Assembly (NCBI GenBank): GCA_009693165.1
Contig: SHXX01000006.1
Coordinates: forward strand, 1 to 52,982
Direction of reading: 5' to 3'
DNA length: 52,982 nucleotides
DNA from: Chloroflexota bacterium
GTDB lineage: Bacteria > Chloroflexota > UBA11872 > UBA12225
The notes beneath the pieces are model-generated. The model was not told the DNA's origin. It did no database searches and saw only the letters and a list, made by a program, of their open reading frames with translations. The position numbers were made by a program, and so were the translations under genes. Within the stretch, counting starts at the first letter, position 1. Every line of letters starts with the position of its first letter. Shown here one piece after another: positions 1-52,982 of the stretch.

Positions 1-154
1 ACGATCGTTGCCCGCTGCTCGGCGATTGTCGCCCGGAGCTCAACAACCAGTGCCTGCAAGGTGGCGACCACGGATGGCATCACTCAACAGAACGGGCAAC
101 GAAACCCACCCGGCACCCTTACCCCGCCATGACCCCGTGAACGGTTACGATGAG

Positions 155-811
155 ATGAGGGCCATGCTGCGACGCAACAGACGAAACCTAGGAGCCAGCT
201 TGAGCGCCCTGATCGTCCTGACCCTTGGTGAAGTGCCGTTTGTTAGAGCACATCAGCCAATGCACAACCCCGGGTCACCTGATCGGGCAACGCCGTTCGA
301 CATTCCCGACCCCACGGTTTCCCGGGCCATCCGGGGTGTCCTTGCCCCGGGGGGTCGCGACTTCTACACGTTGCCGCTAGCACGCCCAACCGCGATCACT
401 TTGTGGCTTCTCACCCCCATGGTGGAAGCCTGCAGGGGCTTCGAACCGGTTTTGCGCATCTGGCCGGAGGGGGTCAATCCGTCGATGACTGACCGGTGGG
501 ACGGAAACCGTTGGTTCCAGGCGGTGACCTCAGTCAGTCCGGACCCGGACGACGGGAGTACGACCCGCGCAAAGGCATCGCCGTGGGGAAGGTTCGAACA
601 TGGCGGTCAGCGGTCCAACTCCGGGCCGTACCTCAAGCCAGTACTGGGTCCCGGCGTGGTCGTGGTAAGCATTGAGGCTCCGCCCGACCGTGGAGGCGCG
701 TACACCTTCGCGCCAGGTGATCTCGAAATTCCGGGTGGTTGGGTTGACCCGGAAGTGCAGGCGCGGTGGCGTACATGTCCCGAGGCCTGGGACAAACCCT
801 CCGGCGAATGA
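155..811 (+). CDS. Secreted protein of the HQP family (unknown function)
   Basis: A predicted exported protein of about 218 residues. The ATG at 155 was chosen because it begins a typical signal peptide: basic MRAMLRRNRR, then a hydrophobic stretch, then a likely cleavage after VRA so that the mature chain starts HQP. The frame stays open upstream to position 8, but that part looks non-coding. The mature region shares with the gene at 3436-4296 the order HQP, a D-P-x-V-S-x-A motif near the start, an FE-rich middle, a GP-Y segment and a beta-rich end. The two are probably distant paralogues. Unlike that gene, this one has no membrane domain. I recognise the layout from uncharacterised secreted proteins of bacteria and archaea but know no function. 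A mature N-terminal His can ligate copper in other families; here that is only a possibility. Confidence 0.6.
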   Translation: MRAMLRRNRRNLGASLSALIVLTLGEVPFVRAHQPMHNPGSPDRATPFDIPDPTVSRAIRGVLAPGGRDFYTLPLARPTAITLWLLTPMVEACRGFEPVLRIWPEGVNPSMTDRWDGNRWFQAVTSVSPDPDDGSTTRAKASPWGRFEHGGQRSNSGPYLKPVLGPGVVVVSIEAPPDRGGAYTFAPGDLEIPGGWVDPEVQARWRTCPEAWDKPSGE

Positions 812-921
812 CCAGAGCGTCGTCTCCAGCCGCTTCCGGAAATTTGCACCGCCCGTGCGGATAGGATGGGTCGGGTGCCGGAGACTGCCTGCATCCCACG
901 CAGCGGCACGGAGGACGGCCA

Positions 922-1830
922 GTGATCATCGACGTGCACACGCATACGCCCCGGTACCGCACGAAGGCGGACGCCGAAGACGCACCGCCTTCTGCGACGG
1001 CGAACGCCCCAATGCGTCCTGATCGTCCGGACCCGTCTCGGATTACCTGGGACGAATACGTGGAGGCGATGCAGGCGGTGGACCGCGCGATCGTCTTCAA
1101 CATTGCCGCTGCTCCAGAGGGAGATCCATTTCCGCCAGGGCTTCCCGAGGATGGGATTGTGAAGCGCGAACAAGCGCGTGCGGTCAACGATGCCACGGCC
1201 GCGATTGTCCGTGCCTACCCCGGGAAGCTGATTGGGTTCATGAGCGTCCATCCCCGCGACCCGCAGCTGCTGGATGAGATGGACCGTGCAGTTGGCGACC
1301 TCGGGTTGCGCGGCATCAAGCTTGGGCCGAATTACCAGAACTTTGACCCGCTTGGTGACGACGCTTCCGTGCTCTTTGCCCGGGCGCAGGAGCTGGGCCT
1401 GCCCATCCTCCTGCACCAGGGGACAAGTCCGGTTCAGTTCGCCGACCTCGACTGGGCACACCCGAGGCATCTTGACCGGGTTGCGACGCGCTTCCCGAAA
1501 CTCCGACTGATCCTCGCGCATTTCGCGCATCCGTGGCAGGTGGATGCGCTCGCGGTCATCCGCAAGCACCCGAATGTCTGGGCCGACATTTCCGCCCTGC
1601 ACTATCGACCGTGGTCGTACTGGACCTCCCTGCGCTTGGCGACCGAATGGGCGGTCCTGCACAAGCTCCTCTTTGGCAGCGACTTTCCCGTTGCTACCCC
1701 ACAGGAGACAATTGATGCCATCCCGCATATCAATGACTTGCTTGAGGGCACGGCGTTGCCCAGGGTGCCCGTCGATGAACTGATGCAGGTGGTTCACCGG
1801 GACACGCTTGACATTCTCGGCCTTGATTAG
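922..1830 (+). CDS. Amidohydrolase family 2 metal-dependent hydrolase
   Basis: A 302-residue TIM-barrel hydrolase of the amidohydrolase_2 (COG2159) type. The GTG start at 922 follows a GGAGGAC ribosome binding site. Metal-site motifs are in the expected order: HTH at residues 6-8 on strand 1, LLHQGTS in the middle, LILAHFAHPW with a ligand-type His, and LFGSDFPVATPQ with the catalytic Asp. Enzymes of this family decarboxylate or hydrolyse aromatic and lactone-type substrates; the exact substrate cannot be told from sequence. The gene stands alone and is followed by a strong hairpin terminator at 1883-1915. Confidence 0.85.
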   Translation: MIIDVHTHTPRYRTKADAEDAPPSATANAPMRPDRPDPSRITWDEYVEAMQAVDRAIVFNIAAAPEGDPFPPGLPEDGIVKREQARAVNDATAAIVRAYPGKLIGFMSVHPRDPQLLDEMDRAVGDLGLRGIKLGPNYQNFDPLGDDASVLFARAQELGLPILLHQGTSPVQFADLDWAHPRHLDRVATRFPKLRLILAHFAHPWQVDALAVIRKHPNVWADISALHYRPWSYWTSLRLATEWAVLHKLLFGSDFPVATPQETIDAIPHINDLLEGTALPRVPVDELMQVVHRDTLDILGLD

Positions 1831-1882
1831 CGCGTTTGCACGGCTTGGAACCATGATGCGGTTCCGAGGATTCGGAATTGCG

Positions 1883-1915
1883 AGACCCCCTGCTCCGAAA
1901 CCGGAGAGGGGGTCT
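1883..1915 (+). terminator. Hairpin terminator after the amidohydrolase gene
   Basis: AGACCCCC at 1883-1890 pairs with GGGGGTCT at 1908-1915. Inside, CTCCG (1893-1897) pairs with CGGAG (1902-1906) around an AAAC loop, with one bulged G at 1892. The hairpin lies 50 bp past the stop codon. The tail is GCTCTTC rather than a clean T run. Confidence 0.7.
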
Positions 1916-2049
1916 GCTCTTCACCGTGTGGGGCGGACCCGTCGCCGTGGTTGCCTCGGACCCGCCCCGCCGGGCCAGGTGGTCCGGATGCGTGCCTCTT
2001 GCACCTCATCGGTGTACCAGCGTACCGCCATGCCACGGTGTGCCACGCA

Positions 2050-2569
2050 TCGGCAGCCCCACCGGTCGGCGCCGTAGTACCCCGCTACCTTTCACGCCAT
2101 CATGAGGCCGACCGCCAACACCATGGGCACCGGGTTGGTGCTCGCCGTACCCGCCATCATGAAGTTCCAGTTCATGATGGCCCGAAGAAGGCTGCGATGC
2201 CCGTGAAGAAGCCCAGGACCAGGCCGATGCCGATCAGCATTTCACCAACGACGATTAGTTTCGCGAACCAGGTGGAACTCTCGCTGGCGATCAGGAAATT
2301 GAGGAAGGACCGTACGTGATCACCGGCTTGGCGTGAGCCGCCGGGATTGCAGCTGCGCGTACCCAGAAACCCATTAGCGCCTCGCCAGTAGTCGTTCACC
2401 CCGGGTCGATCACCTTGTGGTAGGCGGCTGTGATCCACTCGTTGCCAACGTACAAGCGGATGGCCAACCAACCCCAAGCAGCGATCGTGTTGCTGAAAAG
2501 CCAGCGGGCGATCGGTGGATCCTCCACCATCACGTACTTCCCAACTTGCCGAGTAATGATGCGGTCCAT
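2050..2569 (-). pseudogene. DoxX-family membrane protein, decayed
   Basis: Remains of a DoxX-type integral membrane protein. A good AGGAGG site (2579-2584) precedes an ATG at 2569, and the opening reads like an intact family member (VEDPPIARWLF, then AIRLYVGNEWITAAYHKVIDPG). The frame then meets TGA at 2396-2398 exactly where relatives carry Trp, and continues as TTGEALMGFW to ITY near 2312. A small deletion there shifts the frame to RSFLNFL, STWFAKLIVVGEMLIGIGLV and GIAAFFG. A one-base loss in the G run at 2181-2183 shifts it again to IMNWNFMMAGTASTNP. A second TGA (2092-2094) sits at the Trp of the family WKVAGYYG motif. Two stops and two frameshifts make a functional product very unlikely. 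Confidence 0.85.
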
Positions 2570-2701
2570 TGCCGTGCACCTCCTGACCATAGTGTGGCCG
2601 GTGCACAAGCCGGGCGGTTCAGGGATTCCCCTGATTGCCCTTCATGCGTCTGCCACACGGATCCGGACCGTTCCCCATGCGGATCCCTGTGCACACTCAG
2701 G

Positions 2702-3184
2702 TTAGTGGCGCGGTGGTGGATTGGCTGCGAGGGCCTTGCGATATGCGTCGGTAATGCGATTAACCTCAGCTGCGTCGACCTCGATTTCGCCTCGTTGCGC
2801 TGCCCCTTGAAGTCCGAAGACTGCGTAGAACCGGGCATCCTGAGCCATGGTCTCGTGCTTCGGCACCATATGCAGGTGGAAGTGCGGCGAACTCTCGTTC
2901 ATTGATGCGGTGTAGATCCGCAACGCACCAGTGACTTCCTCCAGGACCTTCTCGAAGTGGCGCAGGTCCGGGCCGAACCGGGCGGCCTCGTGGTCGTCGA
3001 AGTGCGCGATACCTGGCGTGTGGCGGTGGCTGAGAATGGTCATCCAGCCGGCAACGCCGTAGGGTGCGGCTGCGTGCCAGATCAGCCACAAGTCATCCTC
3101 GTAGAGGGCGCCCCCCTGGATTTCGGCTTCGCCCGAGGCAATCTGGCAGACGGCGCAGCCCTCAATCTGGCTTGGGTGCTTCAT
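2702..3184 (-). CDS. HIT-like (histidine triad) protein
   Basis: A 160-residue protein of the HIT superfamily, whose members hydrolyse or transfer nucleotides from mono- and dinucleotide substrates. The core shows as HFHLHMVP at residues 101-108, giving the His-x-His-x-His spacing of the active site. An earlier part reads WHAAAPYGVAGWMTILSHRH, the usual strand before it. A CxxC pair (C10, C13) near the N-terminus could join a zinc site, as in some HIT proteins. A GGAAGGATCG site precedes the ATG at 3184. The gene is read towards the DoxX pseudogene, which lies downstream on the same strand, so the two may once have been co-transcribed. Confidence 0.75.
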   Translation of the reverse strand: MKHPSQIEGCAVCQIASGEAEIQGGALYEDDLWLIWHAAAPYGVAGWMTILSHRHTPGIAHFDDHEAARFGPDLRHFEKVLEEVTGALRIYTASMNESSPHFHLHMVPKHETMAQDARFYAVFGLQGAAQRGEIEVDAAEVNRITDAYRKALAANPPPRH

Positions 3185-3435
3185 GTGTCACGATCCTTCC
3201 ATACCGTACGCGACAACCGCTTCCGCTTCGAGTGTGCACAACACGGTACACCGCGCGAGGTGGGCCGGGCATTTCGCGGTGTCTCCGATGGGTCGCAACC
3301 GTGGTGAGTGGCTGCACTGTGTTAAGACTCCATGTCCAGTCCGCTGTTGCAATATCGCTCGATTGTCTGGAAACTCGTGATGTCTTCTCTATCGCCGGGG
3401 TTGGGTGCTGATCGCTTGGAAGGAAAGACAGGTTG

Positions 3436-4296
3436 ATGGACGCACTACGAGTCCTGATCGTCGTCGTGGCCCTGATTGCCTCGGTGGTTGCAATGCCTGG
3501 GGAGGCATCGGCTCACCAACCGCGAATGCCGGTTGGTGACGACGTGACCATCCTTGATCCTGAGGTCTCAAAGGCCTACTACACCACTCTCGATGGCCGT
3601 GGGCACACGTACAGAATACGGGCGACGGTCCCGTTCGACCTCTACGTCTCCATCACCGTGCCCGCCATCAGTGGGCAAGGCACCGATATTTCGGCGGTCA
3701 TCGCTCGGAAGGATGGAAACGGCGGAACTGTTGCGACGCTTGATGGTGTTGCCCAACAGTGGACGAAATTCTTCGAGCCGTTCGGTTTCAGCGACTACCT
3801 GCAGGGACCTGAGTACCGCGGGCGTGCCGAAGCCGGTGAGTATGACATCCGGGTGTCAAGTCCGCGGAATGACCAGAAGTATGTCCTGGTCGTCGGTGAG
3901 ATTGAGGCCTTCGATTTCAAAGAGACGATGAATGCGCTCGAGCTCGTGCCGCTGATCAAGCGGGACTTCTTTGGGGAAACCCCGGCCACCTTCCTGTTTT
4001 CCCCGATGGGGTTTGCCTATGTCGCGGCTGTCTTTGCGTCATCGTTTGGCGCGGGAGCACTTTTCCGAAGACTGCTGCGACGCGTTCGCTGGGGCGGATC
4101 CCGGCGTCCGACCCGGAACATCGGTTTGCCCGACCGAATGGTTCGAGTGGGTATTGGGCTTGCCTTGTTCGCTTGGGCGGTGACAACCACGTGGGACCCA
4201 GTCACCCTCTTCATATCCGGGTTCTGCTTGTATGAAGGCATCGCACGGTGGTGCGTCCTGCATTCCGCAATTGGCCGGAATACGTGCCCGGCATAG
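3436..4296 (+). CDS. HQP-family secreted protein with C-terminal membrane and DUF2892-like domain
   Basis: A 286-residue exported protein. The ATG at 3436 follows GGAAGGAAAG at a proper distance. A signal peptide ends in ASA, so the mature chain would start HQP. The ectodomain carries ILDPEVSKAYYTTL, a PFDLYVSITVP strand and FEPFGFSDYLQGPEY, a pattern I recall from uncharacterised secreted proteins in both domains of life. A transmembrane segment follows near residues 193-212, then a basic stretch and a second module starting RNIGLPDRMVRVGIG and ending in a Cys/Gly tail. That module matches the DUF2892 (YgaP-like) two-helix membrane domain. The ectodomain is a probable paralogue of the product of 155-811. 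Function unknown; the anchor would hold it at the cell surface. Confidence 0.7.
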   Translation: MDALRVLIVVVALIASVVAMPGEASAHQPRMPVGDDVTILDPEVSKAYYTTLDGRGHTYRIRATVPFDLYVSITVPAISGQGTDISAVIARKDGNGGTVATLDGVAQQWTKFFEPFGFSDYLQGPEYRGRAEAGEYDIRVSSPRNDQKYVLVVGEIEAFDFKETMNALELVPLIKRDFFGETPATFLFSPMGFAYVAAVFASSFGAGALFRRLLRRVRWGGSRRPTRNIGLPDRMVRVGIGLALFAWAVTTTWDPVTLFISGFCLYEGIARWCVLHSAIGRNTCPA

Positions 4297-4298
4297 GG

Positions 4299-4788
4299 GG
4301 TGACCTCGAGGTGACGCAGATCTGATCATCGTCGGCGTCGCCGGCGGCGGGTTCGGGCAATCGCAACCAACAGGACCGTCATGATGAGGTGGCCTACGAC
4401 ATCAGCGGCCGTGTTGTCTCTTGGTTCAGTAGACAGATATGAGATCACTTGTCCGTGCGGCTCTGCCGTCAAGTCGACTTGCCTTACCTCCCGCGCCGAC
4501 CTAGATTATTCTGACGGTCGCGGGTCTATCTAACCCACTTCAATGCTCCGAAGGCATCCCTAAACCAGATGTGAGGGGAACCCTCGAGGTGGATGAGCTA
4601 AACATACTTGGCATCAGCCGTTGCGCTCCGCCAGCAAACCCCAATAATTTGGACCAGTCCGAACAGTGCGACCACACTTTTGAAATCCGGATTGTTCTCA
4701 AATTGCAGTTACTTCCTAAGGCATGTTTCCGCTGGGGGGATCAGAGCTGACCACTAAGTTGCACTCGTGACGTCAGAAAGTCGTAATC
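4299..4788. other. Gene-poor, lower-GC stretch
   Basis: About 490 bp with no intact gene and visibly lower GC than its surroundings. It contains scattered minus-strand protein-like fragments (see 4326-4708) and leads into the interrupted DUF4282 gene. I see no RNA gene or clear promoter in it. Confidence 0.6.
4326..4708 (-). pseudogene. Possible decayed membrane-protein gene (unrecognised)
   Basis: Read on the minus strand from about 4708, one frame gives the protein-like string FENNPDFKSVVALFGLV, then a TAG at 4598-4600, then LIHLEGSPHIWFRDAFGALKW and another TAG near 4526. A second frame from about 4500 gives QVDLTAEPHGQVISYL and continues to a hydrophobic GHLIMTVLLVAIA followed by a run of Arg and a TGA at 4326-4328. 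The composition looks like a small protein with a C-terminal membrane helix that has lost its frame. No family recognised, and chance cannot be excluded. Confidence 0.3.
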
Positions 4789-5172
4789 ATGGTTGCGACT
4801 ACACTGCAGGTGGGAAAGGACGAACCAAAGACAACCCTCCGCGACAACCGACGTGACTGGGATGTGCGTCGGCGCTACGACAGTTCATTGGAAGATCGAA
4901 ATGTTGTTACTGATTTCCTAGCTTTCCAAATCATGATTACGCCAATGATGATTGGCATTTTCTTCCTGATCATACTTGCGGCGAACACCGTGTTCGGCTT
5001 CATGGGGCTCTTCAAGTCGGACATTGGGAGCGTTCGATGGTTGGGAGTCCCTCAGTTGCTATTAGGGTAGATCCCGATCAGAGTATTCTGTGCAGTCTTG
5101 ATCCTGCAATTCGGCATTCATGGCGAACTTGTGAAACTGACTGATCTATCGCGTGTGACGGATAGAAACTGA
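4789..5172 (+). pseudogene. DUF4282 membrane protein interrupted by an amber codon
   Basis: The ATG at 4789 opens a frame coding a basic N-terminus, then FLAFQIMITPMMIGIFFLI, matching the start of the DUF4282 two-helix membrane domain (family form FxxFxxMITPxxIKxxY). It stops at TAG (5068-5070) after PQLLLG. In the same frame the next codons read IPIRVFCAVLILQFGIHGELVKL and run on to TGA at 5170-5172. This is clearly the family's second helix (LGPxxVRxYxExLIVxFRIxxNL). So the gene is full length (128 codons) apart from one in-frame stop. A recent pseudogene is the simplest reading; low-level readthrough is possible. Function of the family is unknown. Confidence 0.7.
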
Positions 5173-5246
5173 GCACGCAGCGGCAACGCGACGCAGACAG
5201 TCCGAGGACCTGATGCGCCTCGCTAATCCGAGCCAATCTGCGGACC

Positions 5247-5272
5247 GGGAGGCATCCAGACCGATGCCTCCC
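5247..5272 (-). terminator. Strong hairpin after the binding-protein gene
   Basis: GGGAGGCATC at 5247-5256 and GATGCCTCCC at 5263-5272 form a perfect 10-bp stem with a 6-nt loop, 12 bp past the stop codon of the minus-strand gene at 5284. No T run follows on either strand, so it may act as a 3' end stabiliser or a U-poor terminator. Confidence 0.65.
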
Positions 5273-5283
5273 TACCGTCCCAC

Positions 5284-6651
5284 TTACTTTCCAGTCGCCT
5301 TGGGCAGGTCAATTTGCAATTGCAATGGACCCATCATGGTGCCGACAGTGGTATCGACGCTCTTCTCGCCCGCCCAAATGGGGGTGACCTCTTTCTGGAA
5401 GACATTCTGGTAGTCGAGCATCTTGAAGTTGTCGGGAACCGCGAGGGGACCAGGACCTCCGTCAGATTCAATGAAGTCCTTGAACACTTTGAACAGGGGT
5501 CGCTTGGCAAATTCCTCCCATGAATCCGGCCGGCTTCCGGGGATGTTTGTCTCGGGCATCATCTCGACGCCCTGTTCCTTGCTGACAAAGTGCTTCATGA
5601 GGTTCCAGGCGATGTCGGGGTTCTTACCCTTGGCGTAGAGGGCCCACATATCGACGTGGCCCTGCGATCCGCGCTTGCCGCCTGGCCCCTTGGGGATCAG
5701 GACGGCTTCAATTTTGAACCGGTCCGCGACTGCAGCCTGATCGGCGCCGCCCCACATGCCGGTAGTCCACATGGCGATGTCGCCGTTCTTGTGATCGACC
5801 TTGTCCGCAGGCATAGGGTGGACCTTGTGCTTGTGCCGCAGGTCGTAAAGCCACTGGAGCGCCTGTTTGGCGGGGCCTCGGTCAATCGCCGGCTTCTTGC
5901 CGAGAGACGGAGGGTCGAGCATCTCGCCGCCGAAAGACCTGATGAAGCAGAGGACGGGCGGGTAGGCCGTCTCAGTGTTGATTCCCCAGATACCCGGTTT
6001 CGCCGCCATCACCTTGCGCGAGATGTCAACGAGGTCATCATAAGACGACGTCAGCGTCGGAGGCTGAACTTGTGTGGTCTCGAAGATGTTGACATTGTAG
6101 AAGAGCCCAATATGGCTTGGATGCATGAGGTTGGGCATGCCGAACAGCTTGTTGTCGACGAGGCGGGCGGTTTCGATCGCACGGGGGAAGTGTTGCTTGA
6201 GGTCGTACTTGTCCTTGGTCGTGTAGGTCTCGACGTTCAGGAAGTGCCCCTGTGCCGCAAGCTCGAAGTAGGATCCGACACCGGTGCTTGCCCACACAAC
6301 ATCCCCAAGATCGCCCGCGGCAAGCATGGCGATGAGTTTCTCGTAGCCCGAATCCTGGGCCAGTTCAACGGTGACATTCGGGTTCAGGTCGCTGAATTTT
6401 TTGGTTCTGACCGGGATGTACTTCTCAGTGCGGTGGTTTACCCGAAGAGTGACCGGCGCAGCTGCCTTGGTCGGCGCGGCCGTTGGTGCCGGAACCGCGG
6501 CTGCGGTCGTTGGTGCGGGTTTCGCCGCCCCGGCGGTTGGTTGAGCCGGTGCGGCCGGTGCTTCCCCGCCGCACGCGGATATCAGCAGGCCGAGTGCGGC
6601 TGCGGACGCGTGAAGTATCGAACGCCTTGACTGGACCGTGACCGGATTCAT
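5284..6651 (-). CDS. Extracellular solute-binding lipoprotein (ABC sugar-type)
   Basis: A 455-residue binding protein of the family 1 (maltose/sn-glycerol-3-phosphate-like) kind, which captures a carbohydrate outside the cell and delivers it to an ABC permease. The ATG at 6651 follows AGGGGGA and gives a Tat-like signal (QSRRSILHASAAALG) with a lipobox ending at Cys27 (LLISAC). A long Ala/Pro/Thr-rich linker follows to about residue 68, then the two-lobed fold (for example FSDLNPNVTVELAQDSGYEKL and YTTKDKYDLKQHFPRA). The frame is open upstream to 6936, but that part looks non-coding. No permease or ATPase gene is adjacent, so it must either pair with components encoded elsewhere or be an orphan. 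The nearby enolase-superfamily gene suggests a sugar or sugar-acid ligand. Confidence 0.85.
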   Translation of the reverse strand: MNPVTVQSRRSILHASAAALGLLISACGGEAPAAPAQPTAGAAKPAPTTAAAVPAPTAAPTKAAAPVTLRVNHRTEKYIPVRTKKFSDLNPNVTVELAQDSGYEKLIAMLAAGDLGDVVWASTGVGSYFELAAQGHFLNVETYTTKDKYDLKQHFPRAIETARLVDNKLFGMPNLMHPSHIGLFYNVNIFETTQVQPPTLTSSYDDLVDISRKVMAAKPGIWGINTETAYPPVLCFIRSFGGEMLDPPSLGKKPAIDRGPAKQALQWLYDLRHKHKVHPMPADKVDHKNGDIAMWTTGMWGGADQAAVADRFKIEAVLIPKGPGGKRGSQGHVDMWALYAKGKNPDIAWNLMKHFVSKEQGVEMMPETNIPGSRPDSWEEFAKRPLFKVFKDFIESDGGPGPLAVPDNFKMLDYQNVFQKEVTPIWAGEKSVDTTVGTMMGPLQLQIDLPKATGK

Positions 6652-7006
6652 GGGTGCTTCCCCCTTCGCATGAGGGGCAGCGTATCCGCAAGTGAACGGC
6701 ATGTCAATCGGGGCTACGTGCAGTATTCGGTCGTGCGTATGACCTTGTGAATTAGGCAACGGTTGCGCGGGAACCGATCCAGTTCGTGATCGGCGGACTG
6801 CTACGTGAGGTTCCCGCGCACCACAAAGGTCACCGGTCTCTGCAAGGATGTCCAGAAACGCCTCGGCTGTTAGATTCGCCCCGAACCTGAACCGGGAGGT
6901 TCGTCCGTGATCACTGACGATTGACCTGCACCACATTCACGCACAGCCTTGGGCAAGCCGACCTCGTTGCGATGTCACAACAACGCCAGCTCCGCACCAC
7001 ATCCAC
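6652..7006. other. Intergenic region with a long inverted repeat
   Basis: A 355-bp gap between two minus-strand genes. Its one clear feature is the inverted repeat at 6764-6820, described separately. I see no convincing protein in the rest. Confidence 0.6.
6764..6820. promoter_or_regulatory. 12-bp inverted repeat with nested hairpin upstream of the binding-protein gene
   Basis: TGCGCGGGAACC (6764-6775) and GGTTCCCGCGCA (6809-6820) are perfect inverted copies 33 nt apart. Between and overlapping them, CCGATC (6774-6779) can pair with GATCGG (6788-6793). The two pairings share bases, so they compete. The element ends 113 nt upstream of the ATG at 6651 and 187 nt past the stop of the upstream gene. 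It could be a leader RNA switch, a terminator without a T run, or a DNA operator. It matches no riboswitch I know. Confidence 0.45.
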
Positions 7007-8122
7007 TCACCCCACCGCGTAGTGGCGCACGGCATCCATGTCAAATTCGCAGCCGAGGCCGGGCACGTCGGGCACGGTTGCGTGTCCATCGGTGAAGGTC
7101 ATCGGTGTCTCCACCAACATGTGTTCACGCACCCAACTGCCAACAAGGTCACTCGGCAGGACGCACGCGTGGGCAGCCGCGCAGGCGTGCAGGTATGAGT
7201 GTTCGGCCACCCCAAGGTCCACACCTGATCCATGCCACACGTGTGATCCATAGGCCGAGGCCATGGACGCCATCCGCACGAAGTCGACCATTCCTCCCCC
7301 GAGATTGAAGTGGTCGCATGCCTCTGACTTGATCGCGTTTACGACATCACGCGGATTGCCAAGGTGCAGTGCCAGTGGAACATCGATCGCTGCCCGGATT
7401 TGCCGGTACCAGTCCAGGTTCCACTTGGGCACTGGATCCTCGTACATCGCGATGGTCGGGAAGCGTGCCAACCGTCGCGCCAGGCCGATTGCCTCGACCG
7501 GGCGATAGAAGCGTTCATTCGGGTCGAGGGTCAGGGTGAACCCCGGTCCGGCGGCATCGAGGATTGCCTGGATGCGTGCCTCCCATGGATCGTCGATCGC
7601 GCACTTCATCTTGAGACCGTGGAACCCGCGTGCCTTGGCCTCGCCAGCGGCCCGGCCCGCATCATCGGGCGTCATCTGCCCAATCCAATAGTCCATGGCC
7701 ACTCGGTCACGGACCTTGCCTCCGAGCAGTGCGTGCACCGGCAAGCCAAGATGGCGTCCGACAAGGTCGAAGAGCGCCATCTCGAACGCATCGTAAGCCG
7801 GGTTGATGCGCCCGGTTCCGTGCCGGCCCTCGTGCGTGCGACCGGTCGGCGTTCCCTCGGCCCGCCCTGGGTCGATCGGCAAATCTTGCAGCGGGATCCG
7901 CAACGGGTTCAATCCGATGAGCGACTGAGCAGCGGATGCCACGGCGGATCGGCCAACGCCACGGCCGGTCTCGCCGATGCCATAGACGCCTTCATCGGTC
8001 TGAAGGCGGATCAGGTGCTTTGGAACGTGGTCCCACGTGGCGGCCCCGAATTCGGGACTGTTCACGGTTCCCGGCCTTGCGCGCACCACAACGGTCCAGA
8101 TCTCACATCCGGTGATCTGCAT
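7007..8122 (-). CDS. Enolase-superfamily enzyme (mandelate racemase / muconate lactonizing type)
   Basis: A 371-residue member of the enolase superfamily, which removes an alpha-proton from a carboxylate substrate using Mg2+, leading to racemisation or dehydration. The ATG at 8122 (MQITGCEIW) follows AAGGGGGA; the open frame upstream of it looks non-coding. The N-terminal capping domain includes GIGETGRGVGRS. The barrel shows GLKMKC with the KxK pair (K161, K163), LDPNE (D190) and MYEDPVP (E218), which correspond to base and metal ligands, and a late LHLGNP and HGSGVDLG. The sugar-acid dehydratase branch is likely but the substrate cannot be named. It lies downstream of the SGNH gene and upstream of the binding protein on the same strand. 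Confidence 0.85.
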   Translation of the reverse strand: MQITGCEIWTVVVRARPGTVNSPEFGAATWDHVPKHLIRLQTDEGVYGIGETGRGVGRSAVASAAQSLIGLNPLRIPLQDLPIDPGRAEGTPTGRTHEGRHGTGRINPAYDAFEMALFDLVGRHLGLPVHALLGGKVRDRVAMDYWIGQMTPDDAGRAAGEAKARGFHGLKMKCAIDDPWEARIQAILDAAGPGFTLTLDPNERFYRPVEAIGLARRLARFPTIAMYEDPVPKWNLDWYRQIRAAIDVPLALHLGNPRDVVNAIKSEACDHFNLGGGMVDFVRMASMASAYGSHVWHGSGVDLGVAEHSYLHACAAAHACVLPSDLVGSWVREHMLVETPMTFTDGHATVPDVPGLGCEFDMDAVRHYAVG

Positions 8123-8244
8123 GGAATCCCCCTTGCCGTGCAGGATAGCCGCATGGCGTGGTGCGCAGGCGCCTCGGGCCGGTAGGCATGAAGGGGTCGG
8201 GGTAGGCGTGCGCGGCGTGCCAGGCAATCCATGGAAGGCGCCCA

Positions 8245-8982
8245 CTAGACGATGCGGGCATCACGAAGGGATTGGCGTACCGTTTCGGCCAGGATGCGAT
8301 AGCCAAGGACGGTCGGATGCAAGCCATCCGGGCCGATGTACTCGGGATGTTCACGCACCGGCCACTTCGTCCACACGTCAATGAGGGTGACTTGGTGGCG
8401 CGCGACAATCTCCCCAATCGCACCATTCCATTGGTTCGCGACGGTACGACGCTGTGCCGCGGGCAACCCCAGGTAGCCTGAGTTGTCCGGCGAATCCGGG
8501 ACGTTGCCTACTGCGATCTCGGCCGACGTCTCGGATTTCAGGCGTGTCAGGAGGGCGTCGAGGTCGGTTCGATAGGCGGTCAGCGGAACACTGCCGAGGA
8601 TATCGTTGACTACCAGCCAGATGGTGATGAGGTTTGGCTTGGCCTCGATTGCGGGGCCGGCCTCAACGATCGCGGCTTCGCGCAATCGGATACCGGGGAT
8701 GCCGAGGTTCACCACCCTAGTCGCTGGTGGAAGCAACCGGCCAAGGACCGGCACCCACCCATCGCGCGACGGCTGTTCGACCCCTACCCCGGCAGCGTCT
8801 GATGCGCCCATTGCCACGTAGGTGACTGGGCCCTTGATCCTGGCGTCCGCTCCCGCTGGCGCAGGTGCCGGCGCGAAGGGGGTGCAAGCAGAAATGGCCG
8901 GAAGTGCCAGTGATGCAATTCCGCCCATTGCGGAGCTAGCAAGGAAGCTTCGCCTCGACCCGTTCCGCGTTCCGTTTGGCAT
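8245..8982 (-). CDS. SGNH/GDSL-type hydrolase lipoprotein
   Basis: A 245-residue exported hydrolase. The ATG at 8982 is preferred over a TTG at 9003 because it begins a Tat-like signal (NGSRRSFLASSAMGG), ending in a lipobox-like ISAC with Cys33. A Pro/Ala linker follows. The four SGNH blocks are present: Ser61 in MGASDAAG, the Gly of LGIPG, the Asn of WLVVND, and Asp219/His222 in GPDGLHP. Such enzymes cut ester bonds in acetylated sugars, lipids or peptidoglycan at the cell surface. It may be transcribed with the enolase-superfamily gene 122 bp downstream. Its 5' region is shared with the divergent BMP transporter operon. Confidence 0.85.
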   Translation of the reverse strand: MPNGTRNGSRRSFLASSAMGGIASLALPAISACTPFAPAPAPAGADARIKGPVTYVAMGASDAAGVGVEQPSRDGWVPVLGRLLPPATRVVNLGIPGIRLREAAIVEAGPAIEAKPNLITIWLVVNDILGSVPLTAYRTDLDALLTRLKSETSAEIAVGNVPDSPDNSGYLGLPAAQRRTVANQWNGAIGEIVARHQVTLIDVWTKWPVREHPEYIGPDGLHPTVLGYRILAETVRQSLRDARIV

Positions 8983-9291
8983 CACTTCACTCGCTCTCAC
9001 CAATCAATACTAGCCGTGGAGTATCCCGGAATTGCGGGTACCGGGAGCAACCGCTGTGTCCGCGACTTCCTGCCGGGAAATGTTGCGGGCTCGAGATTTC
9101 GTGAAGCCGTCGGGTCTCTGGCACAATCCAAGGGTCTGCTAGGTGGTTTGCATCTGGCGGCACGGATTGGCTGGCGGTCAGGCGGGTTCCGCGCGACGAC
9201 GCACACAGGGCAAGGCAGCCACCAATCGCACGACCGGGCAGGGGAATGGCTCGGGGCTGGGATTTTTAGCGTGCACGGAGGAGTGAGGCAC
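8983..9291. other. Divergent intergenic region
   Basis: A 309-bp gap between the SGNH gene (minus) and the BMP binding-protein gene (plus). It must hold both promoters, but I could not assign convincing -35/-10 boxes, a riboswitch or an operator. The frame of the BMP gene stays open through most of it, yet the translation lacks protein character. Confidence 0.5.
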
Positions 9292-10482
9292 TTGAAGAGT
9301 TCGCTTTCATCGTTCATGAAGCGTCCGCTGCTTGGCGCGTCGGCTGCCCTGGCGGTTGCCGGGTTGGCAGTGACGCCCATGCCGGCGGCCATGCAGGGAG
9401 CGCCCTGCAAGGTTGCGCAGGTTTACACCAGTCCCTCGAATGACAAGGGTTGGTCGTGGTCGCACGAGCAGAGCTTCCTTTCCATCAAGAAGGACCTGCC
9501 CAATGTCGACCTCACGATCCGCAAGGACAGCGTGCCGGACGACAACAAGCAGGCCGTGATCGACCTGTTGGAGAGCATGGTTGCCCAGGGCGCGAAGGTC
9601 GTCTACACCACGAGTTTCGGCTTCATGGAACCGACGCGTGAAGTCGCGCGGAACCACCCTGACGTCATGTTCTTCCATGCGTCGGGCTACCCGGATCCGT
9701 CGGACCCGCCGAACGTTGGCTACTACTTCGCCACCATTGAAGAAGGTCGCTACATCACCGGCGTCGTCGCCGGGATGGTCGTGCCGTCCGGAACCAACAT
9801 CGGCTACGTAGCCGCCTTCCCGATCCCGGAAGTCTTCCGTGGCGAGAACGCGTTTGCGCTCGGCGTGGCGAAGACCAACCCGCAGGCGAAGATCTTCAAC
9901 AAGTGGACGTTGACGTGGTTTGATCCGAAGCTCGAGAAGGACGCCGCCGAGGCAACCCTTGGTGCGCCGATCAATGCGATGCTGGTGACCCAGCATCAGG
10001 ACTCGACCGCTGCGCAGGTCGCCGCCGAGGCTGCCGGCCGCTATGGCATCGCCTACCACGCCGACATGAACGAGGCCGCCCCGAATGCGACCTTGACCGC
10101 TGCGACGTGGAACTGGACCGTTCACAACAAGCCAACCGTTGAAGCCGCGTGCAGTGGTGCATGGTTGCAGGGTGGGAAGGTGGTCATTCCTGACCAGTGG
10201 CGCAACTGGAGCGGTTCGTTCCAGGACGGGACCGTTGGCGTCGCACCGCTGAACGAGACTGCCCTCGCCAAGCATCCGCGGGCCACCGAAATCAAGGCGG
10301 CGTATGATGCGGAAGTCGCCGCGTTCAAGTCCGGCGAGAAGAATATGGTTACGATCTTCACTGGCACGATCAAGGACAACACCGGCAAGGTTCGCATCGA
10401 CGGCGCACCAGACATCGGAAAGTTGTACGACGATAACGGCATGTGGTTCGTGAACAACGTCGTCGGTTCCACCCAGCCCTGA
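9292..10482 (+). CDS. BMP-family (PnrA-like) ABC transporter substrate-binding protein
   Basis: A 396-residue binding protein of the BMP/PnrA family, typically for purine nucleosides. The TTG at 9292 is preferred because GGAGG lies 10 nt upstream; the ATG at 9316 lacks a good site. The N-terminus is a signal peptide (MKRPLLGASAALAVAGLAV, then PMPAAMQG). There is no lipobox Cys at the usual place, so it is either secreted or held otherwise. Family features include QVYTSPSNDKGWSWSHEQ, VYTTSFGFMEPT, PDVMFFHASGY, GVVAGMV and NIGYVAAFPIPEV, which line the ligand cleft. The ATPase and two permeases follow, separated by a terminator. Confidence 0.9.
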   Translation: MKSSLSSFMKRPLLGASAALAVAGLAVTPMPAAMQGAPCKVAQVYTSPSNDKGWSWSHEQSFLSIKKDLPNVDLTIRKDSVPDDNKQAVIDLLESMVAQGAKVVYTTSFGFMEPTREVARNHPDVMFFHASGYPDPSDPPNVGYYFATIEEGRYITGVVAGMVVPSGTNIGYVAAFPIPEVFRGENAFALGVAKTNPQAKIFNKWTLTWFDPKLEKDAAEATLGAPINAMLVTQHQDSTAAQVAAEAAGRYGIAYHADMNEAAPNATLTAATWNWTVHNKPTVEAACSGAWLQGGKVVIPDQWRNWSGSFQDGTVGVAPLNETALAKHPRATEIKAAYDAEVAAFKSGEKNMVTIFTGTIKDNTGKVRIDGAPDIGKLYDDNGMWFVNNVVGSTQP

Positions 10483-10531
10483 TGAACAGGTGACCGGGTG
10501 GCGGTTGCCGTTTTCAAGGTCGCGATCATTT

Positions 10532-10564
10532 CGGGGCACTCCTAGTGGGTGCCCCGAGTGTTTT
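10532..10564 (+). terminator. Intrinsic terminator between binding protein and ATPase
   Basis: CGGGGCAC (10532-10539) pairs with GTGCCCCG (10549-10556), followed by AGTG and TTTT (10561-10564). Lying 50 bp after the binding-protein stop, it would let that gene be expressed above the transporter genes downstream. Confidence 0.8.
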
Positions 10565-10664
10565 CCAGCTATGATCGCCCCATTGGCCCTATGGACCGGC
10601 GTCGGGTGCCCCCCCGGTGCGCGGCACCCGCGTACGCGCAGTCACAGATATCGACTGCCCATCG

Positions 10665-12383
10665 ATGAATGCAACGATGCCTGAACCGATTTCGGTGGTG
10701 ATGAACCCCGCTCCCGCGGTTGGTTCGCGTGGAGTTGCGGCCGTTTCCCTGACGGGCATTGTCAAACGGTTTGGCGATGTCGTGGCGAGTGACGGTGCGG
10801 ACTTCGAGGCCGGTCCTGGCGAGATCCATGCACTTCTGGGTGAGAACGGTGCGGGCAAAACCAGTCTCATGAATGTCCTGGCGGGGGTGTACCGCCCTGA
10901 TGCTGGCACGATCCGGATTGACGGGTGTTCGGTATCAGTCGGATCACCGGAAGCGGCGAAGCGTCTGGGCATCGGCATGGTCCATCAGGAGCAGCGCCTT
11001 GTCACCAGGTTCACCGCACCGGAGAACATTTCGCTTGGCCACCGCTTTCCAAGGTGGTTCACCTTGCGTCGCCGCTTCCGTGACCTCTCGGGCCGTCTCT
11101 CGGTGGATTTCGGGCTGCCAATCGATGCTGAAACCCCGGTTTGGGCGATGCCCCTTGGCCGGCGCCAGCGCGTCGAGGTGGTGAAACTCCTGTACCACGG
11201 CGCGCGGATCATCATCCTCGACGAACCAACGGCAAATCTCGCGCCGACCGAGGTGGAGACCTTCTTTGATGCCTTGCGCGGTCTTGTCCGTGAAGGACGG
11301 ACAGTCATCTTCATCACCCACAAGTTGGATGAGGTCCTGCGCTTCACGGACCGTGTGACAGTCATGCGCGCGGGGCGTGTGTTCCGGACCCTGGCGACGC
11401 GCGACGCGAGCCGGGAAGTCCTGAACCGCCTGATGGTGGGGGAGGCCGTCACCGTCACATCGCGGGATGACTCGCAAGCGCAATCTGCCGATGAAACTAC
11501 GCATGATCTGTCTGGTGGAGATGTGCGTACCCGTGCGATGGCAGCGCCGGGTGATGTGGTCCTGAAAGTCGACCGGGTATCGGTCAGCGACCCGACCCAG
11601 CCAGTGAACCTTACCGACGCGACTATTTCGGTACGGGCAGGCGAGGTCCTAGCGGTGGCGGGCGTCGCTGGCAACGGCCAGACGCAACTTGCCGAAGCAA
11701 TAACCGGCCTTGTAAAGCCGGCTTCAGGCAGAATCCAGATCGGCGTCCGCGACATCCGTGGTCTTTCAATCCGCCAGATTGCAGACCTTGGCGTTGCCTA
11801 CGTTCCAGAGGACCGGCGCGAGGTGGGTCTCGTCCTTAGCCAGACCGTGGCGACAAACCTTGCGCTTCGGCGATTTGATCGCAAGCCATTGAACCGTTTT
11901 GGATTTGTCGACCGCGGGCGGATCAGGCGCGACGCGATCGACCTGATTGGTCGGTACGGCATCCGGCCGGCCGATCCCGATGTGGTGGTGGGGCGTCTGT
12001 CCGGTGGAAACCAGCAGCGGGTCATCATCGCGCGCGAGTTTGCCGGCGCGCCTCGGCTGATTATCGTCGACAACTTCACTCGTGGTCTTGACCAGAGATC
12101 GACCCGACAATTCACCGATGAACTCTTCGCGCATCGTGACCGCGGCGCGGCGGTGATCTGGATTACCAGTGACTTGACCGAGGCGCTCGAGTGCGACCGC
12201 ATTGCCGTGCTGAACCGTGGGCGTGTCGCTGCTGTCCTGGATCGTGACGATGCCACCCGCGAGCGCGTTGGATTGCTGATGTCGGCAGGAATTGCCTCAG
12301 GCGGCCCGGATGACGTTTCGCTCCCCGGCCTGAGAGGATCGGGCACGCCTCATGACCGACCCGACCCTAAGGTGTCGGCATGA
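10665..12383 (+). CDS. BMP-type ABC transporter ATP-binding protein (two ABC domains)
   Basis: An energiser subunit with two ATPase domains in one chain, as in nucleoside (YufO/NupO-like) and sugar (RbsA-like) importers. Domain 1 has a full Walker A (GENGAGKTS), a modified signature (LGRRQRVEVVKLL) and Walker B (IIILDEPTANLAP). Domain 2 has the degenerate P-loop GVAGNGQTQL, a proper LSGGNQQRV signature and VDNFTRGLD in place of a standard Walker B, so only one site is probably fully catalytic, as is usual here. An acidic linker of roughly 45 residues joins them. The start is uncertain: GTG 10617, ATG 10665 and ATG 10677 all lack a good ribosome binding site. The stop overlaps the next start by 4 bp (ATGA). 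Confidence 0.9.
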   Translation: MNATMPEPISVVMNPAPAVGSRGVAAVSLTGIVKRFGDVVASDGADFEAGPGEIHALLGENGAGKTSLMNVLAGVYRPDAGTIRIDGCSVSVGSPEAAKRLGIGMVHQEQRLVTRFTAPENISLGHRFPRWFTLRRRFRDLSGRLSVDFGLPIDAETPVWAMPLGRRQRVEVVKLLYHGARIIILDEPTANLAPTEVETFFDALRGLVREGRTVIFITHKLDEVLRFTDRVTVMRAGRVFRTLATRDASREVLNRLMVGEAVTVTSRDDSQAQSADETTHDLSGGDVRTRAMAAPGDVVLKVDRVSVSDPTQPVNLTDATISVRAGEVLAVAGVAGNGQTQLAEAITGLVKPASGRIQIGVRDIRGLSIRQIADLGVAYVPEDRREVGLVLSQTVATNLALRRFDRKPLNRFGFVDRGRIRRDAIDLIGRYGIRPADPDVVVGRLSGGNQQRVIIAREFAGAPRLIIVDNFTRGLDQRSTRQFTDELFAHRDRGAAVIWITSDLTEALECDRIAVLNRGRVAAVLDRDDATRERVGLLMSAGIASGGPDDVSLPGLRGSGTPHDRPDPKVSA

Positions 12384-13591
12384 GCGGGCGCTTCGCGCAT
12401 GGCACGCCCGGTGGGGTGATCGTCCGGCGGACGCTAGCGTGGCTGATCGGCATGGGGGGTGCCCTCGCGATCTTCGCCGGGTTTGTGATCTTTCTTGGCA
12501 AGGATCCCGTGGCCGTGATTATGGCGACGGTCAAGGGAGCTTTCGGCACTCCTTTGGGCATTAGCCGCACCATTGGCCGCTCTATCCCGCTGCTGCTTCT
12601 GTCGGCGGGCCTGATCCCGGCATTCCGCGCCCGGTTCTGGAACATCGGGCTCAATGGGTGCATGCTCATGGGTGCGGTCGGTGCGACGGGCGGGGCACTG
12701 TACCTGCCAACCGGTTCGCCCGAATTGACTGGCCTGCTTATGTTCGTGGGTGCCGTCGTGTGCGGTGCGATCTGGGCGCTTATCCCTGGGTTGCTGCGGC
12801 TGCAATTCCAGACGCCGGAGATCATTGTCAGCTTGCTATTGAATTATGTCGCGCAACGCATCGTGGACTTCCTCGTGTTCAGCGCGTGGAAGAACCCGGC
12901 CGGCCGCGGGTTCCCGGGAACTGCCAACTTTGAACAGTCACTCTGGCTCTCCCGTTGGGACGTCACAAAGTTCGTCCTGCCATCGTGGTTCCCTCTGCCG
13001 GATGGTTGGGGTCCGCCGTTGCAGCTGTGGATGCGTGGCCTTGGCAACAGCAACATCCACACTGGACTTGCCGTGGCGGTCGTGGGGGTGGTTGCAATCT
13101 GGCTGATGATGAACCGGACGATCTGGGGATTGCGCATCGACATCGCCGGGCAGGGCGCACGCGCCTCGCGGTACCTCGGGCTGTCCACCGGATGGGTGAT
13201 CGTGCTCGTCTCGGTAGTCGGGGGCGGGTTTGCTGGAATCGCCGGATGGAGCGAAGTGGCTGGGCTGAACCACCGTCTTGAGGCGGGTATCTCTCAGGAA
13301 CTCGGATACACCGCGATCCTGGTAGTTGCGCTTGGAGCATTGCGTCCCGGTTTGACCGCAGGCGCATCCGTGATGGTGGCAGGGCTCCTTATCGGTGGAT
13401 CTCAATTGCAAGTGCAATTCAGCTTACCGGTAGCGATGGCTGGGGTCCTCCTTTGGGCAATTCTCTACGGCGTAATGAACGCCCAGAACCTGGCCGAGCG
13501 GTGGGCGCGTCCGGGGTTCCGCACGCCTGCCTTGGCGCCTCCGATGTCAGGGGTCCCCGGGCTCGTGGGCGCTGCGACGGGAAAGGACTGA
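12380..13591 (+). CDS. BMP-type ABC transporter permease 1
   Basis: A 403-residue polytopic membrane protein of the BPD_transp_2 family. It forms half of the transmembrane channel. Its ATG overlaps the ATPase stop and has AAGGTG upstream, indicating translational coupling. It has an N-terminal anchor (LIGMGGALAIFAGFVIFL), further hydrophobic helices and the family segment RFWNIGLNGCMLMGAVGA. The coupling loop region includes GQGARASRYLGLST, similar to the G-x-x-x-x-A-x-x-x-G motif that contacts the ATPase. It pairs with the next gene. Confidence 0.9.
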   Translation: MSGRFAHGTPGGVIVRRTLAWLIGMGGALAIFAGFVIFLGKDPVAVIMATVKGAFGTPLGISRTIGRSIPLLLLSAGLIPAFRARFWNIGLNGCMLMGAVGATGGALYLPTGSPELTGLLMFVGAVVCGAIWALIPGLLRLQFQTPEIIVSLLLNYVAQRIVDFLVFSAWKNPAGRGFPGTANFEQSLWLSRWDVTKFVLPSWFPLPDGWGPPLQLWMRGLGNSNIHTGLAVAVVGVVAIWLMMNRTIWGLRIDIAGQGARASRYLGLSTGWVIVLVSVVGGGFAGIAGWSEVAGLNHRLEAGISQELGYTAILVVALGALRPGLTAGASVMVAGLLIGGSQLQVQFSLPVAMAGVLLWAILYGVMNAQNLAERWARPGFRTPALAPPMSGVPGLVGAATGKD

Positions 13592-13598
13592 CCGACCG

Positions 13599-14540
13599 AT
13601 GGATGTTGCGTCACTAAGTGCCTTCCTAGCTGTTGTCGTCAGTTCCGGCGCGGTGCTCTTGCCGGCAACCCTTGGCGCGATCGTCACCGAACTTTCCGGT
13701 GCGACCAACCTTGGCGTGGAAGGCATCATGCTGTTCGGCGCAATGGTTGCGTATGGAACCGCGTTTACAACCGGTGATGCTGTCCTGGGGGTCATCGCAG
13801 GTTCGCTTGCCGGTGGCCTGCTGTCGCTTACCCATGCAATCCCAGTAGTCTATGGACGGCTGTCTCAGGAACGGCAACTCGTGCTTGGCCTGATCCTCGT
13901 ATACTTGGGAGATGCCCTCAGCCGGCTGCTGGGAACGCCATACATCTCCAAGGCGTCAAAGGCGCTCGACGTGCGTTGGGTCATCCCCGGTCTCAGTGAA
14001 TTGCCGATCGTTGGCGAGGTGCTGTTCCGCCAGTACGGGCTTGTCTATTGGGCATACGGGATCGCCGTTGTCCTGACGTTCGTCCTGTACAAGACGCGGT
14101 TGGGCTTGCACCTGCGGGCAACCGGCGAAGACCCGGCGGCGGCCGACGCCGCTGGCATCCGGGTCGACCTCTACCGTCTTGGCGCGATCTTCGCCGGCGG
14201 CGTCCTGATGGGATTTGCCGGGTCGGTCCTGTCGCTTACCGTCGTTCGCACGTGGACGGAAGGTATGACGCGCGGGCGCGGTTGGATCGCACTGGGTCTC
14301 GTCACCTTCGCCAACTGGAACCCGCTCTGGGCAATAGCCGGAACGCTGCTCTTTGGTGGGTTCGAGGCCGCCCAGTTCAGGCTGACCACAGATATCCCCG
14401 GTGCCCAGTACCTGCTTGGCATCCTGCCCTACCTCGCGCCGATCGTCGCCCTACCGATCGTCGGTCGCAGGCTTGCCCGGCGACGGGCGGGTGCACCGGC
14501 GGGTCTTGGCCGGCCATACCTGCGCGAAGCCCGGGGATGA
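13599..14540 (+). CDS. BMP-type ABC transporter permease 2
   Basis: A 313-residue membrane protein, the second half of the channel, seven bases after the previous gene. The family hallmarks are ELSGATNLGVEGIMLFGAM near the N-terminus and LGLHLRATGEDPAAADAAG in the cytoplasmic coupling loop. The latter is the EAA-like contact with the ATPase. Helices alternate through to a C-terminal ILPYLAPIVALPIV. The operon ends here and converges on the histidine kinase gene with only 10 bp between stops; I see no hairpin in that gap. Confidence 0.9.
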   Translation: MDVASLSAFLAVVVSSGAVLLPATLGAIVTELSGATNLGVEGIMLFGAMVAYGTAFTTGDAVLGVIAGSLAGGLLSLTHAIPVVYGRLSQERQLVLGLILVYLGDALSRLLGTPYISKASKALDVRWVIPGLSELPIVGEVLFRQYGLVYWAYGIAVVLTFVLYKTRLGLHLRATGEDPAAADAAGIRVDLYRLGAIFAGGVLMGFAGSVLSLTVVRTWTEGMTRGRGWIALGLVTFANWNPLWAIAGTLLFGGFEAAQFRLTTDIPGAQYLLGILPYLAPIVALPIVGRRLARRRAGAPAGLGRPYLREARG

Positions 14541-14550
14541 CCATTCATTT

Positions 14551-16158
14551 TCAGGCGTGAGCGTCGTGGGGTGCGTCCGCGGCCGGATCGTCGTCGTTGT
14601 CGACGGCGCCGGCAACAATCGTTGCGGGTAGCGAAACGGTGAACATGCTGCCGGCATTGAGGCTACTCTCGACATTGAGTGTGCCTCCGTGCGCATCGGC
14701 GATCCAGCGGGCGATTGCCAGCCCGAGCCCGCTTCCGGTCGTGTGGCGCGCGCGGTCTGCACGGTAGAACCGCTCAAACACGTGGGGCAGGTCATCGGCG
14801 CCGATCCCAACCCCGGTATCAATCACACTAATCTGGGCAGTCACATCGGCCGGCACGTGCGTCTGGTCGGGACGCACGGGAAACGTCAATCTACGATCAG
14901 CCGAAAGCCTCGGCGATCCGGGAACAACTGAACTGAGGGCTAGGCTCACCGACCCGCCGTCTGGCGTGTACTTGATCGCATTGTCGGCGAGGGCCAGAAC
15001 TAGTTGGCGCAGGGCGTCCGGGTCGCCTTCGACCATCAGGTCACCGTCGCCGGTGTACGGTACGACCGATACGGCGAGACGTCCGGAGGCGAGTGTTCGT
15101 GCCTGGAAACCGACTGACTCCACAAGGGGTCGCAACATGACCGGCCGTCTAACGATGGAAAGGCCGGCATCGGCGCGAGCCAACGTCAGGAGGTCGGTGA
15201 CAAGGCGCGACATCCGATCCGCCTCGCTCGAGATCTGCGTCACCATCTCACGCGTATCTTCTTCAGTCACTCCAGCACCACGTGCCATCAGCTGCGCATT
15301 GCCCCTGATCGTGGTGAGGGGGGTGCGGAGTTCGTGCGATGCGTCGGCAACGAAGCGTCGCTGTGACTGCAGCATGGCTTCAAGGCGGGAATTGGCACGT
15401 TGCACGGCTGCGAAGGAATCCTGCAGTCGGTCAAGCATTCCGTTGAATGTGGTGGCGAGACGTCCAACTTCGGCCGCACTCTCGCTGACATGGTCCGAGA
15501 GGCGCCGATTGAAGTCCTGATCGGCGCCAATTGATCCGGCCTCGCGCGCAAGGTCGTCAATCGGGCGGAGGGCGCTTCGGGCGACGACCCAGGCGAGGAT
15601 GGCGCAAACCATGAGGACGATTCCGCCAACGCCGATCAGGACGATCTGAAGACCACCAAGCACGAGTTCGGTTGGTCCAAGCGGGCGGGCGACCAACAGG
15701 ACGCCAAGGGTGTCTCCGCGCCAGACGAGTGGCGCCGCGTGGACACGGAGTTGCACCTGTTCCACCGTTACCGTCTCGAAGAAAACCTGGCCACGTTGTG
15801 CGGCTGCCAGTGCCCCGCGCGACACTTCGAGGGTGACCCGCCCGAGAGACGCGGATCGAACGATCGTGCCGTCAAAGCCTGTGACCTGCACGACGGCACC
15901 TCCGGCCGCGATCGCATCGACATCAGGCAACTGGATCGAGAGGCCGTCTGGAGCGGCATTTACCGTGATCGAAGCGATCACGACGCGCGCGCGGTCGGCA
16001 AGTGCGCGATCCACCTCCAAACTCAGGGTTCTGTCAAGCGTGAGGTAGACGAGCGCACCAGAGAGGAGGAGCCCGGTGGCCAGGAGCGCGGTGGCGACGG
16101 CCGTGAGGCGAAGGCGAAGCGTTGGTCCGTACCGGGCGGGTCGTCCGGTAGTGTTCAC
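14551..16158 (-). CDS. Sensor histidine kinase
   Basis: A 535-residue membrane sensor kinase. Order: transmembrane helix at about 17-40, an extracytoplasmic sensor of about 125 residues with no family I recognise, a second helix at about 168-192, HAMP, then HisKA with the phospho-acceptor His275 in DASHELRTPL. The ATPase domain has an N box (LADNAIKYTPDGG), G1 (VIDTGVGIG), an F box (VFERFYR) and G2 (GSGLGLAIARW). The GTG start overlaps the regulator's TGA by 4 bp, so the two are coupled. The input is unknown. It converges with the BMP operon rather than sharing a transcript with it. Confidence 0.95.
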   Translation of the reverse strand: MNTTGRPARYGPTLRLRLTAVATALLATGLLLSGALVYLTLDRTLSLEVDRALADRARVVIASITVNAAPDGLSIQLPDVDAIAAGGAVVQVTGFDGTIVRSASLGRVTLEVSRGALAAAQRGQVFFETVTVEQVQLRVHAAPLVWRGDTLGVLLVARPLGPTELVLGGLQIVLIGVGGIVLMVCAILAWVVARSALRPIDDLAREAGSIGADQDFNRRLSDHVSESAAEVGRLATTFNGMLDRLQDSFAAVQRANSRLEAMLQSQRRFVADASHELRTPLTTIRGNAQLMARGAGVTEEDTREMVTQISSEADRMSRLVTDLLTLARADAGLSIVRRPVMLRPLVESVGFQARTLASGRLAVSVVPYTGDGDLMVEGDPDALRQLVLALADNAIKYTPDGGSVSLALSSVVPGSPRLSADRRLTFPVRPDQTHVPADVTAQISVIDTGVGIGADDLPHVFERFYRADRARHTTGSGLGLAIARWIADAHGGTLNVESSLNAGSMFTVSLPATIVAGAVDNDDDPAADAPHDAHA

Positions 16159-16886
16159 GGTGTTGGTTCGCGCATGACGTAGCCCACGCCACGCACTGTG
16201 TGGATCAGGCGTGGAAGGCGCGTGCCTCCCGAACCCGGCATCGTTTCCAGTTTGCTGCGCAAGTACCCGACGTATACCTCGAGGACATGGGTGTCGGCAT
16301 CGAAGGTAATCCCCCAGACAGCCTCCAGCAGGCGTTCACGGGTCAGCACAATGCGAGCGTTCCGGATGAAGTAGGTCAGGAGTTCGTACTCCTTGGTGGT
16401 CAGTTGCACGTCCCGTACGCCCCGGCGCACCTCGCGTGACGCGGTGTCCACCGACAGGTCGGCAAACCGAAGTGTGCGCTCGTTGTCGGGCTCACGACGG
16501 CGACGCAGGGCGCGCAGGCGTGCCGTGAGCTCCTCGATTGCGAATGGCTTGACGAGGTAGTCGTCGGCGCCGGTATCCAATCCGCGCACACGATCAGCAA
16601 CTTCGTCTCGGGCGGTAAGCAGGAGTACCGGGATCATCGCTCGCTCGCCTTTGCCCGAACGAACGCGCCGTAGTACCTCGACTCCGTCGTATCCGGGAAG
16701 CATGATGTCTAGGATCACGAGATCTGGCGACAGCCGCTCAATATCCCGGTTTGCATCGGGACCGTTCGACGAGGTCTCCACGTCATACCCCTCCAGAGTG
16801 AGGGCACGTCTGAGAAGGGCTTTGATGTTCGCATCGTCGTCGACAACCAGGACGACAGGACGCGCGAGTGGTGATCGTGTGGTCAT
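16155..16886 (-). CDS. OmpR-family response regulator
   Basis: A 243-residue two-domain DNA-binding regulator, partner of the downstream kinase. The receiver domain has the acidic pocket VVDDD, the phosphorylatable Asp60 in VILDIMLPGYDG, Thr in LLLTARD and Lys in DDYLVKPF. The C-terminal winged helix shows LTTKEYELLTYFIRNA, the recognition helix region DTHVLEVYVGYLRSKLE and IHTVRGVGYVM. ATG 16886 is used; a GTG at 16931 would add 15 residues unlike the family. Confidence 0.95.
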   Translation of the reverse strand: MTTRSPLARPVVLVVDDDANIKALLRRALTLEGYDVETSSNGPDANRDIERLSPDLVILDIMLPGYDGVEVLRRVRSGKGERAMIPVLLLTARDEVADRVRGLDTGADDYLVKPFAIEELTARLRALRRRREPDNERTLRFADLSVDTASREVRRGVRDVQLTTKEYELLTYFIRNARIVLTRERLLEAVWGITFDADTHVLEVYVGYLRSKLETMPGSGGTRLPRLIHTVRGVGYVMREPTP

Positions 16887-17308
16887 CTTTGATGTCCGCG
16901 AACGGTTGAGGCCGAATGCCACGACCGGCACATCCCGGCTCGGGGTGGGTCGAGCAGGCGCACCAATCTCTTTGGCACCTGGATCCGTGGATTGGTCTGA
17001 ACCCGGCAGGCCAATGCTACGGCACCTCGTCGCTCATATGCGCCTCGCGTGCCTCCAGAACGGCACCATCAACTAGTTCTATTATCCGCGACGCGAGCGG
17101 TACGTCCCGGGAGCATCTTTGAGGGACCCCGGGTCGTTTCACCAAACAACGTCCCGGGTTCTCTATCCTAGGGTGATGGATTTCGGCGTCCTGGGCGCCC
17201 GGGTCGCAGCGGCGCGGAGACCCCGCGTCAAATCGACTGGACCGGGCGCACGCAAGGGATGCTGGGAGGCGGTCTCGGACCAGAATGGGACGTGGCCGAA
17301 AGGGCTGA
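16887..17308. other. Divergent intergenic region
   Basis: A 422-bp region between the response regulator (minus) and the CNNM-like gene (plus). It contains the hairpin at 17128-17158 with several CCCGGG repeats around it. No coding sequence looks real, and promoters could not be assigned with confidence. Confidence 0.5.
17128..17158. terminator. CCCGGG hairpin in the divergent region
   Basis: CCCGGGTCGTT (17128-17138) pairs with AACGTCCCGGG (17148-17158), with one T-T mismatch and a 9-nt loop. On the plus strand the tail is TTCTCTATCC. Because it lies between divergent genes it ends neither; it could end a short transcript or shape a leader. Confidence 0.4.
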
Positions 17309-18688
17309 ATGGACATCCAGACGCTTGCCGGGCTTGTGGCGGTCATCACCTTGGTCCTGGCTAACGGATTCTTCGTCGCGACCGAGTTCGCGATCGTTGC
17401 AGCGCGACATAGTCGGCTTGAGCAGTTGCGGAACGAAGGCGTCCCGGGCGCCGGCGCGGCGCTCAAGATTGTTGACCACCTCGACCAGTACATTGCGGCG
17501 TGCCAGTTCGGGATCACCTTGGCGTCACTCGCCCTCGGCTGGGTTGGCGAACCGGCGATTGCCCATATCTTCCTCGGGTTGTTCTCCGGGATTGACGATG
17601 CAACGGCCGTTGTGTCTGCACACACCCTCGCCAGTGGCATAAGTTTTGCCCTCATCACCGCGATGCATATCGTCTTCGGCGAACTGGCTCCCAAGGGCGT
17701 TGCCTTGCAACGCCCTGAAATGACGGCGCTTTGGGTTTCTCGCCCAATGACGATCTTTACCGTGGTGTTCCGCTGGCCGGTGGTTTTGCTAAATGGAATT
17801 GGTAACGGGATGCTGCGGATGGCGGGTCTCAATCCGGCCTCAGGCCACGACATGGTCCATTCCGTCGAGGAGCTGCGCCTCTTGGTCACGGGCAGCCAAC
17901 GGGCGGGTGTCGTTGAGGCAAGCGAGGCGAGGATAGTCGCCCGGGCGTTCAGCTTTGCTGATATCACCGCAAACATGGTCATGACCCCGCGGACGGAAAT
18001 CGACAGCATCCCGATTGAGGCATCGCGTGCCGAAATCATCGAGGCAGTGATCCGCAGTGGACACCGACGCATTCCCGTGCGGGACGGATCAATTGACCGG
18101 GTAGCTGGGATCCTGCACGCCCACGACGTCCTGTCCGTCCTCGCTGGTGGGCCGGATGCGCCGATCGATCTTCGGTCGCTAGTCCGCCCCGTTCTGGCCG
18201 TGCCGGGATCGAAAGGCATTGACGACTTGCTTGATGAGATGCGCGGGTCGCGACAGCAGGTGGCGATTGTCCTCGACGAACATGGTGGCACGGCCGGTCT
18301 CGTGACGTTGGCTGATCTCCTTGAACCCCTCGTCGGACATTTCCTTGAAGAGGCGGTCAGGCCCGGTGATGCCCCGGAACCCCCTCCGCTCGCGCATCAG
18401 GCGGATGGATCCATTCTGATAGACGGTCTGCTTCGCTTGCCTGAATGGGAGGAAGCGACTGGCACGATGCTTCCGGACGATGACCATGAGATTGCCGATA
18501 CGATTGGCGGCCTGATCATGGCGCGACTGGAGCGGATGCCGGCCGTGATGGACCGCGTCGAGATTGGTGGCCGGATGCACGAGGTTGTCGCCCTTGACGG
18601 AAGGCGTATCGATCGTGTCCGTGTTCTCAAGCGCACCGCAACGCCGGGCAAGGCACCATCTGTTTCGTCGCGAATTCAGCGACCGTAA
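17309..18688 (+). CDS. CNNM/CorC-HlyC family membrane protein
   Basis: A 459-residue membrane protein of the hemolysin C / CNNM class, tied in other bacteria to Mg2+ efflux or cobalt resistance. Domains: a DUF21 (CNNM) transmembrane part in residues 1 to about 190 starting with LAGLVAVITLVLANGFFVA; a pair of CBS domains beginning at VMTPRTEIDSIPI, with IPVRDGSIDRVAGILHAHDVL and LDEHGGTAGLVTLADLLE; and a C-terminal CorC_HlyC domain. AAAGG precedes the ATG. It heads a probable three-gene unit with the GNAT and small membrane protein genes. Confidence 0.9.
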   Translation: MDIQTLAGLVAVITLVLANGFFVATEFAIVAARHSRLEQLRNEGVPGAGAALKIVDHLDQYIAACQFGITLASLALGWVGEPAIAHIFLGLFSGIDDATAVVSAHTLASGISFALITAMHIVFGELAPKGVALQRPEMTALWVSRPMTIFTVVFRWPVVLLNGIGNGMLRMAGLNPASGHDMVHSVEELRLLVTGSQRAGVVEASEARIVARAFSFADITANMVMTPRTEIDSIPIEASRAEIIEAVIRSGHRRIPVRDGSIDRVAGILHAHDVLSVLAGGPDAPIDLRSLVRPVLAVPGSKGIDDLLDEMRGSRQQVAIVLDEHGGTAGLVTLADLLEPLVGHFLEEAVRPGDAPEPPPLAHQADGSILIDGLLRLPEWEEATGTMLPDDDHEIADTIGGLIMARLERMPAVMDRVEIGGRMHEVVALDGRRIDRVRVLKRTATPGKAPSVSSRIQRP

Positions 18689-18708
18689 CCAGTTGCGGGG
18701 AAGACGAT

Positions 18709-19776
18709 GTGACTGAAACGGATCTTCCTGCACTGATCGGGGACATGGGTTTCCGGGCGTTCACCTCGGATGACCTACCGGCGGCAGTCGCCCTGCATGC
18801 CCGGATCTTGCCTGAACATGCACAGGATGTCACGGATGTGGTCCACCGGGAAGCGACGTGGGATAGCGCGAGGTTCTGGCGAAAGCGTGTAGTGGGGTTC
18901 CGCCCCGATGGACATGTGATTGCAGTCGGGACCATCGAGCATCTGCCTTGGCAGTTCCATCCGCACCGGTATGTCGTGAGGGTCATGGTTGACCCGGACC
19001 ATCGGGGTGTCGGGATTGGTTCGTCAATCCACGCATGGATCCTGCTTCAAGCGACACACCGCACTGCATGGTCGCTCAGGTGCGAGGTTCAGGAAGCAGA
19101 CGCCACTGCCGTTCGGTTTGTCGCTCGGCGTGGATATGCGGAAGCACAGCGCAACTGGGAGTCCCGCCTCGATGTGGCTTCGTTCGACGTGGATCGATTT
19201 GCGACCGCAGAAGGCCGTGTGACCGACGCAGGGATCAAACTGACATCACTAGCGCATGAGTTGGAACGTGTTGGCGTCGCGGGGCGGGAGGGTGTCCTCC
19301 GCGCGGTGCACGATGTTGACTGCGAGGGATCAAGAGATGAACCTTCGCTTGATCCGGTTTCGCCCGCACCGTTCGAGAGGTGGGTTTCAGAGGTCGTCGA
19401 AGCACCTGATGCGCTGCCTGACGCCTTTTTCCTGGCGGTGGACGACGGGCGGTATGTCGGCTTGTCGGCAATGATGCAGCGTCGAGCGACCCCGGGAGTG
19501 CTTGGTCAGGGGTTCACGGCCGTGGTGAAGTCACACCGGGGCCGCGGTATTGCAATTGCGCTAAAGGTACGGACCGTGGCGTATGCGCGGGCGAACGGCT
19601 ACCGCGAGATCGTGACGTGGAACAACTCGCGTAACCGTCCGATGCTACGGATCAACGAGGCAATGGGGTTTGCGAAGAAACCCGTCTGGATCGAGTACAC
19701 CTTGCAATTGCGTGAACCCGAAGACGTCCAACCCGGATCAACGGTTGATCCGAGCGCGGCCGGTCCACTGCGGTGA
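18709..19776 (+). CDS. Tandem GNAT-family N-acetyltransferase
   Basis: A 355-residue protein with two GNAT folds. The GTG at 18709 follows GGGGAAGACG. The acetyl-CoA pyrophosphate loop (Q/R-x-x-G-x-G/A) appears as DHRGVGIGSS in the first half and SHRGRGIAIALK in the second. The second half ends with a classic GNAT tail (GYREIVTWNNSRNRPMLRINEAMGF). Double GNAT proteins such as mycothiol synthase and some antibiotic-modifying enzymes have this layout, and often only one half is active. The substrate is not predictable. Its stop overlaps the next gene's GTG by 4 bp. Confidence 0.85.
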   Translation: MTETDLPALIGDMGFRAFTSDDLPAAVALHARILPEHAQDVTDVVHREATWDSARFWRKRVVGFRPDGHVIAVGTIEHLPWQFHPHRYVVRVMVDPDHRGVGIGSSIHAWILLQATHRTAWSLRCEVQEADATAVRFVARRGYAEAQRNWESRLDVASFDVDRFATAEGRVTDAGIKLTSLAHELERVGVAGREGVLRAVHDVDCEGSRDEPSLDPVSPAPFERWVSEVVEAPDALPDAFFLAVDDGRYVGLSAMMQRRATPGVLGQGFTAVVKSHRGRGIAIALKVRTVAYARANGYREIVTWNNSRNRPMLRINEAMGFAKKPVWIEYTLQLREPEDVQPGSTVDPSAAGPLR

Positions 19777-20021
19777 GCGTTGACCCGGGGCCCGAACCGG
19801 TTCACGAGGTGGATCGCCAACGGGCGCGAATGGAGCGCCGGCTCGCTGTCGGCGGGTTCTCAATCCTGATTGGCGTCGGTGGCTTGATCCTCTTGGTGAT
19901 GTATGGCGGTATCGCGGCAGTCGTGAGCGGTGTGATCATCCTTGGGGGTGCAATTGTCCTTGCGGGTCTCTGGTTCCTGCTGTCACTCATGGAGTGGTGG
20001 GCTAACCGGCCAAGTACCTGA
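19773..20021 (+). CDS. Small two-helix membrane protein
   Basis: An 82-residue protein starting at GTG 19773, translationally coupled to the GNAT gene (GTGA overlap). The first 25 residues are charged (RQRARMERR). Two hydrophobic segments follow (VGGFSILIGVGGLILLVMYGG and a longer one ending WFLLSLMEW). No family recognised. The coupling and strand suggest a membrane-associated partner of the unit starting at 17309. Confidence 0.6.
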   Translation: MSVDPGPEPVHEVDRQRARMERRLAVGGFSILIGVGGLILLVMYGGIAAVVSGVIILGGAIVLAGLWFLLSLMEWWANRPST

Positions 20022-20026
20022 GCAGC

Positions 20027-20040
20027 GCCCCACTCGGGGC
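20027..20040. terminator. Short hairpin between convergent genes
   Basis: GCCCC (20027-20031) pairs with GGGGC (20036-20040) around ACTC. It lies exactly between the stops of the plus-strand small membrane protein and the minus-strand kinase-like gene, so it could serve both. No T run on either side. Confidence 0.35.
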
Positions 20041-20041
20041 A

Positions 20042-21124
20042 TCAATTGCGAGCAAGAAACTCTCGGACGTCGTTTGCTGGACCGTCACTGGAAAGTGTGC
20101 GCAGGACAACCGGTCGGAGGGAGGTTCGCCTCGTCTCGATTGCGCCCCAACCCACCGTGCGTTCTGGAGACGCGGCGCCGGTATCAACAGCGCGCAATTG
20201 CGTCGCGGCAATCGCAGCGATCAAGAGTGCATGGGCGTCCACTTCGTATATGCTCGAGACCAAATCGCCGCCGTGTATCTCAGCCAAGTGTTGCGCGAAT
20301 TGTGTGACAGATGCGGGTGTGAGTGCAGTCCGGAACCGTCCGCCGGGGACACCGGATCGAACCGACATTGCATATTGCGCGAGACGGCGCCCCGGCCAGT
20401 CGAAGCCGATTGACCCCAGGTCGATAATCGTGAGGCTTGGATCAGCATTGCCGACTACGACATTTGATGCGTGGTAGTCGAGTGGACCCGCAGTCATTGG
20501 TGCACTCAAGGCTGTCGTGACAACGCGATCCATGGCCGTGTGCAATGGCTCCGTGACATTGGTGGAAAACAACCAGGCAAGGCCGTCTACCGCATGGGAT
20601 GCCCATGGTTCGAAAAGCTCGATGGCCATATTCCTTGCTGCCCCAGGGACACCGCGCCGAGTGACTTGTGCGAACGCCCTTTCAATCTGCGCAACTCCAG
20701 TTACGAGATGTAGCCCGGCAATGTCGGCTTCTGGGTCGTTACATTCGCCCAGGAACGCGTCGAGCGTTCGGGTTCCGGCCCATTCGGTCGCTATCCATTC
20801 CGGTTCACCTTGCGTCAGGTCTGTTGCGATGACGGACGGAACGGGACACTCGGCGTTTGCGAGGAACTGCAAGGTCGCGACTTCGCCGGCGAGCGGTGCC
20901 GATGGATTGCCGAACTTGACTGCAAACGACGATCCGGTCACGGTTTCGGCGTGGATGACCCGTCCAGACACAAGGCGCAGGGAAGAAATTGGCGCGTTGG
21001 CATGTGCCTCAACGGCCGCCGAGATTGCATCCCAGTGACCACGCAATTGCGGTACACGCGCCGAGATGGAAGTAAGCGACCGTGCGAGGTCCAAATCTCC
21101 GGCGTCTGGGCGTGGACGGGTCAA
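20042..21124 (-). CDS. Aminoglycoside phosphotransferase-fold kinase-like protein in the riboflavin operon
   Basis: About 360 residues with the protein-kinase-like APH fold: an ATP-anchoring Lys in SFAVKFG, a hinge WIATEWAGTRTL, a catalytic loop reading GPLDYHASNVVV, and a metal-binding IIDLGSIGF. The usual loop is HGDLHxxN. Here the leading His-Gly is replaced by Pro-Leu while the Asp, His and Asn remain, so activity is plausible but not certain. It begins with a TTG only 18 nt after the ribH stop on the same strand, implying co-transcription. Members act on small molecules (antibiotics, choline, homoserine, fructosamine); a link to flavin chemistry is only suggested by position. Confidence 0.7.
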   Translation of the reverse strand: MTRPRPDAGDLDLARSLTSISARVPQLRGHWDAISAAVEAHANAPISSLRLVSGRVIHAETVTGSSFAVKFGNPSAPLAGEVATLQFLANAECPVPSVIATDLTQGEPEWIATEWAGTRTLDAFLGECNDPEADIAGLHLVTGVAQIERAFAQVTRRGVPGAARNMAIELFEPWASHAVDGLAWLFSTNVTEPLHTAMDRVVTTALSAPMTAGPLDYHASNVVVGNADPSLTIIDLGSIGFDWPGRRLAQYAMSVRSGVPGGRFRTALTPASVTQFAQHLAEIHGGDLVSSIYEVDAHALLIAAIAATQLRAVDTGAASPERTVGWGAIETRRTSLRPVVLRTLSSDGPANDVREFLARN

Positions 21125-21141
21125 TGGGGTCCGCGATCCGG

Positions 21142-21627
21142 TCAGTGACGGGCTGGCGGCGGGAGGTGGTTCATGAGATCTGCCATTTCAATGGCGGTAA
21201 CCGCTGCCTCGTGGCCCTTGTTGCCAGACTTGGCACCCGACCGATCCATTGCCTGGTCGAGTGTTTCGGTCGTAATGATCCCGAAGATCACTGGTACTCC
21301 AGTATCAATGGATGCACGCGCGACGCCGGCCGCAGCTTGACCTGCCACATAGTCGTAGTGGGAAGTCGCCCCTCGGATCACCGCTCCCAGGCAGACCACG
21401 GCGGCGTAGTTGCCCGAACTTGCAAGTCGACGCGCAACGACGGGGATTTCAAATGATCCTGGCACCCAAGCAACGTCGATGCTTGCCTCGTCCACTCCAT
21501 GACGTGTGAATGCGTGCAGGGCACCGGAAAGCAGCTCCTTGGTGAAGAACTCATTGAACCGGGCGACGACTACCGCAAAGCGCTGCCCTTCGGAGGCGAT
21601 CACCCGACCCTCGAATGTCTGTCCCAT
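21142..21627 (-). CDS. ribH: 6,7-dimethyl-8-ribityllumazine synthase
   Basis: A 161-residue lumazine synthase, which condenses 5-amino-6-ribitylaminouracil with 3,4-dihydroxy-2-butanone 4-phosphate, the penultimate step to riboflavin. The ATG at 21627 follows GGAGGG; the open frame upstream to 21714 is not family-like. Motifs in order: [49 protein letters not shown] with the catalytic His90, then [22 protein letters not shown] and [15 protein letters not shown]. Length and spacing are normal. It lies 132 bp after ribBA on the same strand. Confidence 0.97.
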
Positions 21628-21759
21628 AATGCTCGTGACCCTCCGCGGTACATAAGTGTTGTCCGTAATGGCTGACCTGGTTTGCCACCGGCGCCACATT
21701 CGTGGTGGCTTCACGGGAGGCGGTGCAGTGCTAGAAGTGTAGGTGAAGCGCTAGACGAC

Positions 21760-22989
21760 CTAACCGGCCGTCGTAGCGTCCGGAAATGTAAACGTTGCAA
21801 GATGTCCCATCCGGTCACGCTTGGTCTCGAGATATCTGATGTTGTGTGGATTGGCATGCACTGGAATTGGAAGTTGGTCGGTAACTTTCAGGCCGTAGCC
21901 CTCGATCGCAACGAGCTTTTTGGGATTGTTGGTCATCAGAACCATCTGCGAGACACCGAGGTCCGCAAGGATTTGCGCGCCAATACCGTAGTCCCGCTTG
22001 TCTTCTGGAAACCCGAGGCGAAGGTTTGCATCGATGGTGTCAGCACCTTGATCCTGTAAGTCATACGCGCGAAGCTTGTTGTGGAGGCCAATGCCACGGC
22101 CCTCCTGATGCAGGTAGACGACAACCCCTGCGCCTGCCGTTTCGATCCGCTCCATCGCCCATTGCAGTTGCTGTCCGCAATCGCACCGCAAGCTGCCGAA
22201 CGTGTCTCCAGTGAGGCACTTCGAATGCATCCGCACGAGGACCGGTTCCTTCGCGTTCCGGAGGTCTCCCTTGACAAGGGCTACGTGCTCCTCGCCGGTA
22301 ATCGTGTCCAGATATGCATGGGCGATGAAGTCACCGGACGCCGTCGGCATCGGGACTTCCACGACCTTGCGCACGAGTTGCTCGTGGTGGCGCCGGTATG
22401 CGATCAGGTCGGCGACCGAGATGATCGGAATGCCATGCAGTTCGCTGAACGGTTCGAGACTTGGCATCCGTGCCATCGTTCCGTCGTCGTCCATGATCTC
22501 GCAGATGACTGCTGCGGGGGCCAGTCCTGCGAGTTTGGCAAGATCGACCGATGCCTCGGTTTGACCCGCACGCACGAGCACGCCTCCGTCACGGGCGCGC
22601 AACGGGAAGATATGCCCCGGCCGTGCAAGGTCTTCGGGTCGGGTCGCCGGATCGATCGCCGTACGGATCGTGTGCGCACGATCCCTGGCCGAGATACCGG
22701 TCGTCACGCCACGTCTCGCCTCGATGGAAACCGTGAATGCGGTGCCCATTGACGACGTGTTCTCGGACACCATCATGGGTATCCGGAGATCATCGAGGCG
22801 TGCGCCGGTCATGGGCAGGCAAATCAGGCCGCGCCCGTGGGTGGCCATGAAGTTGATCGCTTCGGGCGTCACCAATTCGGCAGGGATGCACAAATCGCCC
22901 TCGTTCTCGCGATCCTCATCATCGACGATGATGATGAACGAACCCGCCTTGAAATGTGCGATCGCATCCTCAATCGATGCAAGTGGCAT
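21760..22989 (-). CDS. ribBA: Bifunctional DHBP synthase / GTP cyclohydrolase II
   Basis: A 409-residue fusion supplying both precursors of the lumazine. Residues 1 to about 200 are 3,4-dihydroxy-2-butanone 4-phosphate synthase: acidic loop DDEDRENEGDL, THGRGLICLPM, FTVSIEARRGVTTGISARD and GHIFPLRARDGGVL. The rest is GTP cyclohydrolase II, with zinc cysteines in CLTGDTFGSLRCDC, YLHQEGRGIGL and LTNNPKKLVAIEGYGL. ATG 22989 with AGAGGTT upstream matches the usual start. About 145 bp separate it from ribE; no FMN riboswitch is visible there. Confidence 0.97.
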   Translation of the reverse strand: MPLASIEDAIAHFKAGSFIIIVDDEDRENEGDLCIPAELVTPEAINFMATHGRGLICLPMTGARLDDLRIPMMVSENTSSMGTAFTVSIEARRGVTTGISARDRAHTIRTAIDPATRPEDLARPGHIFPLRARDGGVLVRAGQTEASVDLAKLAGLAPAAVICEIMDDDGTMARMPSLEPFSELHGIPIISVADLIAYRRHHEQLVRKVVEVPMPTASGDFIAHAYLDTITGEEHVALVKGDLRNAKEPVLVRMHSKCLTGDTFGSLRCDCGQQLQWAMERIETAGAGVVVYLHQEGRGIGLHNKLRAYDLQDQGADTIDANLRLGFPEDKRDYGIGAQILADLGVSQMVLMTNNPKKLVAIEGYGLKVTDQLPIPVHANPHNIRYLETKRDRMGHLATFTFPDATTAG

Positions 22990-23135
22990 CGGCTGAACCT
23001 CTACTTTCCGATGATGTGATGACGTATCGCTCGTCGCCCCTGAAACCGTTTCGACTCGGACCCGCACCTTGTGCCCTGAGAACCCTGCCCATCCGCTTCA
23101 CGACGGTGCGGTGCTCCGTTTTTCCCACGCCTTGT

Positions 23136-23753
23136 TTAGGCACCACCTGCGATTGCAGCGGGCAGCGCGGCTTCAACTGCCCGGGCAACATACTTCGCGA
23201 GGATGTCCGCCTCGAGGTTTACGGTAGCGCCAACCGGCCTCCGGGTCAGAAGTGTGACGTCCAAGGTATGCGGGATAAGCCACACATCGAACCAGTCCGC
23301 ACCTACATTCACGACCGTCAGACTGACCCCATCGACCGATATCGATCCCTTGGGAACGAGATAGCGGACGATCCCGGGCGGGGCGGTAAATGACTGCACG
23401 ACCGCATCGCCTTCGGCCCGACGATCACGGATTGTGCCCGTTCCGTCCACATGACCCTGCATGAAGTGACCGCCAAAGCGTCCGCCAACCGCGAGGGCGC
23501 GTTCTAGGTGCAGGCGATCGCCAACCCCGAGGCCACCGAGGTTCGTGCGCCTGAGCGTCTCAAGTGTCGCATCGACGGCAAACGTCCTGTCGTCGCGAGT
23601 GACAACCGTCAGGCACGCACCGTTCAGGGCGATGCTGTCGCCGACGCGAGTGCCTTCAAGGGCAATCGCGCCCTCAATGGTCAGACGCGCGCCATCGGGC
23701 GTCACGGAAATCTGGCGTACCGTGCCCGTCTCTTCAACGATGCCCGTGAACAT
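23136..23753 (-). CDS. ribE: Riboflavin synthase alpha chain
   Basis: A 205-residue riboflavin synthase, which dismutates two lumazine molecules to riboflavin. It has the expected two lumazine-binding repeats: MFTGIVEETGTV with GDSIALNGACLTV, then FMQGHVDGTGTI with GSISVDGVSLTVVNVG. The ATG at 23753 is preceded by AGGGAAGG and lies 20 bp inside the end of ribD, so translation is probably coupled. Some authors name this gene ribC. Confidence 0.96.
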   Translation of the reverse strand: MFTGIVEETGTVRQISVTPDGARLTIEGAIALEGTRVGDSIALNGACLTVVTRDDRTFAVDATLETLRRTNLGGLGVGDRLHLERALAVGGRFGGHFMQGHVDGTGTIRDRRAEGDAVVQSFTAPPGIVRYLVPKGSISVDGVSLTVVNVGADWFDVWLIPHTLDVTLLTRRPVGATVNLEADILAKYVARAVEAALPAAIAGGA

Positions 23754-24993
23754 CCGGGGAACCTTCCCTCTGCGTGGCAGGACGGATTGGCCTGTCCGGA
23801 CCGTCTTCCGGCCAGTCAATCTCTGAAAGTGTCCCGTAGACCAGTGTATCAACGCCGAGCCTGGTCACTGACGGCATCATCAATCGAGAAGCGCGGTCAA
23901 GCGTGACCGCTCCAGTGCCACCGATTGCACCCGGAGCGTCCTGTCCTCCAATGATCATTGGCGCGATCACGGCCGCCACCGCATCGACGACGCCAGCGTC
24001 AAAGTACGCACCATGGATTGTGTGGCCCCCTTCTAGCAAGACGCTCGTGATCCCGCGGTCGGCAAGGAGTGCCAGTACGCCGACCGGTTGAGGTCGTCCA
24101 TGTTGTCCACTTGGCACCGAAACGACCTCGGTTCCGGCGCGCGTGAGCGCGGTGCGTCGGGATGCCCAGTCCGGTGTCCCGTCGTCGACACCGAGGATGA
24201 GGGTGTTGCCGGGAAGCGTGCCATTCGCGACACGAGCGGTGGCCGGTGTGCGCAGGGTCGTGTCGAGGATGACTCGCAGGGGATGGTTTGTTTCCTGCCG
24301 ATCGCCTAACCGACTGGGACGAACACCGCAGATCAAGGGATCCGGAAAAGCGGGGGTGTTTCCATCAAGCCTTGTTGTCAGCGACGGGTCATCGGCGACG
24401 ACCGTGCCAACCCCAACCAGGATGGCGTCCATACGGTCTCGCACCCCGTGTGCCCAACAGCGCGCGTCAGGGCCTGTGATCCACTGGCTCTCGCCAGTGG
24501 CGGTCGCAATCCGCCCGTCGAGACTGCAAGCGAACTTGGCCACCACGAACGGACGTCGATTGGTGACCCAACGTGCGAAGCCTGCCATGATTGTCCGCGC
24601 TTCGGTGCCACCCTCGCCAACCGTTACGGTGACCCCTGCTTCGCGAAGACGGGCTACACCACGACCTGAGACGCGGGGATTCGGGTCTAGCGTGGCGACA
24701 TGTACGTGCCGAATTCCGGAGGCGATGACTGCCTCGGTGCATGGTGGCGTGCGACCGTGGTGGGTGCAGGGTTCAAGCGTGACATACATCGTCGAACCGG
24801 GCGTGCGTACCTCGGTGGCGGACCCAATCGCGACCGGTTCGGCGTGGGACTGCCCGTATGGTCGTGTAGCGCCCTCTCCGATGATGACGCCGTCTCGGAC
24901 GATGACTGCCCCAACCGATGGATTGGGACTGGTTCGACCAAGCGCACCGGCCGCCAATGACAATGCGCGGGCCATGAACGGACCGGTAATCAC
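23734..24993 (-). CDS. ribD: Riboflavin biosynthesis deaminase-reductase
   Basis: A 419-residue bifunctional enzyme for the deamination and side-chain reduction steps. The N-terminal zinc deaminase has TSPNPSVGAVIV, the HAE of the active site (His50, Glu52), and Cys76 and Cys85 in LEPCTHHGRTPPC. The C-terminal reductase has FVVAKFACSLDGRIATATGESQWI, DAILVGVGTVVADDP and a late LLEGGHTIHGAYF. The GTG at 24993 is chosen because it overlaps the TGA of the upstream protease gene (GTGA), with GGAAGG upstream. A GTG at 25017 and an ATG at 24975 are alternatives. Confidence 0.95.
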   Translation of the reverse strand: MITGPFMARALSLAAGALGRTSPNPSVGAVIVRDGVIIGEGATRPYGQSHAEPVAIGSATEVRTPGSTMYVTLEPCTHHGRTPPCTEAVIASGIRHVHVATLDPNPRVSGRGVARLREAGVTVTVGEGGTEARTIMAGFARWVTNRRPFVVAKFACSLDGRIATATGESQWITGPDARCWAHGVRDRMDAILVGVGTVVADDPSLTTRLDGNTPAFPDPLICGVRPSRLGDRQETNHPLRVILDTTLRTPATARVANGTLPGNTLILGVDDGTPDWASRRTALTRAGTEVVSVPSGQHGRPQPVGVLALLADRGITSVLLEGGHTIHGAYFDAGVVDAVAAVIAPMIIGGQDAPGAIGGTGAVTLDRASRLMMPSVTRLGVDTLVYGTLSEIDWPEDGPDRPIRPATQREGSPDVHGHR

Positions 24994-26240
24994 GGGGCCA
25001 GGTCGCCTTCCGGCCACGGCTCCAGGGTGGCCATCGTCTCGATGGTCTCACTCCCGCGTGCAATGGTCAGGGTGACCCGGTCGCCGGGCCGGTACGTGCG
25101 GTCTAGGTACGCGCCGAAGCCGTCCATAGTCTCCACCGGTGCGCGGTCGACTGCAGTGATCACGTCTCCCTTTCGGAGACCGGCCCTTGCGGCGGGTCCG
25201 ACACCGACGACGGATCCGATTGCGACGCCACGCGAGACGGTGACGCCAAGCTCACGAGCGGCCGATGGCGTGACATCCTGCCCCGAAATGCCAAGCCACG
25301 CGTGGCGGATGTGTTCTCCAGCAAGGAGGCGGTCGGCGAAGCGCTTAACCGATGACGAAGGCACGGCGTAGCCAATTCCGCCGAAGCCAGTCCGGCCGGC
25401 GGTGCGCTCGATCGCATTCGTGATCCCGATCACCTCGCCAGCAGCGTTGAGCAGCGCGCCACCCGAGTTGCCCGGGTTCAGGGTTGCGTCTGTCTGGATG
25501 ATGTGTCGCATCGGCCGGTCCGCATCGCGCAGGGTGCGGCCAAGGCCGGAGATGACCCCGACACTGATGCTCCGGTCGAGGCCGATCGGATTCCCGATGG
25601 CTATCGCCAACTCGCCCGGTCGCAATTCGTCAGAGTCTCCAAGTGTCAGCGTTTGCAGCGTCGGTGGGGCATCCTCCAATCGGAGGAATGCGATGTCATC
25701 CTGTGGGTCCCGGCCGAGCATTGTTGCAACCAGACGGGTGTGATCAAGAAGTGTCACTTCGATGGACGTAGCGTCACGCACGACGTGGTAGTTGGTTAGA
25801 ACGGTTCCGTTTGGCGAAATCAGCACGCCAGATCCGGAACCGCGACGTTCGCCCCGAATGGTGGTGATCTCAACAATCGACGGCGCGGCACGTTCGTAGA
25901 TTCCTGTCACGAGTGCGCGATCGTACAGGCCGGATTTGCCCGGCGCCTGTGGAGTTGGCACAGCACGAACCGGCATTGCAACACCGGAGCGGCGCAGGAA
26001 GGCTGCCACTTGGGGTGGAACTTTCGCGTCGGTGGCCCAGACGGCGGTACTACCGGCCACGGCCCCAACAGCAAGAAGGACGACGACGATCACCAACCAC
26101 ACCAGCCCGCTCAGTGCAAGCCGGGCAAGGCGCAGCGCGATTCCCCTGCGGGAGCGGATTGGGGAACCCGCTGGGACTTCAAGGTCTGGAGCCTCGGCTA
26201 CCGGGGTAATTGCCATCCGCGTACCAACATAGTCTGCCAT
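24990..26240 (-). CDS. HtrA/DegP-like membrane-anchored serine protease
   Basis: A 416-residue trypsin-like protease with one N-terminal transmembrane helix (about residues 40-65, after a basic patch), so the catalytic part faces outside. The triad is His152 (LTNYHVVRD), Asp182 (PQDDIAFLRL) and Ser259 (NPGNSGGALL). A single PDZ domain follows (AWLGISGQDV, then GVGPAARAGLRKGDVITAVD). Such proteases degrade misfolded envelope proteins. The start could also be ATG 26216. The unusual point is its 4-bp overlap with ribD, placing it first in the riboflavin transcript. Confidence 0.92.
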   Translation of the reverse strand: MADYVGTRMAITPVAEAPDLEVPAGSPIRSRRGIALRLARLALSGLVWLVIVVVLLAVGAVAGSTAVWATDAKVPPQVAAFLRRSGVAMPVRAVPTPQAPGKSGLYDRALVTGIYERAAPSIVEITTIRGERRGSGSGVLISPNGTVLTNYHVVRDATSIEVTLLDHTRLVATMLGRDPQDDIAFLRLEDAPPTLQTLTLGDSDELRPGELAIAIGNPIGLDRSISVGVISGLGRTLRDADRPMRHIIQTDATLNPGNSGGALLNAAGEVIGITNAIERTAGRTGFGGIGYAVPSSSVKRFADRLLAGEHIRHAWLGISGQDVTPSAARELGVTVSRGVAIGSVVGVGPAARAGLRKGDVITAVDRAPVETMDGFGAYLDRTYRPGDRVTLTIARGSETIETMATLEPWPEGDLAP

Positions 26241-26353
26241 TGAACGGCATGCCCGCAAGTCTGGACAAGACCGATGCTGGGTGAACGTGGCACGACGCGT
26301 GCGTAACGGGATAGAGCAAAGGCCCCCACTTTGATCCGGCGTACACTCCTTCC

Positions 26354-26971
26354 ATGCGCATACTCGCTCTTACCGGGCGCATCGGTAGCGGGAAGTCAAC
26401 GGTCGCGGCGATCCTAGCCTCCCGAGGCGCGGCCGTCATCGATGCCGACAGCATCGTCCATGACCTTTACCGCGAGGATGTCGACCTCCGCCACGCGCTC
26501 GAGGCCCGCTTCGGTGCCAATGTATTGGCATCCGACGGCGTCAACCGTGCCGCGCTCGGCAAAGTCGTGTTTGCCGATGACTCTGCGCGGCGTGACCTCG
26601 AGATGCTTGTCCATCCGCGCGTCCATGCGCGACAGGATCTGTTCATTGAAAGGTCGCGCACATCGGGAGTGCCGATGGCGGTTATCGAAGCGGTGAAGAT
26701 CGTTGAGAGTGGTGGATCAGACCGGTGTGATGAAATGTGGATCGTCGTTGCAGATGCCGCAATTGTGCTGGACCGACTCGAGGGTCGGGGAATGGATCGC
26801 CACGAAGCGACGAGGCGCATGACTTCACAGGGAACAGCCGGGACATGGATTGAACAATTTGGGTCGGCATCGGCGCGCTTGGGCAAGTCGCGCCCTGTCG
26901 TGGTGATCGATAACAGTTCGAGCATCGACTCCACTTCGGCCCAGATTGACCGGTTCGCCTTGATCCGTTGA
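26354..26971 (+). CDS. coaE: Dephospho-CoA kinase
   Basis: A 205-residue P-loop kinase making coenzyme A from dephospho-CoA. Walker A reads LTGRIGSGKSTVA at the N-terminus, followed by GAAVIDADSIVHDLYRE, where the Asp pair binds substrate. The lid region has RLEGRGMDRHEATRRMTSQGT. Length fits the family. It is divergent from the protease gene, sharing a 113-bp upstream region, and converges with the PHP gene at 26992. Confidence 0.93.
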   Translation: MRILALTGRIGSGKSTVAAILASRGAAVIDADSIVHDLYREDVDLRHALEARFGANVLASDGVNRAALGKVVFADDSARRDLEMLVHPRVHARQDLFIERSRTSGVPMAVIEAVKIVESGGSDRCDEMWIVVADAAIVLDRLEGRGMDRHEATRRMTSQGTAGTWIEQFGSASARLGKSRPVVVIDNSSSIDSTSAQIDRFALIR

Positions 26972-26991
26972 CGGAGAGGCTCGAGGGACTG

Positions 26992-27888
26992 CTACCGGGA
27001 AATCGTTGATCGCCTTGCGAGAAGCGGTTCCAGTAAGTCTGCCGTCACCGCAGGCACGCCGATCTCACCGCTTCCGGCCTTCAATCCCGGGCCATGGAAG
27101 TCGCTCCCGCCCGTAATGACAAGCCCGTGGGCAATTGCAACCTTGCAAAGTTGCTGAATCTGATGGGGCGGGTAGTCGCCGTAGACGCATTCTAGGCCAC
27201 CCAGACCAGCCTCGATCAGGGAAGGCAGTTGCCGTTCGAAGTCCGGAAAATAGGTTGGGTGCGCGAGAACCGCCACACCTCCGGCCCTGCGGATTGTGTC
27301 AATGACCTCATTCGGTTTGACACGGTCGTAATTGACGTCGCCGGCCATCCCGTTCCCGAGCAACGTGGCGAAAGCATCGTCGCGACTTGCAACGGCGCCG
27401 ATCGCAACCAAGGCGTCCGCAACGTGCGGCCGGCCGACGGCCCCACCCTCGGCGATATTTGCTCGCTTTGCAACGTCATCCCACCAGAGTTGGGTAACCG
27501 TCCCGGAGCCTCGGCGGCGGAGTTCCGCATTAACGCGTCTGACGATTTCCTGACCACGTTCGATGCGTGCGGTCCGGCGGGTCTCGAGCCAAGTCGTGAA
27601 GACCTGATCATCGACACGCACGTGGTATCCAAGAATGTGGCAGTCACCTACCGGCGCGTCGGCACTCAGTTCAACGCCGGTCAGGATTTCAACACCGAGT
27701 GTTTTTCCGGTGGCTTGGGCCTCAGCAACGCCGCCAATGCTGTCGTGGTCGGTGATTGCGATCGTCTGCAACCCAATCGCCGCCGCCCGTTCCACTATTG
27801 CGTGTGGGGCAAGGGTTCCATCCGACGCTGTCGAATGCAGGTGGAGATCAATCTGCCCGAACGGTCGCCCTTGACTGACTTCCGTCAC
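26992..27888 (-). CDS. PHP-domain phosphoesterase (RNase AM / nucleoside bisphosphate phosphatase type)
   Basis: A 298-residue PHP-family metal hydrolase like E. coli YciV (RNase AM), which removes nucleotides or phosphate from 5' ends and 3',5'-bisphosphates. Metal motifs: DLHLHSTASDG (HxH and SDG), ITDHDS, EILTGVELSA, an AHP in VAVLAHPTYFP and the closing SDFHGPG. The GTG at 27888 overlaps the RNase Y stop by 4 bp. Coupling to an endoribonuclease gene supports a role in RNA end processing or clearing small products. Confidence 0.88.
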   Translation of the reverse strand: MTEVSQGRPFGQIDLHLHSTASDGTLAPHAIVERAAAIGLQTIAITDHDSIGGVAEAQATGKTLGVEILTGVELSADAPVGDCHILGYHVRVDDQVFTTWLETRRTARIERGQEIVRRVNAELRRRGSGTVTQLWWDDVAKRANIAEGGAVGRPHVADALVAIGAVASRDDAFATLLGNGMAGDVNYDRVKPNEVIDTIRRAGGVAVLAHPTYFPDFERQLPSLIEAGLGGLECVYGDYPPHQIQQLCKVAIAHGLVITGGSDFHGPGLKAGSGEIGVPAVTADLLEPLLARRSTISR

Positions 27889-29468
27889 CGAGCGTAGTCC
27901 ACGACGCGGGTCTCCCGGATCACAGTCACCTTGATTTGACCAGGGAAATCCATGGTCTCCTCAATCCGTTTCACGATGTCGCGGCTGAGCGACCAAGCCT
28001 CATCCTCATTGACCTGTTCAGGCTTCACAAGGATGCGAACCTCCCGCCCGGCTTGCAGCGCGTAGGCCTTGTCGACACCGGAGAAACTGTTCGCCACCCC
28101 TTCAAGGGCCTCAAGACGCTTGATGTAGTTATCGACAGTCTCGCGGCGCGCGCCGGGTCGGGATGCCGAAATCGCGTCCGCGGCTGCGACAAGGAACGCC
28201 TCAACCGTCTGTGGGTCCACTTCGAAGTGATGGGCCTGTATGGCATGAACGACGCGCGGTGGCACGGCGTATTTGCGGGCGAAGTCCGCTCCGATGAGGG
28301 CGTGAGGACCTTCGATTTCGTGATCGAGTGCCTTGCCAATGTCGTGCAGTAACCCGGCCCGCCGACAGACGGCTATGTCCGCGCCTACTTCGGCCGCCAT
28401 CGCGCCCGCAAGGAAACTGACTTCGAGTGAATGCTGCAACTGATTCTGGCCGTAGGAAGACCGGAACTTCAGGCGACCAAGCAGCTTTACGAGTTCCACA
28501 TTGAGGCCGGGAACGCCCGCCTCATAGGCGGCGCGCTCGCCATCGTCTTTCATCTGTTGCTCGACCTCGGTCTTGGACTTTGCGACCAGTTCCTCGATCC
28601 GAGTGGGATGGATGCGTCCGTCTGAGAGCAGCTTGAGCAGCGAAACCCGCGCAATCTCGCGCCGGATGGGATCGAACGAAGACAGGATGACGGTCTCAGG
28701 CGTGTCGTCAATGATCAGGTCAACACCAGTCGCCGCCTCCAGGGCGCGAATGTTGCGGCCTTCCTTGCCGATGATGCGGCCCTTCATTTCCTCACTGGGA
28801 ATGGAGACTGCAGTCTGGGTCAACTCAATCGAGGTATCTGAGGCACAGCGTTGGATCGCCTGGGCGACAATCCACCGTGCCCGGCGTGCGGCCTCTTCCT
28901 TCGTCTGCTGCTCGATTTCCCTGATCCGCTGAATGGCTTCCTCGCGTGCGGAACCCTCGATGCGGGCGATCAGTTCAGCACGTGCGGATTCCTCGGTCAG
29001 ATTGCTGATGCGTTCAAGTTCACGCACTTGAGACGACCGAAGTGCCTCGGCTTCGGCGGTCTTCTGGTCCGCCAACTGCTCCTTGACAACCTGGGTTCGC
29101 TCGCGCTTTTCGAACTGTTCAACTTTTCGCTCGAGATGTTCCTCGCGCGTCGCCATGCGCTGTTCGCGCTTCTGCATCTCAGCCTGACGTTCCCGCGCGT
29201 GGCGTTCGGCCTCGGCCTTGTGAAGAACCGAGTCTTCCTTCGCCTCAAGGATGAGTTCCTTGGCGCGTGACCGGGCGTCCTCCAGAAGGCGGTCGGCTTC
29301 CTCGGAGGCGTCACGCATGAGCCGCTCGACATCTGCCTCGCGGAGGGAACTGGCTGCATGACCTTGTTGACGCTGGGTTCGGGCACTCAGCACGGCGTAC
29401 GCGGCGCCGACCAGGATGACCGTGACAATGACAAATGGAAGAATCAAAGGCAAGATGGGGCTATCCAT
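27885..29468 (-). CDS. rny: Ribonuclease Y
   Basis: A 527-residue membrane-anchored endoribonuclease that starts mRNA decay. The ATG at 29468 has GGGGAGG 5 nt upstream; the open frame before it is spurious. Order: one N-terminal transmembrane helix (residues 2-26), a long charged coiled coil to about residue 215, a KH domain (GRIIGKEGRNIRALEAATGVDLIIDDTPE), then an HD domain with the HD pair in RRAGLLHDIGKALDHE and a later HH in VHAIQAHHFE. All family elements are present. It is followed by the coupled PHP gene and is divergent from a second PHP gene. Confidence 0.96.
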   Translation of the reverse strand: MDSPILPLILPFVIVTVILVGAAYAVLSARTQRQQGHAASSLREADVERLMRDASEEADRLLEDARSRAKELILEAKEDSVLHKAEAERHARERQAEMQKREQRMATREEHLERKVEQFEKRERTQVVKEQLADQKTAEAEALRSSQVRELERISNLTEESARAELIARIEGSAREEAIQRIREIEQQTKEEAARRARWIVAQAIQRCASDTSIELTQTAVSIPSEEMKGRIIGKEGRNIRALEAATGVDLIIDDTPETVILSSFDPIRREIARVSLLKLLSDGRIHPTRIEELVAKSKTEVEQQMKDDGERAAYEAGVPGLNVELVKLLGRLKFRSSYGQNQLQHSLEVSFLAGAMAAEVGADIAVCRRAGLLHDIGKALDHEIEGPHALIGADFARKYAVPPRVVHAIQAHHFEVDPQTVEAFLVAAADAISASRPGARRETVDNYIKRLEALEGVANSFSGVDKAYALQAGREVRILVKPEQVNEDEAWSLSRDIVKRIEETMDFPGQIKVTVIRETRVVDYAR

Positions 29469-29592
29469 ACGAACCTCCCCCTGAAACCTGAATGGTACGT
29501 CACGACCAACAGGTCGTGATGCCGGTCGCGCACTCCGGTGTTCGCACCACCATTGCAAGCCGCTACCATCCCGGGGCATCGGAGGCGCGTTC

Positions 29593-30279
29593 GTGATCTC
29601 GGACTTTCACACGCACAGTTTCTTCTCGGACGGTGTTCTACTCCCTTTGGAACTGATCCGTCGGGCGGTCGTTGCGGGGTACGGGGTGATCGCCATCACT
29701 GACCACGCCGGTCCTGGAAACCTCGAGGAGGTCCTTGGGCAGTTGGCGCGTGAGTGCGAGGTAGCCCGGAACCATTGGCCGATTGTGGCACTTCCCGGCG
29801 TTGAACTCACTCACGTGCCGCCCGGATCGATTTCAGGGTTGGCGCGGCGGGCACGAGCGGCGGGGGCGGCAGTCGTCGTCGTGCACGGCGAGACGATTGC
29901 TGAACCAGTCGAACCGGGAACCAATAGCGCGGCGATTGACGCTGAGGACGTGGACATCCTCGCCCACCCCGGGCTTATTACGCCTGAAGAGGCGGCGCGA
30001 GCGGCCCAAAGGGGTTGCTACATCGAGGTTTCAGCCCGGAAGAGCCACGCCTACGCGAACGGGCACATCGTTACGGTGGTCCGCGCCGCCGGCGGGAAAC
30101 TGCTGCTTAACAGTGACTGCCACGAGCCTGGAGACCTGCTCTCGTCACGGTTCCAACGCCTTGTGCTTCTCGGTGCAGGTATCCCGGAAGGCGAACATGC
30201 CACGATCCTGACTGACCATCCGCGCGAATTACTTGCGCGTGTCCTGCCACGTTTGAAGGGAGCCGTCGAAGGTGATTGA
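29593..30279 (+). CDS. PHP-domain histidinol-phosphatase-like protein
   Basis: A 228-residue compact PHP protein. The GTG at 29593 follows GGAGG. Metal-binding motifs: SDFHTHSFFSDG, AITDHAG, LPGVELTHVP, VVVHGE, ILAHPG and NSDCHEPGD, which cover the usual trinuclear site. Small proteins of this type are often annotated as histidinol phosphatases or tRNA-processing-like PHP hydrolases, so the substrate is open. It is divergent from rny across 124 bp, so rny sits between two PHP genes. Confidence 0.82.
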   Translation: MISDFHTHSFFSDGVLLPLELIRRAVVAGYGVIAITDHAGPGNLEEVLGQLARECEVARNHWPIVALPGVELTHVPPGSISGLARRARAAGAAVVVVHGETIAEPVEPGTNSAAIDAEDVDILAHPGLITPEEAARAAQRGCYIEVSARKSHAYANGHIVTVVRAAGGKLLLNSDCHEPGDLLSSRFQRLVLLGAGIPEGEHATILTDHPRELLARVLPRLKGAVEGD

Positions 30280-30411
30280 GCTTCCTAAACCGGGGCTCTC
30301 CCTGTGCGAACGTGATCAAGGATCGTCCGATACCCTGTAGTCTTGGAAAACAGAGTTCCATGCATGGCCAATGCAGACCTTTGACGGATGGCATGACCGG
30401 ACAACATTTTC

Positions 30412-33027
30412 ATGAGTGAACCGACTGATCAGGCCTCCATCCGACCGCTGCCCCGCAGGCGTGCGGTTCGTGCCGCCACTGACACCGTCCAACTGTCGTC
30501 CGAGGTCCTGGGCGAGGTCGGTGAGGCTGTTGCGGTGCGTCTCAAGCCAAGGGGACGTCGGCCACGTTCGATACAGGTCGTTGAGATGGCCGTGCTTCCT
30601 GTGCGCGACCTTGTGTTGTTTCCGCATATGGTATCCCCGCTGCCGGTTGGGCGTCCGCGCTCGCTTCGGGCTATCGAGTACGCGCTTAGCCACGGCCACA
30701 CTGTTTGCATCGTTGCGCAGCGGAACCCTGATCTGGATGACGTTGACCTCGATGACTTGCATGTCATAGGCACTGAGGCGCTCATCGGACGCGTCCTGAA
30801 ACTTCCAAATGGAAATTCCTCCGTCCTCGTTCAGGGACAACGACGCCTCCGGTTGCTGGAGACCGTCCATACCGAACCATTCATGCTGATCCGCGCGGTT
30901 GTCACCGAGGAGCCTCCGCCGAGCATCGCCGACCATAGTGACCAGGTTAAACGCGTCGTCGAATTGCTTGACAAGTGTGTGAAGTTGAGCAAGAACCTTG
31001 CCGAGGACACGGTTGTCGCAGCGATGAATGTCGACGACCCAGGCCGATTGGCTGACATGGTCGCGTCTACGGTGAACCTTGAACTTGCCCAGCGACAAGC
31101 CACCTTGGAGATGCTCGATCCGGTTGCGAGACTTTCACACGTCGAGACGATCCTCGAGCGAGAGTTCCGTCTGCTCGAACTGGAACGTGAGATCCATCAG
31201 CAGGCGCAGCATGAAGTCGACGCTACCCAACGGGAGTTTTTCCTGCGGGAACAACTCAAGGTGTTGCAGAGGGAACTCGGTGACCTGGATGCAGGAAACC
31301 GCGACCACGACGAACTCCGGACGAAGATTTCCGCCGCGTCCATGCCTGCAATCGTGGCCGAGCGAGCCAACCGGGAGCTTGACCGCCTACAGATGATGCC
31401 GTCAGCGTCGCCTGAAGTTGGTGTGATCCGCACATACCTTGATTGGCTCATTGCCCTGCCATGGTCGGCGCGCACCGATGACCTTCTCTCGATTGCTAAC
31501 GCCGCGCGGGTCCTTGATGAACACCACTACGGGCTGCCGAAGGTCAAGGAACGGATTCTCGAATATCTCGCGGTACGCAAGCTTAGTTCACGCATGCGCA
31601 CCCCCCTGTTGTGTTTTGTCGGGCCACCGGGTGTCGGTAAGACCAGTCTTGGCAGAAGCATCGCAACAGCACTTGGGCGCAAGTTTGTACGCGTCAGTCT
31701 GGGAGGCATCCGCGACGAGGCCGAATTGCGTGGTCATCGGCGCACGTACATCGGTGCCTTGCCAGGCCGGATCATTCAGGGAATGCGCCAGGCGGGGACC
31801 GTGAACCCAGTATTCGTAGTTGACGAGATTGACAAACTTGGCATGGATTTCCGTGGGGATCCGTCGAGTGCGTTGCTCGAGATCCTTGATCCTGAGCAAA
31901 ACGTCAACTTCTCGGACCATTATCTCGAGGTTCCTTACGATCTGTCCCAGGTGATATTCATCGCCACTGCAAACCAGTTGGACACGGTGCCCTCACCGTT
32001 GCGAGATCGGATGGAGGTAATCGACCTTCCGGGATATACCGAAGAGGAGAAGTTGCACATCGCTCGTAACTTCCTGGTTGGTCGGCAGAGGTCGGAGCAT
32101 GGCCTTACTGACAAGCACGTGAAATTCAGTGATGCGGCGTTACGTCGTGTCATTCGGGAGTACACGCGCGAGGCCGGGGTGCGGAACCTCGAGCGCGAAC
32201 TCGCGACCATTTGCCGGAAGATTGCACGGAAGGTCGCCGACCTCTTGCCTCCTCCAGACCCAGTTGGGGTTTCGCCCGACGCGGTGGATGAGACCGACGC
32301 GCCTGCGGTCGCCGTTGCGGTACAAGTTGCTCAGGTCAACGAAGCGTCGGTCGCTGCGAGTCGCGATGTGGACGCGGGCCGTCCCACGACGATCACGCCG
32401 ACGCTGATCCGAGAGCATTTGGGTCCCCGCCGGTTCAGCCATACGGCCGCGTCGTCGGCCGATGAGATTGGGGTTGCGACCGGCCTGTCATGGTCGTCTG
32501 TTGGTGGCGACATCACCACTGTCGAAGTCACCCTAATGGAAGGGAGGGGCCGTCTCGTACTTACTGGCCAACTTGGTGAGGTGATGCGCGAATCGGCCCA
32601 GGCAGCGCTTTCATACACCCGCAGCCAGGCCTCTGCCTTGAACCTCCCCGAGGATTTCCACGAACGGATGGACATCCATATTCACGTGCCGGCGGGTGCC
32701 ACGCCGAAGGATGGGCCTTCTGCGGGAATTACGATTGCAACCGCCCTTGTATCCGCGGCCACCCGACGACCGTCACGACGTGATGTCGCGATGACCGGCG
32801 AGATCACCCTCCGGGGCCGAGTGTTGCCGATAGGAGGCGTCAAGGAGAAGGCGCTTGCCGCTCACCGTGCGGGCGTACGAACCTTGATCTTGCCCGAGAG
32901 GAATCGTCGCGACATCATTGATATCCCTGCAGACGTGCAACGTGACCTTGCGTTCGTGTTTGTCGAACAGATGGATGCCGTCCTGTCGGTTGCCTTGACG
33001 TCCCTGCCTACGCCGGCCCCGGTCTGA
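30412..33027 (+). CDS. lon: ATP-dependent protease Lon
   Basis: An 871-residue LonA protease that degrades damaged and regulatory proteins. Order: an N-terminal extension of about 55 residues, the LON substrate-binding domain ([19 protein letters not shown]), a coiled-coil segment, the AAA+ module with Walker A at 404-411 (GPPGVGKT) and Walker B-like [11 protein letters not shown], and the protease domain with the Ser770-Lys811 dyad (PKDGPSAG and [10 protein letters not shown]). The chain is longer than the common 780-820 residues because of the N-terminal tail and an Ala/Val-rich insert of about 45 residues before the protease domain (after [11 protein letters not shown]). ATG start with a weak upstream site. 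Confidence 0.97.
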
Positions 33028-33073
33028 CCCGACCAAGTGACACGCGTGCATACCGTTCGCCCGTTCATGAGTT

Positions 33074-34258
33074 GTGGGTGAGGTTTCGGGCGTCGGCTTG
33101 AAAGTATTTGGTCTCGATGGCCGTGTGACGCGCCGATCACTGGTTGGCGTCGCAGTCACGGTGCCGTTGCTGGGTGCATGTGTAGCCGACGGAGGTGCGA
33201 TTCCGTCATTGCCTGCGCCATCGCGCGCTGTCCAGAACACCGAGGGAAACCCCTGGGGCACAAACATCTTCCTCCATAAAGAGGTTGAGGCGTGGAAACG
33301 AGAGCAGACCCTCTCGATGATCAAGGCTGCCGGGTTCGCCTGGATCAAGCAGCAGTTTCCGTGGGAAGAGATTGAGCAACCACGGAAGGGCCAGTTCTTC
33401 GACGTCAAGTACGTGCAGGGTACGTGGGAAAAGTTTGACGAACTCGTCCGCTTGGCCGATCTGTCCGGTCTCAAGATGATTGCGCGGGTAGACCGTCCAC
33501 CCGCGTGGGCGAGGCTGGACAAGACACGCCCGCAGGGACCACCCTATAACCTGAACGACTTCGGTGACTTCCTGTTCCTGCTGGCTTCCCGGTACAAGGG
33601 TCGTGTGAATCACTTCCAGGTCTGGAATGAACCGAACCTGGGCGAGGAGTGGACGGGCAAGCCCGACCCAGTTGGATACACGGCCATGCTCAAGTTGGCA
33701 TATCGAAGGATCAAGGAGGCAAATCCTCAGGCGTCCGTGCTTGCCGCACCCCTCGCCATGAATGTGGAACTTGGTCCGATCCATCTGAATGAGATGGATT
33801 TTCTTGAGCAGATGTACCTCGCAGGTGCCAAGGGGACGTTCGACGTCCTGTCCGCCAACGCCTACGGCATGGACCGGCCCCCGACCGACCCTCCCTCGCG
33901 GCAGATCCTGAACTTCCGCCGGGTCGAGTTATTGCGGGCGGTGATGGAAAGACATGGCGATGGCGCAACGGCGGTCTGGTTCAACGAATATGGGTGGAAC
34001 GCAAGCCCCAAGGACATGCCCCGCGAGGAACTCATCTGGCAACGGGTAACCGACCGTCAGCAGGCGGATTGGACCGTTGAAGGCGTGGACTATGCCCGTC
34101 GAAACTGGCCGTGGGCCGGCGTTTTCTGCACTTGGTACTTCCGTCAAGTTGGCGACATCTCACCCTCGAAGTCGGAGTATTACTTCCGTCTCGTCGACCC
34201 GGACTTCACACCTCGCCCCGTGTACCACGCGATTAAGGCAGCGGCTGGGCGAAAGTGA
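33074..34258 (+). CDS. GH-A fold glycoside hydrolase-like lipoprotein
   Basis: A 394-residue exported protein with a TIM-barrel glycosidase domain of the clan GH-A type (GH39/GH5-like). A Tat-type signal (VTRRSLVGVAVTVPLLGAC) has a lipobox Cys36. The barrel shows the acid/base Glu186 in VWNEPN and the likely nucleophile Glu305 in WFNEYGWN, so catalysis looks intact. The fold opens with IKAAGFAWIKQQFPWEEIE, closely repeated in the next gene. The GTG at 33074 is tentative; a GTG at 33122 would also begin the signal peptide. It sits at the head of an exopolysaccharide-type locus and may trim or branch that polymer outside the cell. Confidence 0.82.
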   Translation: MGEVSGVGLKVFGLDGRVTRRSLVGVAVTVPLLGACVADGGAIPSLPAPSRAVQNTEGNPWGTNIFLHKEVEAWKREQTLSMIKAAGFAWIKQQFPWEEIEQPRKGQFFDVKYVQGTWEKFDELVRLADLSGLKMIARVDRPPAWARLDKTRPQGPPYNLNDFGDFLFLLASRYKGRVNHFQVWNEPNLGEEWTGKPDPVGYTAMLKLAYRRIKEANPQASVLAAPLAMNVELGPIHLNEMDFLEQMYLAGAKGTFDVLSANAYGMDRPPTDPPSRQILNFRRVELLRAVMERHGDGATAVWFNEYGWNASPKDMPREELIWQRVTDRQQADWTVEGVDYARRNWPWAGVFCTWYFRQVGDISPSKSEYYFRLVDPDFTPRPVYHAIKAAAGRK

Positions 34259-34300
34259 TCCGGTGATTGCCCGAGATAGCGTCGCGGATGGCGCCATTCG

Positions 34301-37300
34301 TTGCCCGTCATGATCCGAACCATTGTCGGCGTTTGCCTGTGGATCATTGCGGTCGGACTGTCTGGTCTCGGTTTGTGGACTGGCCGGCAGGTCCTCGACC
34401 GAGGTGTGGTCTACGGAGACCCGGGACCGCCATTCCTGGAACATGACGTGACGGCCCACGCCGTGAACACTCAGCTTGAACTCGAACCAGACGATGTGTC
34501 GACGGCAGGGACTCTTGATCTGGTGAAAGACGCCGGGTTCGGGTGGATCCGGCAGCAAGTGTCGTGGGCGGACATCGAACCCGGACACAAGGGCAATTTT
34601 TGGGACTTCGAACGGAACCGGCCGACGTGGGCACGGTGGGACACAATCGCGAGGTTGGCCCGCGACCGGAACTTGAGGGTGATAGCCCGACTGGAACTCC
34701 CACCCGCTTGGTCTCGTCCGGAAGGGTCGTACAAGTCGCACCCACCGGTCAATGTCCGTGACTATGCGGACTTCGCGGCAGCATTCGCGTCGCGTTACCG
34801 CGACCAGATCGGTTACTTGCAGATCTGGAATGAACCGAACCTTGCCGAGGAATGGGGGCGTCGACCAGTCGACCCTGCAGCATACGTGGAACTCCTTCGC
34901 GCCGGATACACCGGTGCAAGGCAGGGAAATCCAAAGGTCCGCATTCTCACTGCATCGCTGGCCCAGACGCTTGAACCGGACGACGAGACGGCTGCCGGCC
35001 TAGACGACCTTGTGTACTTCGACCGGATGTACCTGTATGGCGCGGCGCCCTTCTTCGATGTTGCAGCCGCCAATGGCTACGGTCTCTGGACTGGCCCAAA
35101 CGATCATCAGGTCGGTGCCTGGTACACAAACCTGCCCCGGGTCACGCTCATTCGCGAGGTGATGGTGAGGCACCGCGACACGGCCAAACCGGTCTGGATT
35201 TCCGAGTTCGGATGGAACACGCAGCCCGTGGACTGGACTGGTAGACCGTCGCCGTGGGGTCGGGTCGACGAGGCGACGCAAGCATCGCACCTACGTGGAG
35301 GGTACGCGCGGGCTGCTCGTGAGTGGCCTTGGCTTGGCCCCATGGCAGTCTGGCTGATGAGGCAGCCGCGCGCCGAGATTGACGACCCAACACCGTTCTT
35401 CGCACTCGTCCGGGAGGATTGGACGACAAGACCGGCGTACGATGCGCTGAGGGCGTCTGCGTCAACACATGTCCTCGGCGTCGGAATGTGGCAGGAGACC
35501 GCACCAGGGGTGACCTACGAGGGCACGTGGCAGGTCACTGATGATCCGAAGGCCTCGGGTGGTGCCCTTCGAGAGACACCGGCGCCAAATGCGCACGTTC
35601 GCCTCGCGTTTGAAGGCACGCGTTTTGAAGTGGTGACTTCCGTTGGCCCGTCGCGTGGCGTGGCGTATGTCACGATCGATGGATCCTATCTGCTTGCAAA
35701 CGAGCGCCCGCGGAACCGGTTCGGGCAGGCGACACTCGACCTCGGAGCAGCACAGCCTGCCGACGCGAAACGCTTCCTTGTTGCGTCGGGACTTCCGGAC
35801 GGACGCCATGAGTTCGAACTTACCGTCAGTGGTGACGCCGGCACCGGGTCATCAGCTCCCGGTGTTGCCTTCGATGGGGTGGTGGTGTCGAGAGATCGAA
35901 CGTCCGCAGCCGAGACGGTCTACATCCTTGGGCTCATCGCGTCTGGATTTGGCTTCTTCTGGCTGTCGCGTGCGCCAGTCAGGCATGCGGTGATCGATGG
36001 GATTGGCTTCTTTCGCGACGACCGAGCACTTCAGCGCGACCCAATCGGTGAGGTTGGAAGTGTCGTCGACAGTCGCGCCCGCCTAGGCAGTTCGTACGAA
36101 CGCGCCGTTGTTGGTTCACCTGACGCAACTATCGAGACGTCAACCGGCGCGAAGCCAGTTGGAGGTCCCGTCGATGAGATCCGCGTCGCACCACAAGCTC
36201 AGCGTGGTAAGTGGTTTCAGCGGGACTGGATTTCCGATGCCGTACTCGCCTTTCCGGCAATCTTGCCTTTGGCTCCGGTTGCTATCAGTACGCCCGTCGG
36301 ACGCTTCTCGCCAGTTGAACTTGGACTGCTCGGTCTGGCGTCGCTTGCCTTCCTCCGGGCGCTACTTCGGCCTGGCCATGAGGATCCGTATGACGAGACT
36401 GCAACCGGTGCCCGCATTGGTTTTCAGTTCGATGGTCTGGTGGTTGCGTCGGTAGCCCTCGGAGTTGCCGGCACGATAGCGGCTGTGTCATCCGCCTATC
36501 CGAACCCCGCCTGGCGGGAGTGGAGGCAGATCATCATTGAACCGGTCACATGGTTCCTGCTTGCACGGCAGGTTGCAAGACGTGCGGATGCCGGACGACG
36601 CCTCGCGATTGCACTGATCGTGGGCGCGTCCGCAGTATCAGCCCTTGCTTTTGGGCAATGGGTCCTTGGCATCGGTCTTGTGGATGCGGATGGTGTTGAG
36701 CGCGCGCGAGCCCTCTACCCAAGCCCGAACAACCTTGCACTCTTCATCGGGAGGGTTGCTCCGCTTGCCGTCGTTCTCGGGCTCTGGCCAAGTCCCGAGG
36801 GCAATCCCCTTGTGCGCCTTTGGTTGCGTGCTTCCGTCGTGGCCATCGTCGCCGGGGTGGCAGTGACGTATTCTCGCGGGGCGTGGCTTGCGGTGGGAAT
36901 TACACTGCTTTGGATTGGTCGCGAGTGGCTCAATTGGCGCAAAATCGAATTAAAACCTTCGCGCAGAGTAGTCATTTTTTTCACGGTCGCACTTGCTTTT
37001 GCGATCCTGGTGATGTCAAGGTCGGAGAGGCTCGCGCTCGTGTTCGTATCTGGCGGAACCGGCCTGTTGCGCTTCAGCGTCTGGACCGGTGCCGTTGCGA
37101 TGATCCGCGACCAGCCTTGGCTGGGCCTCGGACTGGATCAGTTCGTCTACGCCTACCCGAGGTACATGGGTGCCGACGCATGGCGGGAGCCAAACCTTTC
37201 GCATCCGCACCAGTTCCTGCTCGATTTCTGGATTAGGTTGGGCGTGCCTGGAATGCTTCTTTTGATGTATGTCGGCGTCAGGCTGATCTGGAGACTCCGC

Positions 37301-37510
37301 CCTGGCAATCGCTTGCGGAACCTCAACCCCCTGGCTATAGGCACTACCGGTGCGTTCATCGTATGGGCGATCCACGGTCTCGTGGACAACAGTTTCTTTG
37401 TTTTGGATCTTGCGTACGCGACATGGGCGCTCCTGCTCATCCATGACCTCGCGACCGCCAACCCCCCCCGCTATCCGGGGACCGGTTCAATTGACAACGC
37501 CCAGGAGTGA
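34301..37510 (+). CDS. Fusion of GH-A glycosidase-like domain with O-antigen-ligase-like membrane domain
   Basis: A 1069-residue protein joining two functions usually on separate chains. An N-terminal helix anchors it. Residues about 40-400 form a GH-A barrel related to the preceding gene (VKDAGFGWIRQQVSWADIEP), with Glu178 in IWNEPN and Glu302 in ISEFGWN. A beta-rich module of about 150 residues follows (TYEGTWQVTDD to GVAFDGVVVSRD), then a helix near 545-560. From about 640 onward it is a polytopic membrane domain of the O-antigen ligase/polymerase (Wzy_C) kind: PSPNNLALFIGR, VTYSRGAWLAVG, WLGLGLDQF and a loop with HPHQFLLDFWIRLGVPG. It probably polymerises or transfers a polysaccharide and handles it with the attached glycosidase. 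The stop overlaps the next GTG by 4 bp. Confidence 0.8.
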   Translation: MPVMIRTIVGVCLWIIAVGLSGLGLWTGRQVLDRGVVYGDPGPPFLEHDVTAHAVNTQLELEPDDVSTAGTLDLVKDAGFGWIRQQVSWADIEPGHKGNFWDFERNRPTWARWDTIARLARDRNLRVIARLELPPAWSRPEGSYKSHPPVNVRDYADFAAAFASRYRDQIGYLQIWNEPNLAEEWGRRPVDPAAYVELLRAGYTGARQGNPKVRILTASLAQTLEPDDETAAGLDDLVYFDRMYLYGAAPFFDVAAANGYGLWTGPNDHQVGAWYTNLPRVTLIREVMVRHRDTAKPVWISEFGWNTQPVDWTGRPSPWGRVDEATQASHLRGGYARAAREWPWLGPMAVWLMRQPRAEIDDPTPFFALVREDWTTRPAYDALRASASTHVLGVGMWQETAPGVTYEGTWQVTDDPKASGGALRETPAPNAHVRLAFEGTRFEVVTSVGPSRGVAYVTIDGSYLLANERPRNRFGQATLDLGAAQPADAKRFLVASGLPDGRHEFELTVSGDAGTGSSAPGVAFDGVVVSRDRTSAAETVYILGLIASGFGFFWLSRAPVRHAVIDGIGFFRDDRALQRDPIGEVGSVVDSRARLGSSYERAVVGSPDATIETSTGAKPVGGPVDEIRVAPQAQRGKWFQRDWISDAVLAFPAILPLAPVAISTPVGRFSPVELGLLGLASLAFLRALLRPGHEDPYDETATGARIGFQFDGLVVASVALGVAGTIAAVSSAYPNPAWREWRQIIIEPVTWFLLARQVARRADAGRRLAIALIVGASAVSALAFGQWVLGIGLVDADGVERARALYPSPNNLALFIGRVAPLAVVLGLWPSPEGNPLVRLWLRASVVAIVAGVAVTYSRGAWLAVGITLLWIGREWLNWRKIELKPSRRVVIFFTVALAFAILVMSRSERLALVFVSGGTGLLRFSVWTGAVAMIRDQPWLGLGLDQFVYAYPRYMGADAWREPNLSHPHQFLLDFWIRLGVPGMLLLMYVGVRLIWRLRPGNRLRNLNPLAIGTTGAFIVWAIHGLVDNSFFVLDLAYATWALLLIHDLATANPPRYPGTGSIDNAQE

Positions 37511-39111
37511 GTCTGGGCGGATTGAGCGTCGTGGCGCGGGATGTCTCGCACGACCGTTCGATTGATCGACTGGGCGAACTTTTGACGACCGAGCAGCAAC
37601 GCGACCCGGCATCAGGCCGGACCACCTCACGCTCCGCATCGACGCCCAGTGCGGCTGTGGCGGTGACCGTTGGTGACGCCATTGGCGGTATCGCACTCCC
37701 ACCCAGGACCGCCCCGCCACCCGCGTGGATGGTCGCGATTCCGATCGGGTTGGTCGTCGCCCTCGTACCTGCGTACCTGACGTCTGTGCTTCTCGTCGGT
37801 GTCGCTGGGGTTGCAGTCCTGATGGCACGTCCATTGTGGGCGCTCTTTGCGCTTGCGTTCACGGTCCCATATCAGGGTCTCGCGGATTTTCGATACCAGA
37901 ACGTCAACATTACACCGACCGAGGCCGTCTTCCTGCTGCTGGTTATTGGATGGGGCACGGCGAGAGCGGCGGGTCGGGTGCCGTCACCATCGCTCAGCCC
38001 CCTGGTGATTGCGATTGGCCTGCTTTTGAGCCTGCTCATCCTTTCCTGTGTGGTTGCGCCAAACCTGATCCTCGCTGGCAAGGAACTTGTCAAGTGGGTT
38101 GAGGTTGCAGGTGTTACCTTGATTGGTCAGAGTCTTCTGGTACGCATTGCGGACCGCCGGATGATGTTCCTTGTCATGACCGCTGCGGTGGTTTCGCAGG
38201 CTGGCTACGGATTGCTGCAGGCAACGCAACACTGGGGACCAGGCCATTTCATGATCGGGTCATGGCTGATGCGTGCCTACGGAAACTTCGAGCAGCCGAA
38301 CCCATATGCCGGCTATCTCGGGTTGCACCTACCGTTGGTGTTGTCGGTGGCGCTGTTTGGTGTCCGTACCCGCCCAGCGCGATGGTTCTGGGGCGGCGCT
38401 TCGGCCCTTCTCGCTGTTGCGCTGATTGCCACGATGTCACGTGGCGCGTGGTTGGGGCAAATCACGGGTATTCTGACTGTCGTGCTGATTGAGAGCCGGA
38501 GTGCCCGCCACGCAGTCCTGACATTCGGGGGTCTAGGGTCGGTTATTCTGCTTGCGTTGTGGCCGGTGCTTCCCGCAGAGGTCACCGACCGAATTGGCAG
38601 CATTTTCGGATCGCTCTTTGCGGTGTTCTCAATCGCGTCGACAACGCTCACCCCGGAAAATTGGGCGGTGATGGAACGCCTTTCCCAGTGGTATGCCGGG
38701 TGGCAGATGTTTAGCGCGAACCCGATCGTGGGGGTGGGGATCGGCAATTACAACACAGCCTATGACACGTATCGCCTGCCAGTTTGGCCGGTGGCCCTAG
38801 GGCACGCGCACAATCACTACTTGACCATTGCGGCTGAGGCGGGACTGTTCGCGTGCCTCGCCTACATCATCGTCATCCTTGTCGCGATCCGGTCAACACG
38901 GACAGCGTGGCGTTCGGCGACTACGAGATACAGCCGCGCAATCGCACTCGGCACCCTCGGCAGCATTGGGGCTCTTGCGACGCACAATTTGGTTGACGTG
39001 CTGTTTGTCCATGGGATGAGCGTCACCATCGGGTTGCTGCTGGCGCTGTCCAGTGTCAGCGATGAGCGTGATCAGGTTCCAACTGGACTGATCGCACGGA
39101 TCATGGATTGA
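37507..39111 (+). CDS. O-antigen ligase / polymerase family membrane protein
   Basis: A 534-residue polytopic protein with the same membrane-domain family as the end of the preceding gene. Helices start near residue 78 (WMVAIPIGLVVALVPAYL) after a disordered N-terminus. Family motifs: FEQPNPYAGYLGLHLPLVLS, TMSRGAWLGQITG, NPIVGVGIGNYNTAY and GHAHNHYLTIAAEAGL, the last being the periplasmic loop that carries essential His residues in ligases. The GTG overlaps the fusion gene's TGA. Two such enzymes side by side suggest successive or alternative polymerisation and ligation steps. Confidence 0.85.
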   Translation: MSLGGLSVVARDVSHDRSIDRLGELLTTEQQRDPASGRTTSRSASTPSAAVAVTVGDAIGGIALPPRTAPPPAWMVAIPIGLVVALVPAYLTSVLLVGVAGVAVLMARPLWALFALAFTVPYQGLADFRYQNVNITPTEAVFLLLVIGWGTARAAGRVPSPSLSPLVIAIGLLLSLLILSCVVAPNLILAGKELVKWVEVAGVTLIGQSLLVRIADRRMMFLVMTAAVVSQAGYGLLQATQHWGPGHFMIGSWLMRAYGNFEQPNPYAGYLGLHLPLVLSVALFGVRTRPARWFWGGASALLAVALIATMSRGAWLGQITGILTVVLIESRSARHAVLTFGGLGSVILLALWPVLPAEVTDRIGSIFGSLFAVFSIASTTLTPENWAVMERLSQWYAGWQMFSANPIVGVGIGNYNTAYDTYRLPVWPVALGHAHNHYLTIAAEAGLFACLAYIIVILVAIRSTRTAWRSATTRYSRAIALGTLGSIGALATHNLVDVLFVHGMSVTIGLLLALSSVSDERDQVPTGLIARIMD

Positions 39112-39411
39112 TGGTTGTAGAGACCGACCGTTCCGGAACCGATTGCAGCCACGGACGACTGGTTCGCGTCCCAACTTGACGGTTGAGATGCCCCAGTTGC
39201 CGACGATCCCAGTGCAACGGTGTCCCAATTGATGCGGCCCGAGTACCATCACCGGGTCGTCGTCCGGATCGTTTCGTTGTGGGCGGGAACTCACGCACAC
39301 TGCCCTTTTTTTGAAGAGACTTCAGGTCATTGATGCACGGGTGGAGGCGGCCGGTTTCCCAAGTGCCCTGCCGGCCTGGCAGCAGTTGCCAATCAACCGA
39401 GACACACCCGC
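39112..39411. other. Intergenic region inside the polysaccharide locus
   Basis: About 300 bp with no gene I can support. A weak terminator candidate lies at 39281-39312, and the region after it should carry a promoter for the flippase-like gene, but no clear boxes stand out. Confidence 0.5.
39281..39312 (+). terminator. Weak terminator candidate with T7 tail
   Basis: GGGCG near 39281 can pair with TGCCC (39301-39305, one G-T pair) over a long loop, followed directly by seven T (39306-39312). The short stem makes it doubtful; the T run supports it. Confidence 0.35.
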
Positions 39412-40497
39412 ATGGAAAGAACGATGGCCACTCCGATGTCTGAGCCTCTCGGCGCACCACCTGGCGTGACACGCGCGAAGGCGGGTCCCGTCGGAGGCGA
39501 CCGCGTTCCGGCGTCAACGGATGGGAGCGCTGGGATCGACAATCCTCCGATGAACGTTTCCGGGCGCTTCTTTACATGGCGCACGGCGGCAAGTTTCCTC
39601 TTTGGTGTCGCAATCCTGATCTGGGTTGTCAGGTCAAGTGCGATAGATTCCGCCGACGTCTGGTTGAAGCTCCAGAACATCGACCTTGGTTGGTATGGGT
39701 TGGCCGTCCTGATCTACCTGACCACTTTCCCAGTCCGCGGCTTGCGGTGGCAGCGTTTGCTGATTGACAATGGTGCGAGACTGCCTGTCCGTCCGCTTAC
39801 GGAGATCATCTTCCTCTCCTGGTTCGTAAACAGTGTGATGCCCGGCAAGGTCGGAGACGTGTACCGCGCCTACCTGATCCGCGGTGAGTTCGGACTATCC
39901 ATTAGCCGCACCGTTGGAACGGTGCTGGCCGAGCGGATTGCGGACATCGTGATGCTGGTCACGGTGCTCGGGATCACCGGTGCCGCGGTCCTTGGCCAGC
40001 GCGTGGACGCGCACATCAGCGAAATGCTTGAGTTGGGTTGGGCTGGTGTTGCGGTCATGCTGTTCGGTCTCATTCTGATGTACCGCTTTGGTGACCGAGT
40101 GATGCGGATGTTCCCTCCGCGCATCCATGAGACGTACGTGCGGTTCGCTGCCGGTACGTTTGCAAGTTTCAAGAATGTCCCGTTGCTGGCCCTCTACACT
40201 GCGCTTGCCTGGTCGTCAGAGGCAGGTCGGTTGTACTGCGTCATCCGGTCGCTTGGGGTGGCAATCACCCCCCTTGAGGCGCTTTTCATCGTCGCGGCGA
40301 TTTCGCTCGCGCTTGTCGTGCCGACACCCGGAGGATTGGGGGGTGTCGAGGCCGCCTTCATAGGGGTGCTTCCGCTCTTTGGGGTTGCCACCCAGGTGGC
40401 AATTGTCGTAGCGTTCATGGATCGCCTGATCAGTTATTACGGGATCATCGCCACAGGCCTCCCCGTGTTCGTCCTTTCGCGGCGCGGGCGCGCGTGA
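39412..40497 (+). CDS. Lysylphosphatidylglycerol synthase TM-region / UPF0104 membrane protein
   Basis: A 361-residue polytopic protein of the LPG_synthase_TM (UPF0104, flippase-like) family. After a 50-residue Pro/Gly-rich start, about eight hydrophobic helices follow. Family motifs include VFPVRGLRW-type (here TTFPVRGLRWQRLL), FLSWFVNSVMPGKVGDVYRAYL, VGTVLAERIADI and VPTPGGLGGVEAAFIGVLPLFG. There is no catalytic LPG synthase domain, so it more likely moves or helps build a lipid-linked sugar than makes lysyl-PG. An ATG at 39424 with GGAAAG upstream is an equally good start. It precedes the glycosyltransferase by 9 bp. Confidence 0.82.
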   Translation: MERTMATPMSEPLGAPPGVTRAKAGPVGGDRVPASTDGSAGIDNPPMNVSGRFFTWRTAASFLFGVAILIWVVRSSAIDSADVWLKLQNIDLGWYGLAVLIYLTTFPVRGLRWQRLLIDNGARLPVRPLTEIIFLSWFVNSVMPGKVGDVYRAYLIRGEFGLSISRTVGTVLAERIADIVMLVTVLGITGAAVLGQRVDAHISEMLELGWAGVAVMLFGLILMYRFGDRVMRMFPPRIHETYVRFAAGTFASFKNVPLLALYTALAWSSEAGRLYCVIRSLGVAITPLEALFIVAAISLALVVPTPGGLGGVEAAFIGVLPLFGVATQVAIVVAFMDRLISYYGIIATGLPVFVLSRRGRA

Positions 40498-40506
40498 TCA
40501 GGGCAC

Positions 40507-41655
40507 TTGGCCGCGGATGACCCGCCGGTGAGGATTGCGGTCGACTTCACGGCGGGGGTGCGTCAGCCCGCGGGCGTAGGGCGGTACACGCGCGGGCTGG
40601 TTCGTGCGTTGTCCCTCGCTGCCGCTGCCGATGATGAGGACCACTCGCTGACGCTGCTCTGGAGTGGCCCCAAACGTATCCCGCTTCCCAACGACTGGCC
40701 CGGCGTGACGACACGGCGACTGCCTCTGGATGAGCGGTGGATGACCGTTGCATGGCAACGCCTGCACCTGCCGTTTCCTGCGGACCTGTACGCGGGCGGA
40801 GCAGACATCGTCTATTCATCGGATTTTGCACTCGCACCGAGGTGGCGGGCTCCGGGAGTGGTCACGATTCATGACCTGAGTTATGTCCTATTTCCGGATA
40901 CGCACTTCCCGCCACTTCGGAGATACCTGGAGACCACGGTGCCCCGTAGCGTCCGTGCGGCTTCGCTTGTCCTAGCGGATTCCGACCAAACGCGACGCGA
41001 CGTCATCAACCATCTTGGCGCGGACCCGGCGAAAGTCCTTACCGTTCTCTCCGCACCCGATGACGTCTTCAAACCGGCGATGCCGGCATTAATCGAGGCT
41101 GTCCAGGCGAAGTGGAACGTTGCGGGTCACTATGTGATTTCGGTCGGGACCATCCAACCGCGCAAGAACCTCCCGGTGATTTTTGAGGCGTTGCGTCAAC
41201 TTCCGGAGACCGTGAGGATGGTCCATGTTGGCCGACCCGGATGGCTTTGCGATCCCATCTTTGAAGCGCTCGACCGAAGCGGTGTCAAGGACCGGGTCTC
41301 GATCCTGTCCGGCGTCGATGACGACGATCTGGCCGCCTTGTACGGCGGCGCGGTGGCTTGTGTGTTCCCCTCGGTCTACGAGGGGTTCGGTCTTCCGTGT
41401 GTCGAGGCAATGGCCTGTGGTGTGCCAGTGATCGCCTCGCATGGCGGATCACTGGCCGAAGTTGTTCAGGAGGCCGGGATCATCGTCGACCCATTTGACA
41501 GCGGGGCGATCGCAAAGGGGGTCGAGCGCCTCATGGAAGATCCCGAGTTCCGGTCTGCGATGATCGCCCGCGGACACACCCAAGCCTCATTGTTCCGGTG
41601 GGATGACAGTGGACGGAAGGTCCTGGAGGCATTCAAGGACGTTGTTGGTCGGTGA
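40507..41655 (+). CDS. Glycosyltransferase family 1 (GT4-like)
   Basis: A 382-residue GT-B fold glycosyltransferase that adds a sugar from a nucleotide donor. The N-terminal lobe has VDFTAGVRQPAGVGRYTRGLV and VVTIHDLSYVLFP. The C-terminal lobe has SVGTIQPRKNLPVI, MVHVGRPGW and the donor-binding EX7E-like segment PSVYEGFGLPCVEAMACGVPVIAS. The TTG at 40507 follows CAGGG; a GTG at 40528 (VRIAVDF) is the alternative. It follows the flippase-like gene closely and converges with the GMPE-repeat gene. Confidence 0.9.
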   Translation: MAADDPPVRIAVDFTAGVRQPAGVGRYTRGLVRALSLAAAADDEDHSLTLLWSGPKRIPLPNDWPGVTTRRLPLDERWMTVAWQRLHLPFPADLYAGGADIVYSSDFALAPRWRAPGVVTIHDLSYVLFPDTHFPPLRRYLETTVPRSVRAASLVLADSDQTRRDVINHLGADPAKVLTVLSAPDDVFKPAMPALIEAVQAKWNVAGHYVISVGTIQPRKNLPVIFEALRQLPETVRMVHVGRPGWLCDPIFEALDRSGVKDRVSILSGVDDDDLAALYGGAVACVFPSVYEGFGLPCVEAMACGVPVIASHGGSLAEVVQEAGIIVDPFDSGAIAKGVERLMEDPEFRSAMIARGHTQASLFRWDDSGRKVLEAFKDVVGR

Positions 41656-41666
41656 CCAATCGGCCA

Positions 41667-42017
41667 TCACCAAGAAGCGTTTCCAGTCCTGTTCGGTTCA
41701 TTTGGTGCCACCCGTTCCCATTCCTCAAGTGCGCGAAGGTACAAGTTGAACTCGGGCATTCCTCCCGATGCGCGTTGCCAGTCCTGCCAAGCGCGCTGGA
41801 ACTTGGGATCCGGCCGCGCGAGATCTGCCCAAGAGTGCTGGCCGTTGGTTTCGGGACGGTCCTCACGTGCCGACAGGTTCTCGAAGCATGCTCTGGCGCG
41901 CTTGAATACCTCATATTCCGGCATTCCTTCAGAGGCAATCTGCCACGAGGTCCACGCCGAGTACCGGTTGGTCCACTCTTCACGAGCATGCACACCGGAC
42001 ATTCCACTCTTGTCCAT
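41667..42017 (-). CDS. GMPE-repeat small protein A (unrecognised)
   Basis: A 116-residue acidic, Trp-rich, soluble-looking protein with no signal peptide or membrane helix. Two copies of a 26-residue repeat lie exactly 55 residues apart: residues 21-46 and 76-101. Both read A-W-x-x-W-Q-x-A-S-x-G-M-P-E-(Y/F)-x-x-(F/Y)-x-R-A-x-x-x-(F/W)-E. The same motif appears twice in the divergent neighbour at 42092-42331. The pattern suggests two amphipathic helices joined by a Gly-Met-Pro-Glu turn. ATG 42017 follows AGGG; an ATG at 42002 is possible. No family recognised, and nothing here gives a function. Confidence 0.7.
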   Translation of the reverse strand: MDKSGMSGVHAREEWTNRYSAWTSWQIASEGMPEYEVFKRARACFENLSAREDRPETNGQHSWADLARPDPKFQRAWQDWQRASGGMPEFNLYLRALEEWERVAPNEPNRTGNASW

Positions 42018-42091
42018 TGATTGAACCCTAACGGGCGGCGCCGTGGATGGCAATCAAGTGCATCGATCGCGAGCAACACGTAAGGTCAGGC
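42018..42091. promoter_or_regulatory. Shared divergent promoter region of the GMPE-repeat pair
   Basis: These 74 bp must contain the start signals of both small genes. They include the two ribosome binding sites (AGGG on the minus strand and AAGGTCAGG on the plus strand), leaving room for back-to-back or overlapping promoters. No boxes could be assigned with confidence. Confidence 0.35.
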
Positions 42092-42331
42092 ATGACAAAA
42101 GTACAACGCCTCCGCGCTGAACGTGACCGAACTGAAGCTGCGTGGGAACATGCTAGCGCCGGGATGCCTGAGTTCAAGGCAGCAGAACACGCTTGGGAGC
42201 AGACGCGCATTACCCGGGCTGAGTATGACCGCCTGTTTGCGATCTGGAAGGCAGCTTCAGCGCATATGCCAGAAGAGGCCGCTTACGCCGACGCCGACGC
42301 CGCTTGGAAGCGTGCCCGCGACACCCAGTAG
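42092..42331 (+). CDS. GMPE-repeat small protein B (unrecognised)
   Basis: A 79-residue, highly charged, Ala-rich helical protein. The ATG at 42092 follows TAAGGTCAGG. Residues 18-36 (AWEHASAGMPEFK and on) and 52-73 (IWKAASAHMPEEA and on) repeat the motif of protein A: Trp, two residues, Ala-Ser, then (G/H)-Met-Pro-Glu, then a second helix ending in Trp and a charged residue. Copy 1 is shorter by three residues (about one helical turn). The two genes are divergent across 74 bp and probably share control. A terminator follows at 42349-42390. No family recognised. Confidence 0.7.
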   Translation: MTKVQRLRAERDRTEAAWEHASAGMPEFKAAEHAWEQTRITRAEYDRLFAIWKAASAHMPEEAAYADADAAWKRARDTQ

Positions 42332-42348
42332 TCGAGGCTGACCCATGG

Positions 42349-42390
42349 CGCCCACGACGTGTCCCAAACGGGCACACATCGTGGGCGTTT
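42349..42390 (+). terminator. Long hairpin terminator between protein B and the dehydratase gene
   Basis: CGCCCACGA (42349-42357) pairs with TCGTGGGCG (42379-42387). Inside, GTGT (42359-42362) pairs with ACAC (42374-42377), and CCC with GGG around AAAC. TTT follows on the plus strand. It lies between convergent genes and may stop transcription from both sides. Confidence 0.75.
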
Positions 42391-42394
42391 CGTG

Positions 42395-43561
42395 TCAACC
42401 CACCGCGGATCCGGCTCCTGGCACGGAGTATTGTCGCACGACAGACTCGTCAAGCTCGACGCCGATGCCAGGCCTTTCAAGTACGTGGGCCATCCCGTGT
42501 TCATCAACCTCGATGCCAAGACCGCCGAACAGATGAAGGTTCATCGGGGTTTCCGGCAGCGCGTACTCGAGATAGCGGGCGTTGGGAATTGAAGCGATCA
42601 AGTGCATCGACGCGGCCTTGATGAGCCCGGTGCTCCATGCGTGCGGGATGCAAGGCAGGCCACGGTCGGCGGCCAGGTAGGCCACTCGACGCGCCTCCGT
42701 GAGGCCACCGCATCGGGTCACATCGGGCTGCACGATGCTCACCTTGCCTCGGTCCATCAGGTCGAGGAACTCGTACCGTCCCATGCAGTTCTCGCCCGCA
42801 GCCGTGCGGATGGTCGTGCCGGCCGCCACCCGTGCGAACCCGACAAGGTCGTCGGGCGGGAGAAACTCCTCCAGCCAGTAGGGGTGGAACGGTTCAATCG
42901 CGCGTGCGAAGTCGAGAACACGAGAAGCATCCCAGCCCAGATCAAGATCCGGACCCGGGTAGAACCCGAGGTCGATCATGAGTTCCATTGCATCGCCGGC
43001 CGCCTCGCGACCAGCCTCGACCAAGGAGGCATCGTGGGCGACATCGAACCCCATTGGCCCCCAACCAAGCTTGACTGCCTTGAAACCCTTGGCGCGCCAA
43101 CGGGCAACTTCGGCAAACGCAGCATCCGGGGTCTCTGGCATCAGCACACTCGCGTAGGCCGGTACCGACTTCTGGAGCGCCCCGCCAAAGAGCTTGTAGA
43201 GCGGCAAGCCAAGTGCTTTGCCTTTGATGTCCCAGAGGGCGAGGTCAATCCCACTCATGGCCTGGATGGCGGCACCTCGCCTGCCGAACCACACTGACGC
43301 GCGATACATCTTCTCCCAGAGACGCTCGATGTCGAACGGATCCTCCCCGATGATCGTCTGAGCAAGCCCAGTGCAAACGCGATGGGACTTCGGCGCATCG
43401 ATGATTGCGCGGATGACCTCGGGGGAGGAATCCACCTCTCCGACGCCGGTAATGCCGGCGTCGGTATGGACACGGATGACGATTGCGTCCTGAGCGCTGT
43501 CGTTGATTGCGAGGACGTCCGGCACGCGCAGGACGATCGTTTCGACTGCCGTGATCTTCAC
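42395..43561 (-). CDS. Enolase-superfamily sugar-acid dehydratase-like enzyme
   Basis: A 388-residue enolase-superfamily protein, only distantly similar to the one at 7007. The GTG at 43561 has AAGGAGA 6 nt upstream. The capping domain contains SVWFGRRGAAIQAMSGIDLALWDIKGKALG. In the barrel, GFKAVKLGWGPMG supplies the Lys base (K164), and MIDLGF (D197), WLEEFLP (E231) and AAGENCMG (E257) the metal ligands. His307 in IPHAWSTG suits the second base of mandelate-racemase-type members. Dehydration of a sugar acid is likely. It lies 96 bp downstream of the Gfo/Idh gene on the same strand, so the two probably act in one catabolic route. Confidence 0.87.
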   Translation of the reverse strand: MKITAVETIVLRVPDVLAINDSAQDAIVIRVHTDAGITGVGEVDSSPEVIRAIIDAPKSHRVCTGLAQTIIGEDPFDIERLWEKMYRASVWFGRRGAAIQAMSGIDLALWDIKGKALGLPLYKLFGGALQKSVPAYASVLMPETPDAAFAEVARWRAKGFKAVKLGWGPMGFDVAHDASLVEAGREAAGDAMELMIDLGFYPGPDLDLGWDASRVLDFARAIEPFHPYWLEEFLPPDDLVGFARVAAGTTIRTAAGENCMGRYEFLDLMDRGKVSIVQPDVTRCGGLTEARRVAYLAADRGLPCIPHAWSTGLIKAASMHLIASIPNARYLEYALPETPMNLHLFGGLGIEVDEHGMAHVLERPGIGVELDESVVRQYSVPGAGSAVG

Positions 43562-43657
43562 TGGACTCTCCTTGCGTTCTCGGGTGCCTTGAACATATCG
43601 AACCGCGTCGGGCGCGGTGCCAGGCGCGGCCTCGCGCGCGGCCAGGCAGAGGATCCC

Positions 43658-44893
43658 CTAGACGGACGGGGGGATTTCCGCGCCCTTGAACTCCACGTGC
43701 CCGGCCCGCTTTCGAGAACCAGCTGCGTCAACTTCGGCGATCTTCGTTTGCAGGAATTCTCGGTACGCCTCGCGGGAAATCGGCATCGTGATGGTCTCGT
43801 CCAGGTGAGAAGAGAGGTACATCGCGTTTCCGAGTTCGAGTGCGCGCAGTCCATCCTCACCGGTTGCCACGATTTTCGAGGGATCACCGTCGCGAACGGC
43901 CTCACAGAAATGTGCGAGGAGAAGACGGTGCGCGCCGGCCCCTTTGGGCGGCTCATCGGTGTCAACGTCCTCCCATGCACCTGTGGGTGACTTTCCGTGT
44001 GCTGAGGTCAGCAGTTCCTCTTCGAGGGACCGCTCCATACGGTAGAGGCGGAGGCGCCCATCCACGGCCTCGAGGGTTCCTAGGGTGCCCCGGAAGAGGA
44101 ACTCGGTCCGGCCCGGCCACTCGGCGGTGGTGGTATAGAACGTGTCGACCCGGTCGTCTCCGTGTTCCAGAAGGGCACCAACGGTATTCTCGACCTCGAT
44201 TTCATGGATCCGGGTACGGGCGGTTGCCTTGACTCGGTCAGGGCGTCCCGCGAGCCATGAGTACAGGTCCAAATGATGGGGTGCCTGGTTCATGATCACC
44301 CCGCCCCCCTCACCTGCCCACGTGCCACGCCACCCGCCGGAGTTGTAGTACGCCTGGGTCCGGTACCACCCGCTGGCAATGAAGTTCACCCGATAAATCC
44401 GACCGATTGCACCGGACTGGATCAGCTGACGCGCCTTCATGTAAGCCGGCAGAAGACGCTGGTTGAAGTCCATCCCAAGCATCACCCCTGCCTTCTTGCA
44501 CGCGGCAATGATGCGATCGGCGGCTTCGGGAGTGTGCGCAATCGGCTTTTCGCAGAGGACATGGATGCCGGCACGGGCAGCTGCCACGGCTGCCGCATCG
44601 TGCTGGGGATGCGGTGTCGCGATCACCACGACATCCGGCTTCGTTGCGGCATACATTGCCTCGAAGTCCTCGAACGCGGGTAGGACCGGCGCGTCGTGAT
44701 CCGTAGGATGTTTCGCGAGTGCCTCCGCGCGTTCATGGTCGACGTCGGCAATGCCAACGAGTTTAAGGAGACCACCATCGCTGCCGGCTGCTGGCTCAAG
44801 TGCGCGGGCATTGCGTACGTGGTCGCGCCCCATGACGCCAACGCCGACGACGGCGACGCGCACCGGGCGATTAGGTCCCGTTCCACCGCTCAT
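43658..44893 (-). CDS. Gfo/Idh/MocA-family oxidoreductase
   Basis: A 411-residue NAD(P)-dependent sugar oxidoreductase. The N-terminal Rossmann fold shows VAVVGVGVMGRDHVRNA, then VVVIATPHPQHDAAAVAAA and the family hallmark HVLCEKPIAHTPEAADRI. The C-terminal substrate domain includes VMLGMDFNQRLLPAYMKA and EGGGVIMNQAPHHLDLYSWL, with a catalytic-type His pair. ATG 44893 is preceded by GGATGAGATCAC. Together with the dehydratase it points to oxidation and dehydration of a hexose, inositol or uronic derivative. Confidence 0.9.
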   Translation of the reverse strand: MSGGTGPNRPVRVAVVGVGVMGRDHVRNARALEPAAGSDGGLLKLVGIADVDHERAEALAKHPTDHDAPVLPAFEDFEAMYAATKPDVVVIATPHPQHDAAAVAAARAGIHVLCEKPIAHTPEAADRIIAACKKAGVMLGMDFNQRLLPAYMKARQLIQSGAIGRIYRVNFIASGWYRTQAYYNSGGWRGTWAGEGGGVIMNQAPHHLDLYSWLAGRPDRVKATARTRIHEIEVENTVGALLEHGDDRVDTFYTTTAEWPGRTEFLFRGTLGTLEAVDGRLRLYRMERSLEEELLTSAHGKSPTGAWEDVDTDEPPKGAGAHRLLLAHFCEAVRDGDPSKIVATGEDGLRALELGNAMYLSSHLDETITMPISREAYREFLQTKIAEVDAAGSRKRAGHVEFKGAEIPPSV

Positions 44894-44905
44894 GTGATCT
44901 CATCC

Positions 44906-44920
44906 ATTCATTAAATGAGT
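44906..44920 (-). promoter_or_regulatory. AT-rich imperfect palindrome upstream of the oxidoreductase gene
   Basis: ATTCATTAAATGAGT is a near-perfect inverted repeat (core TCATT/AATGA around A) in GC-rich surroundings, 13 nt upstream of ATG 44893. Just beyond it on the minus strand, TTGGTT and TAGTAC are 17 nt apart, a possible sigma70-type promoter. An operator overlapping the transcript start would fit sugar-dependent control. Confidence 0.3.
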
Positions 44921-45153
44921 ACTATCCCGCTGTGACCCGGCAACCAACTGGACAGTCAGACATCCGAGGCAACGAGCCCTGTCGAACTCGTGGGAGTTGC
45001 GTTGCAAGTGTCAGGGTATCTGTCCGTTCGCAAGCGTGCTGACTCGGACGGTTTCCGATTCCGCGCGGGGTTGCCGCCAGTATCCTGCGACCAGTTTCCC
45101 GGATGGCGGACATCCAGGTAGCCACACTTGGCCGACATCGGCAGAGTGCCATC

Positions 45154-46476
45154 ATGATGAACATGACATCGACCGCCACGCACACCCTATCGCTGCTTGT
45201 CGGCACCGTTCTCACTCCGGATGCCTCGCCGGATAGCTCGGGCGTGACGATCCGTGGCGGGCGGATTGTGTCACTCATCCCCAGGCGCGGACCGCAACGC
45301 AATGCCGTGCTAGCCGGTACGACAATCATCGATCTGGGCGCGGACACGACGTTGATGCCCGGGTTCATCGATGTGCATACCCACGGCGGCTGGGGCGAAC
45401 GGTACGTTGACGGCCCCGACAGTGCGACGCTGATCCTCCGTCGACGCGCCGAGAGCGGGTGTACCGGTCTCTTGATGACGGTTGGAAACTACGGGCGGGA
45501 GATAGCGGCAGACAGCCAGTCTGACGGCGAGCCGCCGTGGCTGGCGGACATGGCATCCTGGCTACCTGGTCTTGGGGACCTGACGGGCAAACCGACGGGA
45601 GGTGCCAAGTCACTTGGCATGCATATCGAGGGACCGTGGCTGAACTGGGATGCGTGGGTAGCCTGGGGTGCGCGAGGCGCCAGCGGACGTAGCGTCATCC
45701 TTCCGGAGTGGGACCACTTTGCACGCATGCAGGAACTTTCTGGTGGTTCAATCCGCCTCGTATCGGCGGCGCCAGAGTTTCCAGGCGCGCTTGAGTTCAT
45801 GTCGCGTCTTGCGGGAACGGGCGTAGTTGTTTCGGTTGGACACACGACTGCGCCGCCTGAGTTGGTCCATGAAGCAGTCGACGCAGGCGCACGGCACGCA
45901 ACTCATACATTCAATGGAATGCAACCGCTCCACCACCGTACGCCGGGAGCCGTTGGCGCCCTCCTGACGGATGATCGCGTCATCTGCGAACTCATCGCCG
46001 ACGGCGCGCACGTGCATCCGCTCATGCAGCAAGTGCTTTGGCGCGCGAAAGGGACGGATCGGGTGGCCTTAGTCACCGATGCCACTCGATGGGGAGGCTT
46101 TGCCCCAGGGCGCTATGAAGATGCGGCCACCGGCAGGTCCTTTGAAGTCCGGGACGATCTGGGTTGCTGGTCGGAAACAGGCAACCTCGCCGGGAGTGGG
46201 TCGCCGGCCGACCGGAACATCGCAGTGCTGACAGCTGCCGGTGGCGTTCCACTCGCCGATGCGGCTCGCATGGCTTCCACCGTTCCCGCCCGCCAGCTTG
46301 GCCTCGCTGACCGCAAGGGGCGCATCGCTCCGGGGTATGACGCAGACTTGTGTGTTCTCGCTCCCGTACAAGGTGCGCGCCTCGGGGGTTCGCTTCGCGA
46401 TGGCACCGGATCGGATTTGCGGTGCATCCTGACGGTTGTTGATGGTGAAGTCGTCTATCACCGGGCTGAGCGCTAG
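45154..46476 (+). CDS. nagA: N-acetylglucosamine-6-phosphate deacetylase-like amidohydrolase
   Basis: About 440 residues, a NagA-type amidohydrolase that removes acetate from an N-acetylhexosamine 6-phosphate. Motifs: LMPGFIDVHTHGGWG (HxH), LGMHIEGPWLN (metal Glu), VVSVGHTTAPPE and ATHTFNGMQPLHHRTPG (metal His residues), GAHVHP, and VTDATRWGG with the catalytic Asp. The C-terminus closes the beta sandwich (GRIAPGYDADLCVL). The FNGM and WGG variants differ from the usual FNAM and aMxG, so substrate specificity may differ. ATG 45154 is chosen; ATG 45157, 45163 or 45103 are alternatives. The ROK kinase gene follows. Confidence 0.82.
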   Translation: MMNMTSTATHTLSLLVGTVLTPDASPDSSGVTIRGGRIVSLIPRRGPQRNAVLAGTTIIDLGADTTLMPGFIDVHTHGGWGERYVDGPDSATLILRRRAESGCTGLLMTVGNYGREIAADSQSDGEPPWLADMASWLPGLGDLTGKPTGGAKSLGMHIEGPWLNWDAWVAWGARGASGRSVILPEWDHFARMQELSGGSIRLVSAAPEFPGALEFMSRLAGTGVVVSVGHTTAPPELVHEAVDAGARHATHTFNGMQPLHHRTPGAVGALLTDDRVICELIADGAHVHPLMQQVLWRAKGTDRVALVTDATRWGGFAPGRYEDAATGRSFEVRDDLGCWSETGNLAGSGSPADRNIAVLTAAGGVPLADAARMASTVPARQLGLADRKGRIAPGYDADLCVLAPVQGARLGGSLRDGTGSDLRCILTVVDGEVVYHRAER

Positions 46477-46497
46477 GTCCTGGTGTGGAGTGCCACA

Positions 46498-47514
46498 ATG
46501 AGAGTGATCGGTGTCGATATCGGCGGGACGAAGGTTGCCGCGGGTCTCGTCGAAGCAACTGCTGGCCGTCCCCCCACTGTCACTGCTCGCGCCCGCGGTC
46601 CGGTTGATCCAACTAGCAACAGCGGGGGCATTGCAAGCATCCTGGCGGTCGTGGACCAAGTGTGGCGTGACGCAAGCAAGCACGGTCCCACTGTTGCAGC
46701 GATTGGGGTCGCGTGCGCTGGGTCGGTTGATCATCATGCCGGTGTCCTTCGCCGAGCCTCGAACATGTCGTGGACCGACCTTGGCATCGCTGAGGCACTT
46801 GGAGACCGGTACGGCGTCCCGGTGACCGTCGAGAACGACGTGAACGCGGCCGCTTGGGGTGAGGCCATCTTTGGTGACCCGGACCGCGAGGCTTCCCGTG
46901 CGATACCGACCCTCGCGTACATCACCGTTGGTACCGGGATAGGGACAGGCGCCGTGGAGGGAGGGCGGATCATTCGCGGTCGGGCGGGTGGTGCCGGGGA
47001 GTTTGGCCACCTTCCAGGTCTCGCTGGCGCCATAGACCCCGATGCTGCCTCGGTGGTCTGCACGTGTGGTGCTCGAGGCTGTGTCGAAGCGGTTGCCTCT
47101 GGTCCCGCCTTCGCGGCGGCGGGACAGTCGTGGGCCCGCGATGGCAGGGCACCTGGCCTGGTTGAGGCAAGCCGTGGAGACCTGTCCCGTATCGACGCGG
47201 TGATGATTACCCGCGCGGCGACGTCAGGTGATGCTGATGCGCTTCAGCTGGTGGCGCGCGAGGGTCGGTTCATCGCACAGACCATTGCCGTGGCGTGGCG
47301 GGCGTATTCCCCGGACGTGATTGTCCTGGGTGGGGGAGTGATGAGTGCCGGTGACGTGATGCTGACAGCCGTCCACAGCGGCCTTTCGGGTCTGGCGGTC
47401 ACCGGACCGGCAAGATTGCGTGAATGCTCGTCCTGGGTACTCCCGACCCGGCTTGGTGAAGACACGGGAGTGATTGGTGCGGGCGCACTCGTGGTGGTTA
47501 GGCCCGCAGGCTGA
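46498..47514 (+). CDS. ROK-family sugar kinase
   Basis: A 338-residue ROK protein (glucokinase / N-acetylmannosamine kinase type). The ATP phosphate loop is VIGVDIGGTKVAAGLVE at the N-terminus. VTVENDVNAAAWGE carries the catalytic Asp region, and GGAGEFGH and CTCGARGCVEAVASG form the zinc-binding ROK signature (CxCGxxGCxE). There is no N-terminal helix-turn-helix, so it is a kinase rather than a repressor. The ATG at 46498 follows GGAG and lies 21 bp after the nagA-like stop, in the same transcript. It likely phosphorylates an amino sugar for that enzyme. Confidence 0.9.
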   Translation: MRVIGVDIGGTKVAAGLVEATAGRPPTVTARARGPVDPTSNSGGIASILAVVDQVWRDASKHGPTVAAIGVACAGSVDHHAGVLRRASNMSWTDLGIAEALGDRYGVPVTVENDVNAAAWGEAIFGDPDREASRAIPTLAYITVGTGIGTGAVEGGRIIRGRAGGAGEFGHLPGLAGAIDPDAASVVCTCGARGCVEAVASGPAFAAAGQSWARDGRAPGLVEASRGDLSRIDAVMITRAATSGDADALQLVAREGRFIAQTIAVAWRAYSPDVIVLGGGVMSAGDVMLTAVHSGLSGLAVTGPARLRECSSWVLPTRLGEDTGVIGAGALVVVRPAG

Positions 47515-47526
47515 CCACCTGCGTTT
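47505..47526 (+). terminator. Terminator overlapping the ROK stop codon
   Basis: CGCAGG (47505-47510) pairs with CCTGCG (47518-47523) with a 7-nt loop holding the TGA, followed by TTT. Short but well placed. Confidence 0.4.
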
Positions 47527-47716
47527 CCAACAAGTGCTGTTCCATAGCAGGCACCCGTCGCTATGCTTCCTTCTGCGGAACCGTGCCGGGTCAGTCCGGC
47601 GCCTGACACGACATTGGTCGTGTCCTCGTTGTGGGTGATGGGTTTGGCGCCGGTCGTGCCATTGCCACGGTCGATTATTTCGTACACTTGTTCTAGATTG
47701 GCGCGTTCAACTGACA

Positions 47717-49909
47717 ATGGTCACCAAGCAAGCTTCCCTTTTCGATGAGCCAGAAACCCGATTGCCTGCCGGGCCACCCCGCGCCGACGCCCCTGTTTTG
47801 GTGACACCCGTGGTGACACCTCAGGTGGCCGGAGTGGTGCCTGAGCGGGTAGATGCCGGGCAGGGTCCTGGCGTTATCGCCGTGGACCCGGGGATTGTTG
47901 CGGTCGCGGAACGGCGAAGCCGTGCAAAGGGGACGCCCGCAGCCGTTGGTCCGACATACACGAGTGCCGATATCCAGGTGCTTGGGGGTGTTGCGGCGAT
48001 CCGTCGCCGTCCCGGCATGTACATCGGGTCCACCAGTACGTCGGGGCTGTGTCACCTCGTCTACGAGGCTGTCGACAACGCTGTCGATGAGGCAAACTCC
48101 GGTCACGGCAAGCACGTCTTGGTCCGCATCGACAAGGACGGTTGGGTGATCGTCAGGGATCAGGCACGGGGCATCCCGATCGATCCGAAGGAATACCAGG
48201 GACGCATGGTTCCGGCGGCGACGATCATCCTGACCGTTCCCCATTCCGGTGGCAAGTTTGAAGAGGGTGCCTACAAGACCGCCGGTGGCCTCCATGGTGT
48301 GGGTGCGACGGTCATCAATGCGCTGTCACAGGAACTTCACCTGACCATCTGGCGTGACGGAGTGTGCTTTACCCAGGAGTTCCGTCACGGGGAAGCCAGA
48401 CCGCACCGGATCCGGCAGTTGGCGCCTTTCGAACGCGAGCGGACTGGTACCGAGTTCCGGTGGCGACACGACACGACAATCTTCGACCCTGATGCGACCT
48501 ATGCGATCGACTTGATCGAAGGGCGCCTTCAAGCGGCTGCCTACCTCAACCGGGGTCTGGAGATCGAGTTCACGTTCTGGGACCCGGATGCCGAGGCGTA
48601 CGTGACGCGAAACTACCTCTCACGGGAGGGGGTTGCGGACTTCGTGCGTTACCTCACACCGCCGGACAGCACGTCCCTCTACAAGGTCCCCATCACCATC
48701 CTGCGTACGCGGGAAGATCCGGGATTGGGTCCGATCCAGGTTGAGGTATCGCTGCTACCGAATACGGGCTATCGCACGACGATCCATAGCTTCGCCAACG
48801 GAGTCAGGACGAGGGACGGCGGCGTTCACGAAAGTGGTTGCAAGGCAGCCCTGACGCGGGTCCTGAACGACCAGGCGCTTCGCGCGGGCATCCTGAAGGA
48901 ACGGGACAAGGGTGGCTTCAAGCCCGATGTGATCCAGCAGGGCCTCGTAGCTGTCATCAGTGTCAAGCTTGGAAACCCCCAGTTCCAGGGCCAGACGAAG
49001 GAACGCCTGAACAATGCCCCAGTGGAGGGCATCGTGCGGTCGGCCGTCGATGAGGGGCTCAAGGATTGGTTCGAGACCATCCCGGACCGTGGACGCGACT
49101 GGTTGCGCAAGGTCAATGACATGCAGCGCGCCCGGAACGAGGCGATGCTTGTCGAGGAACTGGCGCGGACCGGCACCCGCAAGGGCGGCGAACTGATCGA
49201 CACGTCGGTGTCCAAGAAATTCATCCCCTGCATCACCAAGGACCGTGCGCGCAGCGAACTCCTGATCGTCGAAGGCGATTCGGCCGGCGGCTCAGCGTCG
49301 CAGGGACGGTTTTCGGAGTTCCAGGCAATCCTGAAACTCCGGGGCAAGCCGTTGAATGTCGCGAAGGCCGATCTCAAGCGGGTCGTCGAGAACGAGGAGA
49401 TCCGGACGATCATCTCGGTCCTCGGTTGCGGCACCCGAGCCTCCTTCGATCATTCGCGGCTGAAATTCGGCAAGATTGTCATCCTCACCGACGCCGACGT
49501 TGACGGTCTCCACATCCAGTGCCTCCTCCTGACGCTGTTCTTCCAGGAGTTCGCGACCCTGATAGAGCGCGGGCATGTCTATATTGGCACCCCACCCCTC
49601 TATTCGGTCACGTGGAAGGGCAAGACCACGTGGCTGATTGATGACGAGGCGCGGGCGCGCTGGCAGTCCCAACACCGTGGTGCCGAGGGCCTGGAGTTCC
49701 GACGTTACAAGGGTCTCGGCGAGATGAACGCGAGGCAACTGCGGGACACCACGCTGGACCCTGCACATCGCGTCTTGCGTCAGGTGACCCTCGAGGATGC
49801 CGTCGTGGCGGCAAATCTCGTGTCGGCCTTGATGGAGGAGGGGAATGCCGAGCAGAGGCGTCATTACCTGGCCAAGAACGCGCGCCAGATCGGCGATCTG
49901 GATGTTTAG
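47717..49909 (+). CDS. parE: Type IIA topoisomerase subunit B (ParE-like)
   Basis: A 730-residue ATPase subunit of a gyrase/topoisomerase IV. After an unusual Pro/Val-rich N-terminal tail of about 75 residues come the GHKL motifs (YEAVDNAVDEAN, RDQARGIPID, YKTAGGLHGVGATVINALS), the transducer domain and TOPRIM (IVEGDSAGGSASQGR and ILTDADVDGLHIQCLLL). The DGLHI form and the later GHVYIGTPPLYSV resemble ParE more than GyrB (DGSHIRTLLL). RYKGLGEMN and a GDLDV end complete it. ATG 47717 has no good ribosome binding site. A near-consensus SOS-box-like sequence lies at 47680-47695. Confidence 0.88.
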   Translation: MVTKQASLFDEPETRLPAGPPRADAPVLVTPVVTPQVAGVVPERVDAGQGPGVIAVDPGIVAVAERRSRAKGTPAAVGPTYTSADIQVLGGVAAIRRRPGMYIGSTSTSGLCHLVYEAVDNAVDEANSGHGKHVLVRIDKDGWVIVRDQARGIPIDPKEYQGRMVPAATIILTVPHSGGKFEEGAYKTAGGLHGVGATVINALSQELHLTIWRDGVCFTQEFRHGEARPHRIRQLAPFERERTGTEFRWRHDTTIFDPDATYAIDLIEGRLQAAAYLNRGLEIEFTFWDPDAEAYVTRNYLSREGVADFVRYLTPPDSTSLYKVPITILRTREDPGLGPIQVEVSLLPNTGYRTTIHSFANGVRTRDGGVHESGCKAALTRVLNDQALRAGILKERDKGGFKPDVIQQGLVAVISVKLGNPQFQGQTKERLNNAPVEGIVRSAVDEGLKDWFETIPDRGRDWLRKVNDMQRARNEAMLVEELARTGTRKGGELIDTSVSKKFIPCITKDRARSELLIVEGDSAGGSASQGRFSEFQAILKLRGKPLNVAKADLKRVVENEEIRTIISVLGCGTRASFDHSRLKFGKIVILTDADVDGLHIQCLLLTLFFQEFATLIERGHVYIGTPPLYSVTWKGKTTWLIDDEARARWQSQHRGAEGLEFRRYKGLGEMNARQLRDTTLDPAHRVLRQVTLEDAVVAANLVSALMEEGNAEQRRHYLAKNARQIGDLDV

Positions 49910-50008
49910 CGCGTCGCGTCGGATGCATCGCAGTTCATGCCGTGCAGAACACTCCCTCACGGCTGATTTTTCCGATCGGGACCGAACGACCTTCCAGTCG
50001 CCAAAGGT

Positions 50009-52465
50009 ATGCCAGTGAGTGCCACTGACGGCGCCGGGACCATCAAGCTCGAAGAGTTCGGTGCGATCCTGGAAAAGGCGTTCGTCACGTACGGACTGTC
50101 GGTCGTTACCGATCGTGCCCTTCCCGACGCGCGCGATGGAATGAAACCGGTCCAACGCCGGATCCTCTATTGCATGTTCGCGAACCGTCACACCGCGAAC
50201 CGTCCGACGGTGAAGTCCGCCGAAGTCGTCGGAAAGGTTCTTGGTGACTACCACCCGCATAGTGATACCGCGGTGTACGACGCCGCCGTGCGGATGGCGC
50301 AAGAGTTTTCGCTCAGGTACCCGCTGATCGAGGGCCAGGGCAACTTCGGATCAATCGATGATGACCCGGCCGCCGCCTACCGGTACACCGAGATGCGCCT
50401 TTCAGTCCTTGGCGAACTCATGCTGCGGGACATCGACCGCCAGACCGTGCCTCTGAAGCCGTCTTACAAGCAGGATCCGAAAGTTGTCGAACCTGAGTAC
50501 CTGCCCTCCCGCATCCCGCCGGTTTGCAATCCGGCAAGCGGTATCGCGGTCGGCCTTGCGACGAATATCCCGCCACATAACCTGACAGAGGTTCTTAACG
50601 CCTGCCTCGCCTTGTTCGACAACCGCCAGATGGATGTTGCCGAACTGATGACACATGTCCGCGGGCCAGATTTTCCCTTCGGCGGCATTGTGATCGGACA
50701 GGACGGCATCCGTGATTACCTTACTACCGGCAAGGGGCGCGTCGTCGTCCGTGGTGTGGTGAAACTTGAGGAGAATGGCCGGCAGCGCTCACTGGTCATC
50801 AGTCAGCTGCCCCCAATATCCAAGGCACGCCTCAAGGCTGGGATCGTCAAGGCCTTCAACGATCGGAGGCTAGATGGTCTCGTCCCCGATGTTCGTGACG
50901 AATCGGACACCGAAAAAGGCGTTCGTATCGTCCTCGACGTGAAGCGCGATGGCGATCCAGTCCAGATGCTGAACGCCCTCTATCGGTGTACCGACCTCCA
51001 ACTTGCGGTCTCGGTGCAGATGGTTTTCCTGTTCGGACAGCCGATGCTGCCCGCGAGGCAGCCTCGACAGGCGGGGATGGTCGAGCTGCTTGTCCATTAC
51101 AACGACCACCAGGTAGACGTCCTGCGCCGTCGCGCGGCCCATGACCTAGCCGGAGCGCGGGAACGCCTGCATGTGGTCCTCGGCCTGATCATCGGGGCAG
51201 CCAATGCACCGGAGATCGTGCGCATCTTCCAGGCCGCCGCCGACCGTGCCGAGGCCAAGACGCAGATCCGCGCGCGATACAACCTCAGTGAAGCCCAAGC
51301 GGAAACCATTGCCGGCATGACGCTCGCACAGGTCACGAGGCTTGATGCGTCGCGCTTCGCGAATGAGCGACGCACGCTTGAGGAACGTATCGCCGAACTC
51401 GAGGCGCTGTTGGCTGATCCTTCTCGGCAGGTCGAGGCGGTCAAGGCGGAAATGCGCGAAATCATCGCCGTTCACGGTGATCCGCGAAGGACGGTCATTG
51501 ATCCGACCGCCGATGCGACCGTGGAGGTCAGCGAGGTTGCGCCGAGTATCGAGACCAGGCCAGTGACCACCGTCCTGACCGCCGACGGTCACCTGAAAGC
51601 CGTGCCCCCCGACACCTTCAGGCGCGCAACAACTCGTGAGTATCCGGTGATCTCTCTTGGGACCGCCCGCACAGTGGATGCGCTGCTTCTCGTGACAGAC
51701 ACGGGCAAGGTGTGTGTCGTACGGGTTCAGGATCTACCTGAAGGGACGCGAGCGTCGCGCGGCGAGCCAGTCCGCAAGTATGTTCGGTTGGACCCGACCG
51801 ACACGGTCGTACGTGCTCTCACGGTGGAGACGTTCGACCAAGGTGACGACAACTCACTGTCGCTGGTACTTGTGACCCAGTCCGGACGCATCAAGCGGAG
51901 TGCGATCTCCGAGTACCGGTCGCTTGGCGCCACTGGAGTTCCGGATTTCCGTCTCTCGGGGGGCGACCGTGTTGTGTCGGCGTTCCTTTCGTCAAACACG
52001 GACGACATCGTTTTCGTGACGAGTGATGCAAAGGGACTGCGCATCGAAGGTGCCGAGGTCAGGCCAACCGGGCGCGCAACGCAAGGTGTTGCCGGGGTCG
52101 GCCTCGCGTCGGGTGCGCGGGTTATTGCGTCTGGTGCGTGCCCCCCATCCGGAACCGAGGGCGCGACAGGACTGTTCACGTTGTCCGCAACCGGGCATGG
52201 TAAGCGGACCGCAATCGGGGAGCTTCCGGCAAAGGGTCGGGGGACGGGCGGGGTGCTTGTGGCTCCGAACGGCACCGTGCTGGCAGTTGCGAGCATCCAT
52301 CCTCACGATGCGACTGTCCTGGTGCGGACGAGCGAAGGCAACGTGACCCGAATCACTCCGACGCAGGTGCCGTTGCAGTCTCGCATCGGCCGGGGCATCC
52401 CCTTGGTTTCGATCACCACCGACGACCCAGTCGTGGCCGTCCTTGCAATGCCAGTTGGGGCGTGA
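50009..52465 (+). CDS. parC: Type IIA topoisomerase subunit A (ParC-like)
   Basis: An 818-residue DNA cleavage subunit. The winged helix has VVTDRALPDARDGMKPVQRRIL. The quinolone-contact region DYHPHSDTAVYD has Thr87 and Asp91 at the E. coli GyrA Ser83 and Asp87 positions. The catalytic Tyr126 lies in AAYRYTEMRL. The C-terminal beta-pinwheel is present, but I find no GyrA box (QRRGGKG). This argues for a topoisomerase IV-like decatenase rather than gyrase. The start may be ATG 50009 or GTG 50015, the latter better spaced from AAAGG. It lies 99 bp after parE. Confidence 0.88.
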   Translation: MPVSATDGAGTIKLEEFGAILEKAFVTYGLSVVTDRALPDARDGMKPVQRRILYCMFANRHTANRPTVKSAEVVGKVLGDYHPHSDTAVYDAAVRMAQEFSLRYPLIEGQGNFGSIDDDPAAAYRYTEMRLSVLGELMLRDIDRQTVPLKPSYKQDPKVVEPEYLPSRIPPVCNPASGIAVGLATNIPPHNLTEVLNACLALFDNRQMDVAELMTHVRGPDFPFGGIVIGQDGIRDYLTTGKGRVVVRGVVKLEENGRQRSLVISQLPPISKARLKAGIVKAFNDRRLDGLVPDVRDESDTEKGVRIVLDVKRDGDPVQMLNALYRCTDLQLAVSVQMVFLFGQPMLPARQPRQAGMVELLVHYNDHQVDVLRRRAAHDLAGARERLHVVLGLIIGAANAPEIVRIFQAAADRAEAKTQIRARYNLSEAQAETIAGMTLAQVTRLDASRFANERRTLEERIAELEALLADPSRQVEAVKAEMREIIAVHGDPRRTVIDPTADATVEVSEVAPSIETRPVTTVLTADGHLKAVPPDTFRRATTREYPVISLGTARTVDALLLVTDTGKVCVVRVQDLPEGTRASRGEPVRKYVRLDPTDTVVRALTVETFDQGDDNSLSLVLVTQSGRIKRSAISEYRSLGATGVPDFRLSGGDRVVSAFLSSNTDDIVFVTSDAKGLRIEGAEVRPTGRATQGVAGVGLASGARVIASGACPPSGTEGATGLFTLSATGHGKRTAIGELPAKGRGTGGVLVAPNGTVLAVASIHPHDATVLVRTSEGNVTRITPTQVPLQSRIGRGIPLVSITTDDPVVAVLAMPVGA

Positions 52466-52481
52466 TTGCAAGCACGCCTTT
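52459..52481 (+). terminator. Terminator overlapping the parC stop codon
   Basis: GGCGTG (52459-52464) pairs with CACGCC (52473-52478) around an 8-nt loop, followed by TTT. The stop codon lies within it. Confidence 0.5.
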
Positions 52482-52571
52482 CGTACGACTTATCGTTCCA
52501 GTTTCACGCCAGACCCTCTGGATACCCTGCGCGGATACGATTGGCAACTTTCATTGCCGAGGAGATTGACT

Positions 52572-52982
52572 ATGCCCACGGTCTCGATCATGTCGTACTC
52601 GTTCCGCGGTCTACTCAACTCGGGCCGGATGGATGTGTTCGGTTACCTGGAAACCTGCCGCTATCGGTTTGGGCTCCACGCGGCCGACATCTGGAACCGT
52701 TTTCTCGTTTCGACCGATCCTGCATACCTTGCAAAAGTTCGGAACGCCCTTGACGAGCGTGGCATGTCACTGGCGGACCTGTGCGTTGACCAGGCTCACA
52801 TCTGGGACGACGATCCTGAGGTGCGGGCGCGCAACGAGGCGAATGCCTGGGCGCACCTCCGTGCCGGAGCGCAACTTGGTGCACGGTTCGTTCGCATTGA
52901 TGCCGGTTCGCGGCGGGAGACGTGGTCGGATGCCGAGTTCGAACATATCGTCGTGCGGTTTCGCCACTATTCCCAGTACGCC
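52572..52982 (+). CDS. Sugar phosphate isomerase/epimerase (partial, runs off the edge)
   Basis: An open frame of 137 codons from ATG 52572 (GGAG 7 nt upstream) to the window end with no stop. The opening MPTVSIMSYSFRGLL, then FGLHAADIWNRFL, a LADLCVDQAHIWDDD strand and AHLRAGAQLGARFVRIDAG are typical of the xylose-isomerase-like TIM-barrel (AP endonuclease family 2) proteins that isomerise or epimerise sugars and inositols. Its presence supports the view that this end of the window is devoted to sugar catabolism. Confidence 0.75.
   Translation, partial: MPTVSIMSYSFRGLLNSGRMDVFGYLETCRYRFGLHAADIWNRFLVSTDPAYLAKVRNALDERGMSLADLCVDQAHIWDDDPEVRARNEANAWAHLRAGAQLGARFVRIDAGSRRETWSDAEFEHIVVRFRHYSQYA

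What the first reader, a model, noticed from the sequence alone, without database searches (positions are those of the whole stretch)
41667..42331. Divergent pair of small proteins sharing an unrecognised W-AS-GMPE repeat
Two short genes facing away from each other encode four copies of one motif. Protein A (41667-42017, minus) has two copies 55 residues apart, each A-W-x2-W-Q-x-A-S-x-G-M-P-E-aromatic, then R-A-x3-aromatic-E. Protein B (42092-42331, plus) has two more: W-x2-A-S-A-G-M-P-E-F and W-x2-A-S-A-H-M-P-E. Outside the motif the proteins differ in length and composition, so this is a shared repeat unit, not a simple recent duplication. It looks like a helix-turn-helix hairpin with conserved Trp packing. 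Back-to-back arrangement with a 74-bp shared promoter region is typical of partner systems (regulator/target, toxin/antitoxin, two-part scaffold). I know of no named family with this repeat.
Basis: partly seen in the sequence, partly recalled or inferred. Interest (0 to 1): 0.75.

Follow-up and report, generated by a model that had tools for sequence, protein, structure and literature searches.

The report
Genus-restricted helical-hairpin small-protein family
Two small back-to-back genes in a freshwater Chloroflexota bacterium really do encode related, evolutionarily conserved helical proteins built round one unnamed tryptophan-rich turn motif, but the family is found only in this genus and one neighbouring genome, and nothing shows the two are working partners.

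Summary
A (116 aa, 41667-42017 -) and B (79 aa, 42092-42331 +) each carry two copies of W-x2-A-S-x-x-M-P-E. Profiles built from one protein alone find the other far above shuffles. The divergent pair is syntenic in all four genomes of the genus (class UBA2235, freshwater Chloroflexota), tail-to-tail between a glycosyltransferase and an MR/MLE enolase-superfamily gene. B is under strong purifying selection (dN/dS 0.03-0.06). A's core is constrained too, but A evolves faster and lost 35 residues in two genomes.

I found two further carriers: C (145 aa; three congeners) and D (631 aa; sister genus; five copies, then pentapeptide repeats). There is no significant match in Pfam, NCBIfam, PHROGs, PADLOC or PDB. 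An exact-motif scan of 84,980 species' genomes found only this lineage plus chance hits.

The conserved element is better described as a helix-turn-helix corner with variable spacing (20-62 aa) than as a fixed repeat; B is modelled as two helical hairpins (pLDDT 87). Best reading: a lineage-restricted, vertically inherited family of small cytosolic hairpin proteins, probably oligomerisation or adaptor modules. The partner-system idea is untested and weakened by A's erosion. New family of an ordinary kind; role unresolved.

The parts
41667..42017 (-). Protein A, 116 aa, two W-AS-xGMPE corners, acidic (pI 5.4), 8 Trp, no database family
   Evidence: orthologues in G001, G002, G003; codon-position bias p=7e-4; an AGGG-type ribosome-binding site just upstream of the start, kept in the congeners
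41874..41972 (-). A, motif copy 1 (NRYSAWTSWQIASEGMPEYEVFKRARACFENLS)
   Evidence: Profile match E=1.6e-16
41709..41804 (-). A, motif copy 2 (KFQRAWQDWQRASGGMPEFNLYLRALEEWERV)
   Evidence: Profile match E=1.1e-17
42092..42331 (+). Protein B, 79 aa, two corners, modelled as two helical hairpins (helices 3-22, 26-36, 42-56, 60-78)
   Evidence: dN/dS 0.03-0.06 between the more distant congeners
42116..42217 (+). B, motif copy 1 (AERDRTEAAWEHASAGMPEFKAAEHAWEQTRITR)
   Evidence: Profile match E=6.1e-13
42218..42319 (+). B, motif copy 2 (AEYDRLFAIWKAASAHMPEEAAYADADAAWKRAR)
   Evidence: Profile match E=3.5e-12
42018..42091 (.). Shared 74-bp intergenic region between the two start codons; no sigma-70-like site found
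   Evidence: Aligned in four genomes; the B side (AACACGTA-GGTCAGGC-ATG) is the most conserved part; promoter scan empty
42347..42389 (.). Conserved GC-rich hairpin between the 3' ends of B and the enolase-superfamily gene, probably a terminator for both strands
   Evidence: Fold z-scores -5.1, -4.4, -3.2, -2.2 in the four genomes

Best explanation
A and B are two paralogous members of a small, lineage-restricted family of soluble alpha-helical-hairpin proteins. The conserved W-x2-A-S-x-G/H-M-P-E-F/Y element is the corner of a hairpin: one helix ends at A-S, a short turn follows, and Pro-Glu starts the next helix, with Trp and Ala from both helices probably packing against each other. Corners are joined by helices of different length, so units are a variable-length module and not a fixed repeat. 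The family grew by duplication and inversion (A/B), dispersal (C) and fusion to a pentapeptide-repeat solenoid (D). Most likely job: a protein-protein contact module (homo- or hetero-oligomerising scaffold or adaptor) in the cytosol. B is the conserved core product and A a faster-evolving relative. SHOWN: shared motif, translation, selection, synteny, family members. MODELLED: hairpins of B. INFERRED: core packing, the oligomer or adaptor role, any A-B contact.
For: Cross-detection of A, B, C and D by single-protein profiles, above all of 2000 shuffles each. Pair syntenic in G000-G003. B dN/dS 0.03-0.06; A 0.18-0.37, with A's core nearly as constrained as B's (corner 1 dN 0.076, linker dN 0.038, against dS 0.75-0.84) and only the ends relaxed. 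B model: four helices with turns exactly at the two motifs, pLDDT 86.8, pTM 0.62. C found in three congeners by the unit profile at 4.5e-8. D: five copies followed by pentapeptide repeats. No gross hydrophobicity (GRAVY about -1), pI 5.1-6.3, few aliphatic residues.
Against: No structure, interaction or expression data. The model of A is poor (pLDDT 54) and the alignments hold only four rows. Helical hairpins also serve many unrelated roles. The neighbours suggest no function common to all three kinds of locus.
Confidence: 0.5

Rival explanations
1. A and B are obligate partners (two-part scaffold): they form a hetero-oligomer through like corners, and the shared intergenic region keeps them co-expressed.
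For: The divergent arrangement is retained in all four genomes of the genus; both proteins are translated and constrained; both use the same corner, which could pack against itself.
Against: Constraint is unequal, and 35 residues of A are gone in two genomes with B unchanged. C and D occur without a divergent motif-bearing partner. With only four close genomes, conserved adjacency is weak evidence. No recognisable promoter.
Confidence: 0.22
2. A is a decaying inverted duplicate of B (or of B's ancestor); only B has a function, and the divergent layout is a relic of the duplication.
For: A evolves faster, its ends are unconstrained (N-term dN 0.41, C-term dN 0.52), start codons vary, an internal deletion is fixed in G001/G003, and those two differ at positions 3/2/1 with dN/dS 1.5 on only six differences.
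Against: In G000 against G002 the core of A is clearly under selection, including the linker between the two copies (dN 0.038, dS 0.84). The deletion is in frame and keeps both corners. A's two copies resemble each other (39%) more than B's (24-33%), so the duplication is old.
Confidence: 0.2
3. A toxin-antitoxin or other conflict module.
For: Small genes, divergent, lineage-restricted, sitting in a gene junction that is empty in the sister genus.
Against: No PADLOC match for A, B or D, and only a weak 14-bit one for C. No match in phage or plasmid records. Same site in all four genomes and no mobility genes next to it. The two partners share one fold, which is unusual for toxin-antitoxin pairs (general knowledge). 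B is slowly evolving, unlike typical conflict genes.
Confidence: 0.04
4. An accessory factor of the adjacent sugar-acid catabolism genes (MR/MLE enolase superfamily).
For: A/B sit beside an MR/MLE gene; C lies between two MR/MLE genes in the same orientation, 118 bp downstream of the first to its ATG.
Against: D has no MR/MLE gene on its 11-kb contig by inspection. MR/MLE genes are common in these genomes: at least 5-7 close paralogues per congener. The class is the richest of Chloroflexota in carbohydrate genes (PMC10608941), so adjacency by chance is not unlikely. B and its MR/MLE neighbour are convergent, not in an operon, with a hairpin between them. In sister genus G008 the orthologous MR/MLE gene (86% identical) does without A/B.
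Confidence: 0.1

Closest known systems
Pentapeptide-repeat proteins (Pfam PF00805)
   Same: Family member D (G008) carries a C-terminal pentapeptide-repeat region (E=1.9e-56) directly after its five motif copies
   Different: A, B and C have no pentapeptide repeats; the motif region of D (363 aa) has no Pfam match
Short antiparallel helical-hairpin / four-helix proteins (ROP-like, Alacoil-like packing; Kif21A monomeric coiled coil 5nfd)
   Same: Antiparallel helices joined by short turns, Ala-rich interface; ROP variant 9cfs and 5nfd align to the B model at TM about 0.5
   Different: Those matches are not significant (E 4-5; best of all 0.57) and there is no sequence similarity; the W-AS-x-x-MPE corner is absent from the PDB
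34-residue helix-turn-helix repeats (TPR/SEL1 class)
   Same: Two-helix unit; B's spacing of 34 residues happens to equal the TPR length
   Different: No TPR or SEL1 Pfam match even at E=10; spacing varies 20-62 in the family, unlike a fixed-length solenoid repeat

Membership tests
Any curated protein family | Score above the curated cut-off of a Pfam or NCBIfam model | tested here: not met
   A and B: nothing near a cut-off in Pfam, nothing in NCBIfam, nothing significant in PHROGs; C and the motif region of D: no Pfam match
TPR/SEL1-type repeat | Pfam TPR or SEL1 match; constant 34-40 residue period | tested here: not met
   No match; turn spacings 20, 27, 30, 31, 34, 51, 55, 62
Pentapeptide-repeat protein | Tandem A(D/N)LXX repeats | tested here: not met
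   Not in A, B or C; met only by D
Toxin-antitoxin / defence system | Match to a known toxin, antitoxin or defence model | tested here: not met
   PADLOC: none for A, B, D; weak 14-bit match for C only; Pfam and NCBIfam none
Toxin-antitoxin / defence system | One gene toxic, the other neutralising | not testable with these tools
   Needs expression
ROP/Alacoil-like helical hairpin (works-like claim) | Two antiparallel helices per unit with a short turn | tested here: inconclusive
   B model shows helices and turns in the right places (pLDDT 87), but no significant fold match and A is poorly modelled
Hetero-oligomeric A-B partner system | Physical contact of A and B | not testable with these tools
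   Only single-chain prediction was available
Hetero-oligomeric A-B partner system | Carriers occur as divergent pairs | tested here: inconclusive
   Four of four A/B loci are divergent pairs but they are one orthologous locus; C (three genomes) and D (one) are singletons

The most novel reading that the evidence does not exclude
A new self-complementary helical corner module, W-x2-A-S-x-x-M-P-E, that arose in one freshwater Chloroflexota lineage and is spreading there as small two-corner proteins, larger single proteins and fusions to a pentapeptide solenoid, with A and B forming a hetero-oligomeric scaffold through like-like corners.
Probability: 0.2. Interest if true: 0.5.

Novelty: new variant of a known kind. 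Interest (0 to 1): 0.35.

Why it matters
If right, it defines a previously unnamed protein family from an uncultivated lake lineage, with a clear sequence signature, four family members and evidence of selection, so that a young protein module can be followed through duplication, deletion and fusion. Its practical weight is limited by its narrow distribution and unknown role.

Tried and rejected
Chance or non-coding ORF: rejected by codon-position bias, dN/dS and retained starts. Widespread family: one exact-pattern scan of 84,980 species' genomes for W..AS.GMPE[FY] gave 22 stretches; only four (congeners G001-G003 and G008) hold further family copies, the rest are isolated motifs without other units in the profile scan, many not in credible genes. 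The strict pattern would miss diverged relatives. Profile searches of 400 Chloroflexota genomes, 397 genomes of the phylum of G400 (a record titled Actinobacteria) and 399 of the phylum of G401 (a record titled Methylobacter) gave only isolated 15-residue hits outside the lineage; those last two had no positive control, so absence there is weak evidence. Viral origin: an exact-pattern scan and three protein scans of viral contigs, and tblastn of phage and plasmid records, found no relative. Solved-structure and fold searches gave nothing significant. Insertion marks: no repeats of 13 bases or more, and no inverted repeats of 11 or more, in 41601-42460, so no sign of a mobile element. Literature searches for such a motif were fruitless.

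Full report
What is there. ORF A runs 42017 to 41667 on the minus strand (116 aa from ATG) and ORF B 42092 to 42331 on the plus strand (79 aa), with 74 bp between the start codons. A carries QIASEGMPEY and QRASGGMPEF 55 residues apart, B carries EHASAGMPEF and KAASAHMPEE 34 apart.

More than chance. A profile built from A-family units alone scores B at 26.0 bits against a best of 11.5 among 2000 shuffles of B; a profile of B units alone scores A at 30.5 against 11.8. The same two profiles recover the later-found proteins C (36.7 and 12.3 bits against 9.1 and 8.0) and D (35.4 and 24.9 against 7.0 and 8.4).

Lineage. The window is contig 14 of a 2.2-Mb, 82%-complete assembly. Three congeners hold the same locus. 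The class is therefore very probably UBA2235 of the Chloroflexota, in which PMC10608941 counts 50 genomes with the highest share of carbohydrate genes in the phylum.

Conserved locus. In all four genomes the order is glycosyltransferase > < A, B > < MR/MLE enolase-superfamily gene. In sister genus G008 the same two flanking genes (71% and 86% identical) are adjacent with about 230 bp between them and no A or B. Genomes G005, G006, G007 and G009 have the glycosyltransferase with other genes beside it. So the pair was gained in the genus or lost in G008; no terminal repeats suggest a mobile element. A hairpin at 42347-42389 between B and the enolase gene is conserved in all four genomes (z -5.1 to -2.2) and is probably a terminator for both.

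Selection. Between the more distant congeners (dS 0.6-0.8) B has dN 0.025-0.042, dN/dS 0.03-0.06, below the glycosyltransferase next to it (0.09-0.14) and above the enolase-superfamily gene (dN 0.009-0.015, dS 0.64-0.83). A has dN/dS 0.18-0.37 overall. Split by segment, its core is well kept (corner 1 dN 0.076, linker 0.038, corner 2 0.114, dS 0.75-0.84) and its ends are not (dN 0.41 and 0.52). In G001 and G003 A has lost 35 residues in frame, bringing its two corners to 20 residues apart. These are real, translated genes; A is the looser of the two.

Other carriers. The unit profile found a third gene, C, in G001, G002 and G003 (145 aa, two copies, one with EGEPE in place of xGMPE), between two MR/MLE genes in what looks like a sugar-catabolism cluster. 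G000 lacks the enolase gene that follows C, so C's absence there may be incompleteness. In G008 a 631-aa protein, D, holds five copies and then a long pentapeptide-repeat region. A search of 400 genomes of the phylum with D's first 363 residues found D alone.

Distribution. Exact-pattern scans of 84,980 species' genomes and of 2.9 million viral contigs and profile searches of about 1,200 genomes in three phyla gave no multi-copy carrier outside this lineage. My own rough estimate for the pattern in the genome collection is about fifteen chance matches, which fits the isolated hits seen. The two searches outside the phylum had no positive control.

Structure. AlphaFold2 with four orthologues models B as helices 3-22, 26-36, 42-56 and 60-78 (pLDDT 86.8, pTM 0.62), with both motif copies exactly at the helix-helix corners. 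A is modelled with low confidence (54) but has a similar helix pattern. No significant fold match in the PDB or the viral library. The proteins are hydrophilic, Trp- and Ala-rich and poor in Val, Ile and Leu (5 of 79 in B), which suggests an aromatic-alanine core.

Reading. The motif is a helix-turn-helix corner used with connecting helices of varied length, not a repeat of fixed period. The family is small, lineage-restricted and vertically inherited in the genus. The most likely role is protein-protein contact (scaffold or adaptor, homo- or hetero-oligomer). Toxin-antitoxin is unlikely. A link with the sugar-acid enzymes next to A/B and C is a lead only, since such genes are common in these genomes.

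Verdict. Observation confirmed, interpretation partly supported. A new, unnamed family of an ordinary kind (small helical proteins of unknown role restricted to one lineage).

Noticed in passing
L069:2102-2539, L070 (ORF 6556-7074), L071 (ORF 5920-6447): Third family member C between two MR/MLE enolase-superfamily genes; its first half has W-rich helical stretches that look like corners without the MPE.
   Followed up: partly
L038:6182-8074: D: 631-aa protein with five motif copies followed by a long pentapeptide-repeat region, found in one genome only (G008).
   Followed up: partly
L089:1050-1292 and L093:2310-2633: In-frame loss of 35 residues of A in two congeners, removing the linker that is the best conserved part of A in the other two.
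   Followed up: yes
window:42347-42389: Strong conserved hairpin between two convergent genes, probably a bidirectional terminator; the consensus terminator scan missed it.
   Followed up: partly
window:34301-39108: Two successive genes with O-antigen ligase (Wzy_C) domains, one of 1069 aa, then a lysylphosphatidylglycerol-synthase-type membrane protein and a glycosyltransferase: an exopolysaccharide locus.
   Followed up: no
L093 (record CAMDTO010000041.1): The public title calls this bin Thermoflexus hugenholtzii JAD2, but it is a congener of the window's UBA2235-type genome; the name looks wrong.
   Followed up: partly
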